Assembly (NCBI RefSeq): GCF_020438995.1
Contig: NZ_JAGQTN010000206.1
Location: forward strand, 1 to 48,969
DNA: 48,969 nucleotides
Source of the DNA: Gordonia sp. (in: high G+C Gram-positive bacteria)
GTDB taxonomy: Bacteria > Actinomycetota > Actinomycetes > Mycobacteriales > Mycobacteriaceae
Direction of reading: 5' to 3'
Shown here one piece after another: positions 1 through 48,969 of this stretch (the stretch's first letter is position 1; each line of letters starts with the position of its first letter). Both the position numbers and the translations under genes were made by a program. The notes beneath the pieces were generated by a model that worked only from the letters and a program-made list of their open reading frames with translations, ran no database searches and was not told the origin of the DNA.

Positions 1-1863
1 CACACGGGCACAGGGCAACTCGTCGAGATATCCGCGCTCGAGGTCATCGTGCACGGCTTCGATCCCGGCTTCGGTGTCCAGGGCTCGGCCGCTGCCGGCC
101 GTAAGGTCGACTACCCGCGTGGGCGCCCGGATGCGGCCGACTTCTATCCCGTATTCGACTGCGCCGACGGCCGCGTCCGTATCTGCCTGCTCGCGAAACG
201 TCAATGGCGGTCGATGTTCTCGTGGCTCGGCGAGCCGGCCGAATTCGCCGATCCCGTGTACGACACGATCCCCGGGCGGTTCGCCGCCGCCGGCCGCATC
301 CATCCGCTCATCGCGAAGCTGTTCTCCGCGTACACCCGTGACGAACTCGTCGCCGAAGGTGCGGCGCGGGGGATTCCGATCGGCGGCGTGCTGTCGGTCG
401 GGGAGGTGCTGACCGCCGAACACTACGCGATCTCGGGAGCGTTCGCCGACGACCAGATCGCCGACGGCGTGGCCGCGCGCGTGCCATCGGGATACGCGAC
501 GCTCGACGGCCTGCGCGCCGGTTGGCGTCACCGGGCCCCCGGCGTGGGTGAGCACGACGAGCAGATTGCGGTTGCTCCGATTCCGGAATCGATTGTCGCG
601 AAACAACTTGTGACGGCATCTGATACGAGTCCCACGTCGGGTGCTCCCGCGCCGGTCGGGGTGGTGCGCCCGTTCGCCGGCCTGCGGGTCCTCGACCTGG
701 GTGTGATCGTGTTCGGCGCCGAACTCGGCCGCCAGTTCGCCGACAACGGCGCCGATGTCATCAAGGTGGAGAACGCCGCCTTCCCCGACGGCCTGCGCCA
801 GTCCAAACGCGGTGCGGCACTGTCACCCTCGGTGGCCTGGGGACACCGCAACCGCCGGTCGATCGGATTGAACCTGCGCGAACCGGAAGGCAAACAGATC
901 TTCCGCGACCTCGCCGCCTCGGCCGATGTGGTGCTCGCCAATTTCAAGCCGGGCACGCTGACATCGATGGGCATTGCGTACGAGGATCTTTCGGCGATCA
1001 ATGACAAGATCGTCGTCGCCGAGTCCAGTGCCTTCGGCAGCGTCGGCCCGTGGAGCACGCGCCTGGGCTACGGACCGCTGGTCCGGGCCGCGTGCGGGGT
1101 GTCGGATCTGTGGCGCTACGACGCCGACTACCGGGGACTGTGCGACGGGTCCACCGTCTACCCCGACCACATCGCAGCGCAGGTGAGTGCGGCCACCATT
1201 CTCGCGGCGCTCATCGCCCGCGAAAAGTACGGTTGCGGTGGACATATCGAGGTGGCGCAGGCCGACACCGCGATCATGCAGCTCGGCGAGCATCTCGTCC
1301 GCGAATCCCTGGCACCCGGTTCGGTGGCGGTCACCGGAAACACCGACCCGATCGCTGCTCCGTCGGGCGTCTACGCATGCGCCGGTGACGACGAATGGTG
1401 CGTGGTCAGTGTTCGTGACGACGCCGACTGGGAGCGGCTGTGCGCTGTGATCGACTTGGCCGACCCACGATTGGCGACGGCCGCGGCCCGACTGGCCGAC
1501 CGGGCCGCAGCAGAAGAGCCACTGGCCCAATGGTTGTCAGAGCGCACTCCCATCGAAGCGATGACGGCGTTGCAGGAGGGGGGAGTTCCGGCCGGCGCGA
1601 TGAACCGCTTGCCCGAACTGCTCGTCGACCCCCACCTGGTGGCGCGCTCGGCCTACACCGACCTCGAACACCCCCTGCTGCCCACGCCACTGCCCACCGC
1701 GGTCCGGGTCGCGCACTTCCAGGCCATCCCCGACGCCCCGCTGAATCCGGCCCCACTGCCCGGGGAACAGACTCGCGCCATCGCGCGCGACCTCCTCGGC
1801 CTCGACGACACAGAGATCGACCGTCTCGTCGCCGCCGGAATTCTGCAACCCCCACCGGAATAA
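1..1863 (+). CDS. Two-domain class III (CaiB/BaiF) CoA-transferase, 5' partial
   Basis: Frame 1 is open from the first base of the window to the TAA at 1861-1863, so the gene starts upstream and the GTG at 49 is internal. The first visible residues (GTGQLVEISALE) match the mid-region of a CaiB-type domain. A second, nearly complete CaiB/BaiF domain starts near position 660 (RPFAGLRVLDLG, then GADVIKVE) and runs to the stop. The Asp in the stretch YPDHIAA is a candidate for the catalytic aspartate that carries the acyl/CoA intermediate in this family. The product is therefore a tandem fusion, as in some actinobacterial CoA-transferases of acyl or sterol catabolism. It faces an acyl-CoA dehydrogenase convergently. 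The substrate cannot be told from sequence; family assignment is confident, specificity is not. Confidence 0.85.
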   Translation, partial: HTGTGQLVEISALEVIVHGFDPGFGVQGSAAAGRKVDYPRGRPDAADFYPVFDCADGRVRICLLAKRQWRSMFSWLGEPAEFADPVYDTIPGRFAAAGRIHPLIAKLFSAYTRDELVAEGAARGIPIGGVLSVGEVLTAEHYAISGAFADDQIADGVAARVPSGYATLDGLRAGWRHRAPGVGEHDEQIAVAPIPESIVAKQLVTASDTSPTSGAPAPVGVVRPFAGLRVLDLGVIVFGAELGRQFADNGADVIKVENAAFPDGLRQSKRGAALSPSVAWGHRNRRSIGLNLREPEGKQIFRDLAASADVVLANFKPGTLTSMGIAYEDLSAINDKIVVAESSAFGSVGPWSTRLGYGPLVRAACGVSDLWRYDADYRGLCDGSTVYPDHIAAQVSAATILAALIAREKYGCGGHIEVAQADTAIMQLGEHLVRESLAPGSVAVTGNTDPIAAPSGVYACAGDDEWCVVSVRDDADWERLCAVIDLADPRLATAAARLADRAAAEEPLAQWLSERTPIEAMTALQEGGVPAGAMNRLPELLVDPHLVARSAYTDLEHPLLPTPLPTAVRVAHFQAIPDAPLNPAPLPGEQTRAIARDLLGLDDTEIDRLVAAGILQPPPE

Positions 1864-1875
1864 GCCTTCCCCCAG

Positions 1876-1889
1876 CCGGTTCCGACCGG
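1876..1889. terminator. Small hairpin in convergent gap
   Basis: CCGGT-TCCG-ACCGG forms a 5-bp GC stem in the 64-bp gap between the CoA-transferase and the convergent acyl-CoA dehydrogenase. There is no U-tract, so the terminator call rests on position only. Confidence 0.25.
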
Positions 1890-1927
1890 AAAGCCGAGCC
1901 CCCGCCTCAACCGGCGAAGGGGGCGGT

Positions 1928-3088
1928 TCAGCGCATCAGGTCGCGGTGGATGATCTCTTTCATGATCTCGTTGGTGCCGCCGTAGATCCGCTGCACGCGG
2001 GCGTCGATGAATGCTTTGGCGACGGGGTATTCCATCATGTATCCGTAGCCGCCGTGGAATTGTACACCGGCATCGATCACCTTGTCCTGCAACTCCGTTG
2101 CCCAGAGTTTGGCCTTGGCGGCGTCGATCGCGGTGAGTGTTCCGTTGTTGTATTCGCGGACGCAGCGGTCGATGTAGGCGCGGCACACCTCGATGCCGGT
2201 GGCCAGTTCGGCGAGGGTGAACCCCAGCCCCTGGAAGCGGCCGATCGGCCCGCCGAACGCCTCACGCTCCTTGACATAGGCCAGGGTCCAGTCGAAGACG
2301 GCCTCCGCCGATACCTGTCCGGCGATGGCGATGCCGAGACGCTCCAGCGGCAGGCTCTGCATCAGGTAGCGCAGTCCGCCGCCCACCTCGCCGAGGAGTT
2401 GGTTCTCGCCGACCCGGACGTTGTCGAAGAACAGTTCGGCGGTGTCCTGAGCGTGCAGGCCCACCTTGTCGAGTTTGCGGCCGCGGGCGAAACCGGCGGT
2501 GCCGTCCTCGACGACGAACAGACTGAAATCGTTCGAACTGCGCCCGGTCGTGTTCTCGGCCGACGTCTTGGCGAAGACGATGACCAGGTCGGCGAGGATG
2601 CCGCTGGTGATGAAGGTCTTCGAGCCGTTGATCACCCACCCGTCGCCGTCGCGGACGGCGGTGGTGCCGATGCCGCGCAGGTCGCTGCCTGCCCCGGGCT
2701 CGCTCATCGCGATGGCGCCGATGGTCTCGCCGGTGACGAAGCCGGGCAGCCAGCGTGCGCGCTGCTCGTCGGTGGCGTGGCGCAGCAGGTAGTTGAGCGC
2801 GATGTCGTCGTTGGTGGAGAACCCCGATTGCAGGGCCGACGCTCCGACACGGGCGATCTCCTCCTGGATGACGACGCGGAACCGGTAGTCGGTCTCGCCG
2901 GGCCCGCCGTACTCCTCGGGCACAGACAGGCCCAGCAGTCCCTGCGCGCCCGCGGCCCGCCAGGTGTCGCGGTCGATGAGACGGTCGGAGTCCCAGCGTT
3001 GCATGTTGGGGACGACGTGTTTGCCGACGAAGCCGCGGACGGAGGCGCGGAACTGTTCGTGGTCGTCGGAAAAGAGATCGGTGCGCAT
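1928..3088 (-). CDS. Acyl-CoA dehydrogenase, long-chain (LCAD-like) type
   Basis: This is a 386-residue, full-length FAD-dependent acyl-CoA dehydrogenase that introduces the alpha-beta double bond in beta-oxidation. The family signature AMSEPGAGSDL lies near residues 127-137, and the C-terminal block reads IYGGTNEIMKE. The position occupied by the catalytic Glu in medium-chain enzymes (YEGT) is Gly here. As in LCAD and isovaleryl-CoA dehydrogenases, the base is probably the Glu in FTLAELATG (about residue 294); this is inference by alignment from memory. The ATG at 3088 is preceded by AGGAGAT at good spacing. It is transcribed away from the GNAT gene at 3210 and converges on the CoA-transferase gene. 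Chain-length range and FadE number cannot be assigned. Confidence 0.9.
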   Translation of the reverse strand: MRTDLFSDDHEQFRASVRGFVGKHVVPNMQRWDSDRLIDRDTWRAAGAQGLLGLSVPEEYGGPGETDYRFRVVIQEEIARVGASALQSGFSTNDDIALNYLLRHATDEQRARWLPGFVTGETIGAIAMSEPGAGSDLRGIGTTAVRDGDGWVINGSKTFITSGILADLVIVFAKTSAENTTGRSSNDFSLFVVEDGTAGFARGRKLDKVGLHAQDTAELFFDNVRVGENQLLGEVGGGLRYLMQSLPLERLGIAIAGQVSAEAVFDWTLAYVKEREAFGGPIGRFQGLGFTLAELATGIEVCRAYIDRCVREYNNGTLTAIDAAKAKLWATELQDKVIDAGVQFHGGYGYMMEYPVAKAFIDARVQRIYGGTNEIMKEIIHRDLMR

Positions 3089-3209
3089 GGTATCTCCTGG
3101 TCAGCGTCCGGGGCGCCGGATCTATTTATCTATGTACATTAGATTTATACCATTCGAACGGACGGCTTTCGGCATTGTCAAGCTTATCGAAATACGTTAG
3201 ATTTACTGG
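3089..3209. promoter_or_regulatory. Divergent control region with paired TACRTTAGATTTA boxes
   Basis: The divergent gap is unusually AT-rich for this genome. It holds two direct copies of a 13-bp box, TACATTAGATTTA at 3135-3147 and TACGTTAGATTTA at 3193-3205. The first overlaps an imperfect dyad, ATCTA-TGTACA-TTAGAT. The TAGATT in the second copy (3198-3203) lies six bases before the GTG at 3210 and fits an actinobacterial -10 box (TANNNT). The boxes may be promoter elements, operator half-sites, or both. Confidence 0.5.
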
Positions 3210-4268
3210 GTGATTGACCAGGCCCAGTCCATCATCTCCTACTCGTGGACCCCGCAACTGGACGGCGACGACCTCGATCAGATCCTCGCGCTCGTGACGG
3301 CGGCGTCCGCCTACGACGACGAGGCCGGCTTCGCCCAGATCGACCCGGCCGATGTCACCAGCACCGATGTCACCGGCGACATCCGGGTGCTGCATCTGCC
3401 GATCCGGGCGCACCCAGATCTGAACCCCGCCGACCTGAACCCCGCGGACCTGAACCCTGACGAGTACGCCCCGCCGGTGGTGGTCGCCTATCTCCGCCTG
3501 GCGATCGGTGCCGGGGGACTGGCGACCGTCTCCTACGTCGTGCACCCGGACTACCGCTCCCGCGGCTTGACCACCCTTCTCGTCGAACAGCTCGGCCTCG
3601 ACGCCGCGACCGAAGGCGGCTGGGACGGGACGGGCGCGACGGCGCTGCGGTGCTGGGCGTATTCCACCCATCCGGCCGCCGAACGGCTCACCAGACGTTT
3701 CGGCGTCGACGCCGTCGCCGAGCAGTGGGGGCTGGCGCGGCCGCTGACCGGTCCGTTCGCGCTGCCGCTGGATGTGCGCGAAGTGCCCGCGGGTCTGGTC
3801 CTGGGTGCCCCACGCGCACTCGGCGCGGACGTCGCCGAGCTGGTCGAGGTGCTCGGCGCCGCGTCGGTGCCGCAGGCGCATCGCGACCGGCTCACCTCGG
3901 ATCTGGGCCGCGGCACCGGCACCGTCATCGACGTGCGCGACGCGACCGGCGTCATGCTGGGATTCGTCTGGTACACCACCGCCACGACCATCCACCTCGA
4001 ACTGCGCGCAGCTCCGGTGTTCGCGCTGATCCTGGCGGCATCGGCGACCGGGCAGGGGCTGGGCAGTGCGCTGCTGGTGGCCGCGATGACCGACCAGCGC
4101 GACAATCCGCCGGCGGGCGAACGCGGTGCGCAGGTGTCGCTGCTGCGGATCAACCCCGACGACCATGCCGCGGTGCGCATGTGCCGATTGCTCGGCTACG
4201 AGCAGGAGGATTCGGACACGTGCTACCAGGTGGGCCGGACCGACGAGCCGCCGCCGGTGTTCGGCTGA
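3210..4268 (+). CDS. Tandem GNAT acetyltransferase, mycothiol synthase (MshD)-like
   Basis: The 352-residue protein has two GNAT-like halves. The N-terminal half has the acetyl-CoA loop region VHPDYRSRGL, and the C-terminal half has ATGQGLGSALLV followed by VRMCRLLGYEQE. This two-GNAT layout is that of MshD, which acetylates Cys-GlcN-Ins in mycothiol synthesis. A short linker repeats DLNPA about three times near residues 70-85, encoded by 15-bp tandem repeats at about 3419-3465. The GTG at 3210 has no Shine-Dalgarno and sits just after a possible -10 box, so it may be leaderless. It precedes two crotonase genes on the same strand and is not in a mycothiol cluster, so a paralogue with another substrate is equally possible. 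Confidence 0.6.
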   Translation: MIDQAQSIISYSWTPQLDGDDLDQILALVTAASAYDDEAGFAQIDPADVTSTDVTGDIRVLHLPIRAHPDLNPADLNPADLNPDEYAPPVVVAYLRLAIGAGGLATVSYVVHPDYRSRGLTTLLVEQLGLDAATEGGWDGTGATALRCWAYSTHPAAERLTRRFGVDAVAEQWGLARPLTGPFALPLDVREVPAGLVLGAPRALGADVAELVEVLGAASVPQAHRDRLTSDLGRGTGTVIDVRDATGVMLGFVWYTTATTIHLELRAAPVFALILAASATGQGLGSALLVAAMTDQRDNPPAGERGAQVSLLRINPDDHAAVRMCRLLGYEQEDSDTCYQVGRTDEPPPVFG

Positions 4269-4319
4269 TCTCAACAGCTTTCGGACAAATACAGTCGGAT
4301 ATACCTACAGGAGCAGTTT

Positions 4320-5123
4320 GTGACTGAACACCAACCCGAAGATTCCGGCGAGGTGCTGTACCGGGTTCGCGACCACGTCGCCGTCATCACCTTCAACAGG
4401 CCCGAGGCGATGAACTCGGTCAACTCGGCGTTGTCGGCGGCGGCCGGTGCCGCACTCGAACGTGCCGACGCCGACGAGGACGTGCGGGCGGTGGTACTCA
4501 CCGGGGCGGGTAAGGCGTTCTGCGCTGGTGCCGACCTGAAGGAACTGGGCGCCGGACGGCGGATCGATGATCCCGAGCACCGCGAGTGGGACTTCGCGGG
4601 CATTGTGCGGCACTGGATTTCGACGCCGGTCATCGCGGCGGTGAACGGTTTCGCGCTCGGCGGGGGCACCGAGATCGTGCTCGCCGCCGACCTCGCGGTG
4701 ATCGATGAGACCGCGTCCATGGGATTGCCGGAGGTACGTCGGGGGATCATCGCCGCCGCCGGCGGGCTGCTGCGGATCCACCGGCAGGTGCCGCAGAAGG
4801 TCGCGGCCGAGATCGCCCTGACCGGCGAACCGATCTCCGCTGCAAGGGCTTACGAGCTCGGGCTGGTCAACCGGATCGCCCCGGCGGGAACCGCGCTCGA
4901 CGTCGCGCTCGAACTGGCGGCGACGATCGCGCGTAACGCTCCGCTCGCCGTCGCCGAGACCAAGCGCGTCATGCACGAGACCGCACTGTCCGAGCGCGGC
5001 TGGGACGAGGAGGCGTGGCGGATCAACAGGACCGCGATCCGCACGGTGTTCGCGAGTTCCGATGCCAGGGAAGGGCCGCGGGCGTTCGCCGAGAAGCGCG
5101 CGCCGCAGTGGACGGGACGGTAG
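4320..5123 (+). CDS. Enoyl-CoA hydratase (crotonase family)
   Basis: This 267-residue protein has the usual crotonase length. The oxyanion-hole segment reads AFCAGADL, and both catalytic glutamates are present: Glu in GGGTEI (Glu144 of rat crotonase) and Glu in GLPEV (Glu164). It is therefore a credible hydratase of beta-oxidation, adding water to 2-enoyl-CoA. The GTG start at 4320 is preceded by AGGAGC. It lies 51 bp after the GNAT gene and upstream of a second crotonase on the same strand, which suggests co-transcription. The chain-length preference cannot be read from the sequence. Confidence 0.88.
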   Translation: MTEHQPEDSGEVLYRVRDHVAVITFNRPEAMNSVNSALSAAAGAALERADADEDVRAVVLTGAGKAFCAGADLKELGAGRRIDDPEHREWDFAGIVRHWISTPVIAAVNGFALGGGTEIVLAADLAVIDETASMGLPEVRRGIIAAAGGLLRIHRQVPQKVAAEIALTGEPISAARAYELGLVNRIAPAGTALDVALELAATIARNAPLAVAETKRVMHETALSERGWDEEAWRINRTAIRTVFASSDAREGPRAFAEKRAPQWTGR

Positions 5124-5155
5124 CCGCGATGGCCGGGGCGCAGGACCGATCTCGC

Positions 5156-5257
5156 GAATCACGCCCTGCGAAAGCCGAATTCGGCTTTCGTGAATCACGC
5201 CCTGCGAAAGCCGAATTCGGCTTTCGTGAATCACGCTCCGCGAAAGCCGAATTCGGC
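5156..5257. repeat. 36-bp tandem repeats each carrying a 22-bp perfect palindrome
   Basis: Three tandem units begin at 5156, 5192 and 5228; the third is truncated at 5257. Each full unit contains a 22-bp perfect palindrome (5169-5190 and 5205-5226). Its left half is CGAAAGCCGAA and the right half is the reverse complement. The third copy loses the end of its right arm. In RNA this would give two strong hairpins between the crotonase genes. The 36-bp unit is a multiple of three and stays open in the downstream crotonase frame (RESRPAKAEFGF), so it could be translated if an upstream start is used. Confidence 0.9.
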
Positions 5258-5308
5258 AACACCATCCCCGATACGGCCAGCGATTCGCTGACCCGGGAGA
5301 GCGCACCG

Positions 5309-6136
5309 GTGGTCAGCGTCGAGGCCGACGGCGAGATCGCGATCATCCGGCTCGACAGGCCCGCCAAACTCAACGCGTTCACCCACCAGATGTCCGAGGA
5401 GATCATCGCCGCGCTCGACAGAACCGACGCCGACGATGCGGTGCGCGCGGTGGTGCTCACCGGCACCGGCAGGGCATTCTGTGCGGGCGCCGACCTCGCC
5501 GCCGGTGGCGACACCTTCGTCACCGAGACCGAGGGGCAGACCCCGCCCGATGTCGGCGGGGTGACCGCGCTGCGCATCTTCCGGTCCGCGAAACCGGTGA
5601 TCGCCGCCATCAACGGTCCGGCCGCGGGTGTCGGGGTCACCATGACGCTGCCGGCCGACATCCGGATCGCTTCGGACACAGCCAAATTCGGTTTCGTCTT
5701 CACCGCGCGCGGACTGGTCCCGGAGGCCTGCTCGAGCTGGTTCCTGCCGCGGCTGGTCGGCATCGGCACCGCCCTGGAGTGGGTGCTGGGCGCGAGGATG
5801 GTGCCGGCCGCCGAGGCGCTCGAGCGTGGGCTGGTGCGTGAGGTCGTCGCACCGGAACAGGTTCTGCCCCGGGCGATCGAGGTGGCCCGCGAGCTGGTGG
5901 CCGGGACCGCACCGGTGTCGGTGGCGCTGACCCGGGCCATGCTCTGGCGCATGCTGGGTGCGGCCGATCCGATAGACGCGCACCGTGCTGAATCTGTCGG
6001 CATCCATGTGCGCGGTCAGGCCGCAGATGTGCGTGAGGGCGTCGACGCCTTCCTCGGCAAACGCTCGCCGGTCTTCCCCGATCACATCTCCGAAGGCCTG
6101 CCCGATCTGTTCGGGGACACTGATTCGGCCGGTTGA
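5309..6136 (+). CDS. Crotonase-family protein with non-canonical active site
   Basis: From the GTG at 5309 (GGGAGAG eight bases upstream) this is a 275-residue crotonase-fold protein with the oxyanion-hole segment AFCAGADL. The frame is open back to 5015, and an ATG at 5129 would add 60 residues spanning the palindromic repeats. I prefer 5309 on length and ribosome-binding site. Both canonical catalytic Glu positions are substituted: the GGGxE position reads GVGVT and the following PE position reads VF. The nearby block RGLVPEACSSWF is typical of a crotonase subgroup with altered catalysis. It may be a hydratase using another residue, an isomerase or a hydrolase. It follows the canonical crotonase and precedes alkB. 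Confidence 0.8.
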   Translation: MVSVEADGEIAIIRLDRPAKLNAFTHQMSEEIIAALDRTDADDAVRAVVLTGTGRAFCAGADLAAGGDTFVTETEGQTPPDVGGVTALRIFRSAKPVIAAINGPAAGVGVTMTLPADIRIASDTAKFGFVFTARGLVPEACSSWFLPRLVGIGTALEWVLGARMVPAAEALERGLVREVVAPEQVLPRAIEVARELVAGTAPVSVALTRAMLWRMLGAADPIDAHRAESVGIHVRGQAADVREGVDAFLGKRSPVFPDHISEGLPDLFGDTDSAG

Positions 6137-6230
6137 CCCTTTCGGTCGGAAAGCTGACGATCCCGGCATCCCGATCTGTGTGCACGACCATACCTCAGAG
6201 TTCGATCACATGAGCGATTACTGTGAAAAA

Positions 6231-6257
6231 GCACAACAGAGAATCTAATTCTTGTGC
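6231..6257. promoter_or_regulatory. Interrupted dyad upstream of alkB
   Basis: GCACA...AGAAT-CTA-ATTCT-TGTGC is an inverted repeat with a four-base bulge (ACAG) on the left side. It lies in an AT-richer part of the 202-bp gap between the second crotonase and alkB. It could be the crotonase terminator or a regulator site for alkB. Confidence 0.4.
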
Positions 6258-6294
6258 GAATTGGCCGATGTTTGTGACTCAGATCCCTGTAACG

Positions 6295-6317
6295 TTGACA
6301 ACATCGAACGTTGTCAA
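6295..6317. promoter_or_regulatory. Operator-like inverted repeat at the alkB promoter
   Basis: TTGACAAC and GTTGTCAA form a perfect 8-bp inverted repeat separated by seven bases, 21 bp upstream of the alkB ATG. The left arm contains the -35 consensus TTGACA, so a bound regulator would be expected to occlude the promoter. Neither the regulator nor the direction of control is visible. Confidence 0.55.
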
Positions 6318-6338
6318 GGTTTAAGGGAGTACACAGCC

Positions 6339-7832
6339 ATGAGTCTGGAACCCACTGGTGTCGTCGCAGACGGCACCACCGAGCAGTGGCGTGATCGCAA
6401 ACGCTACCTCTGGCTGATGGGACTGGTCGTCCCGTCGCTGGCGTTCATAGCACTCGGTATGTACTTGCTGACGGGCTGGGGCGTGTTCATGTGGACCGGA
6501 CCCATCGTCATCTTCCTGATCGTGCCGCTCGCCGACATCATCATCGGGACCGACTCATCCAACCCGCCGGACGAGATGATCGAGGAACTCGAGAACGACA
6601 AGTACTACCGGTACGTCACCTACGCCTTCCTCCCGCTGCAGTACGCCGGCTTCATCGTCGCGATGTACCTGGTCGGCACCACCGACTGGCCCGTCATCGA
6701 CAAGATCGGCCTGGCCATCTCGATCGGCTGCGTCGGCGGCATCGCCATCAACACCGCCCACGAACTCGGCCACAAGCGGGAGAAGGAAGAGCGCTGGCTC
6801 GGCAAGATCGCGCTCGCCCAGAGCGCCTACGGCCACTTCTTCATCGAGCACAACCGCGGCCACCACACCCGCGTCTCCACCCCCGAGGATCCGGCATCGT
6901 CGCGCATCGGTGAGAGCTTCTACCGCTTCTGGCCGCGCACCGTCTCCGGATCGCTGCGCAGCGCCTGGAGCAGCGAGAAGAAGCGTTACGAGCGCAAGGA
7001 AACCCACCCGTTCCACTGGGGCAACGATGTCCTCAATGCCTGGGCGATGACGGTCGTGCTGTTCGGTGTCATCATCGCGGTGACCGGCGTCGAGGTGATC
7101 CCGTACCTGATCCTGCAGGCCATCGTAGGATTCTCGCTGCTCGAAGTGGTCAACTACATGGAGCACTACGGCATGCTGCGGCAGAAGACGCGCACCGGCC
7201 GCTACGAGCGGGTGCTGCCCTCGCACTCGTGGAACTCCAACAACATCGGCACCAACATCCTGCTGTACCACTTGCAGCGGCACAGCGACCACCACGCCAA
7301 CCCCACCCGTCGCTACCAGACGCTGCGCGACTACAAGGAATCGCCCACCCTGCCCACCGGCTACGCGGGCATGATCGTCCTCGCGGTGATCCCGCCGCTG
7401 TGGCGCAAGGTGATGGACCCGCGCGTCGTCGCGCACTTCGACGGTGACGTCCGCCTGGCCAACGTGCAGCCCGGCAAGCTCGACAAGCTGATGGCCAAGT
7501 TCCCGCCGCCCGGAACCGAACTTGAGACCGAGAAGGAAGACATCACCCGCCAGGTGTACGCCACCGAGGTGCTGGTCGCCCGCTGCCCCGGCTGCGAGTA
7601 CACCTACGAAGTGGCCTCCGGTGACGAGGCCGAAGGCTTCGCCGCAGGTACAGCCTGGAAGGACATCCCCGACGACTGGTGCTGCCCCGACTGCGGTGTC
7701 CGCGAGAAGGTCGACTTCATCCCGGTGCAGACGGCATCCGGCGTGGCGGCCCAGAAGGCATCGACCCAGAAGGCATCGACCCCGAAGACATCGAGCCCGA
7801 AGACATCGACACGCGAGGAAGCTAGTCGATAG
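6339..7832 (+). CDS. alkB: Alkane 1-monooxygenase fused to rubredoxin
   Basis: This 497-residue fusion combines an integral-membrane non-haem di-iron alkane hydroxylase, oxidising n-alkanes to 1-alkanols, with its electron donor. The family His motifs are all visible: HELGHK (141-146), EHNRGHH (170-176), NYMEHYG (272-278) and LQRHSDHHA (312-320). Hydrophobic segments lie near 24-45, 50-70, 95-112, 122-140 and 235-270. A rubredoxin domain follows, with CPGC at 416-419 and CPDC at 449-452. The tail after residue 465 is low-complexity, with repeated KAST/KTS units. The ATG at 6339 has AGGGAG upstream; the frame is open from 6252 but that extension lacks a ribosome-binding site. AlkB-rubredoxin fusions are known in Dietzia and related actinobacteria. 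Rubredoxin reductase is not in the window. Confidence 0.96.
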   Translation: MSLEPTGVVADGTTEQWRDRKRYLWLMGLVVPSLAFIALGMYLLTGWGVFMWTGPIVIFLIVPLADIIIGTDSSNPPDEMIEELENDKYYRYVTYAFLPLQYAGFIVAMYLVGTTDWPVIDKIGLAISIGCVGGIAINTAHELGHKREKEERWLGKIALAQSAYGHFFIEHNRGHHTRVSTPEDPASSRIGESFYRFWPRTVSGSLRSAWSSEKKRYERKETHPFHWGNDVLNAWAMTVVLFGVIIAVTGVEVIPYLILQAIVGFSLLEVVNYMEHYGMLRQKTRTGRYERVLPSHSWNSNNIGTNILLYHLQRHSDHHANPTRRYQTLRDYKESPTLPTGYAGMIVLAVIPPLWRKVMDPRVVAHFDGDVRLANVQPGKLDKLMAKFPPPGTELETEKEDITRQVYATEVLVARCPGCEYTYEVASGDEAEGFAAGTAWKDIPDDWCCPDCGVREKVDFIPVQTASGVAAQKASTQKASTPKTSSPKTSTREEASR

Positions 7833-9027
7833 GGAACGCGTCGAGATAGTCGATAGCAAGTAGCAGATCGCCCGCTCCGGTTTGGAGCGGGCGATCGAGC
7901 ATTCGCTCGGCCTGCTGAACGCGGTACCTGACGGTGTTCTTGTGCACCCCGAGCCGGGCGGCGACCACATCGGCGGACTCGGGCGACGTGAGCACGATAC
8001 GAACGGTGTCGCGCAGGTGCCGTTGGTCGGAATCCGCGAGCGGGCCCAAGGTGTCGCGGGCGAAGCGGGCTGCCGACTCGTGGTCGAGCGCCAGCAGTGT
8101 CAGCGCCGCGACCTGGGAATATTCCGTGACAGCGACCTCGCGAACCGGCGACAACGCCACCCGCTGCGCCATCAGCGCATCCCGGTGGGCGGCGATGAAA
8201 CCGGCCAGTCCGGCGGCCGGCCCACCTACGGTCAGCCGGACCTGCGACGCGTCGATGTCGGTTGCCGCGGCGTCGAGATCGGCCACCCCCACCGCGGGTG
8301 CCGCGATCCAGCCCCACAGTTCACGCCCGCCGGGCCGCACCACGGTCATCCCGGCACCCCGCAAGGCGGCCGACAACGCGGTGACCGTGGGCTCGAGCTG
8401 TTCGATGACATCGGCGGTGAGGGCGTGTGCGATCACCGCGACATGCCGCACTCCGCTCACCCGGTAGCCGCCGAGTTCGGCGGACAGTTCCGCGGCGCTG
8501 ATCTCATTGCCTGCCAGGACGCCGGCCACCAGTTCGTGTCGCCGGGTGTCGCCGCGTTGCCGGATCCGGTTGAACTCCTCCTGATACACCGCCACCGACA
8601 GCTCGATCGACGCGGTGAACCAGCGAGATGCCTTGGTCCAGAACCAGATCAGTAGTCGGGTGCGGTCCAGGTCGGCGGGTGCGCCCTTCACCACGGCCAC
8701 CGCGAAGTCCCACGACGCGGTCTGCGCCGCCTGATAGATCCTCAGCAGCATCGACAGATCGAGATGGTGAGTGGCCAGCAGCACCGCGAGACGGTGTGCG
8801 GCGGGTACCAATTCGGTGACGCCCTGGTCGGTCGTGGTCACTTCGCTCAGGAACGCCCGCCAGTGCTCTTCGATAGCGGGAGCGATCGTCGCCTGCACAT
8901 CGTCGGGCAACGGCCCGGTGCGCTTCCTGATCCCATCGGCCGTTCGCCGTACGAACGTGGCCACCGTGCCCGGATCAGCTTGTGCGACGGTGAATTCGAT
9001 GAGCCACTCGGTCGATCGGGAAGTCAT
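7822..9027 (-). CDS. PucR/CdaR-type transcriptional regulator
   Basis: This 401-residue regulator has a helical N-terminal region, a central GGDEF-like/CdaR-type domain and a C-terminal PucR helix-turn-helix near residues 335-395 (VVAARLGVHKNTVRYRVQQAE). Its 3' end overlaps the alkB 3' end by 11 bp in convergent orientation, so the two transcripts are complementary there. No ligand is evident. Control of alkB or of alkane/fatty-acid catabolism is suggested by position only. The ATG at 9027 begins MTSRSTEWL. Confidence 0.85.
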   Translation of the reverse strand: MTSRSTEWLIEFTVAQADPGTVATFVRRTADGIRKRTGPLPDDVQATIAPAIEEHWRAFLSEVTTTDQGVTELVPAAHRLAVLLATHHLDLSMLLRIYQAAQTASWDFAVAVVKGAPADLDRTRLLIWFWTKASRWFTASIELSVAVYQEEFNRIRQRGDTRRHELVAGVLAGNEISAAELSAELGGYRVSGVRHVAVIAHALTADVIEQLEPTVTALSAALRGAGMTVVRPGGRELWGWIAAPAVGVADLDAAATDIDASQVRLTVGGPAAGLAGFIAAHRDALMAQRVALSPVREVAVTEYSQVAALTLLALDHESAARFARDTLGPLADSDQRHLRDTVRIVLTSPESADVVAARLGVHKNTVRYRVQQAERMLDRPLQTGAGDLLLAIDYLDAFPID

Positions 9028-9051
9028 GGTGCGCTCAACGGTAACACCGGC

Positions 9052-9672
9052 TCAGCGCTGTCGCGGCAGCTCCGGACGCGTGAACTGCTCACGGGCGAGA
9101 ACGACGGGCTCATAGGTGAGGCAACCCGCCGAGTGATCGTTGACCACCCCCATCGACTGCATGAACGCGTACATGGTGGTCGGTCCGACGAACTTCCAGC
9201 CACGCTTCTTGAGCGCCTTGGACAATGCCACAGACTCCGGTGAGGTCGAAACAGGTTCTGCCGCAGTCCTGTCGGCGTTCTCCGGTTCGAACTGCCAGAC
9301 GAAGGTGGCGAGAGATCCGGCCTCGTCGATGAGTTCGAGGGCGCGGGCGGCATTGTTGATGGCGGCGTTGATCTTGCCGCGATGCCGGACGATACCGGCA
9401 TCGCCGAGCAGCCGCTCGACGTCGCGCTCGCCGAAACCTGCGACGGTCGGGATATCGAATCCGGCGAATGCCGTGCGGAAGTTGTCCCGTTTGAGCAGGA
9501 TGGTGCGCCAGGACAGGCCGGACTGGAACCCTTCGAGGCAGATCTTCTCGAACAGTCGGGTGTCGTCGGCCACCGGGAACCCCCACTCGGTGTCGTGATA
9601 GGCGGTCTCCGGTTCGCGAGCGGCCCACGAGCAGCGCAGGGCTCCATCGTCGGCGAGGGACAGGGCGTTCAT
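9052..9672 (-). CDS. tag: DNA-3-methyladenine glycosylase I
   Basis: This 206-residue base-excision repair enzyme removes N3-methyladenine from alkylated DNA. The N-terminal motif RCSWA and the YHDTEWG block carry Cys14 and His26, and VVNDHSAGC near residue 180 supplies the second His/Cys pair. Together these are the zinc-snap ligands known from E. coli Tag (Cys4, His17, His175, Cys179). The ATG at 9672 has AAGGAG at proper spacing. An upstream ATG at 9687 would overlap that site, so it is less likely. The next gene upstream, fgd1, is divergent. The PucR-type regulator lies 24 bp downstream on the same strand. Confidence 0.95.
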
Positions 9673-9851
9673 GGGCGACTCCTTCATCTGAACCGGGATA
9701 CCGGTGAACCGGGGATGCCAGTGGACCCGGGATGCCGTCCCGGGTTGTCGAATACCCGTTCGACGGTAGTGGGTTTCGCCCGGAGCCCGCAACGGCGCTA
9801 TCCACAGGCCCGCCGGTGTGATCCGGGTGACAGCCCGCGACGATCGCCGGG

Positions 9852-9876
9852 TACGTTGGTGAGCGAGTGCTCGCTC
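9852..9876 (+). promoter_or_regulatory. fgd1 promoter and 5' transcript hairpin
   Basis: TACGTT at 9852-9857 fits a -10 box. Immediately downstream GAGCGAG-TG-CTCGCTC (9861-9876) is a perfect 7-bp inverted repeat, which would fold at or very near the 5' end of an approximately 80-nt leader. The tag-fgd1 gap (9673-9939) otherwise shows only GC-rich ACCGGGATGCC-like repetition near 9700-9735. Confidence 0.4.
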
Positions 9877-9939
9877 GGGCGTTTGGCCGGTGTGCGGGCA
9901 GACCTGTGCAGCGGCGGGACCGGAGTGAAGGACAAGCAG

Positions 9940-10956
9940 ATGGCGCAACAACTCAAGCTCGGCTTCAAGGCATCGGCCGAACAGTTCGACCCACGTGAAC
10001 TCGTCGAGATCGCGGTTGCGGCCGAGCAGGCCGGCATGGATTCCGTGGCGGTCAGCGACCACTTCCAGCCGTGGCGGCACAATGGCGGTCACGCCCCGTT
10101 CTCCCTGGCCTGGATGGCCGCGGTCGGCGAGCGCACGCAGCGCGTGCAGATCGGCACGTCGGTGATGACCCCTACCTTCCGCTACAACCCGGCTGTCATC
10201 GCTCAGGCCTTCGCGACGATGGCCTGCCTGTATCCCGGACGCATCATGCTCGGTGTCGGCACCGGCGAGGCGCTCAACGAGTACGCCACCGGTTTCCAGG
10301 GTGAATGGCCCGAGTTCAAGGAGCGTTTCGCCCGGCTGCGCGAGTCCATCGCGCTGATGCGTCAGCTGTGGACCGGCGACGAGGTGAACTTCGACGGCGA
10401 GTACTACAAGACGCAGGGCGCCTACATGTACGACATCCCCGAGCAGCCCGTCCCCGTGTACGTGGCCGCGGGCGGGCCGGTCGTCGCGCGCTATGCGGGC
10501 CGGGCCGGTGACGGTTTCATCTGCACGTCCGGCAAGGGGGCCGAACTGTACACCGAGAAGCTCATCCCCGCCGTCAAGGAGGGTGCCGAGAAGGTGGGTC
10601 GCAATTCCGACGACATCGACCGGATGATCGAGATCAAAATCTCCTACGATCCCGACCCGCAACTAGCACTGGAGAATACGCGATTCTGGGCGCCACTCTC
10701 GCTCACTCCGGAACAGAAGCACAGCGTCAACAGCTCCACCGAAATGGAACGCCTGGCCGACGAACTGCCCATCGAGCAGGTCGCCAAACGCTGGATCGTC
10801 GCCTCCGATCCCGACGAGGCCGTCGAGAAGGTCAAGTTCTACACCGACGCGGGCCTGAACCACCTCGTGTTCCACGCCCCCGGTCACGACCAGCGCCGCT
10901 TCCTCGACAACTTCGCCCGCGACCTCGAACCCCGCCTGCGCAACCTCACCGTGTAG
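9940..10956 (+). CDS. fgd1: F420-dependent glucose-6-phosphate dehydrogenase
   Basis: This 338-residue luciferase-fold enzyme oxidises glucose 6-phosphate to 6-phosphogluconolactone and reduces coenzyme F420, the hydride source for F420H2-dependent reductases. The blocks SDHFQPW and [10 protein letters not shown] match M. tuberculosis Fgd1. His41 and Glu110 correspond to its catalytic His40 and Glu109, offset by one. FICTSGKG and [11 protein letters not shown] are also conserved. The ATG at 9940 is chosen because the M. tuberculosis protein is 336 residues; AAGGAC lies upstream. pta follows 52 bp downstream, as in M. tuberculosis. Confidence 0.97.
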
Positions 10957-10995
10957 CCCCGGGAGACTCGGATCACGCGATGTGGTCCGGAGGGT

Positions 10996-11001
10996 TAGGG
11001 T
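10996..11001 (+). promoter_or_regulatory. -10 box giving a probable leaderless pta transcript
   Basis: TAGGGT followed by seven bases and then the pta ATG places the expected transcription start on the A of the start codon. No Shine-Dalgarno is seen in this interval. Confidence 0.5.
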
Positions 11002-11008
11002 TTAGCGC

Positions 11009-13126
11009 ATGGGACAGTCGGCGACGCCTGAATCGGCGCCTTCGTGCAGAAACATCTATGTGGCATCGGCCGAAGGCGATACCGGCAAATCGGCGATCGC
11101 GCTCGGCCTGCTGGCCCTGCTGATCGCGACCAGCGGCCGGGTCGGAGTGTTCCGGCCCATCTCGCGTGCCGCGGCAAACGGCGAGCGTGACCGCATCCTC
11201 GAACTGATGATGGAGCACCTCTCCGCCGACCTCGACTACGACGACTGTCTCGGCGTCACCTACGACGACGTGCACGCCGACCCCGATGCCGCGATCGCCG
11301 AGATCGTCGCCCGGTTCCACGCCGTCGAGGAGCGTTGTGACGCCGTGGTTATCGTCGGCTCGGACTACACCGGTATCGGCAATCCGTCGGAGCTGTCGTT
11401 CAATGCCCGTGTCGCGGCCAATCTCTCGGCGCCGGTGGTCCTGGCACTGCGGGCGGTCGACCAGACTCCGGCCGAACTGCGCGCACACGCCGAAGTGCTC
11501 GTCGGCGAGATCGCCGCCGCACACGCATCCACCGCGGTGCTCATCGCCAACAGGTGCGATCCGGCGCGGTTGAAGGAGATCACCGCCGAGCTGGCCACCA
11601 CCGGTGTGCAGTCGTGGGCACTGCCCGAGGACCCAATCCTGGTGGCGCCCACCATGGGTGAGCTGCAGGCCGCGCTCGGGGCCGAACTGTACAGCGGCGA
11701 CCCCGAACTCCTCGACAGGGAGGCGCTACGGGTGATGGTCGGCGGCATGACCGTCGAGCATATTCTCGAACGCATCACCGACTCCACCGTCGTCATCACC
11801 CCGGCCGACAGATCCGACGTCCTCCTCGCTCTGGTCAATGCCAATGTGGCGCATGGCTTTCCGAGGCTGACCGGAATCATTCTCAACGGTGGTCTGCGAC
11901 CGCACCCGATGATCGACAGCCTCGTCAAAGGCATGCGGGCCACACTGCCCATCATCGCGTGTGAGCAGGGCACCTACGAGACCGCCCGCACCTCCGCGCA
12001 CACCCGCGGCCAGGTGAGCAGGTTCTCGGCCCGCAAGATCGAGGCCGCGATCGCGATGATGGAAAAGCACATCGACGCGGCCGAATTGATGAAACCACTG
12101 GACGTGCCGCTCACCGAGGTGGTGACCCCGCAGATGTTCGAGTACGAACTGCTCGCGCGGGCCAGAGCGGACAGGCGCCACATCGTCCTACCCGAGGGCA
12201 ACGACGACAGGATCCTGCGGGCGGCGGGAATCCTGGTGCGCCGTAACGTTGCTCGATTGACGGTGCTCGGCGACCCGGTGCTGGTTCGGGCCCGCGCCGA
12301 CGAACTCGGTATCGACTTCGACGGCATCGACATCATCAATCCGCTCGATTCCGAACTGGTCGACGAGTTCGCCGACGCCTATCACCAACTCCGCAAGCAC
12401 AAGGGCATCGACGAGGAGGCGGCCCGCGACATCGTCCGGGACGTCTCGTATTTCGGCACGATGATGGTGCACCTCGGCAAGGCCGACGGCATGGTGTCGG
12501 GGGCCGCGCACACCACGGCGCACACCATCCGGCCGTCGTTCGAGATCATCAAGACCAAACCGGGCGTGTCGACGGTCTCGAGCGTGTTCTTCATGTGCCT
12601 GGCCGACCAGGTTCTCGCGTTCGGTGACTGCGCGGTGGTGCCCGATCCCACCGACCGACAACTCGCCGACATCGCCATCTCGTCGTCGGAGACTGCGGCG
12701 GCGTTCGGCATCACGCCGCGGGTGGCAATGCTGTCGTATTCGACCGGTCAGTCCGGGTCGGGTGCCGACGTCGACAAAGTGCGGGTGGCCACCGGGCTCG
12801 TACGCGAACGACGCCCGGATCTGTTGGTGGAGGGCCCTATTCAGTACGACGCCGCGGTCGAACCGTCTGTGGCGGCCACCAAGATGCCCGACTCGCCGGT
12901 TGCCGGGCAGGCGACGGTGCTGATCTTCCCCGACCTCAATACCGGCAACAACACCTACAAGGCGGTGCAGCGCAGCGCCGGCGCGGTGGCGATCGGCCCG
13001 GTGTTGCAGGGCCTCAACAAGCCCATCAACGACCTGTCGCGCGGTGCGCTCGTGTCCGACATCGTCAACACCGTCGCGATCACCGCCATCCAGGCCCAGG
13101 CGTGCGAAAAAGGTGATGCCACATGA
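11009..13126 (+). CDS. pta: Phosphate acetyltransferase (long, three-domain form)
   Basis: This 705-residue enzyme interconverts acetyl-CoA and acetyl phosphate. It has the long architecture. An N-terminal BioD-like P-loop domain carries AEGDTGKS at about residues 21-28. A central DRTGG-type domain is followed by the C-terminal PTA_PTB catalytic domain (about 370-700), with VLPEGNDDRILRA, HTTAHTIRPSFEII and VEGPIQYDAA. It is co-transcribed with ackA: the last codon overlaps the ackA start as ATGA. Together they form the reversible acetate-activation and overflow route. Length matches the M. tuberculosis protein (about 690). Confidence 0.97.
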   Translation: MGQSATPESAPSCRNIYVASAEGDTGKSAIALGLLALLIATSGRVGVFRPISRAAANGERDRILELMMEHLSADLDYDDCLGVTYDDVHADPDAAIAEIVARFHAVEERCDAVVIVGSDYTGIGNPSELSFNARVAANLSAPVVLALRAVDQTPAELRAHAEVLVGEIAAAHASTAVLIANRCDPARLKEITAELATTGVQSWALPEDPILVAPTMGELQAALGAELYSGDPELLDREALRVMVGGMTVEHILERITDSTVVITPADRSDVLLALVNANVAHGFPRLTGIILNGGLRPHPMIDSLVKGMRATLPIIACEQGTYETARTSAHTRGQVSRFSARKIEAAIAMMEKHIDAAELMKPLDVPLTEVVTPQMFEYELLARARADRRHIVLPEGNDDRILRAAGILVRRNVARLTVLGDPVLVRARADELGIDFDGIDIINPLDSELVDEFADAYHQLRKHKGIDEEAARDIVRDVSYFGTMMVHLGKADGMVSGAAHTTAHTIRPSFEIIKTKPGVSTVSSVFFMCLADQVLAFGDCAVVPDPTDRQLADIAISSSETAAAFGITPRVAMLSYSTGQSGSGADVDKVRVATGLVRERRPDLLVEGPIQYDAAVEPSVAATKMPDSPVAGQATVLIFPDLNTGNNTYKAVQRSAGAVAIGPVLQGLNKPINDLSRGALVSDIVNTVAITAIQAQACEKGDAT

Positions 13127-14325
13127 GTATTGCGGGTTCGGTGCTGGTCCTCAACGCGGGCTCGTCGTCGCTGAAGTACCAACTGATACACCCCGACACG
13201 GAGGTGGTCAGCGCCGAAGGACTGTGCGAGCGGATCGGTGATCTGGGATCGTCGATCACGCACGAACAGAACGGTGCCGAACTCACCGAAGAGATCGAAC
13301 TGCCCGACCACAGGACGGCGTTCGAGCGGGTCGCCGAACTGTTCGCCGAGGGCGGGATCGACCTGGACACAGCGGGTTTGCGTGCCGTCGGGCACCGGGT
13401 GGTGCACGGCGGGCGTACTTTCTTCCTGCCCACGCTGATCGACGAACACGTTATGAGCGAGATCGAACGTATCGCCGGCCTTGCGCCACTGCATAATCCG
13501 GCCAACCTGATCGGCATACGGGCCGCCGGCCAGTTGCTGCCCGATGTCCCGGCGGTCGCCGTGTTCGACACCGCGTTCTTTCACGGCCTGCCCGATGCGG
13601 CGGCCACCTATGCCCTCGACCGCGGTGTGGCCAGCCTGCATGCCATCCGCCGCTACGGTTTTCACGGCACCAGTCACGAGTACGTGTCGGGCAAGGCTGC
13701 CGAGTTTCTCGGCAAACCCCTTTCCGAGCTCAATCAGATCGTGCTGCACCTGGGTAACGGGGCGTCGGCATCGGCGATCCGCGGCGGGCAGCCGATCGAC
13801 ACGTCGATGGGGATGACCCCGCTGCAGGGGCTGGTCATGGGAACCCGCAGCGGCGACATCGATCCCGGCGTCGTGATGCACCTGCACAGGGTGGCCAAAC
13901 TGTCCGCCGATCAGATCGACACCCTGCTCAACAAACAGTCCGGCCTCAAAGGGCTGTGCGGCGAAAGCGATTTCCGATCCGTCACCGCGCTCATCGAGCA
14001 GGGTGATCATTCGGCGAAGCTGGCCTACGACGTGTACGTACACCGGTTGCGGCACTACCTCGGTGCCTACCTGCTCGACCTCGGCCGACTCGATGCGATC
14101 TGCTTCACCGCCGGTGTCGGCGAGAACGCCGCCGGCCTGCGCGCCGACACCCTCACCGATCTGGAAAACTTCGGCATCATCCTCGATCCGGAGCGAAATT
14201 CCGTGCGCTCCAAGGAAACCCGCCGGATCTCCACCGACGGCAGTGCTGTTGACGTGCTGGTGGTCCCCACCAATGAAGAACTCGCCATCGCCCGCCAGGC
14301 CGCCCAGGTCGTCGCCGACTCCTGA
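13123..14325 (+). CDS. ackA: Acetate kinase
   Basis: This 400-residue enzyme makes acetyl phosphate from acetate and ATP, or the reverse. Diagnostic blocks are VLNAGSSSLKY at the N-terminus, VGHRVVHGG with the substrate-binding Arg, FHGTSHEYV, LGNGASASA and GVGENAAGLR near the C-terminus. The start overlaps the pta stop (ATGA), which implies translational coupling. The pknG operon converges on it 30 bp downstream. Confidence 0.98.
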   Translation: MSIAGSVLVLNAGSSSLKYQLIHPDTEVVSAEGLCERIGDLGSSITHEQNGAELTEEIELPDHRTAFERVAELFAEGGIDLDTAGLRAVGHRVVHGGRTFFLPTLIDEHVMSEIERIAGLAPLHNPANLIGIRAAGQLLPDVPAVAVFDTAFFHGLPDAAATYALDRGVASLHAIRRYGFHGTSHEYVSGKAAEFLGKPLSELNQIVLHLGNGASASAIRGGQPIDTSMGMTPLQGLVMGTRSGDIDPGVVMHLHRVAKLSADQIDTLLNKQSGLKGLCGESDFRSVTALIEQGDHSAKLAYDVYVHRLRHYLGAYLLDLGRLDAICFTAGVGENAAGLRADTLTDLENFGIILDPERNSVRSKETRRISTDGSAVDVLVVPTNEELAIARQAAQVVADS

Positions 14326-14355
14326 CGTCGTCACACCTCGAAACCGGCGGGGCGA

Positions 14356-17007
<2,652 letters not shown>

Positions 17008-17991
17008 TCAGTCCTGGTATCGGGGTATGGGTGGAGAGCCGGGGCCCAGGATCGACAACCAGCGGTTGTACATCTGCTGCCATTGTCCTGAGGTGCGCAC
17101 GTCGTCGAGGACGCCGTTGACGAACCGGACCAGGTCATCGTGACCTTTCGCGATACCCACCGCATAGTTCTCCTCGCCGAGACTCGGCCCGATGACCCGG
17201 ACCCACGGATCCTGTTCGGCCAGCCCGGCGAGGATCGCGTCGTCGGTGCTCACCGCGTCGACCTGTCCCTGCTGGAGCATCACCAGGCAGTCGGCCCAGG
17301 TACTGGTGGTGGTGATGTGGGCGGTGGGCACGATCGACTGGAGCCTGCCGATGGACGTCACTCCGCGTGCCGCGCACACCCGTTTGCCGGCCAGGTCGCC
17401 GGCGTCGGCGATCCCGCTATTGCGTTGGGCCAAAATACGTTGGGCGGCAACGTAATAGGGCGCAGAGAACGACACCGCCTGGCGGCGGTCGCAAGTGATC
17501 GACATGGTCTTGACCACCACGTCCACGTCGCCCTTCTGGAGGTACTTTATCCGGTCGCCGGAGGTGAGTACCCGGAACTCGATCTGGTTGGGATCGCCGA
17601 AGACGGCGCGGGCGATCGCCCGGGCGATGTCGACGTCGAATCCTTTGATGTCGCCGGTGATGGTGTCGCGGAAACTGAACAGATTGCTGCCGATGTCGAG
17701 GCCGACGATGAGTCGGCCGCGCGAGAAGATGGCGGCCATCGTGCTGCGGGCGGGCATGCGCCGGGGTGTGGGCAACTGGCCGGGTCGCAGACTCGTCAGG
17801 GCGTCGCAGTCACCGGCGTCGGGGACGGGCTCGACCGTGGTCTGCGGGATGGCACCGGGAGGAGTGGGTATGTCGGCGGTGGCACTCGGCGGCGGCGAGT
17901 CGGGGGCGGGGAACTCGGTGCACCCGGTCATGGTGAGAGCGGCCAGCACCATTGCCGCCAGAATCGTCGCGGCCGGCCTGCGCGCCGTCAT
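17008..17991 (-). CDS. glnH: Amino-acid-binding lipoprotein GlnH
   Basis: This 327-residue solute-binding protein has a lipoprotein signal: hydrophobic segment then LTMTGC, lipidated Cys at about residue 23. A Pro-rich linker and a SBP_bac_3 domain follow (IVGLDIGSNLFSF, GFDVDIARAI, VVVKTMSITCDRR). The M. tuberculosis orthologue (328 residues) binds aspartate/glutamate and signals through GlnX to PknG. Its start overlaps the glnX stop by four bases (ATGA), and pknG begins nine bases after its end. No ABC permease or ATPase lies nearby, consistent with a sensing rather than transport role. Confidence 0.95.
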   Translation of the reverse strand: MTARRPAATILAAMVLAALTMTGCTEFPAPDSPPPSATADIPTPPGAIPQTTVEPVPDAGDCDALTSLRPGQLPTPRRMPARSTMAAIFSRGRLIVGLDIGSNLFSFRDTITGDIKGFDVDIARAIARAVFGDPNQIEFRVLTSGDRIKYLQKGDVDVVVKTMSITCDRRQAVSFSAPYYVAAQRILAQRNSGIADAGDLAGKRVCAARGVTSIGRLQSIVPTAHITTTSTWADCLVMLQQGQVDAVSTDDAILAGLAEQDPWVRVIGPSLGEENYAVGIAKGHDDLVRFVNGVLDDVRTSGQWQQMYNRWLSILGPGSPPIPRYQD

Positions 17992-19427
17992 CGGTACTCC
18001 CGGATCCGGGGAACCAACCCGCCGATGACGGCCAGTGTGGCGAAGCAGGCGATGACGAGCATTCCCGTTCCCGTGTAACCGATGACGCGCTGCGCGGTGT
18101 TGATGTCGGTGCGGAACGATTCGCGGGTGGCGGTGATGCCTTTGACGAGGTCGGCGTCGAGTGCTGCGTACCGCTTGGCCGACGTGCCGGTGCCGATGAT
18201 CTTCTGCGCTTTCGAGAAGTCGCCGCTTTCGATCGCCGTGCGTGCGTCGTTGTCGGCGGCGATCCACTGGGCCAGCAGGTCGAGGGTGGCACCGAGTTGA
18301 CTGGGTGTGACCGCGGCGACGTCGTGGTGGTCGTTTTGCAGCGTGGTGAGGGTGTGTCGGATCTGCAGCGTGGCCAGATTGAACGTCTCTCTGAGACCTT
18401 CCGTGTCGCCGCGCTGTACGAATGACAGCGTCTCGGCCGACCGGGCCTGCTGGGTCGCGATGCGTGCCGACGTCAGATCGCGTAGCGGGTCGGCGCCGTT
18501 CTCGCGGGCGCTGTGGGTGATGGCCACCGATGTCAGCCCCGAGGCGAGCAACCACATCGACCCGACGACGATGGCCGTCAGTGCGGCGAGGATGCCCACA
18601 TTGAATCGGCGACGGGTCCGCCGGGCCAGATACCGGGAGGTGGCCACCAGAGCCACGATGGTCACGGCGAGCGCCGCGTACACCCCCCACGGCGGTGTCG
18701 ACAGGGTCTGCTGCGGGTCGGAGATGGCGGCGGATCGGCGGTCGTAGACGCGCTGGGCGGCCGGGAGGATCGTCTTCTGCATGAGAGTCGACGCCACACC
18801 CAGGTACGCGGACCCGACAGGATTGCCGAGCCGGTTGTTGGTGCGCGCAGTCTCCACCAGCCCGGTGTAGACGGGGATGTTCTTGGCCAGGGACTCCACG
18901 TCCTGGCGGGTTTCGGTGAACTCCTTGGCCGAGTCCGCCTCGGCCTCGTCCATCAGGCTGCCCGCCGCGGTGATCAGCGAGGTCGTGGCCGTGGCGATGG
19001 CGTCGGCGTAGCGGGTGCGCAGCGTGGGCGACTCCAGGCCGCCGGACAGGAACGCCCCGTTGGCCGACGCGTCGGCGATCGACAGGGAGCTGTAGAGCAC
19101 CTGGGCGGATTCGGCGAGCGGTTCGGTGCGGTCGACCATCGCCCGTAAGGTGCTGGTGCGGTCGTCGAGAACGCTCGCCGAATACCAGCCGGTGAGCAGC
19201 AGCGCCAGCGACAGCACGATCATAATCGCGACCAGTCTGCCCGGCGAGGTGCGCGCGTAGTGACGCAAAGCGGCGATCGGCGGCTGGGTGCGGGGGCGGG
19301 TTTCGGACAGCTCGCGGCGGTCGGCGAGGGCTTGCCGCAGCGGGGGCAACGCGAGCCCGCTCGCCGAGCGCCCGGCCCGACCTGCGCGGGTGACGGCGCT
19401 GCGCACGGGAGATGCGTGGCCGGTCAC
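17988..19427 (-). CDS. glnX: GlnX, membrane sensor partner of GlnH
   Basis: This 479-residue membrane protein has four predicted transmembrane segments (about 62-84, 248-266, 277-297, 450-472). They frame two extracytoplasmic helical domains, the shape of four-helix-bundle sensors, but there is no kinase or methyl-accepting output domain. Gene order and topology match M. tuberculosis Rv0412c (GlnX), which passes the GlnH ligand signal to PknG. The GTG at 19427 has AGGAGG at nine bases, and a TAGGGT box lies further upstream. It is first gene of the glnX-glnH-pknG operon and divergent from mutT3. Confidence 0.92.
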   Translation of the reverse strand: MTGHASPVRSAVTRAGRAGRSASGLALPPLRQALADRRELSETRPRTQPPIAALRHYARTSPGRLVAIMIVLSLALLLTGWYSASVLDDRTSTLRAMVDRTEPLAESAQVLYSSLSIADASANGAFLSGGLESPTLRTRYADAIATATTSLITAAGSLMDEAEADSAKEFTETRQDVESLAKNIPVYTGLVETARTNNRLGNPVGSAYLGVASTLMQKTILPAAQRVYDRRSAAISDPQQTLSTPPWGVYAALAVTIVALVATSRYLARRTRRRFNVGILAALTAIVVGSMWLLASGLTSVAITHSARENGADPLRDLTSARIATQQARSAETLSFVQRGDTEGLRETFNLATLQIRHTLTTLQNDHHDVAAVTPSQLGATLDLLAQWIAADNDARTAIESGDFSKAQKIIGTGTSAKRYAALDADLVKGITATRESFRTDINTAQRVIGYTGTGMLVIACFATLAVIGGLVPRIREYR

Positions 19428-19606
19428 CGTAGGCCTCCTACCCGAGCGTGGGACTGTGCATTCTCCACCCTAGTCTCGCTCAACCCGGTTTGGAGGCTGG
19501 CTCACCAGACCTATCTCACATACGGTTGAAAAGACGACAGCCCGGAAGGTGAGTCGGTGGGGACAGGTTGGCGGGGGACGGTCAGCGGGGACGATTAGGA
19601 GGCGAT

Positions 19607-20092
19607 GTGCGCGGCGACGGTGACGGATGGGTTCTCGATCCCGACGGCTCACGGTACTGGGGTGTGCACGGCGCGGCCGGGTTGCTGCTGCTGGCACCGC
19701 TACCGGACGGCGTGACCGGCGTACTGTTGCAGCACCGGGCCGCATGGTCGCATCAGGGCGGCACGTGGGCGCTGCCGGGCGGGGCCCGTGACTCGCACGA
19801 GAGTGCCATCGACACCGCGATCCGCGAGGCCGACGAGGAGGCCGGGATCGGCGGCCACGAACTGCGGGTGCTGTCGGCGTTCGTCACCCACAACGCCCCC
19901 AGCGGCTGGACCTACACGACGGTGATCGCGGAGGTCGACGAGCCGGTCCGGACCGTCGCCAACGGCGAGTCCACCGAACTGCGGTGGGTCGATATCACCG
20001 ATGTCGAGCACATGCCCCTGCACCCCGCCTTCGGACGCAGCTGGCCCCGGCTGAAAGACCACCTGACGACGGCCGCCCGGCAACAGTCGTGA
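19607..20092 (+). CDS. mutT3: Nudix hydrolase MutT3
   Basis: This 161-residue Nudix protein has a complete Nudix box: Gly-Gly-Ala-Arg-Asp then Glu, and READEEAGI. It is assigned to MutT3 by position between glnX and thiE, as in M. tuberculosis (Rv0413). Family members hydrolyse oxidised or damaged nucleoside triphosphates. The GTG at 19607 follows AGGAGG; the open frame extends upstream to 19568 without a better site. A long inverted repeat begins 28 bp after the stop. Confidence 0.9.
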   Translation: MRGDGDGWVLDPDGSRYWGVHGAAGLLLLAPLPDGVTGVLLQHRAAWSHQGGTWALPGGARDSHESAIDTAIREADEEAGIGGHELRVLSAFVTHNAPSGWTYTTVIAEVDEPVRTVANGESTELRWVDITDVEHMPLHPAFGRSWPRLKDHLTTAARQQS

Positions 20093-20120
20093 CTGCCGCT
20101 CGGAGGTGGTGACGTCAGGC

Positions 20121-20281
20121 GCCGATTCTCACCGGACCCTTCGCGACCCTCGCTCCTTCGTCGCAACGGCCTCAGGGATCAAGACGTGTCCCCGACACAC
20201 CTTCGACACAAGCACCTTCTTGATCCCTGAGGCCAAAGCGACGAAGGAGGGAGGGACGCGTTGGGTCCGGTGAGAATCGGC
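20121..20281. repeat. Long inverted-repeat element (family A, copy 1) in convergent gap
   Basis: Two arms of about 64 bp (20121-20184 and 20218-20281) are nearly perfect reverse complements around a 33-base loop. Landmarks on the left arm are TCTCACCGGACCC, CTCCTTCGTCGC and CTCAGGGATCAAGA; the right arm has their complements. It fills the gap between mutT3 and the convergent LeuA-domain gene and would form a large hairpin in either transcript, so a bidirectional terminator role is likely. The same arms recur at 28115-28397. Confidence 0.9.
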
Positions 20282-20296
20282 TCTCAATTGACGACA

Positions 20297-20662
20297 TCAA
20301 CCATGCAATCGGTTGGCGCCTGCGACCAGGGCGTTGACGTTGGCGTCGTCGCCGGTGGTGCCGGTGCCGTACGCCCAGCGCTGGGTGCCGTTGTGTTCAC
20401 ACAGCAGGTAGGTGGCGAACGCGTTGTCGGTGCGGCGCTGGCGTAGCGCGACGATGGCGACGGGGGCGCCGATGTCGTGCAGGATCGACGTCATCGCGCC
20501 GACGGGGCCGGTGGCGGTGGCGTGCAGTGACAGCAGGTCGTCGGCGACCGCGAGGGTGGCCTGGCAGTCGATCATGTCGTGGCCGGCGGGCTTGGTGTGA
20601 AACGCGGCCAGCCGGATGCGGCCGTCGCCGGAGTACCTGTCGGTGAAGTCTTCCCAGGTCAT
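20297..20662 (-). CDS. Free-standing LeuA regulatory-domain protein
   Basis: This 121-residue protein resembles only the C-terminal allosteric (leucine-binding) domain of 2-isopropylmalate synthase. The segments LHATATGPVGAM, DIGAPVAIVAL, FATYLL and a final WAYGTGTTGDDANVNALVAG run parallel to the SGSGNGPLAAF ... DVGFDVAVLDY ... VWGVGI ... AVNRA pattern of actinobacterial LeuA. Its first residues (TWEDFTDRY) resemble the linker helix just before that domain (MWDVFAEEY in LeuA, from memory). No catalytic TIM barrel is present or encoded nearby. The ATG at 20662 has GAGGAGG upstream; the open frame continues to 20752 without support. It is preceded by a Leu-rich leader peptide and attenuator. 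Likely roles are modulating LeuA by mixed assembly or acting as a leucine sensor; this is inference. Confidence 0.78.
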   Translation of the reverse strand: MTWEDFTDRYSGDGRIRLAAFHTKPAGHDMIDCQATLAVADDLLSLHATATGPVGAMTSILHDIGAPVAIVALRQRRTDNAFATYLLCEHNGTQRWAYGTGTTGDDANVNALVAGANRLHG

Positions 20663-20803
20663 GGTGGATGCCTCCTCACGGATCCCGGAGGGCAGGGTGT
20701 GCCGACCGGGGTTACGTGCCGAGCATGTCTGGGCGGGATGAACGGTAAACATCGAATCTGCTCATTTCGGTCGAACTGAAGTTGACCGACTAAGGCACGC
20801 AAG

Positions 20804-20847
20804 CCGACCCGCAGCGGGGGGTCGGTCGAGATCAGACCCCGCTGCGG
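20804..20847 (-). terminator. Leucine attenuator: competing terminator and antiterminator
   Basis: In the minus-strand transcript, CCGACCC...GGGTCGG (20804-20825) forms a 7-bp GC terminator stem. The 11-base CCGCAGCGGGG at 20837-20847, inside the end of the leader peptide, can pair with CCCCGCTGCGG at 20809-20819, which overlaps the terminator stem and loop. The two folds exclude each other. Stalling on Leu codons just upstream would favour the antiterminator. No U-tract follows the stem. Confidence 0.65.
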
Positions 20848-20882
20848 CGGGCTACGAGAAGAAGCGGACCTGCTTTGAGCAC
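20832..20882 (-). CDS. Leader peptide MLKAGPLLLVARRSGV (16 aa)
   Basis: A 17-codon ORF from GTG (20882) to TGA (20832) encodes three consecutive Leu codons followed by Val, plus an early Leu. It lies between the promoter and the attenuator hairpins of the LeuA-domain gene. Its stop overlaps the 5' part of the antiterminator region, as expected for a ribosome-controlled attenuator. A TACCCT -10 box stands seven bases before the GTG, so the leader is probably translated from a leaderless transcript. Confidence 0.7.
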   Translation of the reverse strand: MLKAGPLLLVARRSGV

Positions 20883-20889
20883 GGGGTCG

Positions 20890-20931
20890 AGGGTACACCC
20901 TCACGCCGCGAAAGTGTGAACCGTTTCACAC
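20890..20931 (-). promoter_or_regulatory. Promoter and palindrome upstream of the leader peptide
   Basis: On the minus strand TACCCT (20890-20895) is a -10 candidate seven bases before the leader GTG. Further upstream, GTGTGAA-nnnn-TTCACAC (20914-20931) is a perfect 7-bp inverted repeat in operator position. It begins only a few bases after the thiE stop. The regulator is unknown. Confidence 0.55.
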
Positions 20932-20936
20932 TCAGG

Positions 20937-21656
20937 TCAGTGACCTGGGGTGATGTCGGTTCCGGTGATGCCCACTGCGGTGATGCCTACGGTGAGGGCA
21001 CGGGCGGCGGCCCCGGGATCGTCGGCCGCGGTGATGGCGCGCACGACGACGATGCGCCCGGCCCCGGCCGCGGCCACCTCGGGCAGCCGCCGGGCGTCGA
21101 TACCGCCGATCGCGAACCACGGCTTGCCGGGCACACTGGCGGCGACCTCGCGAACGAGGCCCAGGCCGGGCGCGGTACGGCCGGGTTTGGTGGGTGTGGG
21201 CCAGCACGGTCCGACGCAGAAGTAGTCGACGTCCCGGTCGGCTGCCGCGGCGGCCGCCTGGGTGGCGTCGTGGGTGGACTGCCCGATGATCATCTCCTCG
21301 CCGACGATCTCGCGGGCCTGCGCCGGGGTCAGATCGCCCTGCCCGACGTGCAGGACGTCGGCACCCGACAATCGGGCGAGGTCGGCACGGTCGTTGACCG
21401 ACAGCAACGCCCCGCCGGCGTGGGTGATCTCGCGTAGCCGGGCGAGGATCGCGAGTTCCTCGGCCGCTTCGAGGGCACCGAATTGTTTCTCACCGGCCGA
21501 TCCCTTGTCCCGCAGCTGCACGATGTCGACACCGCCGGCGACTGCTTTGGCGACGAACTCGTCGAGGTCGCCGAGTTCGCGGCGGGCGTCGGTACACAGG
21601 TACAGGCGGGCGCAGGCGAGCCGGTCATGGATGTGACGGGCCGGCCTGTTGTGCAT
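20937..21656 (-). CDS. thiE: Thiamine-phosphate synthase
   Basis: This 239-residue TIM-barrel enzyme joins HMP-diphosphate and thiazole phosphate to give thiamine phosphate. Conserved blocks are [47 protein letters not shown] and [13 protein letters not shown] place the start at ATG 21656, which matches the M. tuberculosis N-terminus. A GTG at 21668 overlapping the upstream stop is the alternative and would couple translation to the aldo-keto reductase. It is transcribed opposite to thiO-S-G, so it is not under their riboswitch. Confidence 0.96.
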
Positions 21657-21664
21657 ATGGGTGG

Positions 21665-22633
21665 TCACGAGGCGTAGGTGGTGTAGCCCTTGCCCGTTCC
21701 GGGCGTGACGATGTCGTCGAGTTCGGCCAGTTCTTCGGCGCTCGGATCCCACTGTGCCGCATGCACATTGGCGTTGATCTGCTCGGGGCGGGTGGCCCCG
21801 GAGATCACCGATCCGACGGCAGGCTGGGCCAGTAGGCCGCCGATCGCGACGTCGAGCAGGGGGATGCCGCGGTCGTCGGCGAACTTCTGCAGACCGTCGA
21901 CGATGTCGAAGTCGGCGCCGTCGTAGCGGAAGGTCTCGGTGGCCAGCCGGGTACCCTCGGCCGGTGCCTGATCGCGCTTGTACTTGCCGGTGAGCAGGCC
22001 GTAGGCGAGCGGGAAGTACGGCAGCAGGCTGATGCCGAACGTTTCGAGAGCGGGCACGAGTTCGGCCTCGGCACTGCGGTTGTACAGCGAGTATTCGTTC
22101 TGCGCGGTGATGAAGTGCGGTGCGCCGAGCGATTCGGCGAGCCAGTCGGCGTTCACCACCTCCCACGCGGTCATGTTCGACGACCCGATGTACCGGACCT
22201 TGCCGGCGGTGACCAGATCGGCGAGTGCGTCGAGGGTTTCTTCCAGCGGCGTCACCCGGTCGGGGGTGTGCAGCTGATAGAGGTCGATGTAGTCGGTGCC
22301 GAGCCTGCGCAGGCTGCCCTCGACGGCCTTGGCGATGTAGCCGCGGCTGCCGCGCACCCCGAAGTCCTCCCCGTACAGGCCGCCGGTGTCCATCCCGAAC
22401 TTGGTGGCGATCACGACCTGATCGCGCCGGGTGCCGAGCGCCTTGCCGAGCATCTGTTCGCTGACGCCGGAGCCGTAGCTGTCGGCTGTGTCGAAGAAGT
22501 TGATCCCGGCGTCGACGGCGGCGTCGATGACCGCTGTGGTGGCCGTCTGGTCGATGCGTTTGCCGAAGGCGTTGCAGCCCACGCCGACCGATGACACGAC
22601 CAGGCCGCTGGTACCGAGAGGTTGGTAGCGCAT
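21665..22633 (-). CDS. Aldo/keto reductase
   Basis: This 322-residue NADPH-dependent TIM-barrel oxidoreductase has the catalytic tetrad visible: Asp and Tyr in [11 protein letters not shown], Lys in ATKFGM and His in YQLHTPD. It resembles the YajO/KvBeta-like AKR branch. The ATG at 22633 gives the usual N-terminus [11 protein letters not shown]. It lies directly upstream of thiE, overlapping its alternative GTG start, so the two are probably co-transcribed. This gene is absent between thiE and thiO in the M. tuberculosis order, so it looks inserted. Substrate unknown. Confidence 0.92.
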
Positions 22634-22642
22634 GGCCCCGAC

Positions 22643-22701
22643 GGTACTCCCGCGCCCGGTGCTCCCGAACCTGGTACTCCCGAACCGGTACTCCCGAAAC
22701 C
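22643..22701. repeat. 14-15-bp tandem repeats upstream of the aldo-keto reductase
   Basis: Four tandem units of GGTACTCCCGAACC type (starts 22643, 22658, 22673, 22687) lie between the reductase start and the riboswitch promoter. They vary in length (15, 15, 14, 15 bp), so they are probably not translated. Confidence 0.75.
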
Positions 22702-22749
22702 GGGGCGGCCGGTTCCGGTGGCCCGTGTATGTGTGCCGATCGTGTTCTC

Positions 22750-22857
22750 TACCCTGGACGGAAGGAAACACGGGAGTCCGCGGGATCGCCGGGCTGAGAG
22801 TGCGGGTCGCCCCCGCAGACCGTCACACCTGATCCGGGTCATGCCGGCGAAGGGAGG
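22750..22857 (+). promoter_or_regulatory. TPP riboswitch (THI element) ahead of thiO
   Basis: The leader has the conserved THI-box parts in order: CACGGGAGTCC (from about 22768), GGCTGAGAG (22792-22800), a GCGGG/CCCGC variable stem, then ACCTGATCCGGGTCATGCCGG and GCGAAGGGAGG, ending six bases before the thiO GTG. TACCCT at 22750-22755 is the likely -10 box. The terminal GGGAGG can serve as the ribosome-binding site, so control is probably translational. It acts on the thiO-thiS-thiG operon. Confidence 0.93.
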
Positions 22858-22862
22858 TTGCT

Positions 22863-23926
22863 GTGACGCACGTGGGTGCGGATCGTCCTCGGACACTGAC
22901 GGTTGTCGGTGCGGGGGTGATCGGGCTGTGCTGCGGGCTGGCCGCCGCCGATGCCGGGTGGCGGGTCACTGTGCTGACCGACCCTGGCACCCCACGAGCC
23001 GCCGACGTGGCCGGTGGGATGCTCGGTTCGCTGGGTGAGGGTCATCCGGGCGAGGATGCGCTGCTGGAGATCACCGCCGATTCGGTGCGCCGCTGGCCGA
23101 CGCTGCTGGCCCGGCTCGATGATCCGGCGATCGTTTCCGCCGACGATTCGCTGTTCGTCGGGGTGACGGCCGCGGATGTGGCGTTCCTGACGCAACTCGC
23201 CCGGTTCGTGTGGTCGAAAGCGGTCGACGAGTCGGTGACGACACAATCAGGGTTGCGGCAGGTGACCGGGCGCGAGATCCGGGAACTGGAACCGTCTTTG
23301 GGGCCGCGTGCCATCGGTGGATTCCTGGCGTCGGGGGAAGGCGCAGTGGACAACCGGGCATTGTTGGCGGCGCTGGAAACCCGGCTGGTGGCGGCCGGTG
23401 GAATGGTGCGGGCGCACCGCGTCGATTCGCTCACCGATCTGCCCGGCGACCGGATCTTGGTGACCGCGGGTCTGGGATCGTCGAAACTTGTTGGCGGAAT
23501 TGATCTGTACCCCGCGAAGGGGGAGATCCTGCGGCTGTCGGCCAACGCGTGGTCGGTGCCCGGACCCCGGCATGTGGTGCGTGCCCGGGTCGGCGACAGG
23601 ATGGTGTACTTGGTGCCGCGCCGGGCCGGAATCGTGGTCGGTGCAACGCAATACGAACCGATCGATGCTTCGGACATGGCGCCGCGGGTGTCGGGGGTGG
23701 CCGATCTGCTGGCCGATGCACTTGAGGTGATGCCGGGTCTGGGCACCTACGATCTCGCCGAGGCGGGAGTCGGCTTTCGGCCGTGCACCGCCGACGGTCT
23801 GCCGGTGGTGCGGGCCGTCGACGATCGGGTGATCCTCGCCTGCGGCCACGGGCGCAACGGTATCGTGTTGGCGCCGTGGACCTCTCATCGTGTTGTCGAG
23901 ATTCTTGACGAAACCGGAGCGAACTG

Positions 23927-23927
<1 letters not shown>
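22863..23927 (+). CDS. thiO: Glycine oxidase
   Basis: This 354-residue FAD-dependent D-amino-acid-oxidase-family enzyme oxidises glycine to the imine used to build the thiazole ring. The N-terminal dinucleotide motif is VVGAGVIGLCCG. Further family features are GGMLGSLGEGHPG and a C-terminal GFRPCTADGLPV...ACGHGRNGI. The GTG start lies six bases after the riboswitch. The stop overlaps the thiS start (TGATG). Confidence 0.95.
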
Positions 23928-24899
<972 letters not shown>

Positions 24900-24905
24900 A
24901 CCTGA

Positions 24906-25778
24906 CTATTTCTTACGCGTGCCCGGCAGCACTCCGGCGTCGAGAATGGTTTTGACGTACGGTCGCATGCGGGTGACCGCATCGGTCAATTCTGTTGATG
25001 ACCAAACGGTTTCGCCGAGGGCATCGGTTTCGGCCTCGATGTCGTCGTAGGTGGCGGCGCCGGCGGCGGTGAGCCGGTGTGCGATTCCGAGCTTGTTCGG
25101 GGCGTCGGTGCGTTCGGCCAGACCGGCTGCCACGAGCCGGTCGACGGAGGACTCCCAGTCGTCGTCGGACCAGCCGCGGGTGAACTTGATGGCCTCGCGA
25201 CCCATGATGCGGCGGCTGACGGTCGGGTCGGGCAGGTCGGCCTCGTGGAAGGTCACCACGTCCAGGCCGTCGAGGCCGTGCGTGATCAGCGTGGCGATGT
25301 GGTTGTCGCCGCGCCATTCCCGAAGCACCGCCACATGTCGCCAGAGCCGCAGATGCGGGGCGTCGGGCACCTCGCTCGACGCCCACGCCGCCGCCAGCGC
25401 CCGCCCGCCCAGCGGCAGCCCGGTGACGGCGCCTTCGAAGGCGTCGGCGAGTTCGGCGAGCGCCGGGTCATCGAGCGTGTCGCCGAGGATGGTGCGCAAC
25501 TGGTCGTCGAGCATGGCGTACCGGGCGGCCGACACCCTGTCCAGACCCACGCCCACCGCGTCGCGCCACGCGGGTTCGATGAGGGCCGGATTGAAGTTGT
25601 AGAACGTCGAGGTCACGACCGAGGGCGCACAGGCACCCAGCGGTGCGCCGCGGCCACCGGTGTAGAACGCGATGGCCGACAGTCCGGTGGCGTCCAGTGC
25701 GGTTTTCAGTCCCGGATTGAAGTAGGCCAGGACGTGGAACGGTTCGAGGGTTTCGTACGCGGTACGCGCGGAGCTCAT
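24906..25778 (-). CDS. SCO6745-family (SalK-like) protein
   Basis: This 290-residue soluble protein begins MSSARTAYETLEPFHVLAYFNPG. It has the mostly helical pattern and the RLWRHVAVLREWRGDNHIA block of the SCO6745 family, sometimes called SalK-like. No biochemical function is established to my knowledge. It starts five bases after the DMT-type membrane protein on the same strand, so they form a likely two-gene operon. It converges on thiG with a six-base gap. Confidence 0.7.
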   Translation of the reverse strand: MSSARTAYETLEPFHVLAYFNPGLKTALDATGLSAIAFYTGGRGAPLGACAPSVVTSTFYNFNPALIEPAWRDAVGVGLDRVSAARYAMLDDQLRTILGDTLDDPALAELADAFEGAVTGLPLGGRALAAAWASSEVPDAPHLRLWRHVAVLREWRGDNHIATLITHGLDGLDVVTFHEADLPDPTVSRRIMGREAIKFTRGWSDDDWESSVDRLVAAGLAERTDAPNKLGIAHRLTAAGAATYDDIEAETDALGETVWSSTELTDAVTRMRPYVKTILDAGVLPGTRKK

Positions 25779-25783
25779 ACCGG

Positions 25784-26806
25784 TCAGTCTTGTCCGTCGG
25801 CGGCCCGCGTGTCCACCCTCGGCACACGATCGGCATCTTCGGCATCCTCACGGAGGTCCTCGGGGCCGGGAAGGTCCTCGCGGCCGCGCCGCCAGCCGCC
25901 CTTCATCGGCGGTGCCTCCCCGAAGTGGTCTGGGTCACCCGAGCCGTACCAGGCCACCAGCACCGCCCCGACGAAGGCGCCAACGAAACCGGCGATGGCC
26001 AGCCCACCGAGACCGGCCTTGGCGGTGTCGCCGAGGAACAGCACGCCCACCAGACTCGGCCCGGCGGTCTCGCCGACCACCAACACGGCGGTCACCCCGT
26101 TGACGGCGCCGAGTTGCAGAGCGACGGTCTGCACGAAGAAGCCAGTGGCCCCGGCGATGGCGATTGTCCACGCGGCCGGGTCCTCGAGGAGTTTGATCGG
26201 ATCGAACGGATCAACACCATGCAGCACGCGGACCGCGATCGCGATCATGCCGAACAGCAGACCCGCGCACGCACCGCCCACGATCGCGCCATGCCTGCCC
26301 ACCTTGTACACACCGACGAGCGCGACGACGCACAGCACCGCGGTCGAGATGAACAGCACCCAGTGGAACCGCTCGCTGTCGGAGGTGTCCGCATACGGCG
26401 ACGACGAGAAGCCGAGCATGCACAGCGACATCACCACCAGCCAGATGGCGATCCAGTCGCGGGTGTGCAGCGCGATGTTGAGCATGATGGTGCTCAGCAG
26501 GGCCGTGACCACCAGATTGGCCGACACTATGGTCTGGGACAGGAACAGCGGCAGGTAGCGGGCGGCGACTGCGCCACCGGCGAAGCCGATGACCACCATC
26601 ATCGTGCCCAGGATGAACGACGGGTCGACGAACGTCGACATCGTCGACTGGATCGAGGGCCCGCCCGAGGCGTTGGTCTGACCGGCCTCGTTGCCCTCTT
26701 CACGCGCTTCCTGCGCCACGCGACGGGCGCCGAGTGCCCGCAGGACCGTCGACATGCCGTAGGCGACCGCGGCCAGGCAGGCTGCGATCACACCGATCAC
26801 GAACAT
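25784..26806 (-). CDS. DMT/EamA-like multi-pass membrane transporter
   Basis: This 340-residue protein has about nine hydrophobic segments starting at the N-terminus (MFVIGVIAACLAAVAYG) and a hydrophilic, acidic C-terminal tail from about residue 290. The arrangement resembles drug/metabolite transporters, including NIPA-like members. A soluble insertion with Ser/Gly/Gln content lies near residues 35-60. It is first of two genes with the SCO6745-family protein. No substrate can be named. Confidence 0.65.
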   Translation of the reverse strand: MFVIGVIAACLAAVAYGMSTVLRALGARRVAQEAREEGNEAGQTNASGGPSIQSTMSTFVDPSFILGTMMVVIGFAGGAVAARYLPLFLSQTIVSANLVVTALLSTIMLNIALHTRDWIAIWLVVMSLCMLGFSSSPYADTSDSERFHWVLFISTAVLCVVALVGVYKVGRHGAIVGGACAGLLFGMIAIAVRVLHGVDPFDPIKLLEDPAAWTIAIAGATGFFVQTVALQLGAVNGVTAVLVVGETAGPSLVGVLFLGDTAKAGLGGLAIAGFVGAFVGAVLVAWYGSGDPDHFGEAPPMKGGWRRGREDLPGPEDLREDAEDADRVPRVDTRAADGQD

Positions 26807-26901
26807 CTCGGACCTCCGCTCCGGTTCCGCATCAAGTGTGTGTAACCGATCTCATCGCGCCGGTTATTCCCTGGGCAGGCAGGGCAGGTCTGCGCTCGGT
26901 T

Positions 26902-26907
26902 TAGACT
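26902..26907 (+). promoter_or_regulatory. -10 box giving a probable leaderless ATP-grasp transcript
   Basis: TAGACT followed by seven bases and the GTG at 26915; no Shine-Dalgarno is seen between them. Confidence 0.45.
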
Positions 26908-26914
26908 CGGTGCC

Positions 26915-28087
26915 GTGACTGAGTCGAATGGTAAGCACGTACTGATCACCTTCGGCCGATCGTTTCTCACGTTGAACCTTGCCCGACTGATGGCGGCGGC
27001 GGGACATCGGGTCACGATAGTGGACAGTCTTCCGATTGGAATAACGCGTTTTTCGCACGCCACGTCGAAGTTCATCCGGGTGCCCTCGCCCAAGTTCGAG
27101 CCGGTCGCCTACTGCCGCCGGCTCGTGCAGATCGCGATCGACGAGAAGGTCGACATGATCATCCCGATCCACGAGGAGACGGACATCCTGTCGATGATGG
27201 CGGGACTGTTCCCGCCCACGTGCGAACTGTTCCTGTCGCCGTTCACCACCGAGAACCAATTGCATCAGAAGGCCGAGTTCTCCCGATTGCTCGCCGACAA
27301 GGGGATGCCGGGGCTCAAGTACGCCACCCTCTCTTCACCCGACGACGTCGCCGCGTTGGACTTCACCACCCCGTTCGCACTCAAGCGGGTGTATTCGCGT
27401 GGGTCGCAGAAGGTGTACAAGATGCGGCCCGGTGATGACCTGTCGTGGCTGGACTTCGAGGACGGCAATCCGTGGCTCGCACAGCAGTGGGCGTCGGGCG
27501 ACCGCTACTGCACCTACTCGATCTGCCGGGACGGCAAGGTATTCGCGCACGCCACCTATCCGGTCGGTTATGCCATTGACGGAAACTCTTGTCTGCGTTT
27601 CGAATCGGTTGATCATCCGGGGATTCTGGACTGGATCACCGAGTTCGTCGCCGACATCGGGTTCACCGGGCACATCGGTTTCGACTTCTACGACGACCCC
27701 GACATCGGTCTGCTGACCATCGAATGCAATCCACGTGCCACCAGTGGGATCATGCTGTTCGCCCCGGCCGACGGCGTCGACAGGGCGTTCTTCGGGGAGA
27801 ACACCGAATTGATCACGCCGCAGCGGGATGCCGACAAGATGATCGGGCTGGGCATGCTGATGTACGGCTGGAAACGAAAGTCATTGAACGGACGTAGCTT
27901 CCGTCAGTTCGTACGCGACTTCCGGCATTCGCGCGACGTGGTCTGGTTGTCGGGTGACCGAAAGCCCGCACTGATGCTCCCGGTGGCCTACCTGTTCATC
28001 CTGCGGCACTGCCTCAAGTACCACGTCGGCCTGGCCGAGGGCTTCATGCACGACCACGAGTGGGACGGCAAACAGGTCTCTCCGTAG
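26915..28087 (+). CDS. ATP-grasp domain protein, orphan
   Basis: This 390-residue protein has an N-terminal Rossmann-like pre-ATP-grasp part (HVLITFGRSFLTLNLARLMA). An ATP-grasp core follows, with PFALKRVYSRGSQKVYK (ATP-binding Lys) and GHIGFDFYDD...LLTIECNPRATSGI, which holds the metal-binding Glu and Asn. ATP-grasp enzymes join a carboxylate to an amine or thiol through an acyl-phosphate. There is no recognisable partner (peptide, carrier, ligase) nearby, so substrate is unknown. The C-terminal 90 residues (from about 300) fall outside the core and are rich in basic and aromatic residues. The GTG at 26915 is chosen on a leaderless promoter fit. Confidence 0.75.
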   Translation: MTESNGKHVLITFGRSFLTLNLARLMAAAGHRVTIVDSLPIGITRFSHATSKFIRVPSPKFEPVAYCRRLVQIAIDEKVDMIIPIHEETDILSMMAGLFPPTCELFLSPFTTENQLHQKAEFSRLLADKGMPGLKYATLSSPDDVAALDFTTPFALKRVYSRGSQKVYKMRPGDDLSWLDFEDGNPWLAQQWASGDRYCTYSICRDGKVFAHATYPVGYAIDGNSCLRFESVDHPGILDWITEFVADIGFTGHIGFDFYDDPDIGLLTIECNPRATSGIMLFAPADGVDRAFFGENTELITPQRDADKMIGLGMLMYGWKRKSLNGRSFRQFVRDFRHSRDVVWLSGDRKPALMLPVAYLFILRHCLKYHVGLAEGFMHDHEWDGKQVSP

Positions 28088-28114
28088 GTCGAGGTGGTCA
28101 CGTCATGCGTCTCA

Positions 28115-28397
28115 TCTCACCGGACCCTTCGCGACCCTCGCTCCTTCGTCGCATCGGCCTCAGGGATCAAGATGTCTGGCCGAACCCGTGCGGACCTTTG
28201 GTGGTGGCCTCACGTCTTGATTTGTGTGGTTTGTCTTGTGGTGGCCTCACATCTTGATTTGTGTGGTTTGTCTTGTGGTGGTGGCCTCACATCTTGTTCT
28301 GTGTGATTTGTCTTGTGGTGGTGGCCACACATCTTGATCCCTGAGGGCTGTCGCGCGAGCTTGCGAGCCGACAGCGTCTCGAAGGGTCCGGTGACGC
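28115..28397. repeat. Long inverted-repeat element (family A, copy 2) in convergent gap
   Basis: The left arm (28115-28175) shares CTCACCGGACCC, CTCCTTCGTCGC and CTCAGGGATCAAGA with the element at 20121. The right end (28327-28397) has ATCTTGATCCCTGAGG and GAAGGGTCCGGTGA. The right arm is interrupted by its own GCTGTCG...CGACAGC hairpin. The loop has been expanded by tandem repeats. It fills the gap between the ATP-grasp gene and the convergent guanine deaminase. Confidence 0.85.
28201..28339. repeat. 37-40-bp tandem repeats in the loop of the inverted repeat
   Basis: Units start at 28201, 28238 and 28275 (37, 37 and 40 bp), with a partial fourth at 28315. Each reads GTGGTGGCCTCACATCTTG followed by a T/G-rich stretch ending TTGTCTT. 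The third unit gained an extra GTG. The plus strand is strongly G/T-biased, unlike the flanks. There are no spacers, so this is not a CRISPR array. Confidence 0.9.
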
Positions 28398-28412
28398 AAG
28401 GCTCCCAACGGT

Positions 28413-29795
28413 TTACGATGGTGCTACGACCCGTGCGCCGCGCACATACACTCCGGTGATGGCCGGCTCCCGCATCCCCAGCAGTAGCGCGAACAGCAGC
28501 TGATCCCGGGCCATCTCGTCATCCTCGGCACGAATCCCATTGGACAACAACAGTTCCAGTGGTTCCCAGCGGGCGGGGTCCACCACCACGAAGTCGGCCT
28601 CCTTGCCGGCGTCGAAGTTCCCGAACCGGGATTCTGCATCGAGAGCCCTTGCCCCGGCGAGGGTTCCGGTGAACAGCAGTTCCGCCGGATGCAGGGCGAC
28701 GGCGTCGTCGCCGGGTTCGGACAGGTGCACCTTGAATGCGCAACCGAGCACCTGCGGGATCAGCCATTCGTCCCCGGCGCCCACATCGGTACCGGCGGCC
28801 ACGTTCACCCCGGCGGCGACGGTCCGCCGCCACGGCATCGTCCCCGATCCCAGAAACTGTTGTGACACAGGACAATGCGCGATCGAGGTACCGGTCTCTG
28901 CCATCCGGGCCAGTTCGGTGTCGGTGCAGTGCACAGCGTGCGCCATGATGGTGCGACGTCCCAGCAGACTCGATCCGCCGACCGCCGACCCGGGCAGGAA
29001 CCTCCCGTCGTAGGTGTCGAGGTACGAGTTCACCGAGAACAGTGATTTGACGGCGTCGATCTCGCCGGTGCCCGGCCGATTGTTCTCGTTGAGGTGCGAG
29101 TGCATGAACACCCCGCGCCCGCGGACGTCGTCGTACAGCTCGCCGAGAGCGGCCAGTGTGCGAGTGGACATCGACAGCGTGAACCGGGGCACGACCGCCA
29201 CCTGCAGCAACGACGAGTCGTCGCCGTGCCAGCGGTCGATCTCGGCCGCGCACAGTTCGATGGCGCGTTCCTCGGAGGTCATCAGCGGCGCCGCCGACGG
29301 CGGTCCGACGGTCTGCACGCCGCGTCCGCTCACCAGTCGCAACCCGGCGCGCTCGGTCTCGGTGAACAGGGCGTCCTGGGCGTCGGGAAATGCCGACCCG
29401 AACACCATCGCCGCTGTGGTGCCCGATCGGATGCGGGCGGCGACGAAGTCGCGGGCGATCCGCCCGGCGAACACGGGGTCTGCCAGGCGTGCCTCGGCGG
29501 GAAAGATGCAGGTATCGAGCCATTCGAGGAGTTGCCCACCGCCGTATGCATCGAGCGAATACGTCTGCGGAAAGTGCATATGGGTGTCGACGAATCCGGG
29601 CAGCAGGAACGATCCACGATGGTCGACGACGGTGCCCGTGGCGGGCGCGTCCTGTCGGGGACCACAGTAGGTGATCACCCCGGAGTCGTCGACGATCAGC
29701 GCCCCGTCGGGGAACGTCGCCAGGGCCTCGCGTGCGCCGGTGACGTCGGGCGCGCCGGCGATGTGGACGATGTGGCCGAGATATGTGACGATCAT
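28413..29795 (-). CDS. guaD: Guanine deaminase
   Basis: This 460-residue amidohydrolase would convert guanine to xanthine. Metal-binding motifs are GFVDTHMHFPQT (His-x-His), HSHLNEN, MAHAVHCTD and GTDVGAGDEW (Asp). The HFPQT context and SIAHCPVSQQFLGSG are typical of guanine deaminases rather than cytosine or chlorohydrolase relatives. The ATG at 29795 begins MIVTYLGHIV. No other purine catabolic gene is nearby. It is divergent from the PE-PPE hydrolase gene. Confidence 0.88.
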   Translation of the reverse strand: MIVTYLGHIVHIAGAPDVTGAREALATFPDGALIVDDSGVITYCGPRQDAPATGTVVDHRGSFLLPGFVDTHMHFPQTYSLDAYGGGQLLEWLDTCIFPAEARLADPVFAGRIARDFVAARIRSGTTAAMVFGSAFPDAQDALFTETERAGLRLVSGRGVQTVGPPSAAPLMTSEERAIELCAAEIDRWHGDDSSLLQVAVVPRFTLSMSTRTLAALGELYDDVRGRGVFMHSHLNENNRPGTGEIDAVKSLFSVNSYLDTYDGRFLPGSAVGGSSLLGRRTIMAHAVHCTDTELARMAETGTSIAHCPVSQQFLGSGTMPWRRTVAAGVNVAAGTDVGAGDEWLIPQVLGCAFKVHLSEPGDDAVALHPAELLFTGTLAGARALDAESRFGNFDAGKEADFVVVDPARWEPLELLLSNGIRAEDDEMARDQLLFALLLGMREPAITGVYVRGARVVAPS

Positions 29796-29986
29796 CGGTC
29801 AACGAAAACACAGACCGGCCCCGCTCGCCCGTCGAGCGGACCGCATCTTTCCGTCGGGTATTCACTCGAACGGACGACGCCGTGTCGCCTCGGGATGTGA
29901 TTCGACTCACTACAGTTGGTGTGCGGTCTACTGAATAGGTGGGCCCGACGTCTCGACCGGACCCGTGGACGAGGAGAACCGTGCCG

Positions 29987-31327
29987 ATGCATGATCGTCA
30001 GACCCTTATCGGCCGGCCACCCACCGCTGGGCTACGGCGGCGGCGTGCATCGCGTCGGACACACGCCGTGGCTCTGGCGTCGACCGCGGTTGTGGCACTT
30101 ACCTGTTCCGTGGCTCCGGCGTCGGCGGCCGACGGCGCGCGGGTGGTCCGGGAACTGACGACGGCGGGCGTCGTCACCGATGCCACCAACCCCGGCAACA
30201 GGCTCGGGCCCCGCGCCGACGGCATCGTCATGGTGGTTACCCCCGGCACCGACGACGGCACGCTCGATGACCGCATCAAACGTACTGTGGGACAACGCAC
30301 CACGCTGATCGTGGCGTATCCGGAGTCGTTGTGGCCGTTCGTCGGTGGCAAATCGTCGCCGGTGCCGCCTCTTGCCGACACCTACGACGCGTCCAAACAC
30401 GTGGCCGTCGACAGAAACCTCACGGTGATGCGCCGACTCGGCAAGACGGGCACACACGTGGTCTACACCGGATACTCCCAGGGTGCCGACGCCCTCGGCA
30501 ATGCGACGGAGAAGGCACTGGCCCAAGGCATCGACCTCGACGACGCGAAGATCGTCCTCGTCGCCGACACCCGCAGCCCGTGGGGGATCAAGGTGGTCGC
30601 GAATACTATCGCGGGTGTGCCCGAGGTGGTCAGGGCGTTCGGCATCACTCCGGACGGCGCCCGCGATCCGGCACGGTCATCGGGCGCCGATGTCACCTCG
30701 GCGATCATCGTCGGTGATCCGGCGTCGGACTTCCAATGGCAGCCGCGGCGCCCGCTGGAATCGATCCTGGTCAACGGGGCGGGCTTTCTGGCGATCCACA
30801 CCGGCTGGGGTGCACAGACTTACGGCAATCTCGACGCACTGGGCACGCCGACGGAACTGCGCAGCGTCGACGGCACGACCCGCTACCGGGTGTACGACGC
30901 CCGGCACCCGCTCGCGTTGCTGCGCCAGATGGTCCATGACCGGACCGGACTGCCTTACACGCGAGCCGATCTCAAGCGCTGGGATGCCGAGGGGGAGCGA
31001 TTCTTTGCCACCGAGGCTCCGTCGGTGGACAATTCCGCCGTCCCGGTGGCCGAGGTAAGAATGAACGAGACGAGCGTGAGCGGTCCGGCTCCGAAACAGG
31101 TTGCGGCGGAGCAGAAGACCGGGAAGGGGCAGAAGACCGGGAGGGTCGCCGCAGCGCCCCCGGTGGGCGCCGATTCGGGAAGTACCTCCGGCGCAACGAA
31201 ACAGCCGCGGACCGCGACGGTGCGCGGTCCGCGGCTGCCCACCGATCCCGGTCAGATGTTCAGATCCGTGACCGTCACAGCGGAAAACCTTCTTCCAAGA
31301 GGTCTATTGCCTCGAGCAGGGAGGTGA
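29987..31327 (+). CDS. Secreted PE-PPE-domain serine hydrolase
   Basis: This 446-residue exported protein has an Arg-rich N-terminus (RRRRASRRTHA) followed by a hydrophobic core and an ASA-type cleavage site near residue 45; a Tat signal is possible. The body is an alpha/beta hydrolase of the PE-PPE domain type known from mycobacterial cutinase-like esterases, with the nucleophile motif GYSQGA. After about residue 355 a low-complexity Lys/Gln/Ala/Gly linker leads to the C-terminus. GAGGAG at 29971 serves either the GTG at 29981 or the ATG at 29987; spacing favours the ATG. Its last 53 bp overlap the 3' end of the convergent TetR gene. Expected location is envelope or medium; substrate unknown. 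Confidence 0.82.
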   Translation: MHDRQTLIGRPPTAGLRRRRASRRTHAVALASTAVVALTCSVAPASAADGARVVRELTTAGVVTDATNPGNRLGPRADGIVMVVTPGTDDGTLDDRIKRTVGQRTTLIVAYPESLWPFVGGKSSPVPPLADTYDASKHVAVDRNLTVMRRLGKTGTHVVYTGYSQGADALGNATEKALAQGIDLDDAKIVLVADTRSPWGIKVVANTIAGVPEVVRAFGITPDGARDPARSSGADVTSAIIVGDPASDFQWQPRRPLESILVNGAGFLAIHTGWGAQTYGNLDALGTPTELRSVDGTTRYRVYDARHPLALLRQMVHDRTGLPYTRADLKRWDAEGERFFATEAPSVDNSAVPVAEVRMNETSVSGPAPKQVAAEQKTGKGQKTGRVAAAPPVGADSGSTSGATKQPRTATVRGPRLPTDPGQMFRSVTVTAENLLPRGLLPRAGR

Positions 31328-31946
31328 GGGCGGCGTCGTCGGGGATGAAGGTCAGTTCGTTGGCGATGTGGAACATCACCCCGCCCACGGCGGCGGCGAA
31401 CACCCGCAGCCGCGGATTGTCGCGGTCGACCCCGAGGTAGTCGGCCATCACGTCGATGCCGTCGTAGATGGCGCGGTCGGATTCGAGTTGGTGGGACACC
31501 CGCAGCGCCGGTTCGGTGTGGATCAGCCGCAGGCGTTCGGGATTCGACGCCCACGGGTCGCCGCTGGCCGCGGTGAACAGCCCGCGGACCAGCTCCCGGA
31601 CGAAACCGAAATGGTTCAGTCCCGGGGGCACGCCGGCGATCACCTGTGCGCGCACGTCGTCGAGGTCGTCGCTGAGGACCACCTGCTCCTTGGAGGAGAA
31701 ATACCGGAAGAACGTGGTGTGCGACACCTCGGCCTCACGGGCGATCTGCTCCACGGTGGTGCCCGCGTACCCCTGCTTCTCGAACAGCCGCATCGCCGCG
31801 TCGCGAATCGCGTTGCGGGTGCGGATCTTGTGTTTTTCGCGTAACCCGACGGGCCGCCCGATCCTGCATTCGGGGCCGTCGGTGACCGCCGTACCGTTTC
31901 CGGAGCGGCGGTCACCGTCAGGTTCGCGTCGTGGTGACGCTGCCAT
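31275..31946 (-). CDS. TetR-family regulator of the MMPL operon
   Basis: This 223-residue protein has a TetR helix-turn-helix near residues 45-75 (TTVEQIAREAEVSHTTFFRYFSSKEQVV) and a helical ligand domain. The ATG at 31946 lies four bases after the MMPL stop, so the pair is an operon, and self-regulation at the MMPL promoter is likely. An N-terminal Arg-rich extension of about 30 residues precedes the DNA-binding domain; a later start is possible but no good codon is seen. Confidence 0.88.
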   Translation of the reverse strand: MAASPRREPDGDRRSGNGTAVTDGPECRIGRPVGLREKHKIRTRNAIRDAAMRLFEKQGYAGTTVEQIAREAEVSHTTFFRYFSSKEQVVLSDDLDDVRAQVIAGVPPGLNHFGFVRELVRGLFTAASGDPWASNPERLRLIHTEPALRVSHQLESDRAIYDGIDVMADYLGVDRDNPRLRVFAAAVGGVMFHIANELTFIPDDAALTSLLEAIDLLEEGFPL

Positions 31947-31950
31947 CGGA

Positions 31951-34185
31951 CTACGCGGGAGCTCCGGCCTTCTCCAGTGACGCGCCGCCACCGGGGAGGT
32001 CCTCCAGGCCGTTGTTGCGCACTGCGCCGCCCTCGATGTCGAAGTCGAGGACCAGCTTGTCCAGCCACTTGGGCAGACCCCAGGCGCGATCGCCCAGCAG
32101 TGCGATCACCGCGGGCACCACCGTCATGCGGATGATGATGGCGTCGAAGAAGACCGCGATGGCCATCGCGAAGCCGAGCATCTTGGAGGTGGTGTCGGGG
32201 GCCAGCATGAACGAGGCGAACACGCAGATCATGATGATCGCGGCCGAGGACACCACGCGTGCGCCGTGCCGGTAGCCGGCGAGGATCGCCTCCTTGGCGG
32301 TCATGCCGTGGATGTATTCCTCGCGGACCCGCGTCAGCATGAACACCTGATAGTCCATGGCCAGGCCGAACACCACGCCTATCAGGAAGATCGGCAGGAA
32401 CGACAGCAGCGGCATCGTGTTGTCGATCAGGCCGAACATGCCCTCCTGGAAGATCGCCACGGTGGCGCCGAACGCGGCGAGCACCGAGAAGATGAATCCG
32501 ATGGTGCCGATCAGCGGAACCCACAGCGAGCGGAACACGGCGACCATGATCAGGAACGCCAGGCCCACGACGACGATCAGGTACGGGATGAGTGCGTTGT
32601 CGAGCTTGTCGGACATGTCCGACATGATCGCGGTCATGCCGCCGACGTGCATGGTCCCGCCGGCCGCCGAGACCTCGTTCTTGTAGTCGCGGATCTGCTC
32701 CATCAGGTCATGTGTTTCCTGATCGGACGGTCCGCTGTTGGGGATGATCGAAATCAGCGCGGTGTCGGCGCCGACGTTCGGGTTCTTCGGGTCGCTGCCG
32801 TTGCCCATCCAGGTGAGGGTCTTGGCGTTGGCCACGTCGTCGAGCGTCTTGATGTGCGCGACGGCCTTGTCCGCGGCGGCGGTGACGTCACCGCCGGCAT
32901 TGCGGACGGTCACCAGCAGCGGGCCGTTGATGCCCTTGCCGAAGCCTTCGGCCAGCAACTCCAGCGCCTTGTTCTCGTCCTCGCTGTTCATCGTCATGCC
33001 CAGTTCCATCTTGGTCATGGGGATGGCGGCCACGACCAGCACGGCCAGCCCGGCGATGATGAACGGAATGGGTTTGGCCACGACGGCCCGGCCGAACCGC
33101 ATACCGTTGGTGTCGGCGTCCTCGGACTCCTCGGCATGTTTGATCCACGGGATCTTCGGGGTGAACGCGAAGCGTCCGAACGCACCGAGCAGCGCGGGGA
33201 TGAAGGTGATGGCGGCCATGACCGCCAGGCCCACGGCGATACCGGCGCCGAGGCCCATCTGGGTGACGAACGGCAGCCCGATCACCATCAGGGCGACCAC
33301 GGCGATGATCACGGTGAGGCCGGCGAACACCACCGCGGATCCGGCGGTGCCCACCGCGCGTCCCACGGCATCCTCCCTGGATCCGCCTCTGGCGACCTCA
33401 CTTCGGTACCGGGACACGATGAACAGCGCGTAGTCGATGGAGACGGCGATGCCGAGCATGGTGACGATGCCGGTGGCCGACTCGTTGACGTCGAGGAACT
33501 CGGTGCTCAGCGTCAGCAACATGATGGTGATCAGGACTGCGAAGATGCCGGTGATCAGCGGGATGAACGCGGCGACGAGGGCGCCGAAGAACACGATCAT
33601 CACGATGAACGCGACGCCGAAGCCGAGCATCTCGGCGGTGCCGCCTTCGTCCTGAATCGACATCAGCGAGCCGGTGGCCTCCACGTTCAGGCCGCCGACG
33701 CGATGATCTTTGAGGATGTCGACGAACTCGTGCTTGTCGTCGATCTCCAGGTCCATGATGTTGGTGGTCTGTCTGACCTGGATGAGGCCGACCTTGCCGT
33801 CCTCGCTGAGTACCTGCGCGCGCGACTCGGCGGGCACCGACAGCGGGCTGACGATGGTTGCCGCATCCTTGAGTTCGGGGAGCTCTTTGAGGCTCGCGAC
33901 GAGCTTGTCGATCTCGGCGGCGTGCTTGGCGATCCCGTCCGGAGCCTGGACCAGGACGCTGGTCGAGGCCTGCTCCTGATCTTCGGTGGCCACCGGGAAG
34001 TACTTCTGCATTGTGGTCATCGCGTTGCCGGAGTCGGTGCCGGGCAGTTCGAAATCCTTGGAGAACTTCGGCTGCAGTACGCTCACGAGGCTGACGACGA
34101 GGACCATCGCGGCCACCCAGGCGGCGATCACCCACCACTTGTGTCGAAATGAGAACCGGCCTAGCCGGAAGAGTATGGACGCCAT
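31951..34185 (-). CDS. MMPL-family transporter
   Basis: This 744-residue RND-superfamily membrane exporter has two repeats, each with one transmembrane segment, a large extracytoplasmic domain and a five-helix bundle. The family motifs SIDYALFIVSRYRSE (first half) and AMDYQVFMLTRVREE (second half) carry the conserved Asp-Tyr pair that forms the proton path. Length is nearer to ActII-3-like transporters than to the long mycobacterial MmpL lipid exporters (about 950). The ATG at 34185 has GAGGG nine bases upstream; the ATG at 34194 abuts the site. It is co-transcribed with the downstream TetR gene. Likely exports a lipid or toxic hydrophobic compound. Confidence 0.92.
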   Translation of the reverse strand: MASILFRLGRFSFRHKWWVIAAWVAAMVLVVSLVSVLQPKFSKDFELPGTDSGNAMTTMQKYFPVATEDQEQASTSVLVQAPDGIAKHAAEIDKLVASLKELPELKDAATIVSPLSVPAESRAQVLSEDGKVGLIQVRQTTNIMDLEIDDKHEFVDILKDHRVGGLNVEATGSLMSIQDEGGTAEMLGFGVAFIVMIVFFGALVAAFIPLITGIFAVLITIMLLTLSTEFLDVNESATGIVTMLGIAVSIDYALFIVSRYRSEVARGGSREDAVGRAVGTAGSAVVFAGLTVIIAVVALMVIGLPFVTQMGLGAGIAVGLAVMAAITFIPALLGAFGRFAFTPKIPWIKHAEESEDADTNGMRFGRAVVAKPIPFIIAGLAVLVVAAIPMTKMELGMTMNSEDENKALELLAEGFGKGINGPLLVTVRNAGGDVTAAADKAVAHIKTLDDVANAKTLTWMGNGSDPKNPNVGADTALISIIPNSGPSDQETHDLMEQIRDYKNEVSAAGGTMHVGGMTAIMSDMSDKLDNALIPYLIVVVGLAFLIMVAVFRSLWVPLIGTIGFIFSVLAAFGATVAIFQEGMFGLIDNTMPLLSFLPIFLIGVVFGLAMDYQVFMLTRVREEYIHGMTAKEAILAGYRHGARVVSSAAIIMICVFASFMLAPDTTSKMLGFAMAIAVFFDAIIIRMTVVPAVIALLGDRAWGLPKWLDKLVLDFDIEGGAVRNNGLEDLPGGGASLEKAGAPA

Positions 34186-34547
34186 GGTCTCCATCCCTCG
34201 AACTGGATTGGCAAGATGTGGCAGTCAATCAAAAGTGGAACTGACTACCAGTTTGGTCTACCCCTCGGCGCCGGTCATCGCAACCCTGGCGGCCGCGAGT
34301 GTGACGCAACTCGCCGCAGCGTGTCGGTGTGATGAACGCTAGGGCATAAGGTCCCTTCGGTGGTGCCTAATTTCCGGGGACTGTTCGAGTATGCGGGTCG
34401 ACGGGCATTCGGCGCATCCCTCAACACCCTGAAATCACCCCCGGTTGTGTCCCTGAGTCAGGGATGGGTGGGGGCTTCCGGTCGTGTTCGTGATTCGGGC
34501 GCGGTCCATAATGTCGTGACAATCGCGGCGTGATGGAAGGGCATCGT
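34186..34547. promoter_or_regulatory. Divergent gap with operator-like dyad
   Basis: This 362-bp gap separates the MMPL gene from the Gfo/Idh/MocA gene. Near the MMPL start, ACTACCA-GTT-TGGTCTA (about 34245-34260) is a dyad with a 4-bp perfect core, overlapping AACTG...CAGTT. It is a candidate site for the operon's TetR. I see no gene, RNA or repeat in the remaining 34265-34530. Confidence 0.4.
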
Positions 34548-35549
34548 ATGGGAGTGCGGATCGGTGTTGTGGGCCTCGGCCGGATCGGCGCATTCCACGT
34601 CGACACGTTGGCCTCGTCCGACGCGGTCGACCGGGTGTTGGTCACCGATGTGGTGCCGGAGGCGATCGAGTCGGTCACCGGCCGGTACTGCCAGGCGCAA
34701 GGCTGCGCGGACGTCGACGCCGTGCTCGCCGCGGGTGTCGACGGGCTGGTGATCGCCTCGGCGACCGCCACTCGCGCGGGATTCATCGAGAAGTCCGTGG
34801 CCGCCGGTGTGCCGGTCTTCTGCGAGAAACCGATCGCGATGTCGTCGACGGAGACGGCCGGCGTCGTTGCCCGGTGCGCGGGCTCCGGCGTGCCGGTCGT
34901 GATCGGCTGTAGCCGACGATCGGATCCGGCTGTCTCCGCGGTGTGCGACGCGGTCGCCTCGGGTGCACTCGGGTTCATCACCACCGCTCGGTCGGTGACG
35001 CTCGATCCGGTGCCGCCGCCGATGTCGTACATCGCCCGGTCCGGTGGGATCTTCCGCGACCTCGCCGTGCACGATTTCGATACCCTGCGCTGGGTGGTCG
35101 GGCAGGACGTGGTGGAGGTGTACGCCACCGGCGCCAACCTGGGCGACCCCGAGTTCACCGCGTATGACGACATCGACTCGGCCACAGCGATTCTCACGTT
35201 CGACTCCGGTGCGATGGGGGTGGTGTCCGTGGGCCGCTACAACGGCCGCGGCCATGACCGCCGCCTCGAAGTCCACGGCAGCGCCGATTCCATTGTGGCG
35301 GGCTGGGATCCGGAGCGCACATCGCCCGATGGCACCCCGCACGGATCGGTCCCGGACCGGCTCGCCGAAGCCCGCCGCCGAGAGCTCCACGCATTCTGCG
35401 CGATGGTGGCCGGCGCGTCGTCGACGTCGCTGTGCACCCTGGACGAGGCGCTCGAGACGGCCCTCATCGCCGACGCCGCGACAACATCCATGCACGAAAA
35501 GCGACCGGTCCGCATCGACGAAATAGCCGAAATACCCTCCTCAGATTGA
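34548..35549 (+). CDS. Gfo/Idh/MocA-family oxidoreductase, inositol dehydrogenase-like
   Basis: This 333-residue NAD(P)-dependent sugar or polyol dehydrogenase has an N-terminal Rossmann motif (GVVGLGRIGAFH), the EKP signature (FCEKPIA) and the catalytic-domain block GGIFRDLAVHDFDTLRW with the Asp/His pair. It resembles IolG-type inositol 2-dehydrogenases, but no iol genes are beside it. The ATG at 34548 has GGAAGGG upstream; earlier in-frame starts at 34530 and 34533 lack a site. A strong palindromic element follows the stop. Confidence 0.85.
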   Translation: MGVRIGVVGLGRIGAFHVDTLASSDAVDRVLVTDVVPEAIESVTGRYCQAQGCADVDAVLAAGVDGLVIASATATRAGFIEKSVAAGVPVFCEKPIAMSSTETAGVVARCAGSGVPVVIGCSRRSDPAVSAVCDAVASGALGFITTARSVTLDPVPPPMSYIARSGGIFRDLAVHDFDTLRWVVGQDVVEVYATGANLGDPEFTAYDDIDSATAILTFDSGAMGVVSVGRYNGRGHDRRLEVHGSADSIVAGWDPERTSPDGTPHGSVPDRLAEARRRELHAFCAMVAGASSTSLCTLDEALETALIADAATTSMHEKRPVRIDEIAEIPSSD

Positions 35550-35554
35550 CCTTT

Positions 35555-35661
35555 CGCTGGTTGAGGTGTGAGGAGCGTAAGCGGCGAGCCTCGAAACCCG
35601 GTGAGAGAACCTTGTCGTCTCACCTGGTTTCGAGGCTCGCAGGCTCACACCTCAACCAGCG
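35555..35661. repeat. Long inverted-repeat element (family B) in convergent gap
   Basis: CGCTGGTTGAGGTGTGAG at the left end is exactly complementary to the right end. An inner stem with GCGAGCCTCGAAACC pairs with one mismatch, around an 11-base loop. The sequence differs from the family A elements, but the setting is the same: between the dehydrogenase and the convergent glycosyltransferase. Bidirectional terminator or REP-like mobile palindrome. Confidence 0.9.
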
Positions 35662-35674
35662 GGGGTGCTGCCCG

Positions 35675-37726
35675 TCAGGTCAGCTTGTAGACCGTGGTCC
35701 CGCCGACCGTCGTCGCGGTGAAGTTCTCCGCGACCCATGCGGAGATCTCCGAGTTGCCGCCGGGGCCGCCACCGCTGCCGCCGACGTAGTAACCGATCTT
35801 GCCGGCCGCCACATAGGCCTTGAACTGATCGAGGGTCGGGGCGGGGTCGCCGCTCCAGCCGCCGATCGCCATCACCGAGGTGCCGGTGGCCAATTCGATA
35901 CCGGCCGCGGACTGCGAGCCGTTGGTGGCCGCCGACCAGGTGGTGCCGGCCGACTTCAGCAGCGCCACCAGTTCGGTGTTCGACGAGATGTCCTCGCCGC
36001 CGGGGCCGCCGCCCTGGCCACCCTGACGAGCGTTCGACGATCCGGCCTGTCCGTCGGTGCCGTTCCGGCCATTGGTGCTCTGACCTGCCGAGTTCTGACC
36101 GTTCGCAGTCTGACCGCCGGCGTTCTGGCCCGTCGTATTCTGGCCGCCGTTCCCGCCGGGACCTCCGCCACCGGGACCGCCCATGCCGCCGCCGCTGATC
36201 GACGTGCTGACCGCGCTCGGGATCGAACCGCCGTGCGTCTCGGACGCGGTGGCGATGGAGAAGGCCGCGGTGCCACCGAATCCGGCGAGCGAACCGGCGA
36301 TGAGTGCCGAGGCGACCAGCTTCTTCATACCCAGGGTGCTGCCGATCAGCAGTCCCGCGACCGAGGCCAGTGCGACCAATCCGATTGCCCAGCGGCACCA
36401 TTCGGGACCCCAGCTGTTGCGGTCGAGCAGGACGATCGACCACCAGGCGGCCAGCCCGATCATCGCGGCCATCATCAGGCGTCCGTCCCAGTGCTCACGA
36501 CGCCGCCAGGCCAGCACGGCGCCGATGCCCACCAGGGCGCCGATCGCCGGTGCCGGGGCCACCGTGTAGTACGGGTGGATGGTGCCGCTCATGAACGAGA
36601 ACACCAGTGCGGTCACCAGAAGCCAACCACCCCAAGCAAATACCGCACCACCCTCGACGCGGTTCATACGTCCGGTGAACGTGCTCAGCTGGTTGATGCT
36701 GCGCACACCGACATAGGCGGCGAACACCAGTACCAGCAGCGCCACCGGCAGCAGCCAGGAGATCTCGTTACCCATCTCGGAGCTGAACAACCGGCTCAGT
36801 CCGGTGGAGCCGCCGAACGACCCGCCGGCCTGGCCACCGCCACCACCCGGACCGCCCCCATTGCCGCCGCTGATACGGCCGATGCCGTTATAGCCGAGCA
36901 CCAGGTCCATGAAGGTGTTGTCGGTGGAACCGCCGATATAGGGCCGCGAGGATGCGGGGGTCAGGATGGTGGCCACCACGAACCACCCCGCGCTGACGAT
37001 CAGCGCGACGGTCGCGCCGATCAGGTGCAGTATCCGTTTGGTCCAGCTGTTGTTCGCGAACACGAGATACGCCAGGCCGAAGGCGGGCAGTACCAGCAGC
37101 CCCTGCATCATCTTGGTGAGGAACGCGAACCCGAGTGCCACACCCACCAGTGCCAGCCAGCGGCCGGAATTGGTGGCGATCGCCCGTACCAGGGCGTACC
37201 CGGCGGCGGTCATCAGCAACACCAGCAGCGCATCGGGATTGTTGAACCGGAACATCAGCGCGGCGGCCGGGGTGAACGCGAGCACGGCGCCCGCGATCAG
37301 CCCGGCGACAGTGCCCTGTTTCGGGTCACTGAATGTGCGCCGCATCGTCGCATACAGCAGGCCGACGGCGGCCACTCCCATCAGAGCCTGCGGAGCCAGT
37401 GCGGCCCAACTGTTCACGCCGAAGATCCGCATCGACAATCCCGTAACCCACAGCGCGGCAGGAGGTTTGTCGACGGTGATGAAGTTGGCGGCGTCGAGCG
37501 AGCCGAAGAACCAGGCCCGCCAGCTCTGCGAACCCGCTTGTGCCGCAGCCGCATAGAAGGTGTTGGCGTAGCCGCTGGCGCTCAGATTCCACAGATAGAG
37601 CACCGCGGTCGTCGCCAGGAGTCCGCTCAGCGCCCATTTGCTCCACCACAGCGGGCGCCGACGCGACACCGCGGGTGGTGGCGCCGGCGTCACCTCCGGT
37701 GCGGCCCGGTCGAGTACTGCTGTCAT
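35675..37726 (-). CDS. GT39/ArnT-like membrane glycosyltransferase
   Basis: This 683-residue protein has about twelve hydrophobic segments and the dolichyl-phosphate-mannose/ArnT-type arrangement. The early loop YANTFYAAAAQAGSQSW and FITVDKPPAALW hold candidate catalytic acidic residues. Two Gly-rich stretches are notable: one near residue 290 and a long Gly/Gln/Asn-rich one near residues 510-580. A soluble C-terminal domain (about 585-683) ends TTVGGTTVYKLT. Such proteins transfer sugars from polyprenyl phosphates to envelope acceptors; the acceptor here is unknown. The ATG at 37726 has AAGGAGA upstream. Confidence 0.88.
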   Translation of the reverse strand: MTAVLDRAAPEVTPAPPPAVSRRRPLWWSKWALSGLLATTAVLYLWNLSASGYANTFYAAAAQAGSQSWRAWFFGSLDAANFITVDKPPAALWVTGLSMRIFGVNSWAALAPQALMGVAAVGLLYATMRRTFSDPKQGTVAGLIAGAVLAFTPAAALMFRFNNPDALLVLLMTAAGYALVRAIATNSGRWLALVGVALGFAFLTKMMQGLLVLPAFGLAYLVFANNSWTKRILHLIGATVALIVSAGWFVVATILTPASSRPYIGGSTDNTFMDLVLGYNGIGRISGGNGGGPGGGGGQAGGSFGGSTGLSRLFSSEMGNEISWLLPVALLVLVFAAYVGVRSINQLSTFTGRMNRVEGGAVFAWGGWLLVTALVFSFMSGTIHPYYTVAPAPAIGALVGIGAVLAWRRREHWDGRLMMAAMIGLAAWWSIVLLDRNSWGPEWCRWAIGLVALASVAGLLIGSTLGMKKLVASALIAGSLAGFGGTAAFSIATASETHGGSIPSAVSTSISGGGMGGPGGGGPGGNGGQNTTGQNAGGQTANGQNSAGQSTNGRNGTDGQAGSSNARQGGQGGGPGGEDISSNTELVALLKSAGTTWSAATNGSQSAAGIELATGTSVMAIGGWSGDPAPTLDQFKAYVAAGKIGYYVGGSGGGPGGNSEISAWVAENFTATTVGGTTVYKLT

Positions 37727-37855
37727 GTCTGCATCTCCTTTTCTGGTCGATAACCAGAATGCGACCCGTCCCTCCGGCAGGACTGGATGGACGCTGGGAG
37801 AAGCCTGTGAGCGCTCGGGCGTTGGTGATCGGCGTACACACTATGCTCGGAGGGT

Positions 37856-38014
37856 ATGAGCTTTCATGCGTTCGACAAGAGTGAGCAGCTGCGTGTGCTC
37901 ACCACCGGTGAGACCGGTCAGCTCCTCGGTTACCTTCCGTCCGGCAAGCTGAGTATCCAGCTCACCTCCGGCGGCATCGTCATCGTCGACGAGGAGAACG
38001 TCGAGAAGGTGTAG
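37856..38014 (+). CDS. 52-residue small protein
   Basis: A short ORF, MSFHAFDKSEQLRVLTTGETG... ending ENVEKV, stands alone with normal codon bias. The predicted beta-strand pattern (LLGYLPSGKLSIQL, GGIVIVDEE) suggests a small beta-barrel-like fold. TATGCT eight bases before the ATG fits a leaderless or near-leaderless promoter; GGAGGG also lies just upstream but very close. It is divergent from the glycosyltransferase and converges on the zinc-ribbon gene with a four-base gap. Function unknown. Confidence 0.55.
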   Translation: MSFHAFDKSEQLRVLTTGETGQLLGYLPSGKLSIQLTSGGIVIVDEENVEKV

Positions 38015-38018
38015 ATGC

Positions 38019-38660
38019 TCAGGTGAGCGATTGCCCGCACTGCTGACAATAGATCGCGCCGATCGGGTTGCCGTGCGAGCAGCCCCGGCAGGTCGCCTGC
38101 TGGGCGAGCGACGAGCCGCACGACGTACAGAACCTGCCGCCCGATGCGTGGGTGCCGCACGACGGGCAACGGGTCGAGGATTGCTGCCCGAGGTCGACGC
38201 CGCCGATGAGGTTGACGTTGCGCAGTCCTTCACGCATCTGATCGCGCCGGGCGTCCGCCTGTAGCTGCGCCAACTCGTGCGCCTGATTGGGGGAGCAACG
38301 CACGCACTGGCCGACGGGATCGTTCCAGCAGCCCTCGTCGCACACCCAGTCGCCGCAGCCACGGCACTGGTGGAAATGCGGTGATACCTCGGCGACGGCC
38401 TTCGCGAGCGCCTTGTCCTTGGCCTCGGAATTGGTGCTGCGGTCGAGAAATCTGTCGGCGGCCGAGGTCACCCGGTACATCGCCCCGTAGCCGACCAGTC
38501 GACCCAGACCCTGGACGAACTTTTGCCCGGTGGCAGCCATATCCCGCTGGAAACCGGACCGGAAGCCGTTACCGCAGCGCTCGCAACGGAACTCGAACTG
38601 GTAGCCGTCGTTGTTCGACAGATCGCTGTAATTGCCGGTGAACGGGATTCTGATGGACAC
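38019..38660 (-). CDS. Multi zinc-ribbon protein
   Basis: This 213-residue cytosolic protein is rich in paired cysteines: CERCG near residue 26, CRGCG, CDEGC and CVRC in the middle, then CPSCG, CTSCG, CRGC and CQQCG at the C-terminus. That is enough for about four zinc ribbons. The region between the ribbons is helical and Gln/Arg-rich. The GTG at 38660 is chosen because AGG precedes it and the sequence upstream lacks a site. The family resembles phage-shock-type and double-zinc-ribbon proteins of unknown role. The 224 bp upstream hold no gene I can support. Confidence 0.7.
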   Translation of the reverse strand: MSIRIPFTGNYSDLSNNDGYQFEFRCERCGNGFRSGFQRDMAATGQKFVQGLGRLVGYGAMYRVTSAADRFLDRSTNSEAKDKALAKAVAEVSPHFHQCRGCGDWVCDEGCWNDPVGQCVRCSPNQAHELAQLQADARRDQMREGLRNVNLIGGVDLGQQSSTRCPSCGTHASGGRFCTSCGSSLAQQATCRGCSHGNPIGAIYCQQCGQSLT

Positions 38661-38884
38661 GGTTGACCTCACGGGACGGTGGGACGGGCCGCACAGGCGG
38701 ATGCTGCTTGAGCGTACCGCCCGGATCGCCGATCCGGCGTCGACGCCGGTGACTGTCGGTCGATCGGGAGACACCGCGGCCAAGGGTCGGCTCGGACGGA
38801 ACCGACGGTCACAGTGGTCAGGTAGAGGGTTCGGGCACTCTGGGCGTCGAGCCACGTCTTCACTCGCGGATCGGGGGGTCCTGC

Positions 38885-39430
38885 TCATCGCATGCGGGGA
38901 TCGTGGGTCGGGTCCGGGTAGCTGGGTGGGCATCCGCGCATGGTGGCCTGCGCACGAAACTCGAAGTGCCATGGTTCATTCTGGTAGATCTGGCACAGGC
39001 CGTAGGTGGCGCCGAATCTGTCCAGCCAGTCGGCGGCGCCGGTGCCGCCGAGGTCGATAGCCTTGCCGGACACGTGCGGCGAGGTGGCCGGGGTGGCGAC
39101 CCAGCGGCGTGCTTCGGGGAGTGACCCGTAGGTGATGACGGCCTGGTCGAGCAGGTATTGCTGATATGCGCGCGAACGCCAGCCGCTGTTCACCACGAAC
39201 GTCACGCCGCCTGTGCGGGCGACGACGGCCGCGGACCGTAATGCCGTCAGGAGTGTGCCGTCGAGCCTGCTGACCGCCGGATAGCTGTCGTCGAAGACGC
39301 TCACACCGGCGGGAACCACGCCGTCCTCGACGCCGATCGCGGCCGTCGGGGCGGCCGTGGCGATCGCGGGCGCGACGGCCGACGCGGTGACGACGGCGAG
39401 TGCTGCGATGAACGGTCGTGTACGGCGCAT
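38885..39430 (-). CDS. Secreted D-alanyl-D-alanine carboxypeptidase (M15/VanY-like)
   Basis: This 181-residue exported zinc peptidase has a Sec-type signal (MRRTRPFIAALAVVTASAVA, cleavage near ATA-AP). The M15B motifs are all seen: GWRSRAYQQYL, SPHVSGKAIDLG (zinc His and Asp) and EPWHFEF (catalytic Glu, zinc His). It would trim the terminal D-Ala from peptidoglycan stem peptides. The ATG at 39430 has GGGAGG at eight bases. It lies 35 bp after a TetR gene on the same strand and may be co-transcribed with it. Confidence 0.9.
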   Translation of the reverse strand: MRRTRPFIAALAVVTASAVAPAIATAAPTAAIGVEDGVVPAGVSVFDDSYPAVSRLDGTLLTALRSAAVVARTGGVTFVVNSGWRSRAYQQYLLDQAVITYGSLPEARRWVATPATSPHVSGKAIDLGGTGAADWLDRFGATYGLCQIYQNEPWHFEFRAQATMRGCPPSYPDPTHDPRMR

Positions 39431-39465
39431 AGTGACATCCTCCCAGCCCGGCCGACCGCAGACCA

Positions 39466-40068
39466 CTACGGAGACAACTGCCCCGGTGCCTGGTAGGCGG
39501 CGAGGAATGTGGTTATCGCGGCCTCGACGCGGGCGGTGATCTCGGTGGGGTCGGCGGGGGGTTGTCCCAGTGCTTGGCGCAGTTGCTGGTGGCCGACGAT
39601 GCCGCCGAGGAACTGTTCGGCGGCGATCTGGCTGTCGGGGACGCGCAGTTCGCCTGCGGCGACCCGATTGTCGATGAAGGCACGCATCCGGGCATACGAC
39701 ACCGCAGGGCCTCGCTCGAACATCGTCGAGGCCAGTTCGGGGAAGCGGCCGCATTCGCCGACCGCCAGCCGGAACAGCACGGTTGCCCGGTCGCTGAGCG
39801 CCGCGCGGGCGGTGGCGTGCCCGAGGGCGCGCAGAGCGTCGGCGATCGGTAGCGCACCGAGCTGATCCTCGGTATTCGCCGCGACGGTCGCGTTGGCGAG
39901 GTCGGCGATGATCGCCTCGAAAAGGGCCTCTTTCGACGGGAAATACCGGTAGAGCGTGGCTTTCGACCCGCCGGATGCGGTGACCAGCTGGTCCATGCTG
40001 ACGCCGTGGAAGCCGTGCAGGGCGAACTGCTCCAGCGCTACGTGCAGGTAGTGAGCTCGTCTGTCCAC
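39466..40068 (-). CDS. TetR-family regulator
   Basis: This 200-residue protein has a TetR helix-turn-helix at about residues 20-50 (VSMDQLVTASGGSKATLYRYFPSKEALF) followed by a C-terminal ligand domain of the TetR_C type. The GTG at 40068 is the only plausible start near the domain. Two near-identical 14-bp dyads lie just upstream, in the gap shared with the divergent cupin gene, so self-control and control of the cupin are likely. Confidence 0.9.
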   Translation of the reverse strand: MDRRAHYLHVALEQFALHGFHGVSMDQLVTASGGSKATLYRYFPSKEALFEAIIADLANATVAANTEDQLGALPIADALRALGHATARAALSDRATVLFRLAVGECGRFPELASTMFERGPAVSYARMRAFIDNRVAAGELRVPDSQIAAEQFLGGIVGHQQLRQALGQPPADPTEITARVEAAITTFLAAYQAPGQLSP

Positions 40069-40072
40069 GACA

Positions 40073-40120
40073 AAACTGTACCGTTTCGTTTGACGGGTAG
40101 CTAATGAAACTGTACTGTTT
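40073..40120. promoter_or_regulatory. Paired TetR operators AAACTGTACYGTTT
   Basis: AAACTGTACCGTTT (40073-40086) and AAACTGTACTGTTT (40107-40120) both fit the symmetric form AAACnGTACnGTTT. Their centres are 34 bp apart, about three helical turns, so two dimers would bind the same face. They lie between the divergent tetR and cupin starts. Confidence 0.8.
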
Positions 40121-40169
40121 CGTTTAGTCGGTACAGGTCCGGCGGCTTGCGACACACAAGGGAGCTGAT

Positions 40170-40673
40170 ATGTCCACACCGATCGTCACGCGCGGCGACG
40201 ACGCCCTGACCTTCACCACGTCACCGACCGACGTGATGCGCTTCCTGGCCGGCGGCGACGAGAACTCGCCGGATGTCTACGTCGAGGAACTCGCTCCGGG
40301 CGACGGGCCACCACTGCACCGTCATCCGTGGGTGACGTGGGAAGTCGTTGTCGCCGGACGCATCCGGGTGCTCGTGGGCGAGGACACCTACGAGGCCGGA
40401 GCGGGTGACCTGATCTTCACCCCGCCGAACGTCCCGCACACGTTCATGGCGATCGGCGACGGCCCGGCCAAGCTGGTCGGCATCAACTGGCCCGGTGGAT
40501 TCCATCACCTGTACGCGAAGATGGCGCCGCTGTTCCAGGTCGCCGGTCCGCCCGACTTCGGCGCGCTCGCCGCAGCCGCGGCCGAGCACGGTGCCGAGAT
40601 CCTCGGTCCGCCGCTGGCACACCTCGAATCCGCGGGCGGGGTGCAGCCGCCGATCCCGCCGGCGGACCGGTGA
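40170..40673 (+). CDS. Cupin-domain protein
   Basis: This 167-residue single-cupin protein has motif 1 with HRHPWVTWE (metal His and Glu) and motif 2 with TPPNVPHTF (metal His). The ATG follows AAGGGAG. It is divergent from the TetR gene across paired operators and is probably its target. Small cupins act as isomerases, dioxygenases or ligand binders; none can be singled out. A decayed kinase gene follows on the opposite strand. Confidence 0.88.
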   Translation: MSTPIVTRGDDALTFTTSPTDVMRFLAGGDENSPDVYVEELAPGDGPPLHRHPWVTWEVVVAGRIRVLVGEDTYEAGAGDLIFTPPNVPHTFMAIGDGPAKLVGINWPGGFHHLYAKMAPLFQVAGPPDFGALAAAAAEHGAEILGPPLAHLESAGGVQPPIPPADR

Positions 40674-40795
40674 CATGGGAGCCGCCCCGAACTCGAGACC
40701 GCGATCCTGCGCCACCATCCGGAATCGACCATCCTGGATCGGGTCGTCCCGGCACAGCCGGACGGACGAGATGTACTCCGCCGCTGTCGTAGTGA

Positions 40796-41205
40796 TCAGT
40801 CGCGCGCGATGAGCGCATCGTAGACGGCCTCGAACCGCGCGGCCCGGTCCGCGTAATAGTCCGCGCGTGCCGGATGCGGTTCGCAGACATAGCCGGGCTC
40901 CGGATGCCAACGCTCGACCGACGCTGCCAGGGTGTCCAGTGCCAGGTGGGCGGGTACCCAGCAAGGTGGTGCGTTTGGCGTCGATGATCTCGATGGGCAG
41001 GCCGAGGACGTCGCTGATGGCCTGGAACAATTCCGGCCGGGCTGCCACGGTGCGACCGCATACGGCGATCTTGACCGCGCCCTGTGCCGCGGGACGCAAT
41101 TGACCGGCGACGCGCGCATAGCTCAACGCGATGCCTTCGACGACGCCGCGGTAGATGTCGAGAGCACTGTTGGCGGCGGCTCTGGCTGCAATGGCAGCAC
41201 GCCAT
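40796..41205 (-). pseudogene. FGGY-type carbohydrate kinase, C-terminal remnant with frameshift
   Basis: Read on the minus strand from about 41205, one frame gives ANSALDIYRGVVEGIAL, then KIAVCGRTVAARPELFQ and IEIIDAKRTTLLG. This is the end of an FGGY kinase: the helix before the nucleotide site and the GG-like ATP loop, here changed to CGRT. Near 40955 the homology moves to another frame, continuing HLALDTLAASVERWHPEPGY and YYADRAARFEAVYDALIARD to a TGA at 40796. A stop lies just upstream in the first frame (about 41213). About 130 codons remain of a roughly 500-residue protein, so it is a pseudogene. Confidence 0.65.
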
Positions 41206-41310
41206 CAACCCCGACAACACCACCGAGAACGGGCGCCACTGCTGGTGGAGTGAGGTCCACAAACCGCCCGGGAGCGGCGAGCCGATGCGAATATGCATTC
41301 GTGCCCCGCT
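41194..41310 (+). other. Orphan coding-like fragment next to the kinase remnant
   Basis: On the plus strand a stretch reads WQHAINPDNTTENGRHCWWS then EVHKPPGSGEPMRIC, with high third-position GC for about 30 codons, then decays. It has no start or ribosome-binding site and abuts the broken end of the FGGY remnant. It may be a fragment of a gene joined by deletion. I do not recognise it. Confidence 0.25.
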
Positions 41311-41340
41311 CCCGGGTGGTTATTGTTCTCCGGCGAACGA

Positions 41341-44300
41341 TCATTGTCCTGCCAGTGTGAGCAACCGGTCGCGGCCCTGGGCCACCCCGCCCTCGGCCAT
41401 GAATTCGACGGCAAGCCGGGCGAGCGATCGGGTGCCGGTATCCCCGAGTGCGGCGGCGACCTCGGCGGCGGCCCAGCGAGCCTCGTAGTGCCCGAGGGGC
41501 GGCCCCTCCGACAACGCCCGATCAGCCGATTCCTTCGCCTCCCCGGGCTTGCCATATTCCACCAGCACCAGCGCGATCCGGGCAGCCGCCCAACTGGCGA
41601 ACAGTCCCAGATTGTCGGCCAGTGCCAATGAATTGCCGAAGGCCCGTAGAGCTTCATCGAGGTCGCCGCGGCGTCGCGCGGCCAGTCCGGAGGCTCGCCA
41701 CGCCGTTGCCGTCCACCCGCGATGTCCGATGCGGGTGGCGATGGACAGTGCCTCGGCGCTGTCGGCGGCGGCCTCATCGACCCGGCCGAGTTCCGTGAGA
41801 GCTTCGGCGCGATGCCACAGCGCGTACGCCTGACCTTCTGCGTGGCCGAGCGTCCGGGCCAGGTCCAGCGCCGCATCGATGAGGCGCAGGCCCTCGGCCG
41901 CGTGGCCGGCGAAGACGAGGGCGTGACCGGCGGTCGACCGGGGCGTGATGGTCCGCACCAGATCGCCGGAGTCCGCGAAGAGGTCCGCTGCCCGGTTCAG
42001 TGCCGAACTACCTTGTCGCACATCACCTCCGAGGAACTCGGCCATGGCGCGTGCATCGACCACCCGCGCCATTCCGCCGGAGTCGCCGAGTCGCTCGTAC
42101 AGCGACAGGGCCTCGGCGGCCCGCTCACCAGATCTGTGCGTGCGCCCCAGGTTCATGTCGAGTACCGAGGCCACCTCCAGCGCCCGGGCCCGGGTGGGGG
42201 CGTGCTCACCGGCCTCGGCGACCGCGAACTCGGCGAGGTGGGAGGCGCGCACGATGTCGTCGGAGCCGGACGCGAGCATCGCGAGCCGTGCCAGAATCCG
42301 GGCACGGTCGGTGCTGTTCGTCGCAGCCGACAATGCGGCCTGAAGGTCGTGCCGGGCGCCGGCGAGGTCGCCACGGCGCTGACGGGCCTCTCCGCGCACC
42401 TCATGCAGGAGCGCACCGACCTGCGCTGCCGGTGCCAACGCGAGTCCGCGGTCGGCCAGCCCGGCCGCCTCGTCGTCGGCGAAGGTGTCCAGTGCGCGCC
42501 GGGAGGCGTCACAATAGGCCGCCGACGCTGCCGCACGATCGCCGGCGTGCAGCCGATGGTGCGCCAGTCTCGTCCGATCACCTTCCGTCCCAAGTGCATT
42601 GGCGAGGTCTGCGTGATGCCGGATGCGGTCGGCGTCATCGAGCCGACCCGCCACCACGTCGGTCACCATGTCATGGGACGTCGCCCAGCCGTTGTCGCCG
42701 CCCCGGACCAGCCCACGGCGCAGGAGACGGGACAACGACTCGGCCACGGCCTGCTCGTCACGTCCGGTGGCCTCGGCCAGGAATCGGGCCGGGACCTCCA
42801 GGGCGGCCAGCGCCATGAGCGCCAGGAGACGCCGGTCCGGTGCGCTCTGGGCGTCGACCCGGGCACCGATCGAGGTCCGGTGTCCGGCCAGGGCCAGTTC
42901 GCCGGCCCGACGCGCCGCACCGGGCCCGGTATGCCACGGGCCGTTCGCCGACGGCGTCACCAGTCCTTCGGCGCTGAGCCCGCGCAACACCTCGGTCACC
43001 GCCATCGGGGTTCGGTCGGTTTGCGAGCAGATGGCCGCCACGACCCCACGATCATCGACGACGGCGCGCAGCGACTCTCCCGACAGGCCGCCCAGATCCA
43101 CCCGCAGCGCCACATCGGACCGCCGCAGGAAATCGGCCACCTCGGTGTGGTCGGCCACCTCTTCGGACCGGAAGGCCACCACCGTTCCCGTCGTGGCGTC
43201 GCGCCGGACGACCGCCTCAAGCACCGCGAGACTGCTCGGGTCGCACCATTGCAGGTCATCGACGGCGATCGGCAGCGCTGCCGCCCGCAGGATCGCGGTC
43301 GCGACCTCCGGGATGAGGATCCGCCGGTTCTCCGCGTCCGGCCGCACCGCGCTGAGCCGGCCGTCGTCGAGTTCCGGCAGCAGCCATGTCAGCGTCGCGG
43401 CCATCGGTGTGGGCAGCCCGGCGCGGTGTCCCATGTCCTGGGAGAGCACCTCGCGGAGCAGTGTGCGCAGCAACGCCCACGGTTCGGCGACCTCGGCGGC
43501 ATATGCACGGGCCCGGACGATCGGCACCGAGCGCGCCACGGTGTCGATCAGCCGTGATTTTCCCGCACCCGACACTCCGCCGATCAGAATCACCGTGCCG
43601 GACCGGCGTGCACCCGACAACGACGACCGGATGAGTGTCAGCTCCCGTTCCCGGCCCACGAACGCGAGTTCGTCGAACGAACGCCTACCCCGCCCGGAGG
43701 CCGGAGCAGCGCCGGCGGGAGGTCGTCGTATCAGCCGGCGATGCAGTTCAGCGGCCTCGGGAGACGGATCGACACCGAGTTCGTCGGCCAGCTCGCGCCG
43801 GTAGTCCTCGAACGCGCGCAGCGCGCCCGCCCCGTCGCCGGTGACGGCCAGTGCCCGGACCAGGAGCAGGACCGCGGGCTCACACAGCGGATCGGCATCG
43901 ACGGCCGACCGGGACATCTCGACGGCACGCCCGGCATCGCCGGAGGACAGGGCGAGGGTGGCGGCCTCTTCAAGGAGGTGCCGGCGGCCACGGAACACGC
44001 GGGCGCGGAACTCGGCGGCCCAGTCGTCGTACGCATCCTCCGGCAACGGGTCTCCCTGCCACAAGTCAAGCGCCGCACGCAGTTCCGTCGCACGCAGCGC
44101 CGTCGGCGAGCCGGCCCCGGCGGTGGCCGCACGGAGCAACCGCTGGGCGTCGACGGCGCAGGCCGGTTCCGGCGCGAGCGTGTAGCCGTGCTGCCCGGTG
44201 ATGATCAGGGCGGGGTCGCCGAGCGCGTGCCGGGCTCGATTGACGAGGACCTGGAGGTTCGCGACGGGGTCGGCCGGCGACCGGTCGGGCCACAGTGCCG

Positions 44301-44475
44301 CGGCGAGCACATCAGTGCTGACGAGCTGCCCCTGGCGGCTCGACAGTACCTTGATCAGGGTGCGGGCCTTGCGGCCGCCGAATGCCCGCGCCGGTACCTC
44401 CATGCCGTCGCGTAGCAGCGCGAACCCGCCCAGCAGCCGGATCTCCACCCGTTGCGCTCCGGTCACATGTCTCAT
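41341..44475 (-). CDS. SARP-type regulator with AAA ATPase and TPR domains
   Basis: This 1044-residue regulator is built as AfsR-like proteins are. A winged-helix OmpR-type DNA-binding domain (about 10-100, EIRLLGGFALLRDG) precedes a bacterial transcriptional activation domain (about 105-250). An NTPase follows with Walker A GGVSGAGKS (299-307) and Walker B AVDDLQWCD. A long helical TPR array fills the C-terminal half. The start is ATG 44475; a GTG at 44466 has slightly better spacing from AAGGA. It is divergent from a small cupin gene whose promoter carries 11-bp-spaced repeats, a SARP hallmark. No biosynthetic cluster is visible, so it may act locally. Confidence 0.9.
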   Translation of the reverse strand: MRHVTGAQRVEIRLLGGFALLRDGMEVPARAFGGRKARTLIKVLSSRQGQLVSTDVLAAALWPDRSPADPVANLQVLVNRARHALGDPALIITGQHGYTLAPEPACAVDAQRLLRAATAGAGSPTALRATELRAALDLWQGDPLPEDAYDDWAAEFRARVFRGRRHLLEEAATLALSSGDAGRAVEMSRSAVDADPLCEPAVLLLVRALAVTGDGAGALRAFEDYRRELADELGVDPSPEAAELHRRLIRRPPAGAAPASGRGRRSFDELAFVGRERELTLIRSSLSGARRSGTVILIGGVSGAGKSRLIDTVARSVPIVRARAYAAEVAEPWALLRTLLREVLSQDMGHRAGLPTPMAATLTWLLPELDDGRLSAVRPDAENRRILIPEVATAILRAAALPIAVDDLQWCDPSSLAVLEAVVRRDATTGTVVAFRSEEVADHTEVADFLRRSDVALRVDLGGLSGESLRAVVDDRGVVAAICSQTDRTPMAVTEVLRGLSAEGLVTPSANGPWHTGPGAARRAGELALAGHRTSIGARVDAQSAPDRRLLALMALAALEVPARFLAEATGRDEQAVAESLSRLLRRGLVRGGDNGWATSHDMVTDVVAGRLDDADRIRHHADLANALGTEGDRTRLAHHRLHAGDRAAASAAYCDASRRALDTFADDEAAGLADRGLALAPAAQVGALLHEVRGEARQRRGDLAGARHDLQAALSAATNSTDRARILARLAMLASGSDDIVRASHLAEFAVAEAGEHAPTRARALEVASVLDMNLGRTHRSGERAAEALSLYERLGDSGGMARVVDARAMAEFLGGDVRQGSSALNRAADLFADSGDLVRTITPRSTAGHALVFAGHAAEGLRLIDAALDLARTLGHAEGQAYALWHRAEALTELGRVDEAAADSAEALSIATRIGHRGWTATAWRASGLAARRRGDLDEALRAFGNSLALADNLGLFASWAAARIALVLVEYGKPGEAKESADRALSEGPPLGHYEARWAAAEVAAALGDTGTRSLARLAVEFMAEGGVAQGRDRLLTLAGQ

Positions 44476-44496
44476 CCTTGCCGCTCGCCGCGAAAC

Positions 44497-44529
44497 CGCA
44501 AGTAACTCGCAAGGCGTCCCTTCTAGCGT
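44497..44529 (+). promoter_or_regulatory. SARP-type direct repeats and -10 box upstream of the cupin
   Basis: CGCAAG occurs at 44497-44502 and again at 44508-44513, an 11-bp period, about 10 bp before TAGCGT (44524-44529), a -10 candidate. Direct repeats with 11-bp period just upstream of -10 are the known binding pattern of SARP activators. Confidence 0.55.
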
Positions 44530-44582
44530 CGTAGGCGTCGTTGATCACGAACGGCAGACAGCACAACCGAAGGGAGAAGGTC

Positions 44583-44951
44583 ATGACGACCATGCAAACG
44601 ATCGAACACCGGGATTTCAGTGCGCCCGACGAGGTACGCACCTTCGAGAACGGGCGCGCCGAGATCCTGCGAGTGGGTGGCATGGAGATCGGACGACTCG
44701 TCTTCGAGCCCGGTTGGCGCTGGTCCACCCACGTGCGGCCGATCGCCGGCACCGACCTCTGCGAGGCCCCGCACTTTCAGTACCACGTGGCGGGCACCCT
44801 ACGGATTCAGACGGCCGACGGCCAGGAGTTCGATGCCACGCCCGGCCAGGTGACCTCGTTGCCCGCCGGTCACGACGCCTGGGTGGTGGGCAACGACGAG
44901 GTGATCGTCGTCGACTGGTTCGGTGCCAGTCACTACGCCGAAGGACACTGA
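44583..44951 (+). CDS. Small cupin-like protein, probable SARP target
   Basis: This 122-residue single-domain cupin has FEPGWRWSTHVRP and a second strand block FQYHVAGTLRIQTADG, ending SLPAGHDAWVVGNDEVIVVDW. The usual HxH of motif 1 is reduced (STHVRP), so metal binding is uncertain. The ATG at 44583 has AGGGAGAAGG upstream. It is divergent from the SARP regulator and has the repeat-bearing promoter described above. A tRNA gene on the opposite strand follows 24 bp downstream. Confidence 0.8.
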   Translation: MTTMQTIEHRDFSAPDEVRTFENGRAEILRVGGMEIGRLVFEPGWRWSTHVRPIAGTDLCEAPHFQYHVAGTLRIQTADGQEFDATPGQVTSLPAGHDAWVVGNDEVIVVDWFGASHYAEGH

Positions 44952-44975
44952 CGCACCTGAATGCGCGCGATCTGC

Positions 44976-45049
44976 TGGAGCCGATGACGGGAATCGAACC
45001 CGCGTATTCAGCTTGGGAAGCTGATGTTCTGCCATTGAACTACATCGGC
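44976..45049 (-). tRNA. tRNA-Gly (anticodon CCC)
   Basis: The minus strand folds as a complete cloverleaf of 74 nt with encoded CCA. Acceptor GCCGATG pairs with CATCGGC. The D arm is GTTC/GAAC. The anticodon stem TCAGC/GCTGA holds loop TTCCCAA, giving anticodon CCC. The T arm GCGGG/CCCGT encloses TTCGATT. The discriminator is U. Confidence 0.96.
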
Positions 45050-45205
45050 GTGCGCCTCGCGACGCAGGTCATAGCGTAGCAAGTGGGCCGGCGGGCGGTG
45101 GGGCGGGGCCCGACGGGCGTCCGATATGGGACCAATGACCCCAGTGCGGCGTGTCTGATTCGTCCGGACGTCATGGGATGTCCGGATGGCGCACAATGGT
45201 CACCC

Positions 45206-46873
45206 ATGGCGATTGTGGCGGCGGTACTCGTAGTAGCGACCCTGGTGGCGATGACCAGCGGCCGGATGCCGGCGGTTCTGGCGCTGATGGTCGCGTTGCT
45301 GGCCGCCGGTGTCCTCGGGATCGCGACACCGGCGGAACTGTTCTCGGGGCTGAGCAACGGCGGCGTCATCACCATCGCCGCGATGCTGGTGATCGCCAAG
45401 GGCGTGCTGTCGACGGGCGTGGTCTCGCGCGTCATGTTCAAGCTGCTCTCGCAGGTCGACACGCCGACTCGGATGCTGGTCCGGCTGATCCCGCCCGTCG
45501 GCGCCATCTCCTCGCTCATCAACACCACCCCGATCGTCGCAATGCTGATCCCCGCCACCAAAGAGGTGCAGCAGCGCGCGGGGATACCGGCGCGCAGTGT
45601 GCTGCTGCCGGTGGCGCACGCGACCACCCTCGCCGGGTCGACGACGCTGGTCGGCACCAGCTCCAACCTGATCATCGCCGGATTCGCGACGTCGGCGGGT
45701 GTCCATCTGAGCATGTTCTCATTCGTTCCGATCGCCCTGCCGGTGGCGCTCGTAGGCTGGGTGGCGCTGGTCCTGCTGTCACGGCACCTGCTGCGCGGGC
45801 GGTCACGGCACAAGGACCGCGCCCTCGATTGGCGTGCGGAGATTCCCGTGTCGGGCAAGGCGGTGGGCATCGGGCGCACCGCGACCTCGATGGGCATGCA
45901 CAAGACCGCCGAATTCGAACTCGTCGAGATCCGGCGCTGGGGACAGCCCGTCGACATCGACAGCCCGATCGAGGGTGGCGACCTGTTGGTGTACCGGACC
46001 ACCGAACTCGGGGTGCAGATGCTGTGGGAATCGCCGCGGTTCGGGCTGGCGCCACTGCACCTGTTCGCCGTGACCATCGGCACCGAGAATCCCGGCACCG
46101 TGCGTGACCTGCAGGACGAGGAAGACCTGCTGGTGGTCGCCGCCCAGACCCACCACCGGTTCCGGGACACGCCCGCCGAACCCGGCAGCGTGTGCTATGT
46201 GTCCGTCGCGTCGAGCCAGGTGCTGGAAAAGCATGAATTCGTCAGCCTGTGGCAGAACGTGGCAGGCAAGGCTCCGCAACCGGGAAAGACGTGGGTCGCG
46301 ATATCGATCCTGGTGGGGGTGATCCTCGCCGCCAGCTTCAGTCTCATGGACGTGTCTCTCGCCGCCGGATGCGGTGCGACGCTGATGGTGGTCAGCGGGG
46401 TCCTCTCGCCGAGATCGGCGGTCCGTGCCCTCGACTGGAACATTCTGGCCATCATCGCCGGGTCGATCGGGCTGGGTCAGATCGTGGTGAAGAGCGGCTT
46501 GGCCGGCTATATCTCCGACGGGATTCTGGAGTTGGGTTCGGGCAATATCCCGTTGATGGTCGCAGTGCTGGCGATCGGTACCACGCTGCTGACCAACTTC
46601 GTCACCAACGCCGCCGCCGCGGCCATCCTCACACCGGTCGCCCTGACGATCGCGTCGAGCGCTGATCTGAGTCCGGTGCTGCTGTTGACACTGATCGGCA
46701 CCTGCATCTCGTTCACGTTCATCAACCCGTACAGCCACCAGTCGAACCTGATGGTGATGGAACCGGGCAACTACACCACACGCACGTTTGTCCGATTCGG
46801 TATCCCGATCACCCTGATCTCATTGGTGACGGTGTTCCTGGTGGCCTGGCCACTGCTGGAGTACACGCGGTAG
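45206..46873 (+). CDS. SLC13/DASS-type anion permease with internal RCK_C domain
   Basis: This 555-residue membrane protein has hydrophobic segments throughout residues 1-200 and 375-555, separated by a soluble region (about 205-370). The block [20 protein letters not shown] in the first half and [16 protein letters not shown] in the second are the paired signature loops of the citrate/sulfate (DASS/ArsB-like) superfamily. The soluble part has the [23 protein letters not shown] pattern of a TrkA-C (RCK_C) domain. The ATG at 45206 precedes the first membrane segment directly; the frame is open from 45083. Likely substrate is a dicarboxylate or sulfate. Confidence 0.85.
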
Positions 46874-46937
46874 GCGCTACTTGGCCAGATGTCTCGCCAT
46901 ATCGAGCAGCGACTCGCCGGGCGATGACCCGGTCCGA

Positions 46938-46943
46938 TACCCT
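46938..46943 (+). promoter_or_regulatory. -10 box giving a probable leaderless dcd transcript
   Basis: TACCCT followed by seven bases and the dcd GTG. No Shine-Dalgarno is present in this interval. Confidence 0.5.
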
Positions 46944-46950
46944 CACCTAC

Positions 46951-47514
46951 GTGCTGCTTTCCGACCGCGACATCCGGGCCGAACTCGCGCAGGGTCGCCT
47001 GGCGGTCGAACCGTTCGATGACACGCTGGTGCAGCCGTCGAGTATCGATGTGCGGCTGGACGGCCTGTTCCGGGTGTTCAACAACACCCGCTACACCCAC
47101 ATCGACCCGGCGCAACGGCAGGACGAGCTGACGAGCCTCGTCGAGCCCGCCGACGGTGAGCCGTTCGTGTTGCATCCGGGGGAGTTCGTCCTGGGTTCGA
47201 CGCTGGAGATATGTACGCTGCCCGACTATCTGGCCGGCCGGCTCGAAGGCAAGTCGTCGCTGGGTCGGCTTGGCCTGCTCACCCACTCAACTGCGGGGTT
47301 CATCGATCCGGGCTTCTCAGGGCATATCACCCTGGAACTGTCCAATGTGGCAAATCTGCCGATCACCCTGTGGCCGGGGATGAAGATCGGTCAGCTTTGT
47401 CTGCTGCGGCTCACCAGCCCCGCCGAACATCCGTACGGCAGCACCGCCGTCGGCTCGAAGTATCAGGGTCAGCGGGGGCCGACACCCTCCAAGGCCTACC
47501 TCAACTTCGAGTAG
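46951..47514 (+). CDS. dcd: dCTP deaminase (probably dUMP-forming)
   Basis: This 187-residue homotrimeric enzyme converts dCTP to dUTP; the M. tuberculosis orthologue (190 residues) also hydrolyses dUTP to dUMP. Conserved blocks are [58 protein letters not shown] and [12 protein letters not shown]. The GTG at 46951 is chosen because it aligns with the known N-terminus; the open frame starts at 46924. The last 19 bp overlap the convergent TetR gene. Confidence 0.96.
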
Positions 47515-48089
47515 GACGGCTGAACCCCCCGCGCCACCAGATCCAGCACGTGTTCGTACAGCTCACCGGCGTCGATGAACGGCGGATACGCGTCGGTCAG
47601 TTCGAGTGCGACAGCTCCGTGTACACACGCCCAGACCTGCGCTGCGAGGTCGAGGGCGTCGCCGGGGCGGATCGAACCGACGCCCTGGCCGTAGCGCACG
47701 ATGTCTGCGAGGACTCCGAACGAGCGTGCCGCCACTTCGTCGTCGGCCTCGCAGTCGGTGGAGAACATCAGGGTGTACAGGTTGGGGTTGGCCAGCGCGA
47801 ATGTCCGGTAGTTGCGGCCGCAGTTGCGTAACCGCTCGGCGGGATCGGTATCGATGGCGGTGACGACACCGGCGAACTCGGCGAAGCCATCGCTGACCAG
47901 CGCATTGAGCAATCCTTCCTTGCCGTCGAAGTGGTTGTAGACGCCCATCGGGGCGACACCCGCCTCCTTGGCGACGGCCCGGACGGTGAGCGCGGTCTCG
48001 CCGTCGCGTTCGAGAATCCGTCTGCCCGCCGCGAGGAGGTTGATGCGGATCTCCGTGGCGGGGGTACGGGCGGACTTCGGCGTCGACAT
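47496..48089 (-). CDS. TetR-family regulator of the MFS gene
   Basis: This 197-residue protein has a TetR helix-turn-helix ([28 protein letters not shown], about residues 34-62) and a C-terminal TetR_C_33-like domain. The ATG at 48089 gives [15 protein letters not shown]; upstream in-frame codons to 48188 run through the operator region, so they are unlikely. It is divergent from the MFS exporter with an operator-like palindrome between them. Confidence 0.9.
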
Positions 48090-48104
48090 GTTGACAAGTC
48101 TACT

Positions 48105-48117
48105 AGAACAGTGTTCT
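48105..48117. promoter_or_regulatory. TetR operator-like palindrome AGAAC-AGT-GTTCT
   Basis: AGAAC and GTTCT form a perfect dyad with a three-base centre, 16 bp upstream of the tetR start. Further AGAAC/GTTCT half-sites occur at about 48125 and 48154, before the MFS start. The arrangement is typical of TetR control of a divergent exporter. Confidence 0.65.
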
Positions 48118-48218
48118 TCTTGAATAGAACTACGTACTACAACAGTATGGCGATGTTCTATAACTCGTGCCGGACCCCGGCACTGCACGCCACATCGCCA
48201 ATCGAAGGAGGAATCACC

Positions 48219-48969
48219 GTGGGCTCATCAACCTCGCGCTGGCTCGCGCTGGCCGCCCTGTGTTTTGCCGAACTGCTCGTGATGGTCGACAACTCGATCG
48301 TCAACGTCGCGCTGCCGACGCTGGCGCGGGACCTGAATGCGGGAATCTCGGGTCTGCAGTGGATCGTCGACGCGTACACGCTCGTCTTCGCGGGCCTGTT
48401 GCTCACCGGCGGCTACCTCGGGGATCGGTTCGGTCACCGGCGGATGCTGCTTGCCGGTATCGGTGGATTCGCAGCAGTCTCGGTGCTGGCCGCCGCTTCG
48501 GGGAGTCTCGGCCAATTGGTCGCGGCCCGCGGTGGATTGGGGGTTTTCGCCGCGCTCGTGTTCCCGGCGACGCTGGCCATCATCACCGCGATCTTCACCA
48601 AACCCTCCGAACGTGCCGCGGCAGTGGGGATCTGGGCGGCAACCTCCGGGATCTCGGTGGCCGTCGGACCGGTTTTCGGTGGCTGGCTGCTCGAACACTT
48701 CTCCTGGTCGTCGGTGTTCTGGGTGAATGTGCCGATGGCCGTCGTGGCCGCCGCCGGTGTGCTGCTGGCAGTTCCGGCCACCCAGCGTATGTCCGTATCA
48801 CGTTTTGACGCAACGGGTCTGGCACTGTCGATCGCCGGTCTCGGGTTGCTCACCTATTCCGTGATCGAAGGTCCGCACTTTGGCTGGACCGACATCCGGA
48901 CCATCGCCGGACTGGTCGTCGCCGCCGCGGTGCTCGCCCTGTTCGCCCGTCGCGAGCTGTCCATCGCAG
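48219..48969 (+). CDS. MFS drug exporter (DHA2-type), 3' partial
   Basis: The frame from GTG 48219 (GGAGGAAT upstream) stays open to the window end, giving 250 residues. The first helix carries VDNSIVNVALPTLA, the motif of 14-helix DHA2 exporters (EmrB/QacA type). Motif A, GGYLGDRFGHRRM, follows helix 2. The antiporter motif lies near PVFGGWLLEHFSWSSVFWVN. It is divergent from a TetR regulator that probably represses it. The 3' half lies beyond the window. Confidence 0.9.
   Translation, partial: MGSSTSRWLALAALCFAELLVMVDNSIVNVALPTLARDLNAGISGLQWIVDAYTLVFAGLLLTGGYLGDRFGHRRMLLAGIGGFAAVSVLAAASGSLGQLVAARGGLGVFAALVFPATLAIITAIFTKPSERAAAVGIWAATSGISVAVGPVFGGWLLEHFSWSSVFWVNVPMAVVAAAGVLLAVPATQRMSVSRFDATGLALSIAGLGLLTYSVIEGPHFGWTDIRTIAGLVVAAAVLALFARRELSIA

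Follow-up and report, generated by a model that had tools for sequence, protein, structure and literature searches.

A regulatory domain can exist as a protein in its own right, as in IlvN, the separate regulatory subunit of acetohydroxyacid synthase. The LEU element of Actinobacteria is a leader that combines a hairpin with a pseudoknot (Seliverstov 2005, PMC1262725). The accessible portion of that paper describes such elements for leuA and for a single transposase gene, and leaves their mechanism open as of 2005. Among the papers listed by searches of the open-access literature, none concerned a stand-alone LeuA domain or placed a LEU element before a gene of this kind. The window described here is the whole 48,969-nucleotide stretch analysed, from a Gordonia genome whose closest named relative is Gordonia amarae (85% identical), in a family that we take to be the Mycobacteriaceae of GTDB. 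It carries a gene for a stand-alone LeuA regulatory tail at 20297..20752 on the minus strand; this gene and its relatives, and their products, are called "solo" here. The best joint explanation of the locus, to which we give nearly an even chance, is a conserved stand-alone LeuA module under a LEU-type leader that works as a translational switch, the protein acting in trans and most likely on LeuA itself. The features of the locus are as follows.

20890..20895, minus strand: putative -10-like TACCCT, read directly, separated by 7 nt from the downstream GTG of the leader
20832..20882, minus strand: leader peptide ORF MLKAGPLLLVARRSGV, GTG start (peptide 20882-20835, stop codon 20834-20832)
20853..20864, minus strand: sensor codons CTT CTT CTC GTA (Leu-Leu-Leu-Val)
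20837..20847, minus strand: P1 5' arm CCGCAGCGGGG (strand 1)
20821..20827, minus strand: pseudoknot 5' strand GACCGAC (strand 2a)
20809..20819, minus strand: P1 3' arm CCCCGCTGCGG (strand 2b)
20804..20810, minus strand: strand 3, GGGTCGG, partner in a competing GC hairpin (the "terminator" of the preliminary description)
20784..20790, minus strand: pseudoknot 3' strand GTCGGTC (strand 4)
20767..20772, minus strand: strand 5, GACCGA, which can pair with strand 4 and precedes the start codon by 14 nt
20297..20752, minus strand: solo protein ORF, linker remnant and LeuA regulatory domain, 151 aa (121 aa from the alternative start ATG 20662)

The longest ATG start of the minus-strand frame ending at 20297 lies at 20752. 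This start, giving 151 aa, is probably the correct one and is preferred over 20662, because the extra N-terminal part is kept in relatives and can be aligned to LPRRLQIEF of LeuA. This part (MFTVHPAQTC...LPSGIREEA) is conserved throughout Gordonia, and in solo relatives it often terminates in LPRGxREEAxGMSW, the stretch aligned to LeuA. Residues 15-150 of the predicted structure model align with residues 439-643 of LeuA, which together with the conserved N-terminal part leaves the 121-aa product initially proposed without support.

The solo protein is named here as a divergent homologue of the LeuA_dimer domain (PF08502), below the Pfam cut-off. The 121-aa product alone scores 13.7 bits against a curated cut-off of 24.9, no Pfam family matches the 151-aa form even when E values up to 0.1 are admitted, phmmer with the plain window protein returns no credible match, and a PHROGs search for the gene gives none. 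The absence of a significant domain match, which the preliminary description had named as evidence against itself, is thus what the single sequence gives, and it is overturned by profile, profile-profile and structure evidence, which confirms the minus-strand frame with a LeuA-type domain. Among solo relatives 31 of 54 match PF08502 at E<=0.01 (best E 5.6e-8), and a profile search of the PDB improves from E 0.014 with 16 sequences to E 1.7e-4 with 54. The catalytic TIM barrel is absent from the 151-aa protein, the LeuA frame of the same genome being 617 aa long.

The solo gene is very likely an old leuA-type copy minus its barrel. In the source genome the protein profile matches only the solo locus and LeuA, and the leader model described below likewise finds only these two, which supports the proposed loss of the barrel. 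A midpoint-rooted tree was built from 23 solo proteins together with 15 LeuA tails and 11 tails of further IPMS proteins. In it the solo proteins form one clade (support 100/99) on a long branch, so that a recent truncated copy of the source genome's leuA is contradicted. Thirteen IPMS-sized paralogues (L190-L202), which we label LeuA2, lie in genomes of the window's family in 12 cases and in another family in one. A LEU-type leader is found at 12 of these 13 loci, and under the solo profile 7 of the 12 LeuA2 tails found outscore even the top LeuA1 tail. The LeuA2 proteins do not group as a single clade, however, and the midpoint rooting does not put the solo proteins inside them; a specific origin from LeuA2 is one possible reading of the scores, to which the tree lends no support. 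Two further frames occur in Gordonia genome G048. One (L205) is a 263-aa minus-strand frame that arose by recent, partial duplication of the leuA tail (linker and regulatory domain). It lies some 3 kb away from the tail of the full-length leuA and represents an early stage of a barrel-less leuA tail. The other (L206, G048:C1:3345000-3347500) is a 175-aa frame with a LeuA-tail match at E 2.6e-11 with the solo profile and no leader match.

Solo protein matches are present in all 59 genomes of the genus, the source genome included, and in 176 of 201 family genomes at E<=1e-3, an upper value since weak matches, some of them to LeuA-sized frames, were counted. In an order-level search, in which the best 24 candidates at most per genome were scored at E<=1e-5 and 15 genomes had no match, frames shorter than 300 aa occur only in the window's family, where 19 of the 20 family genomes among the matches listed have them. 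No plasmid copies were found. Ten close solo pairs give dN/dS of 0.02-0.43, and the gene is under purifying selection. When 22 representative loci were compared together with 4 kb on either side, the solo gene was the only one common to all; other neighbour clusters found in at least three loci stay within Gordonia/Williamsia, Rhodococcus or Mycobacterium, and no neighbour is common to these three groups. A candidate operon partner was rejected on these loci, and a partner, if there is any, probably acts in trans. In Gordonia the preceding gene is presumably thiE, and the solo gene has its own leader. Just downstream of the solo gene lies an inverted repeat (20121-20184 / 20218-20281; 64 nt, 89% complementary). 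Its core, CTTGATCCCYGAGGCC, has 221 copies in the source genome at up to one mismatch, against 0 for a reversed control, and thus marks a REP-like repeat family.

The leader peptide proposed for the 5' region of the gene is confirmed as MLKAGPLLLVARRSGV, and a leader ORF precedes the solo gene in 79 of 80 named loci; the exception is L124, whose contig starts just upstream of the gene. If TACCCT acts as -10, the leader mRNA would be leaderless; a consensus scan found no sigma-70 site in the region. Solo leader peptides include MKSILVTRRSGV in Gordonia sp. OPL2, MQRIQVVVHRRSGV in Prescottella and VPRRLVVATRSGV in several Mycobacterium, and the leuA leader peptide of the source genome is MQRALLLGCRGGV. 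In leuA leaders, Leu occupies positions -9, -8 and -7 from the stop in 29, 30 and 28 of 30 cases, respectively. The solo set (133 entries, 54 distinct, with L031 cut by a contig end) has, among distinct leaders, Leu 24, Val 13, Ala 10, Ile 5 and Ser 2 at -9, Leu 30, Val 21 and other 3 at -8, and Val 43, Ala 9 and Tyr 2 at -7. The sensor codons have moved from Leu-Leu-Leu in leuA towards Leu/Ile/Val-Leu/Val-Val, and because of this shift the solo leader seems to respond to the supply of branched-chain amino acids, valine in particular. The preference for valine is only a tendency, since -7 is Ala or Tyr in some distinct leaders. The window's leader has three Leu codons and one Val, the family as a whole being mixed Leu/Ile/Val. 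Production only when leucine is low, as at first suggested, is not supported as a family rule, given Val at -7 in most distinct leaders. Of the 133 entries, duplicates included, 95 have GTA at -7, a codon that is rare in the window's genes, where it makes up 3 of the 244 Val codons of seven ORFs; the choice of codon at -7 may also be constrained by RNA pairing.

The 11-bp pairing of CCGCAGCGGGG with CCCCGCTGCGG was equally confirmed. Across 40 leaders, P1 (11 bp) and the pseudoknot (7 bp) together comprise 720 cells, of which 99.2% are paired, against 33-57% in a control with slid partners. A separate search for the strands by pattern passed over 4 of 40 rows in which it found no strand, and alignment A5 includes one antisense row (L101 minus). 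Of the elements expected to be conserved at orthologous loci, the leader peptide, P1 and the pseudoknot are kept. The competing GC hairpin, ACCGACCC/GGGTCGGT, is present in the window but imperfect in relatives (87.8% of cells paired). Pairing of strands 4 and 5 can close the start region. On fixed alignment columns it is weak (71.3% of cells paired), because the position of strand 5 differs between lineages, and strand 3 together with strands 4-5 shows no excess over shuffles (229 of 500 as high in cells paired). Near the start, the strand 4-5 helix of solo leaders reaches -9.80 versus -5.66 shuffled (70 loci, near-copies remaining among them, with 9% of shuffles as good). It is not seen in leuA leaders (-6.99 versus -6.78 shuffled, 30 loci). 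A stem between the sensor codons and the segment after P1 has only a modest excess over shuffles (6 loci skipped), and the window fold z-score is only -1.9.

The solo leader is a relative of the LEU element that precedes leuA in Actinobacteria. Covariance model R1, built from 34 solo leaders and given P1 as its only structure, matches 30 of 30 leuA leaders tested, and over the whole source genome it is significant only at the solo locus and leuA. R1 has no match at ilvB (L140) or at three weaker TIGR00118 matches, and an ilvB-type leader was rejected. In a joint alignment with leuA leaders, P1 and the pseudoknot are paired in 99.3% of 1159 cells, with double changes in 64 cells versus 24.3 in shuffles; since the pseudoknot is absent from R1, its covariation is no product of the fit. 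A leuA-type control element and a leuA-type domain at one locus, as originally described, are therefore supported by both R1 and the protein profile. The base stem of the LEU element, in which the sensor codons pair with the region before the start (Shine-Dalgarno box), is not seen in solo leaders (-7.35 versus -8.05 shuffled, 71 loci), so the solo leader is a relative rather than a canonical member of the element. In leuA leaders this stem reaches -9.75 versus -8.07 shuffled (27 loci, 30% of shuffles as good). R1 matches occur in 110 of 121 family genomes, mostly two to four per genome. The solo leader is not universal, as genus g3 has no R1 match in 7 sampled genomes despite solo-like protein matches there. 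In three distant relatives (L210, L211, L212) a stretch resembling GACCGAC is preceded by candidate leader peptides rich in Leu/Val or Ile/Leu, MHAARLLVVRRSRL among them, which suggests that diverged leaders may exist beyond the reach of R1. As to known Rfam leaders, a gathering-threshold search of the window gave only tRNA and a TPP riboswitch (RF00059, 57.4 bits; 22760-22873, plus strand). The gene downstream of the riboswitch is presumably thiO/thiG.

The pocket residues (list from PMC2704214, LeuA numbering) were counted in 54 aligned solo sequences. G533 is retained in all 54, A536 is A or G in all, and L535 is V or I in all. At V551 the solo proteins have I (24), M (17), T (8) or V (5), and at Y554 mostly F (37) or L (14); the substitutions at L535 and V551 are conservative. 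A hydrophobic amino acid pocket thus seems to be kept in altered form. Against the preferred explanation stands position 531, which is Ala in 53 of 54, since mutation of G531 abolishes feedback inhibition in yeast IPMS (PMC2704214).

The preliminary description took the leader for a classical transcription attenuator, in which a 1:2 antiterminator competes with a 2:3 terminator. These mutually exclusive pairings are present in the window, and Actinobacteria use such attenuators at ilvB, as the available part of a report on M. tuberculosis ilvB1 indicates (PMC13236596). However, no intrinsic-terminator-like site with a U-tract is found on the minus strand of 20250-21000, whereas the ilvB leader of the source genome (MQFDFLVVLGRRVVA, read by eye) has a hairpin and then a T-run. 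The 2:3 pairing is also imperfect in relatives, and a start-proximal helix is seen instead, which suggests translational control. The GC hairpin as terminator is not supported and classical attenuation appears quite improbable here; Rho-dependent or non-canonical termination could still operate at the solo leader. That the gene is a decaying leuA fragment or a chance ORF without function would agree with its shortness, its score below the Pfam cut-off and the recent leuA-tail duplicate in G048, but is already contradicted by its presence throughout the genus, its low dN/dS, the retention of its leader at nearly all named loci and its well-supported single clade, and its probability is negligible.

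The same gene and leader might instead provide a free branched-chain amino acid sensor that serves not LeuA but, for instance, a different enzyme or a regulator. Both leader codons and pocket have shifted away from leucine, no neighbour is common to the representative loci, and the proteins have their own long branch. The fold and the linker remnant nevertheless fit a LeuA module best and LeuA is present in 45 of 46 genomes sampled, so we consider a non-LeuA partner possible, if rather unlikely. Since the module is LeuA's own tail and LeuA is so widely present, LeuA makes the simplest candidate partner. Our best guess is that the solo protein regulates LeuA in trans and is produced in response to a drop in valine/leucine tRNA charging.

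On this preferred reading, low Leu/Val charging would stall the ribosome on the sensor codons and allow P1 to form; the pseudoknot would then hold strand 4, leaving the start region open for synthesis of the solo protein. A ribosome reaching the leader stop codon would cover the P1 5' arm, strand 2a would be taken by strand 3, and strand 4 would pair with strand 5 and close the start region, making control translational. The protein would bind a branched-chain amino acid in its altered pocket (Tyr554 to Phe/Leu) and act in trans; its likeliest target is LeuA, whose own regulatory tail it would either join or displace. That the leader of a LeuA tail is biased to valine hints that the leucine branch may be braked when valine is short, and such a brake on LeuA would keep 2-ketoisovalerate for valine. 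The fullest version of this proposal, that a LeuA paralogue became a free branched-chain receptor, with its leader re-tuned to valine and a start-site helix, and that it is produced during valine shortage and holds back LeuA in trans, is more doubtful still. If true, the leucine branch would be restrained and 2-ketoisovalerate saved for valine and pantothenate, and a detached allosteric domain would cross-regulate two amino acid branches in Gordonia, Rhodococcus and Mycobacterium.

The locus is a candidate regulator, overlooked though strongly conserved in a major bacterial family, and hidden because one sequence alone scores below database cut-offs. It would show an allosteric domain turning into a separate trans-acting protein that keeps its ancestral RNA switch. 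It also offers a natural test of the LEU element, with two related leaders per cell that differ in sensor codons and output helices.

Like IlvN, the solo protein is a regulatory domain encoded apart from its enzyme; unlike it, the solo protein lacks the ACT fold of IlvN, and IlvN's gene adjoins that of its catalytic partner. The citramalate synthase regulatory domain, solved as a domain with isoleucine (3F6G/3F6H), belongs to a full enzyme, whereas the solo protein is separate. Compared with the regulatory domain of M. tuberculosis LeuA (1SR9/3FIG), the solo protein has no TIM barrel and a shortened linker, 21% identity in the structural alignment, Phe/Leu for Y554 and Ala for G531. LeuA2 proteins share a leader of the same type, with peptides such as MTFRGLLLGRRGGA, but are enzyme-sized frames. 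With the LEU element, the solo leader shares a leader peptide, a conserved hairpin and a pseudoknot. It differs in that it precedes a barrel-less gene, in the shift of its sensor codons to Leu/Ile/Val-Val, and in the strand 4-5 helix near the start.
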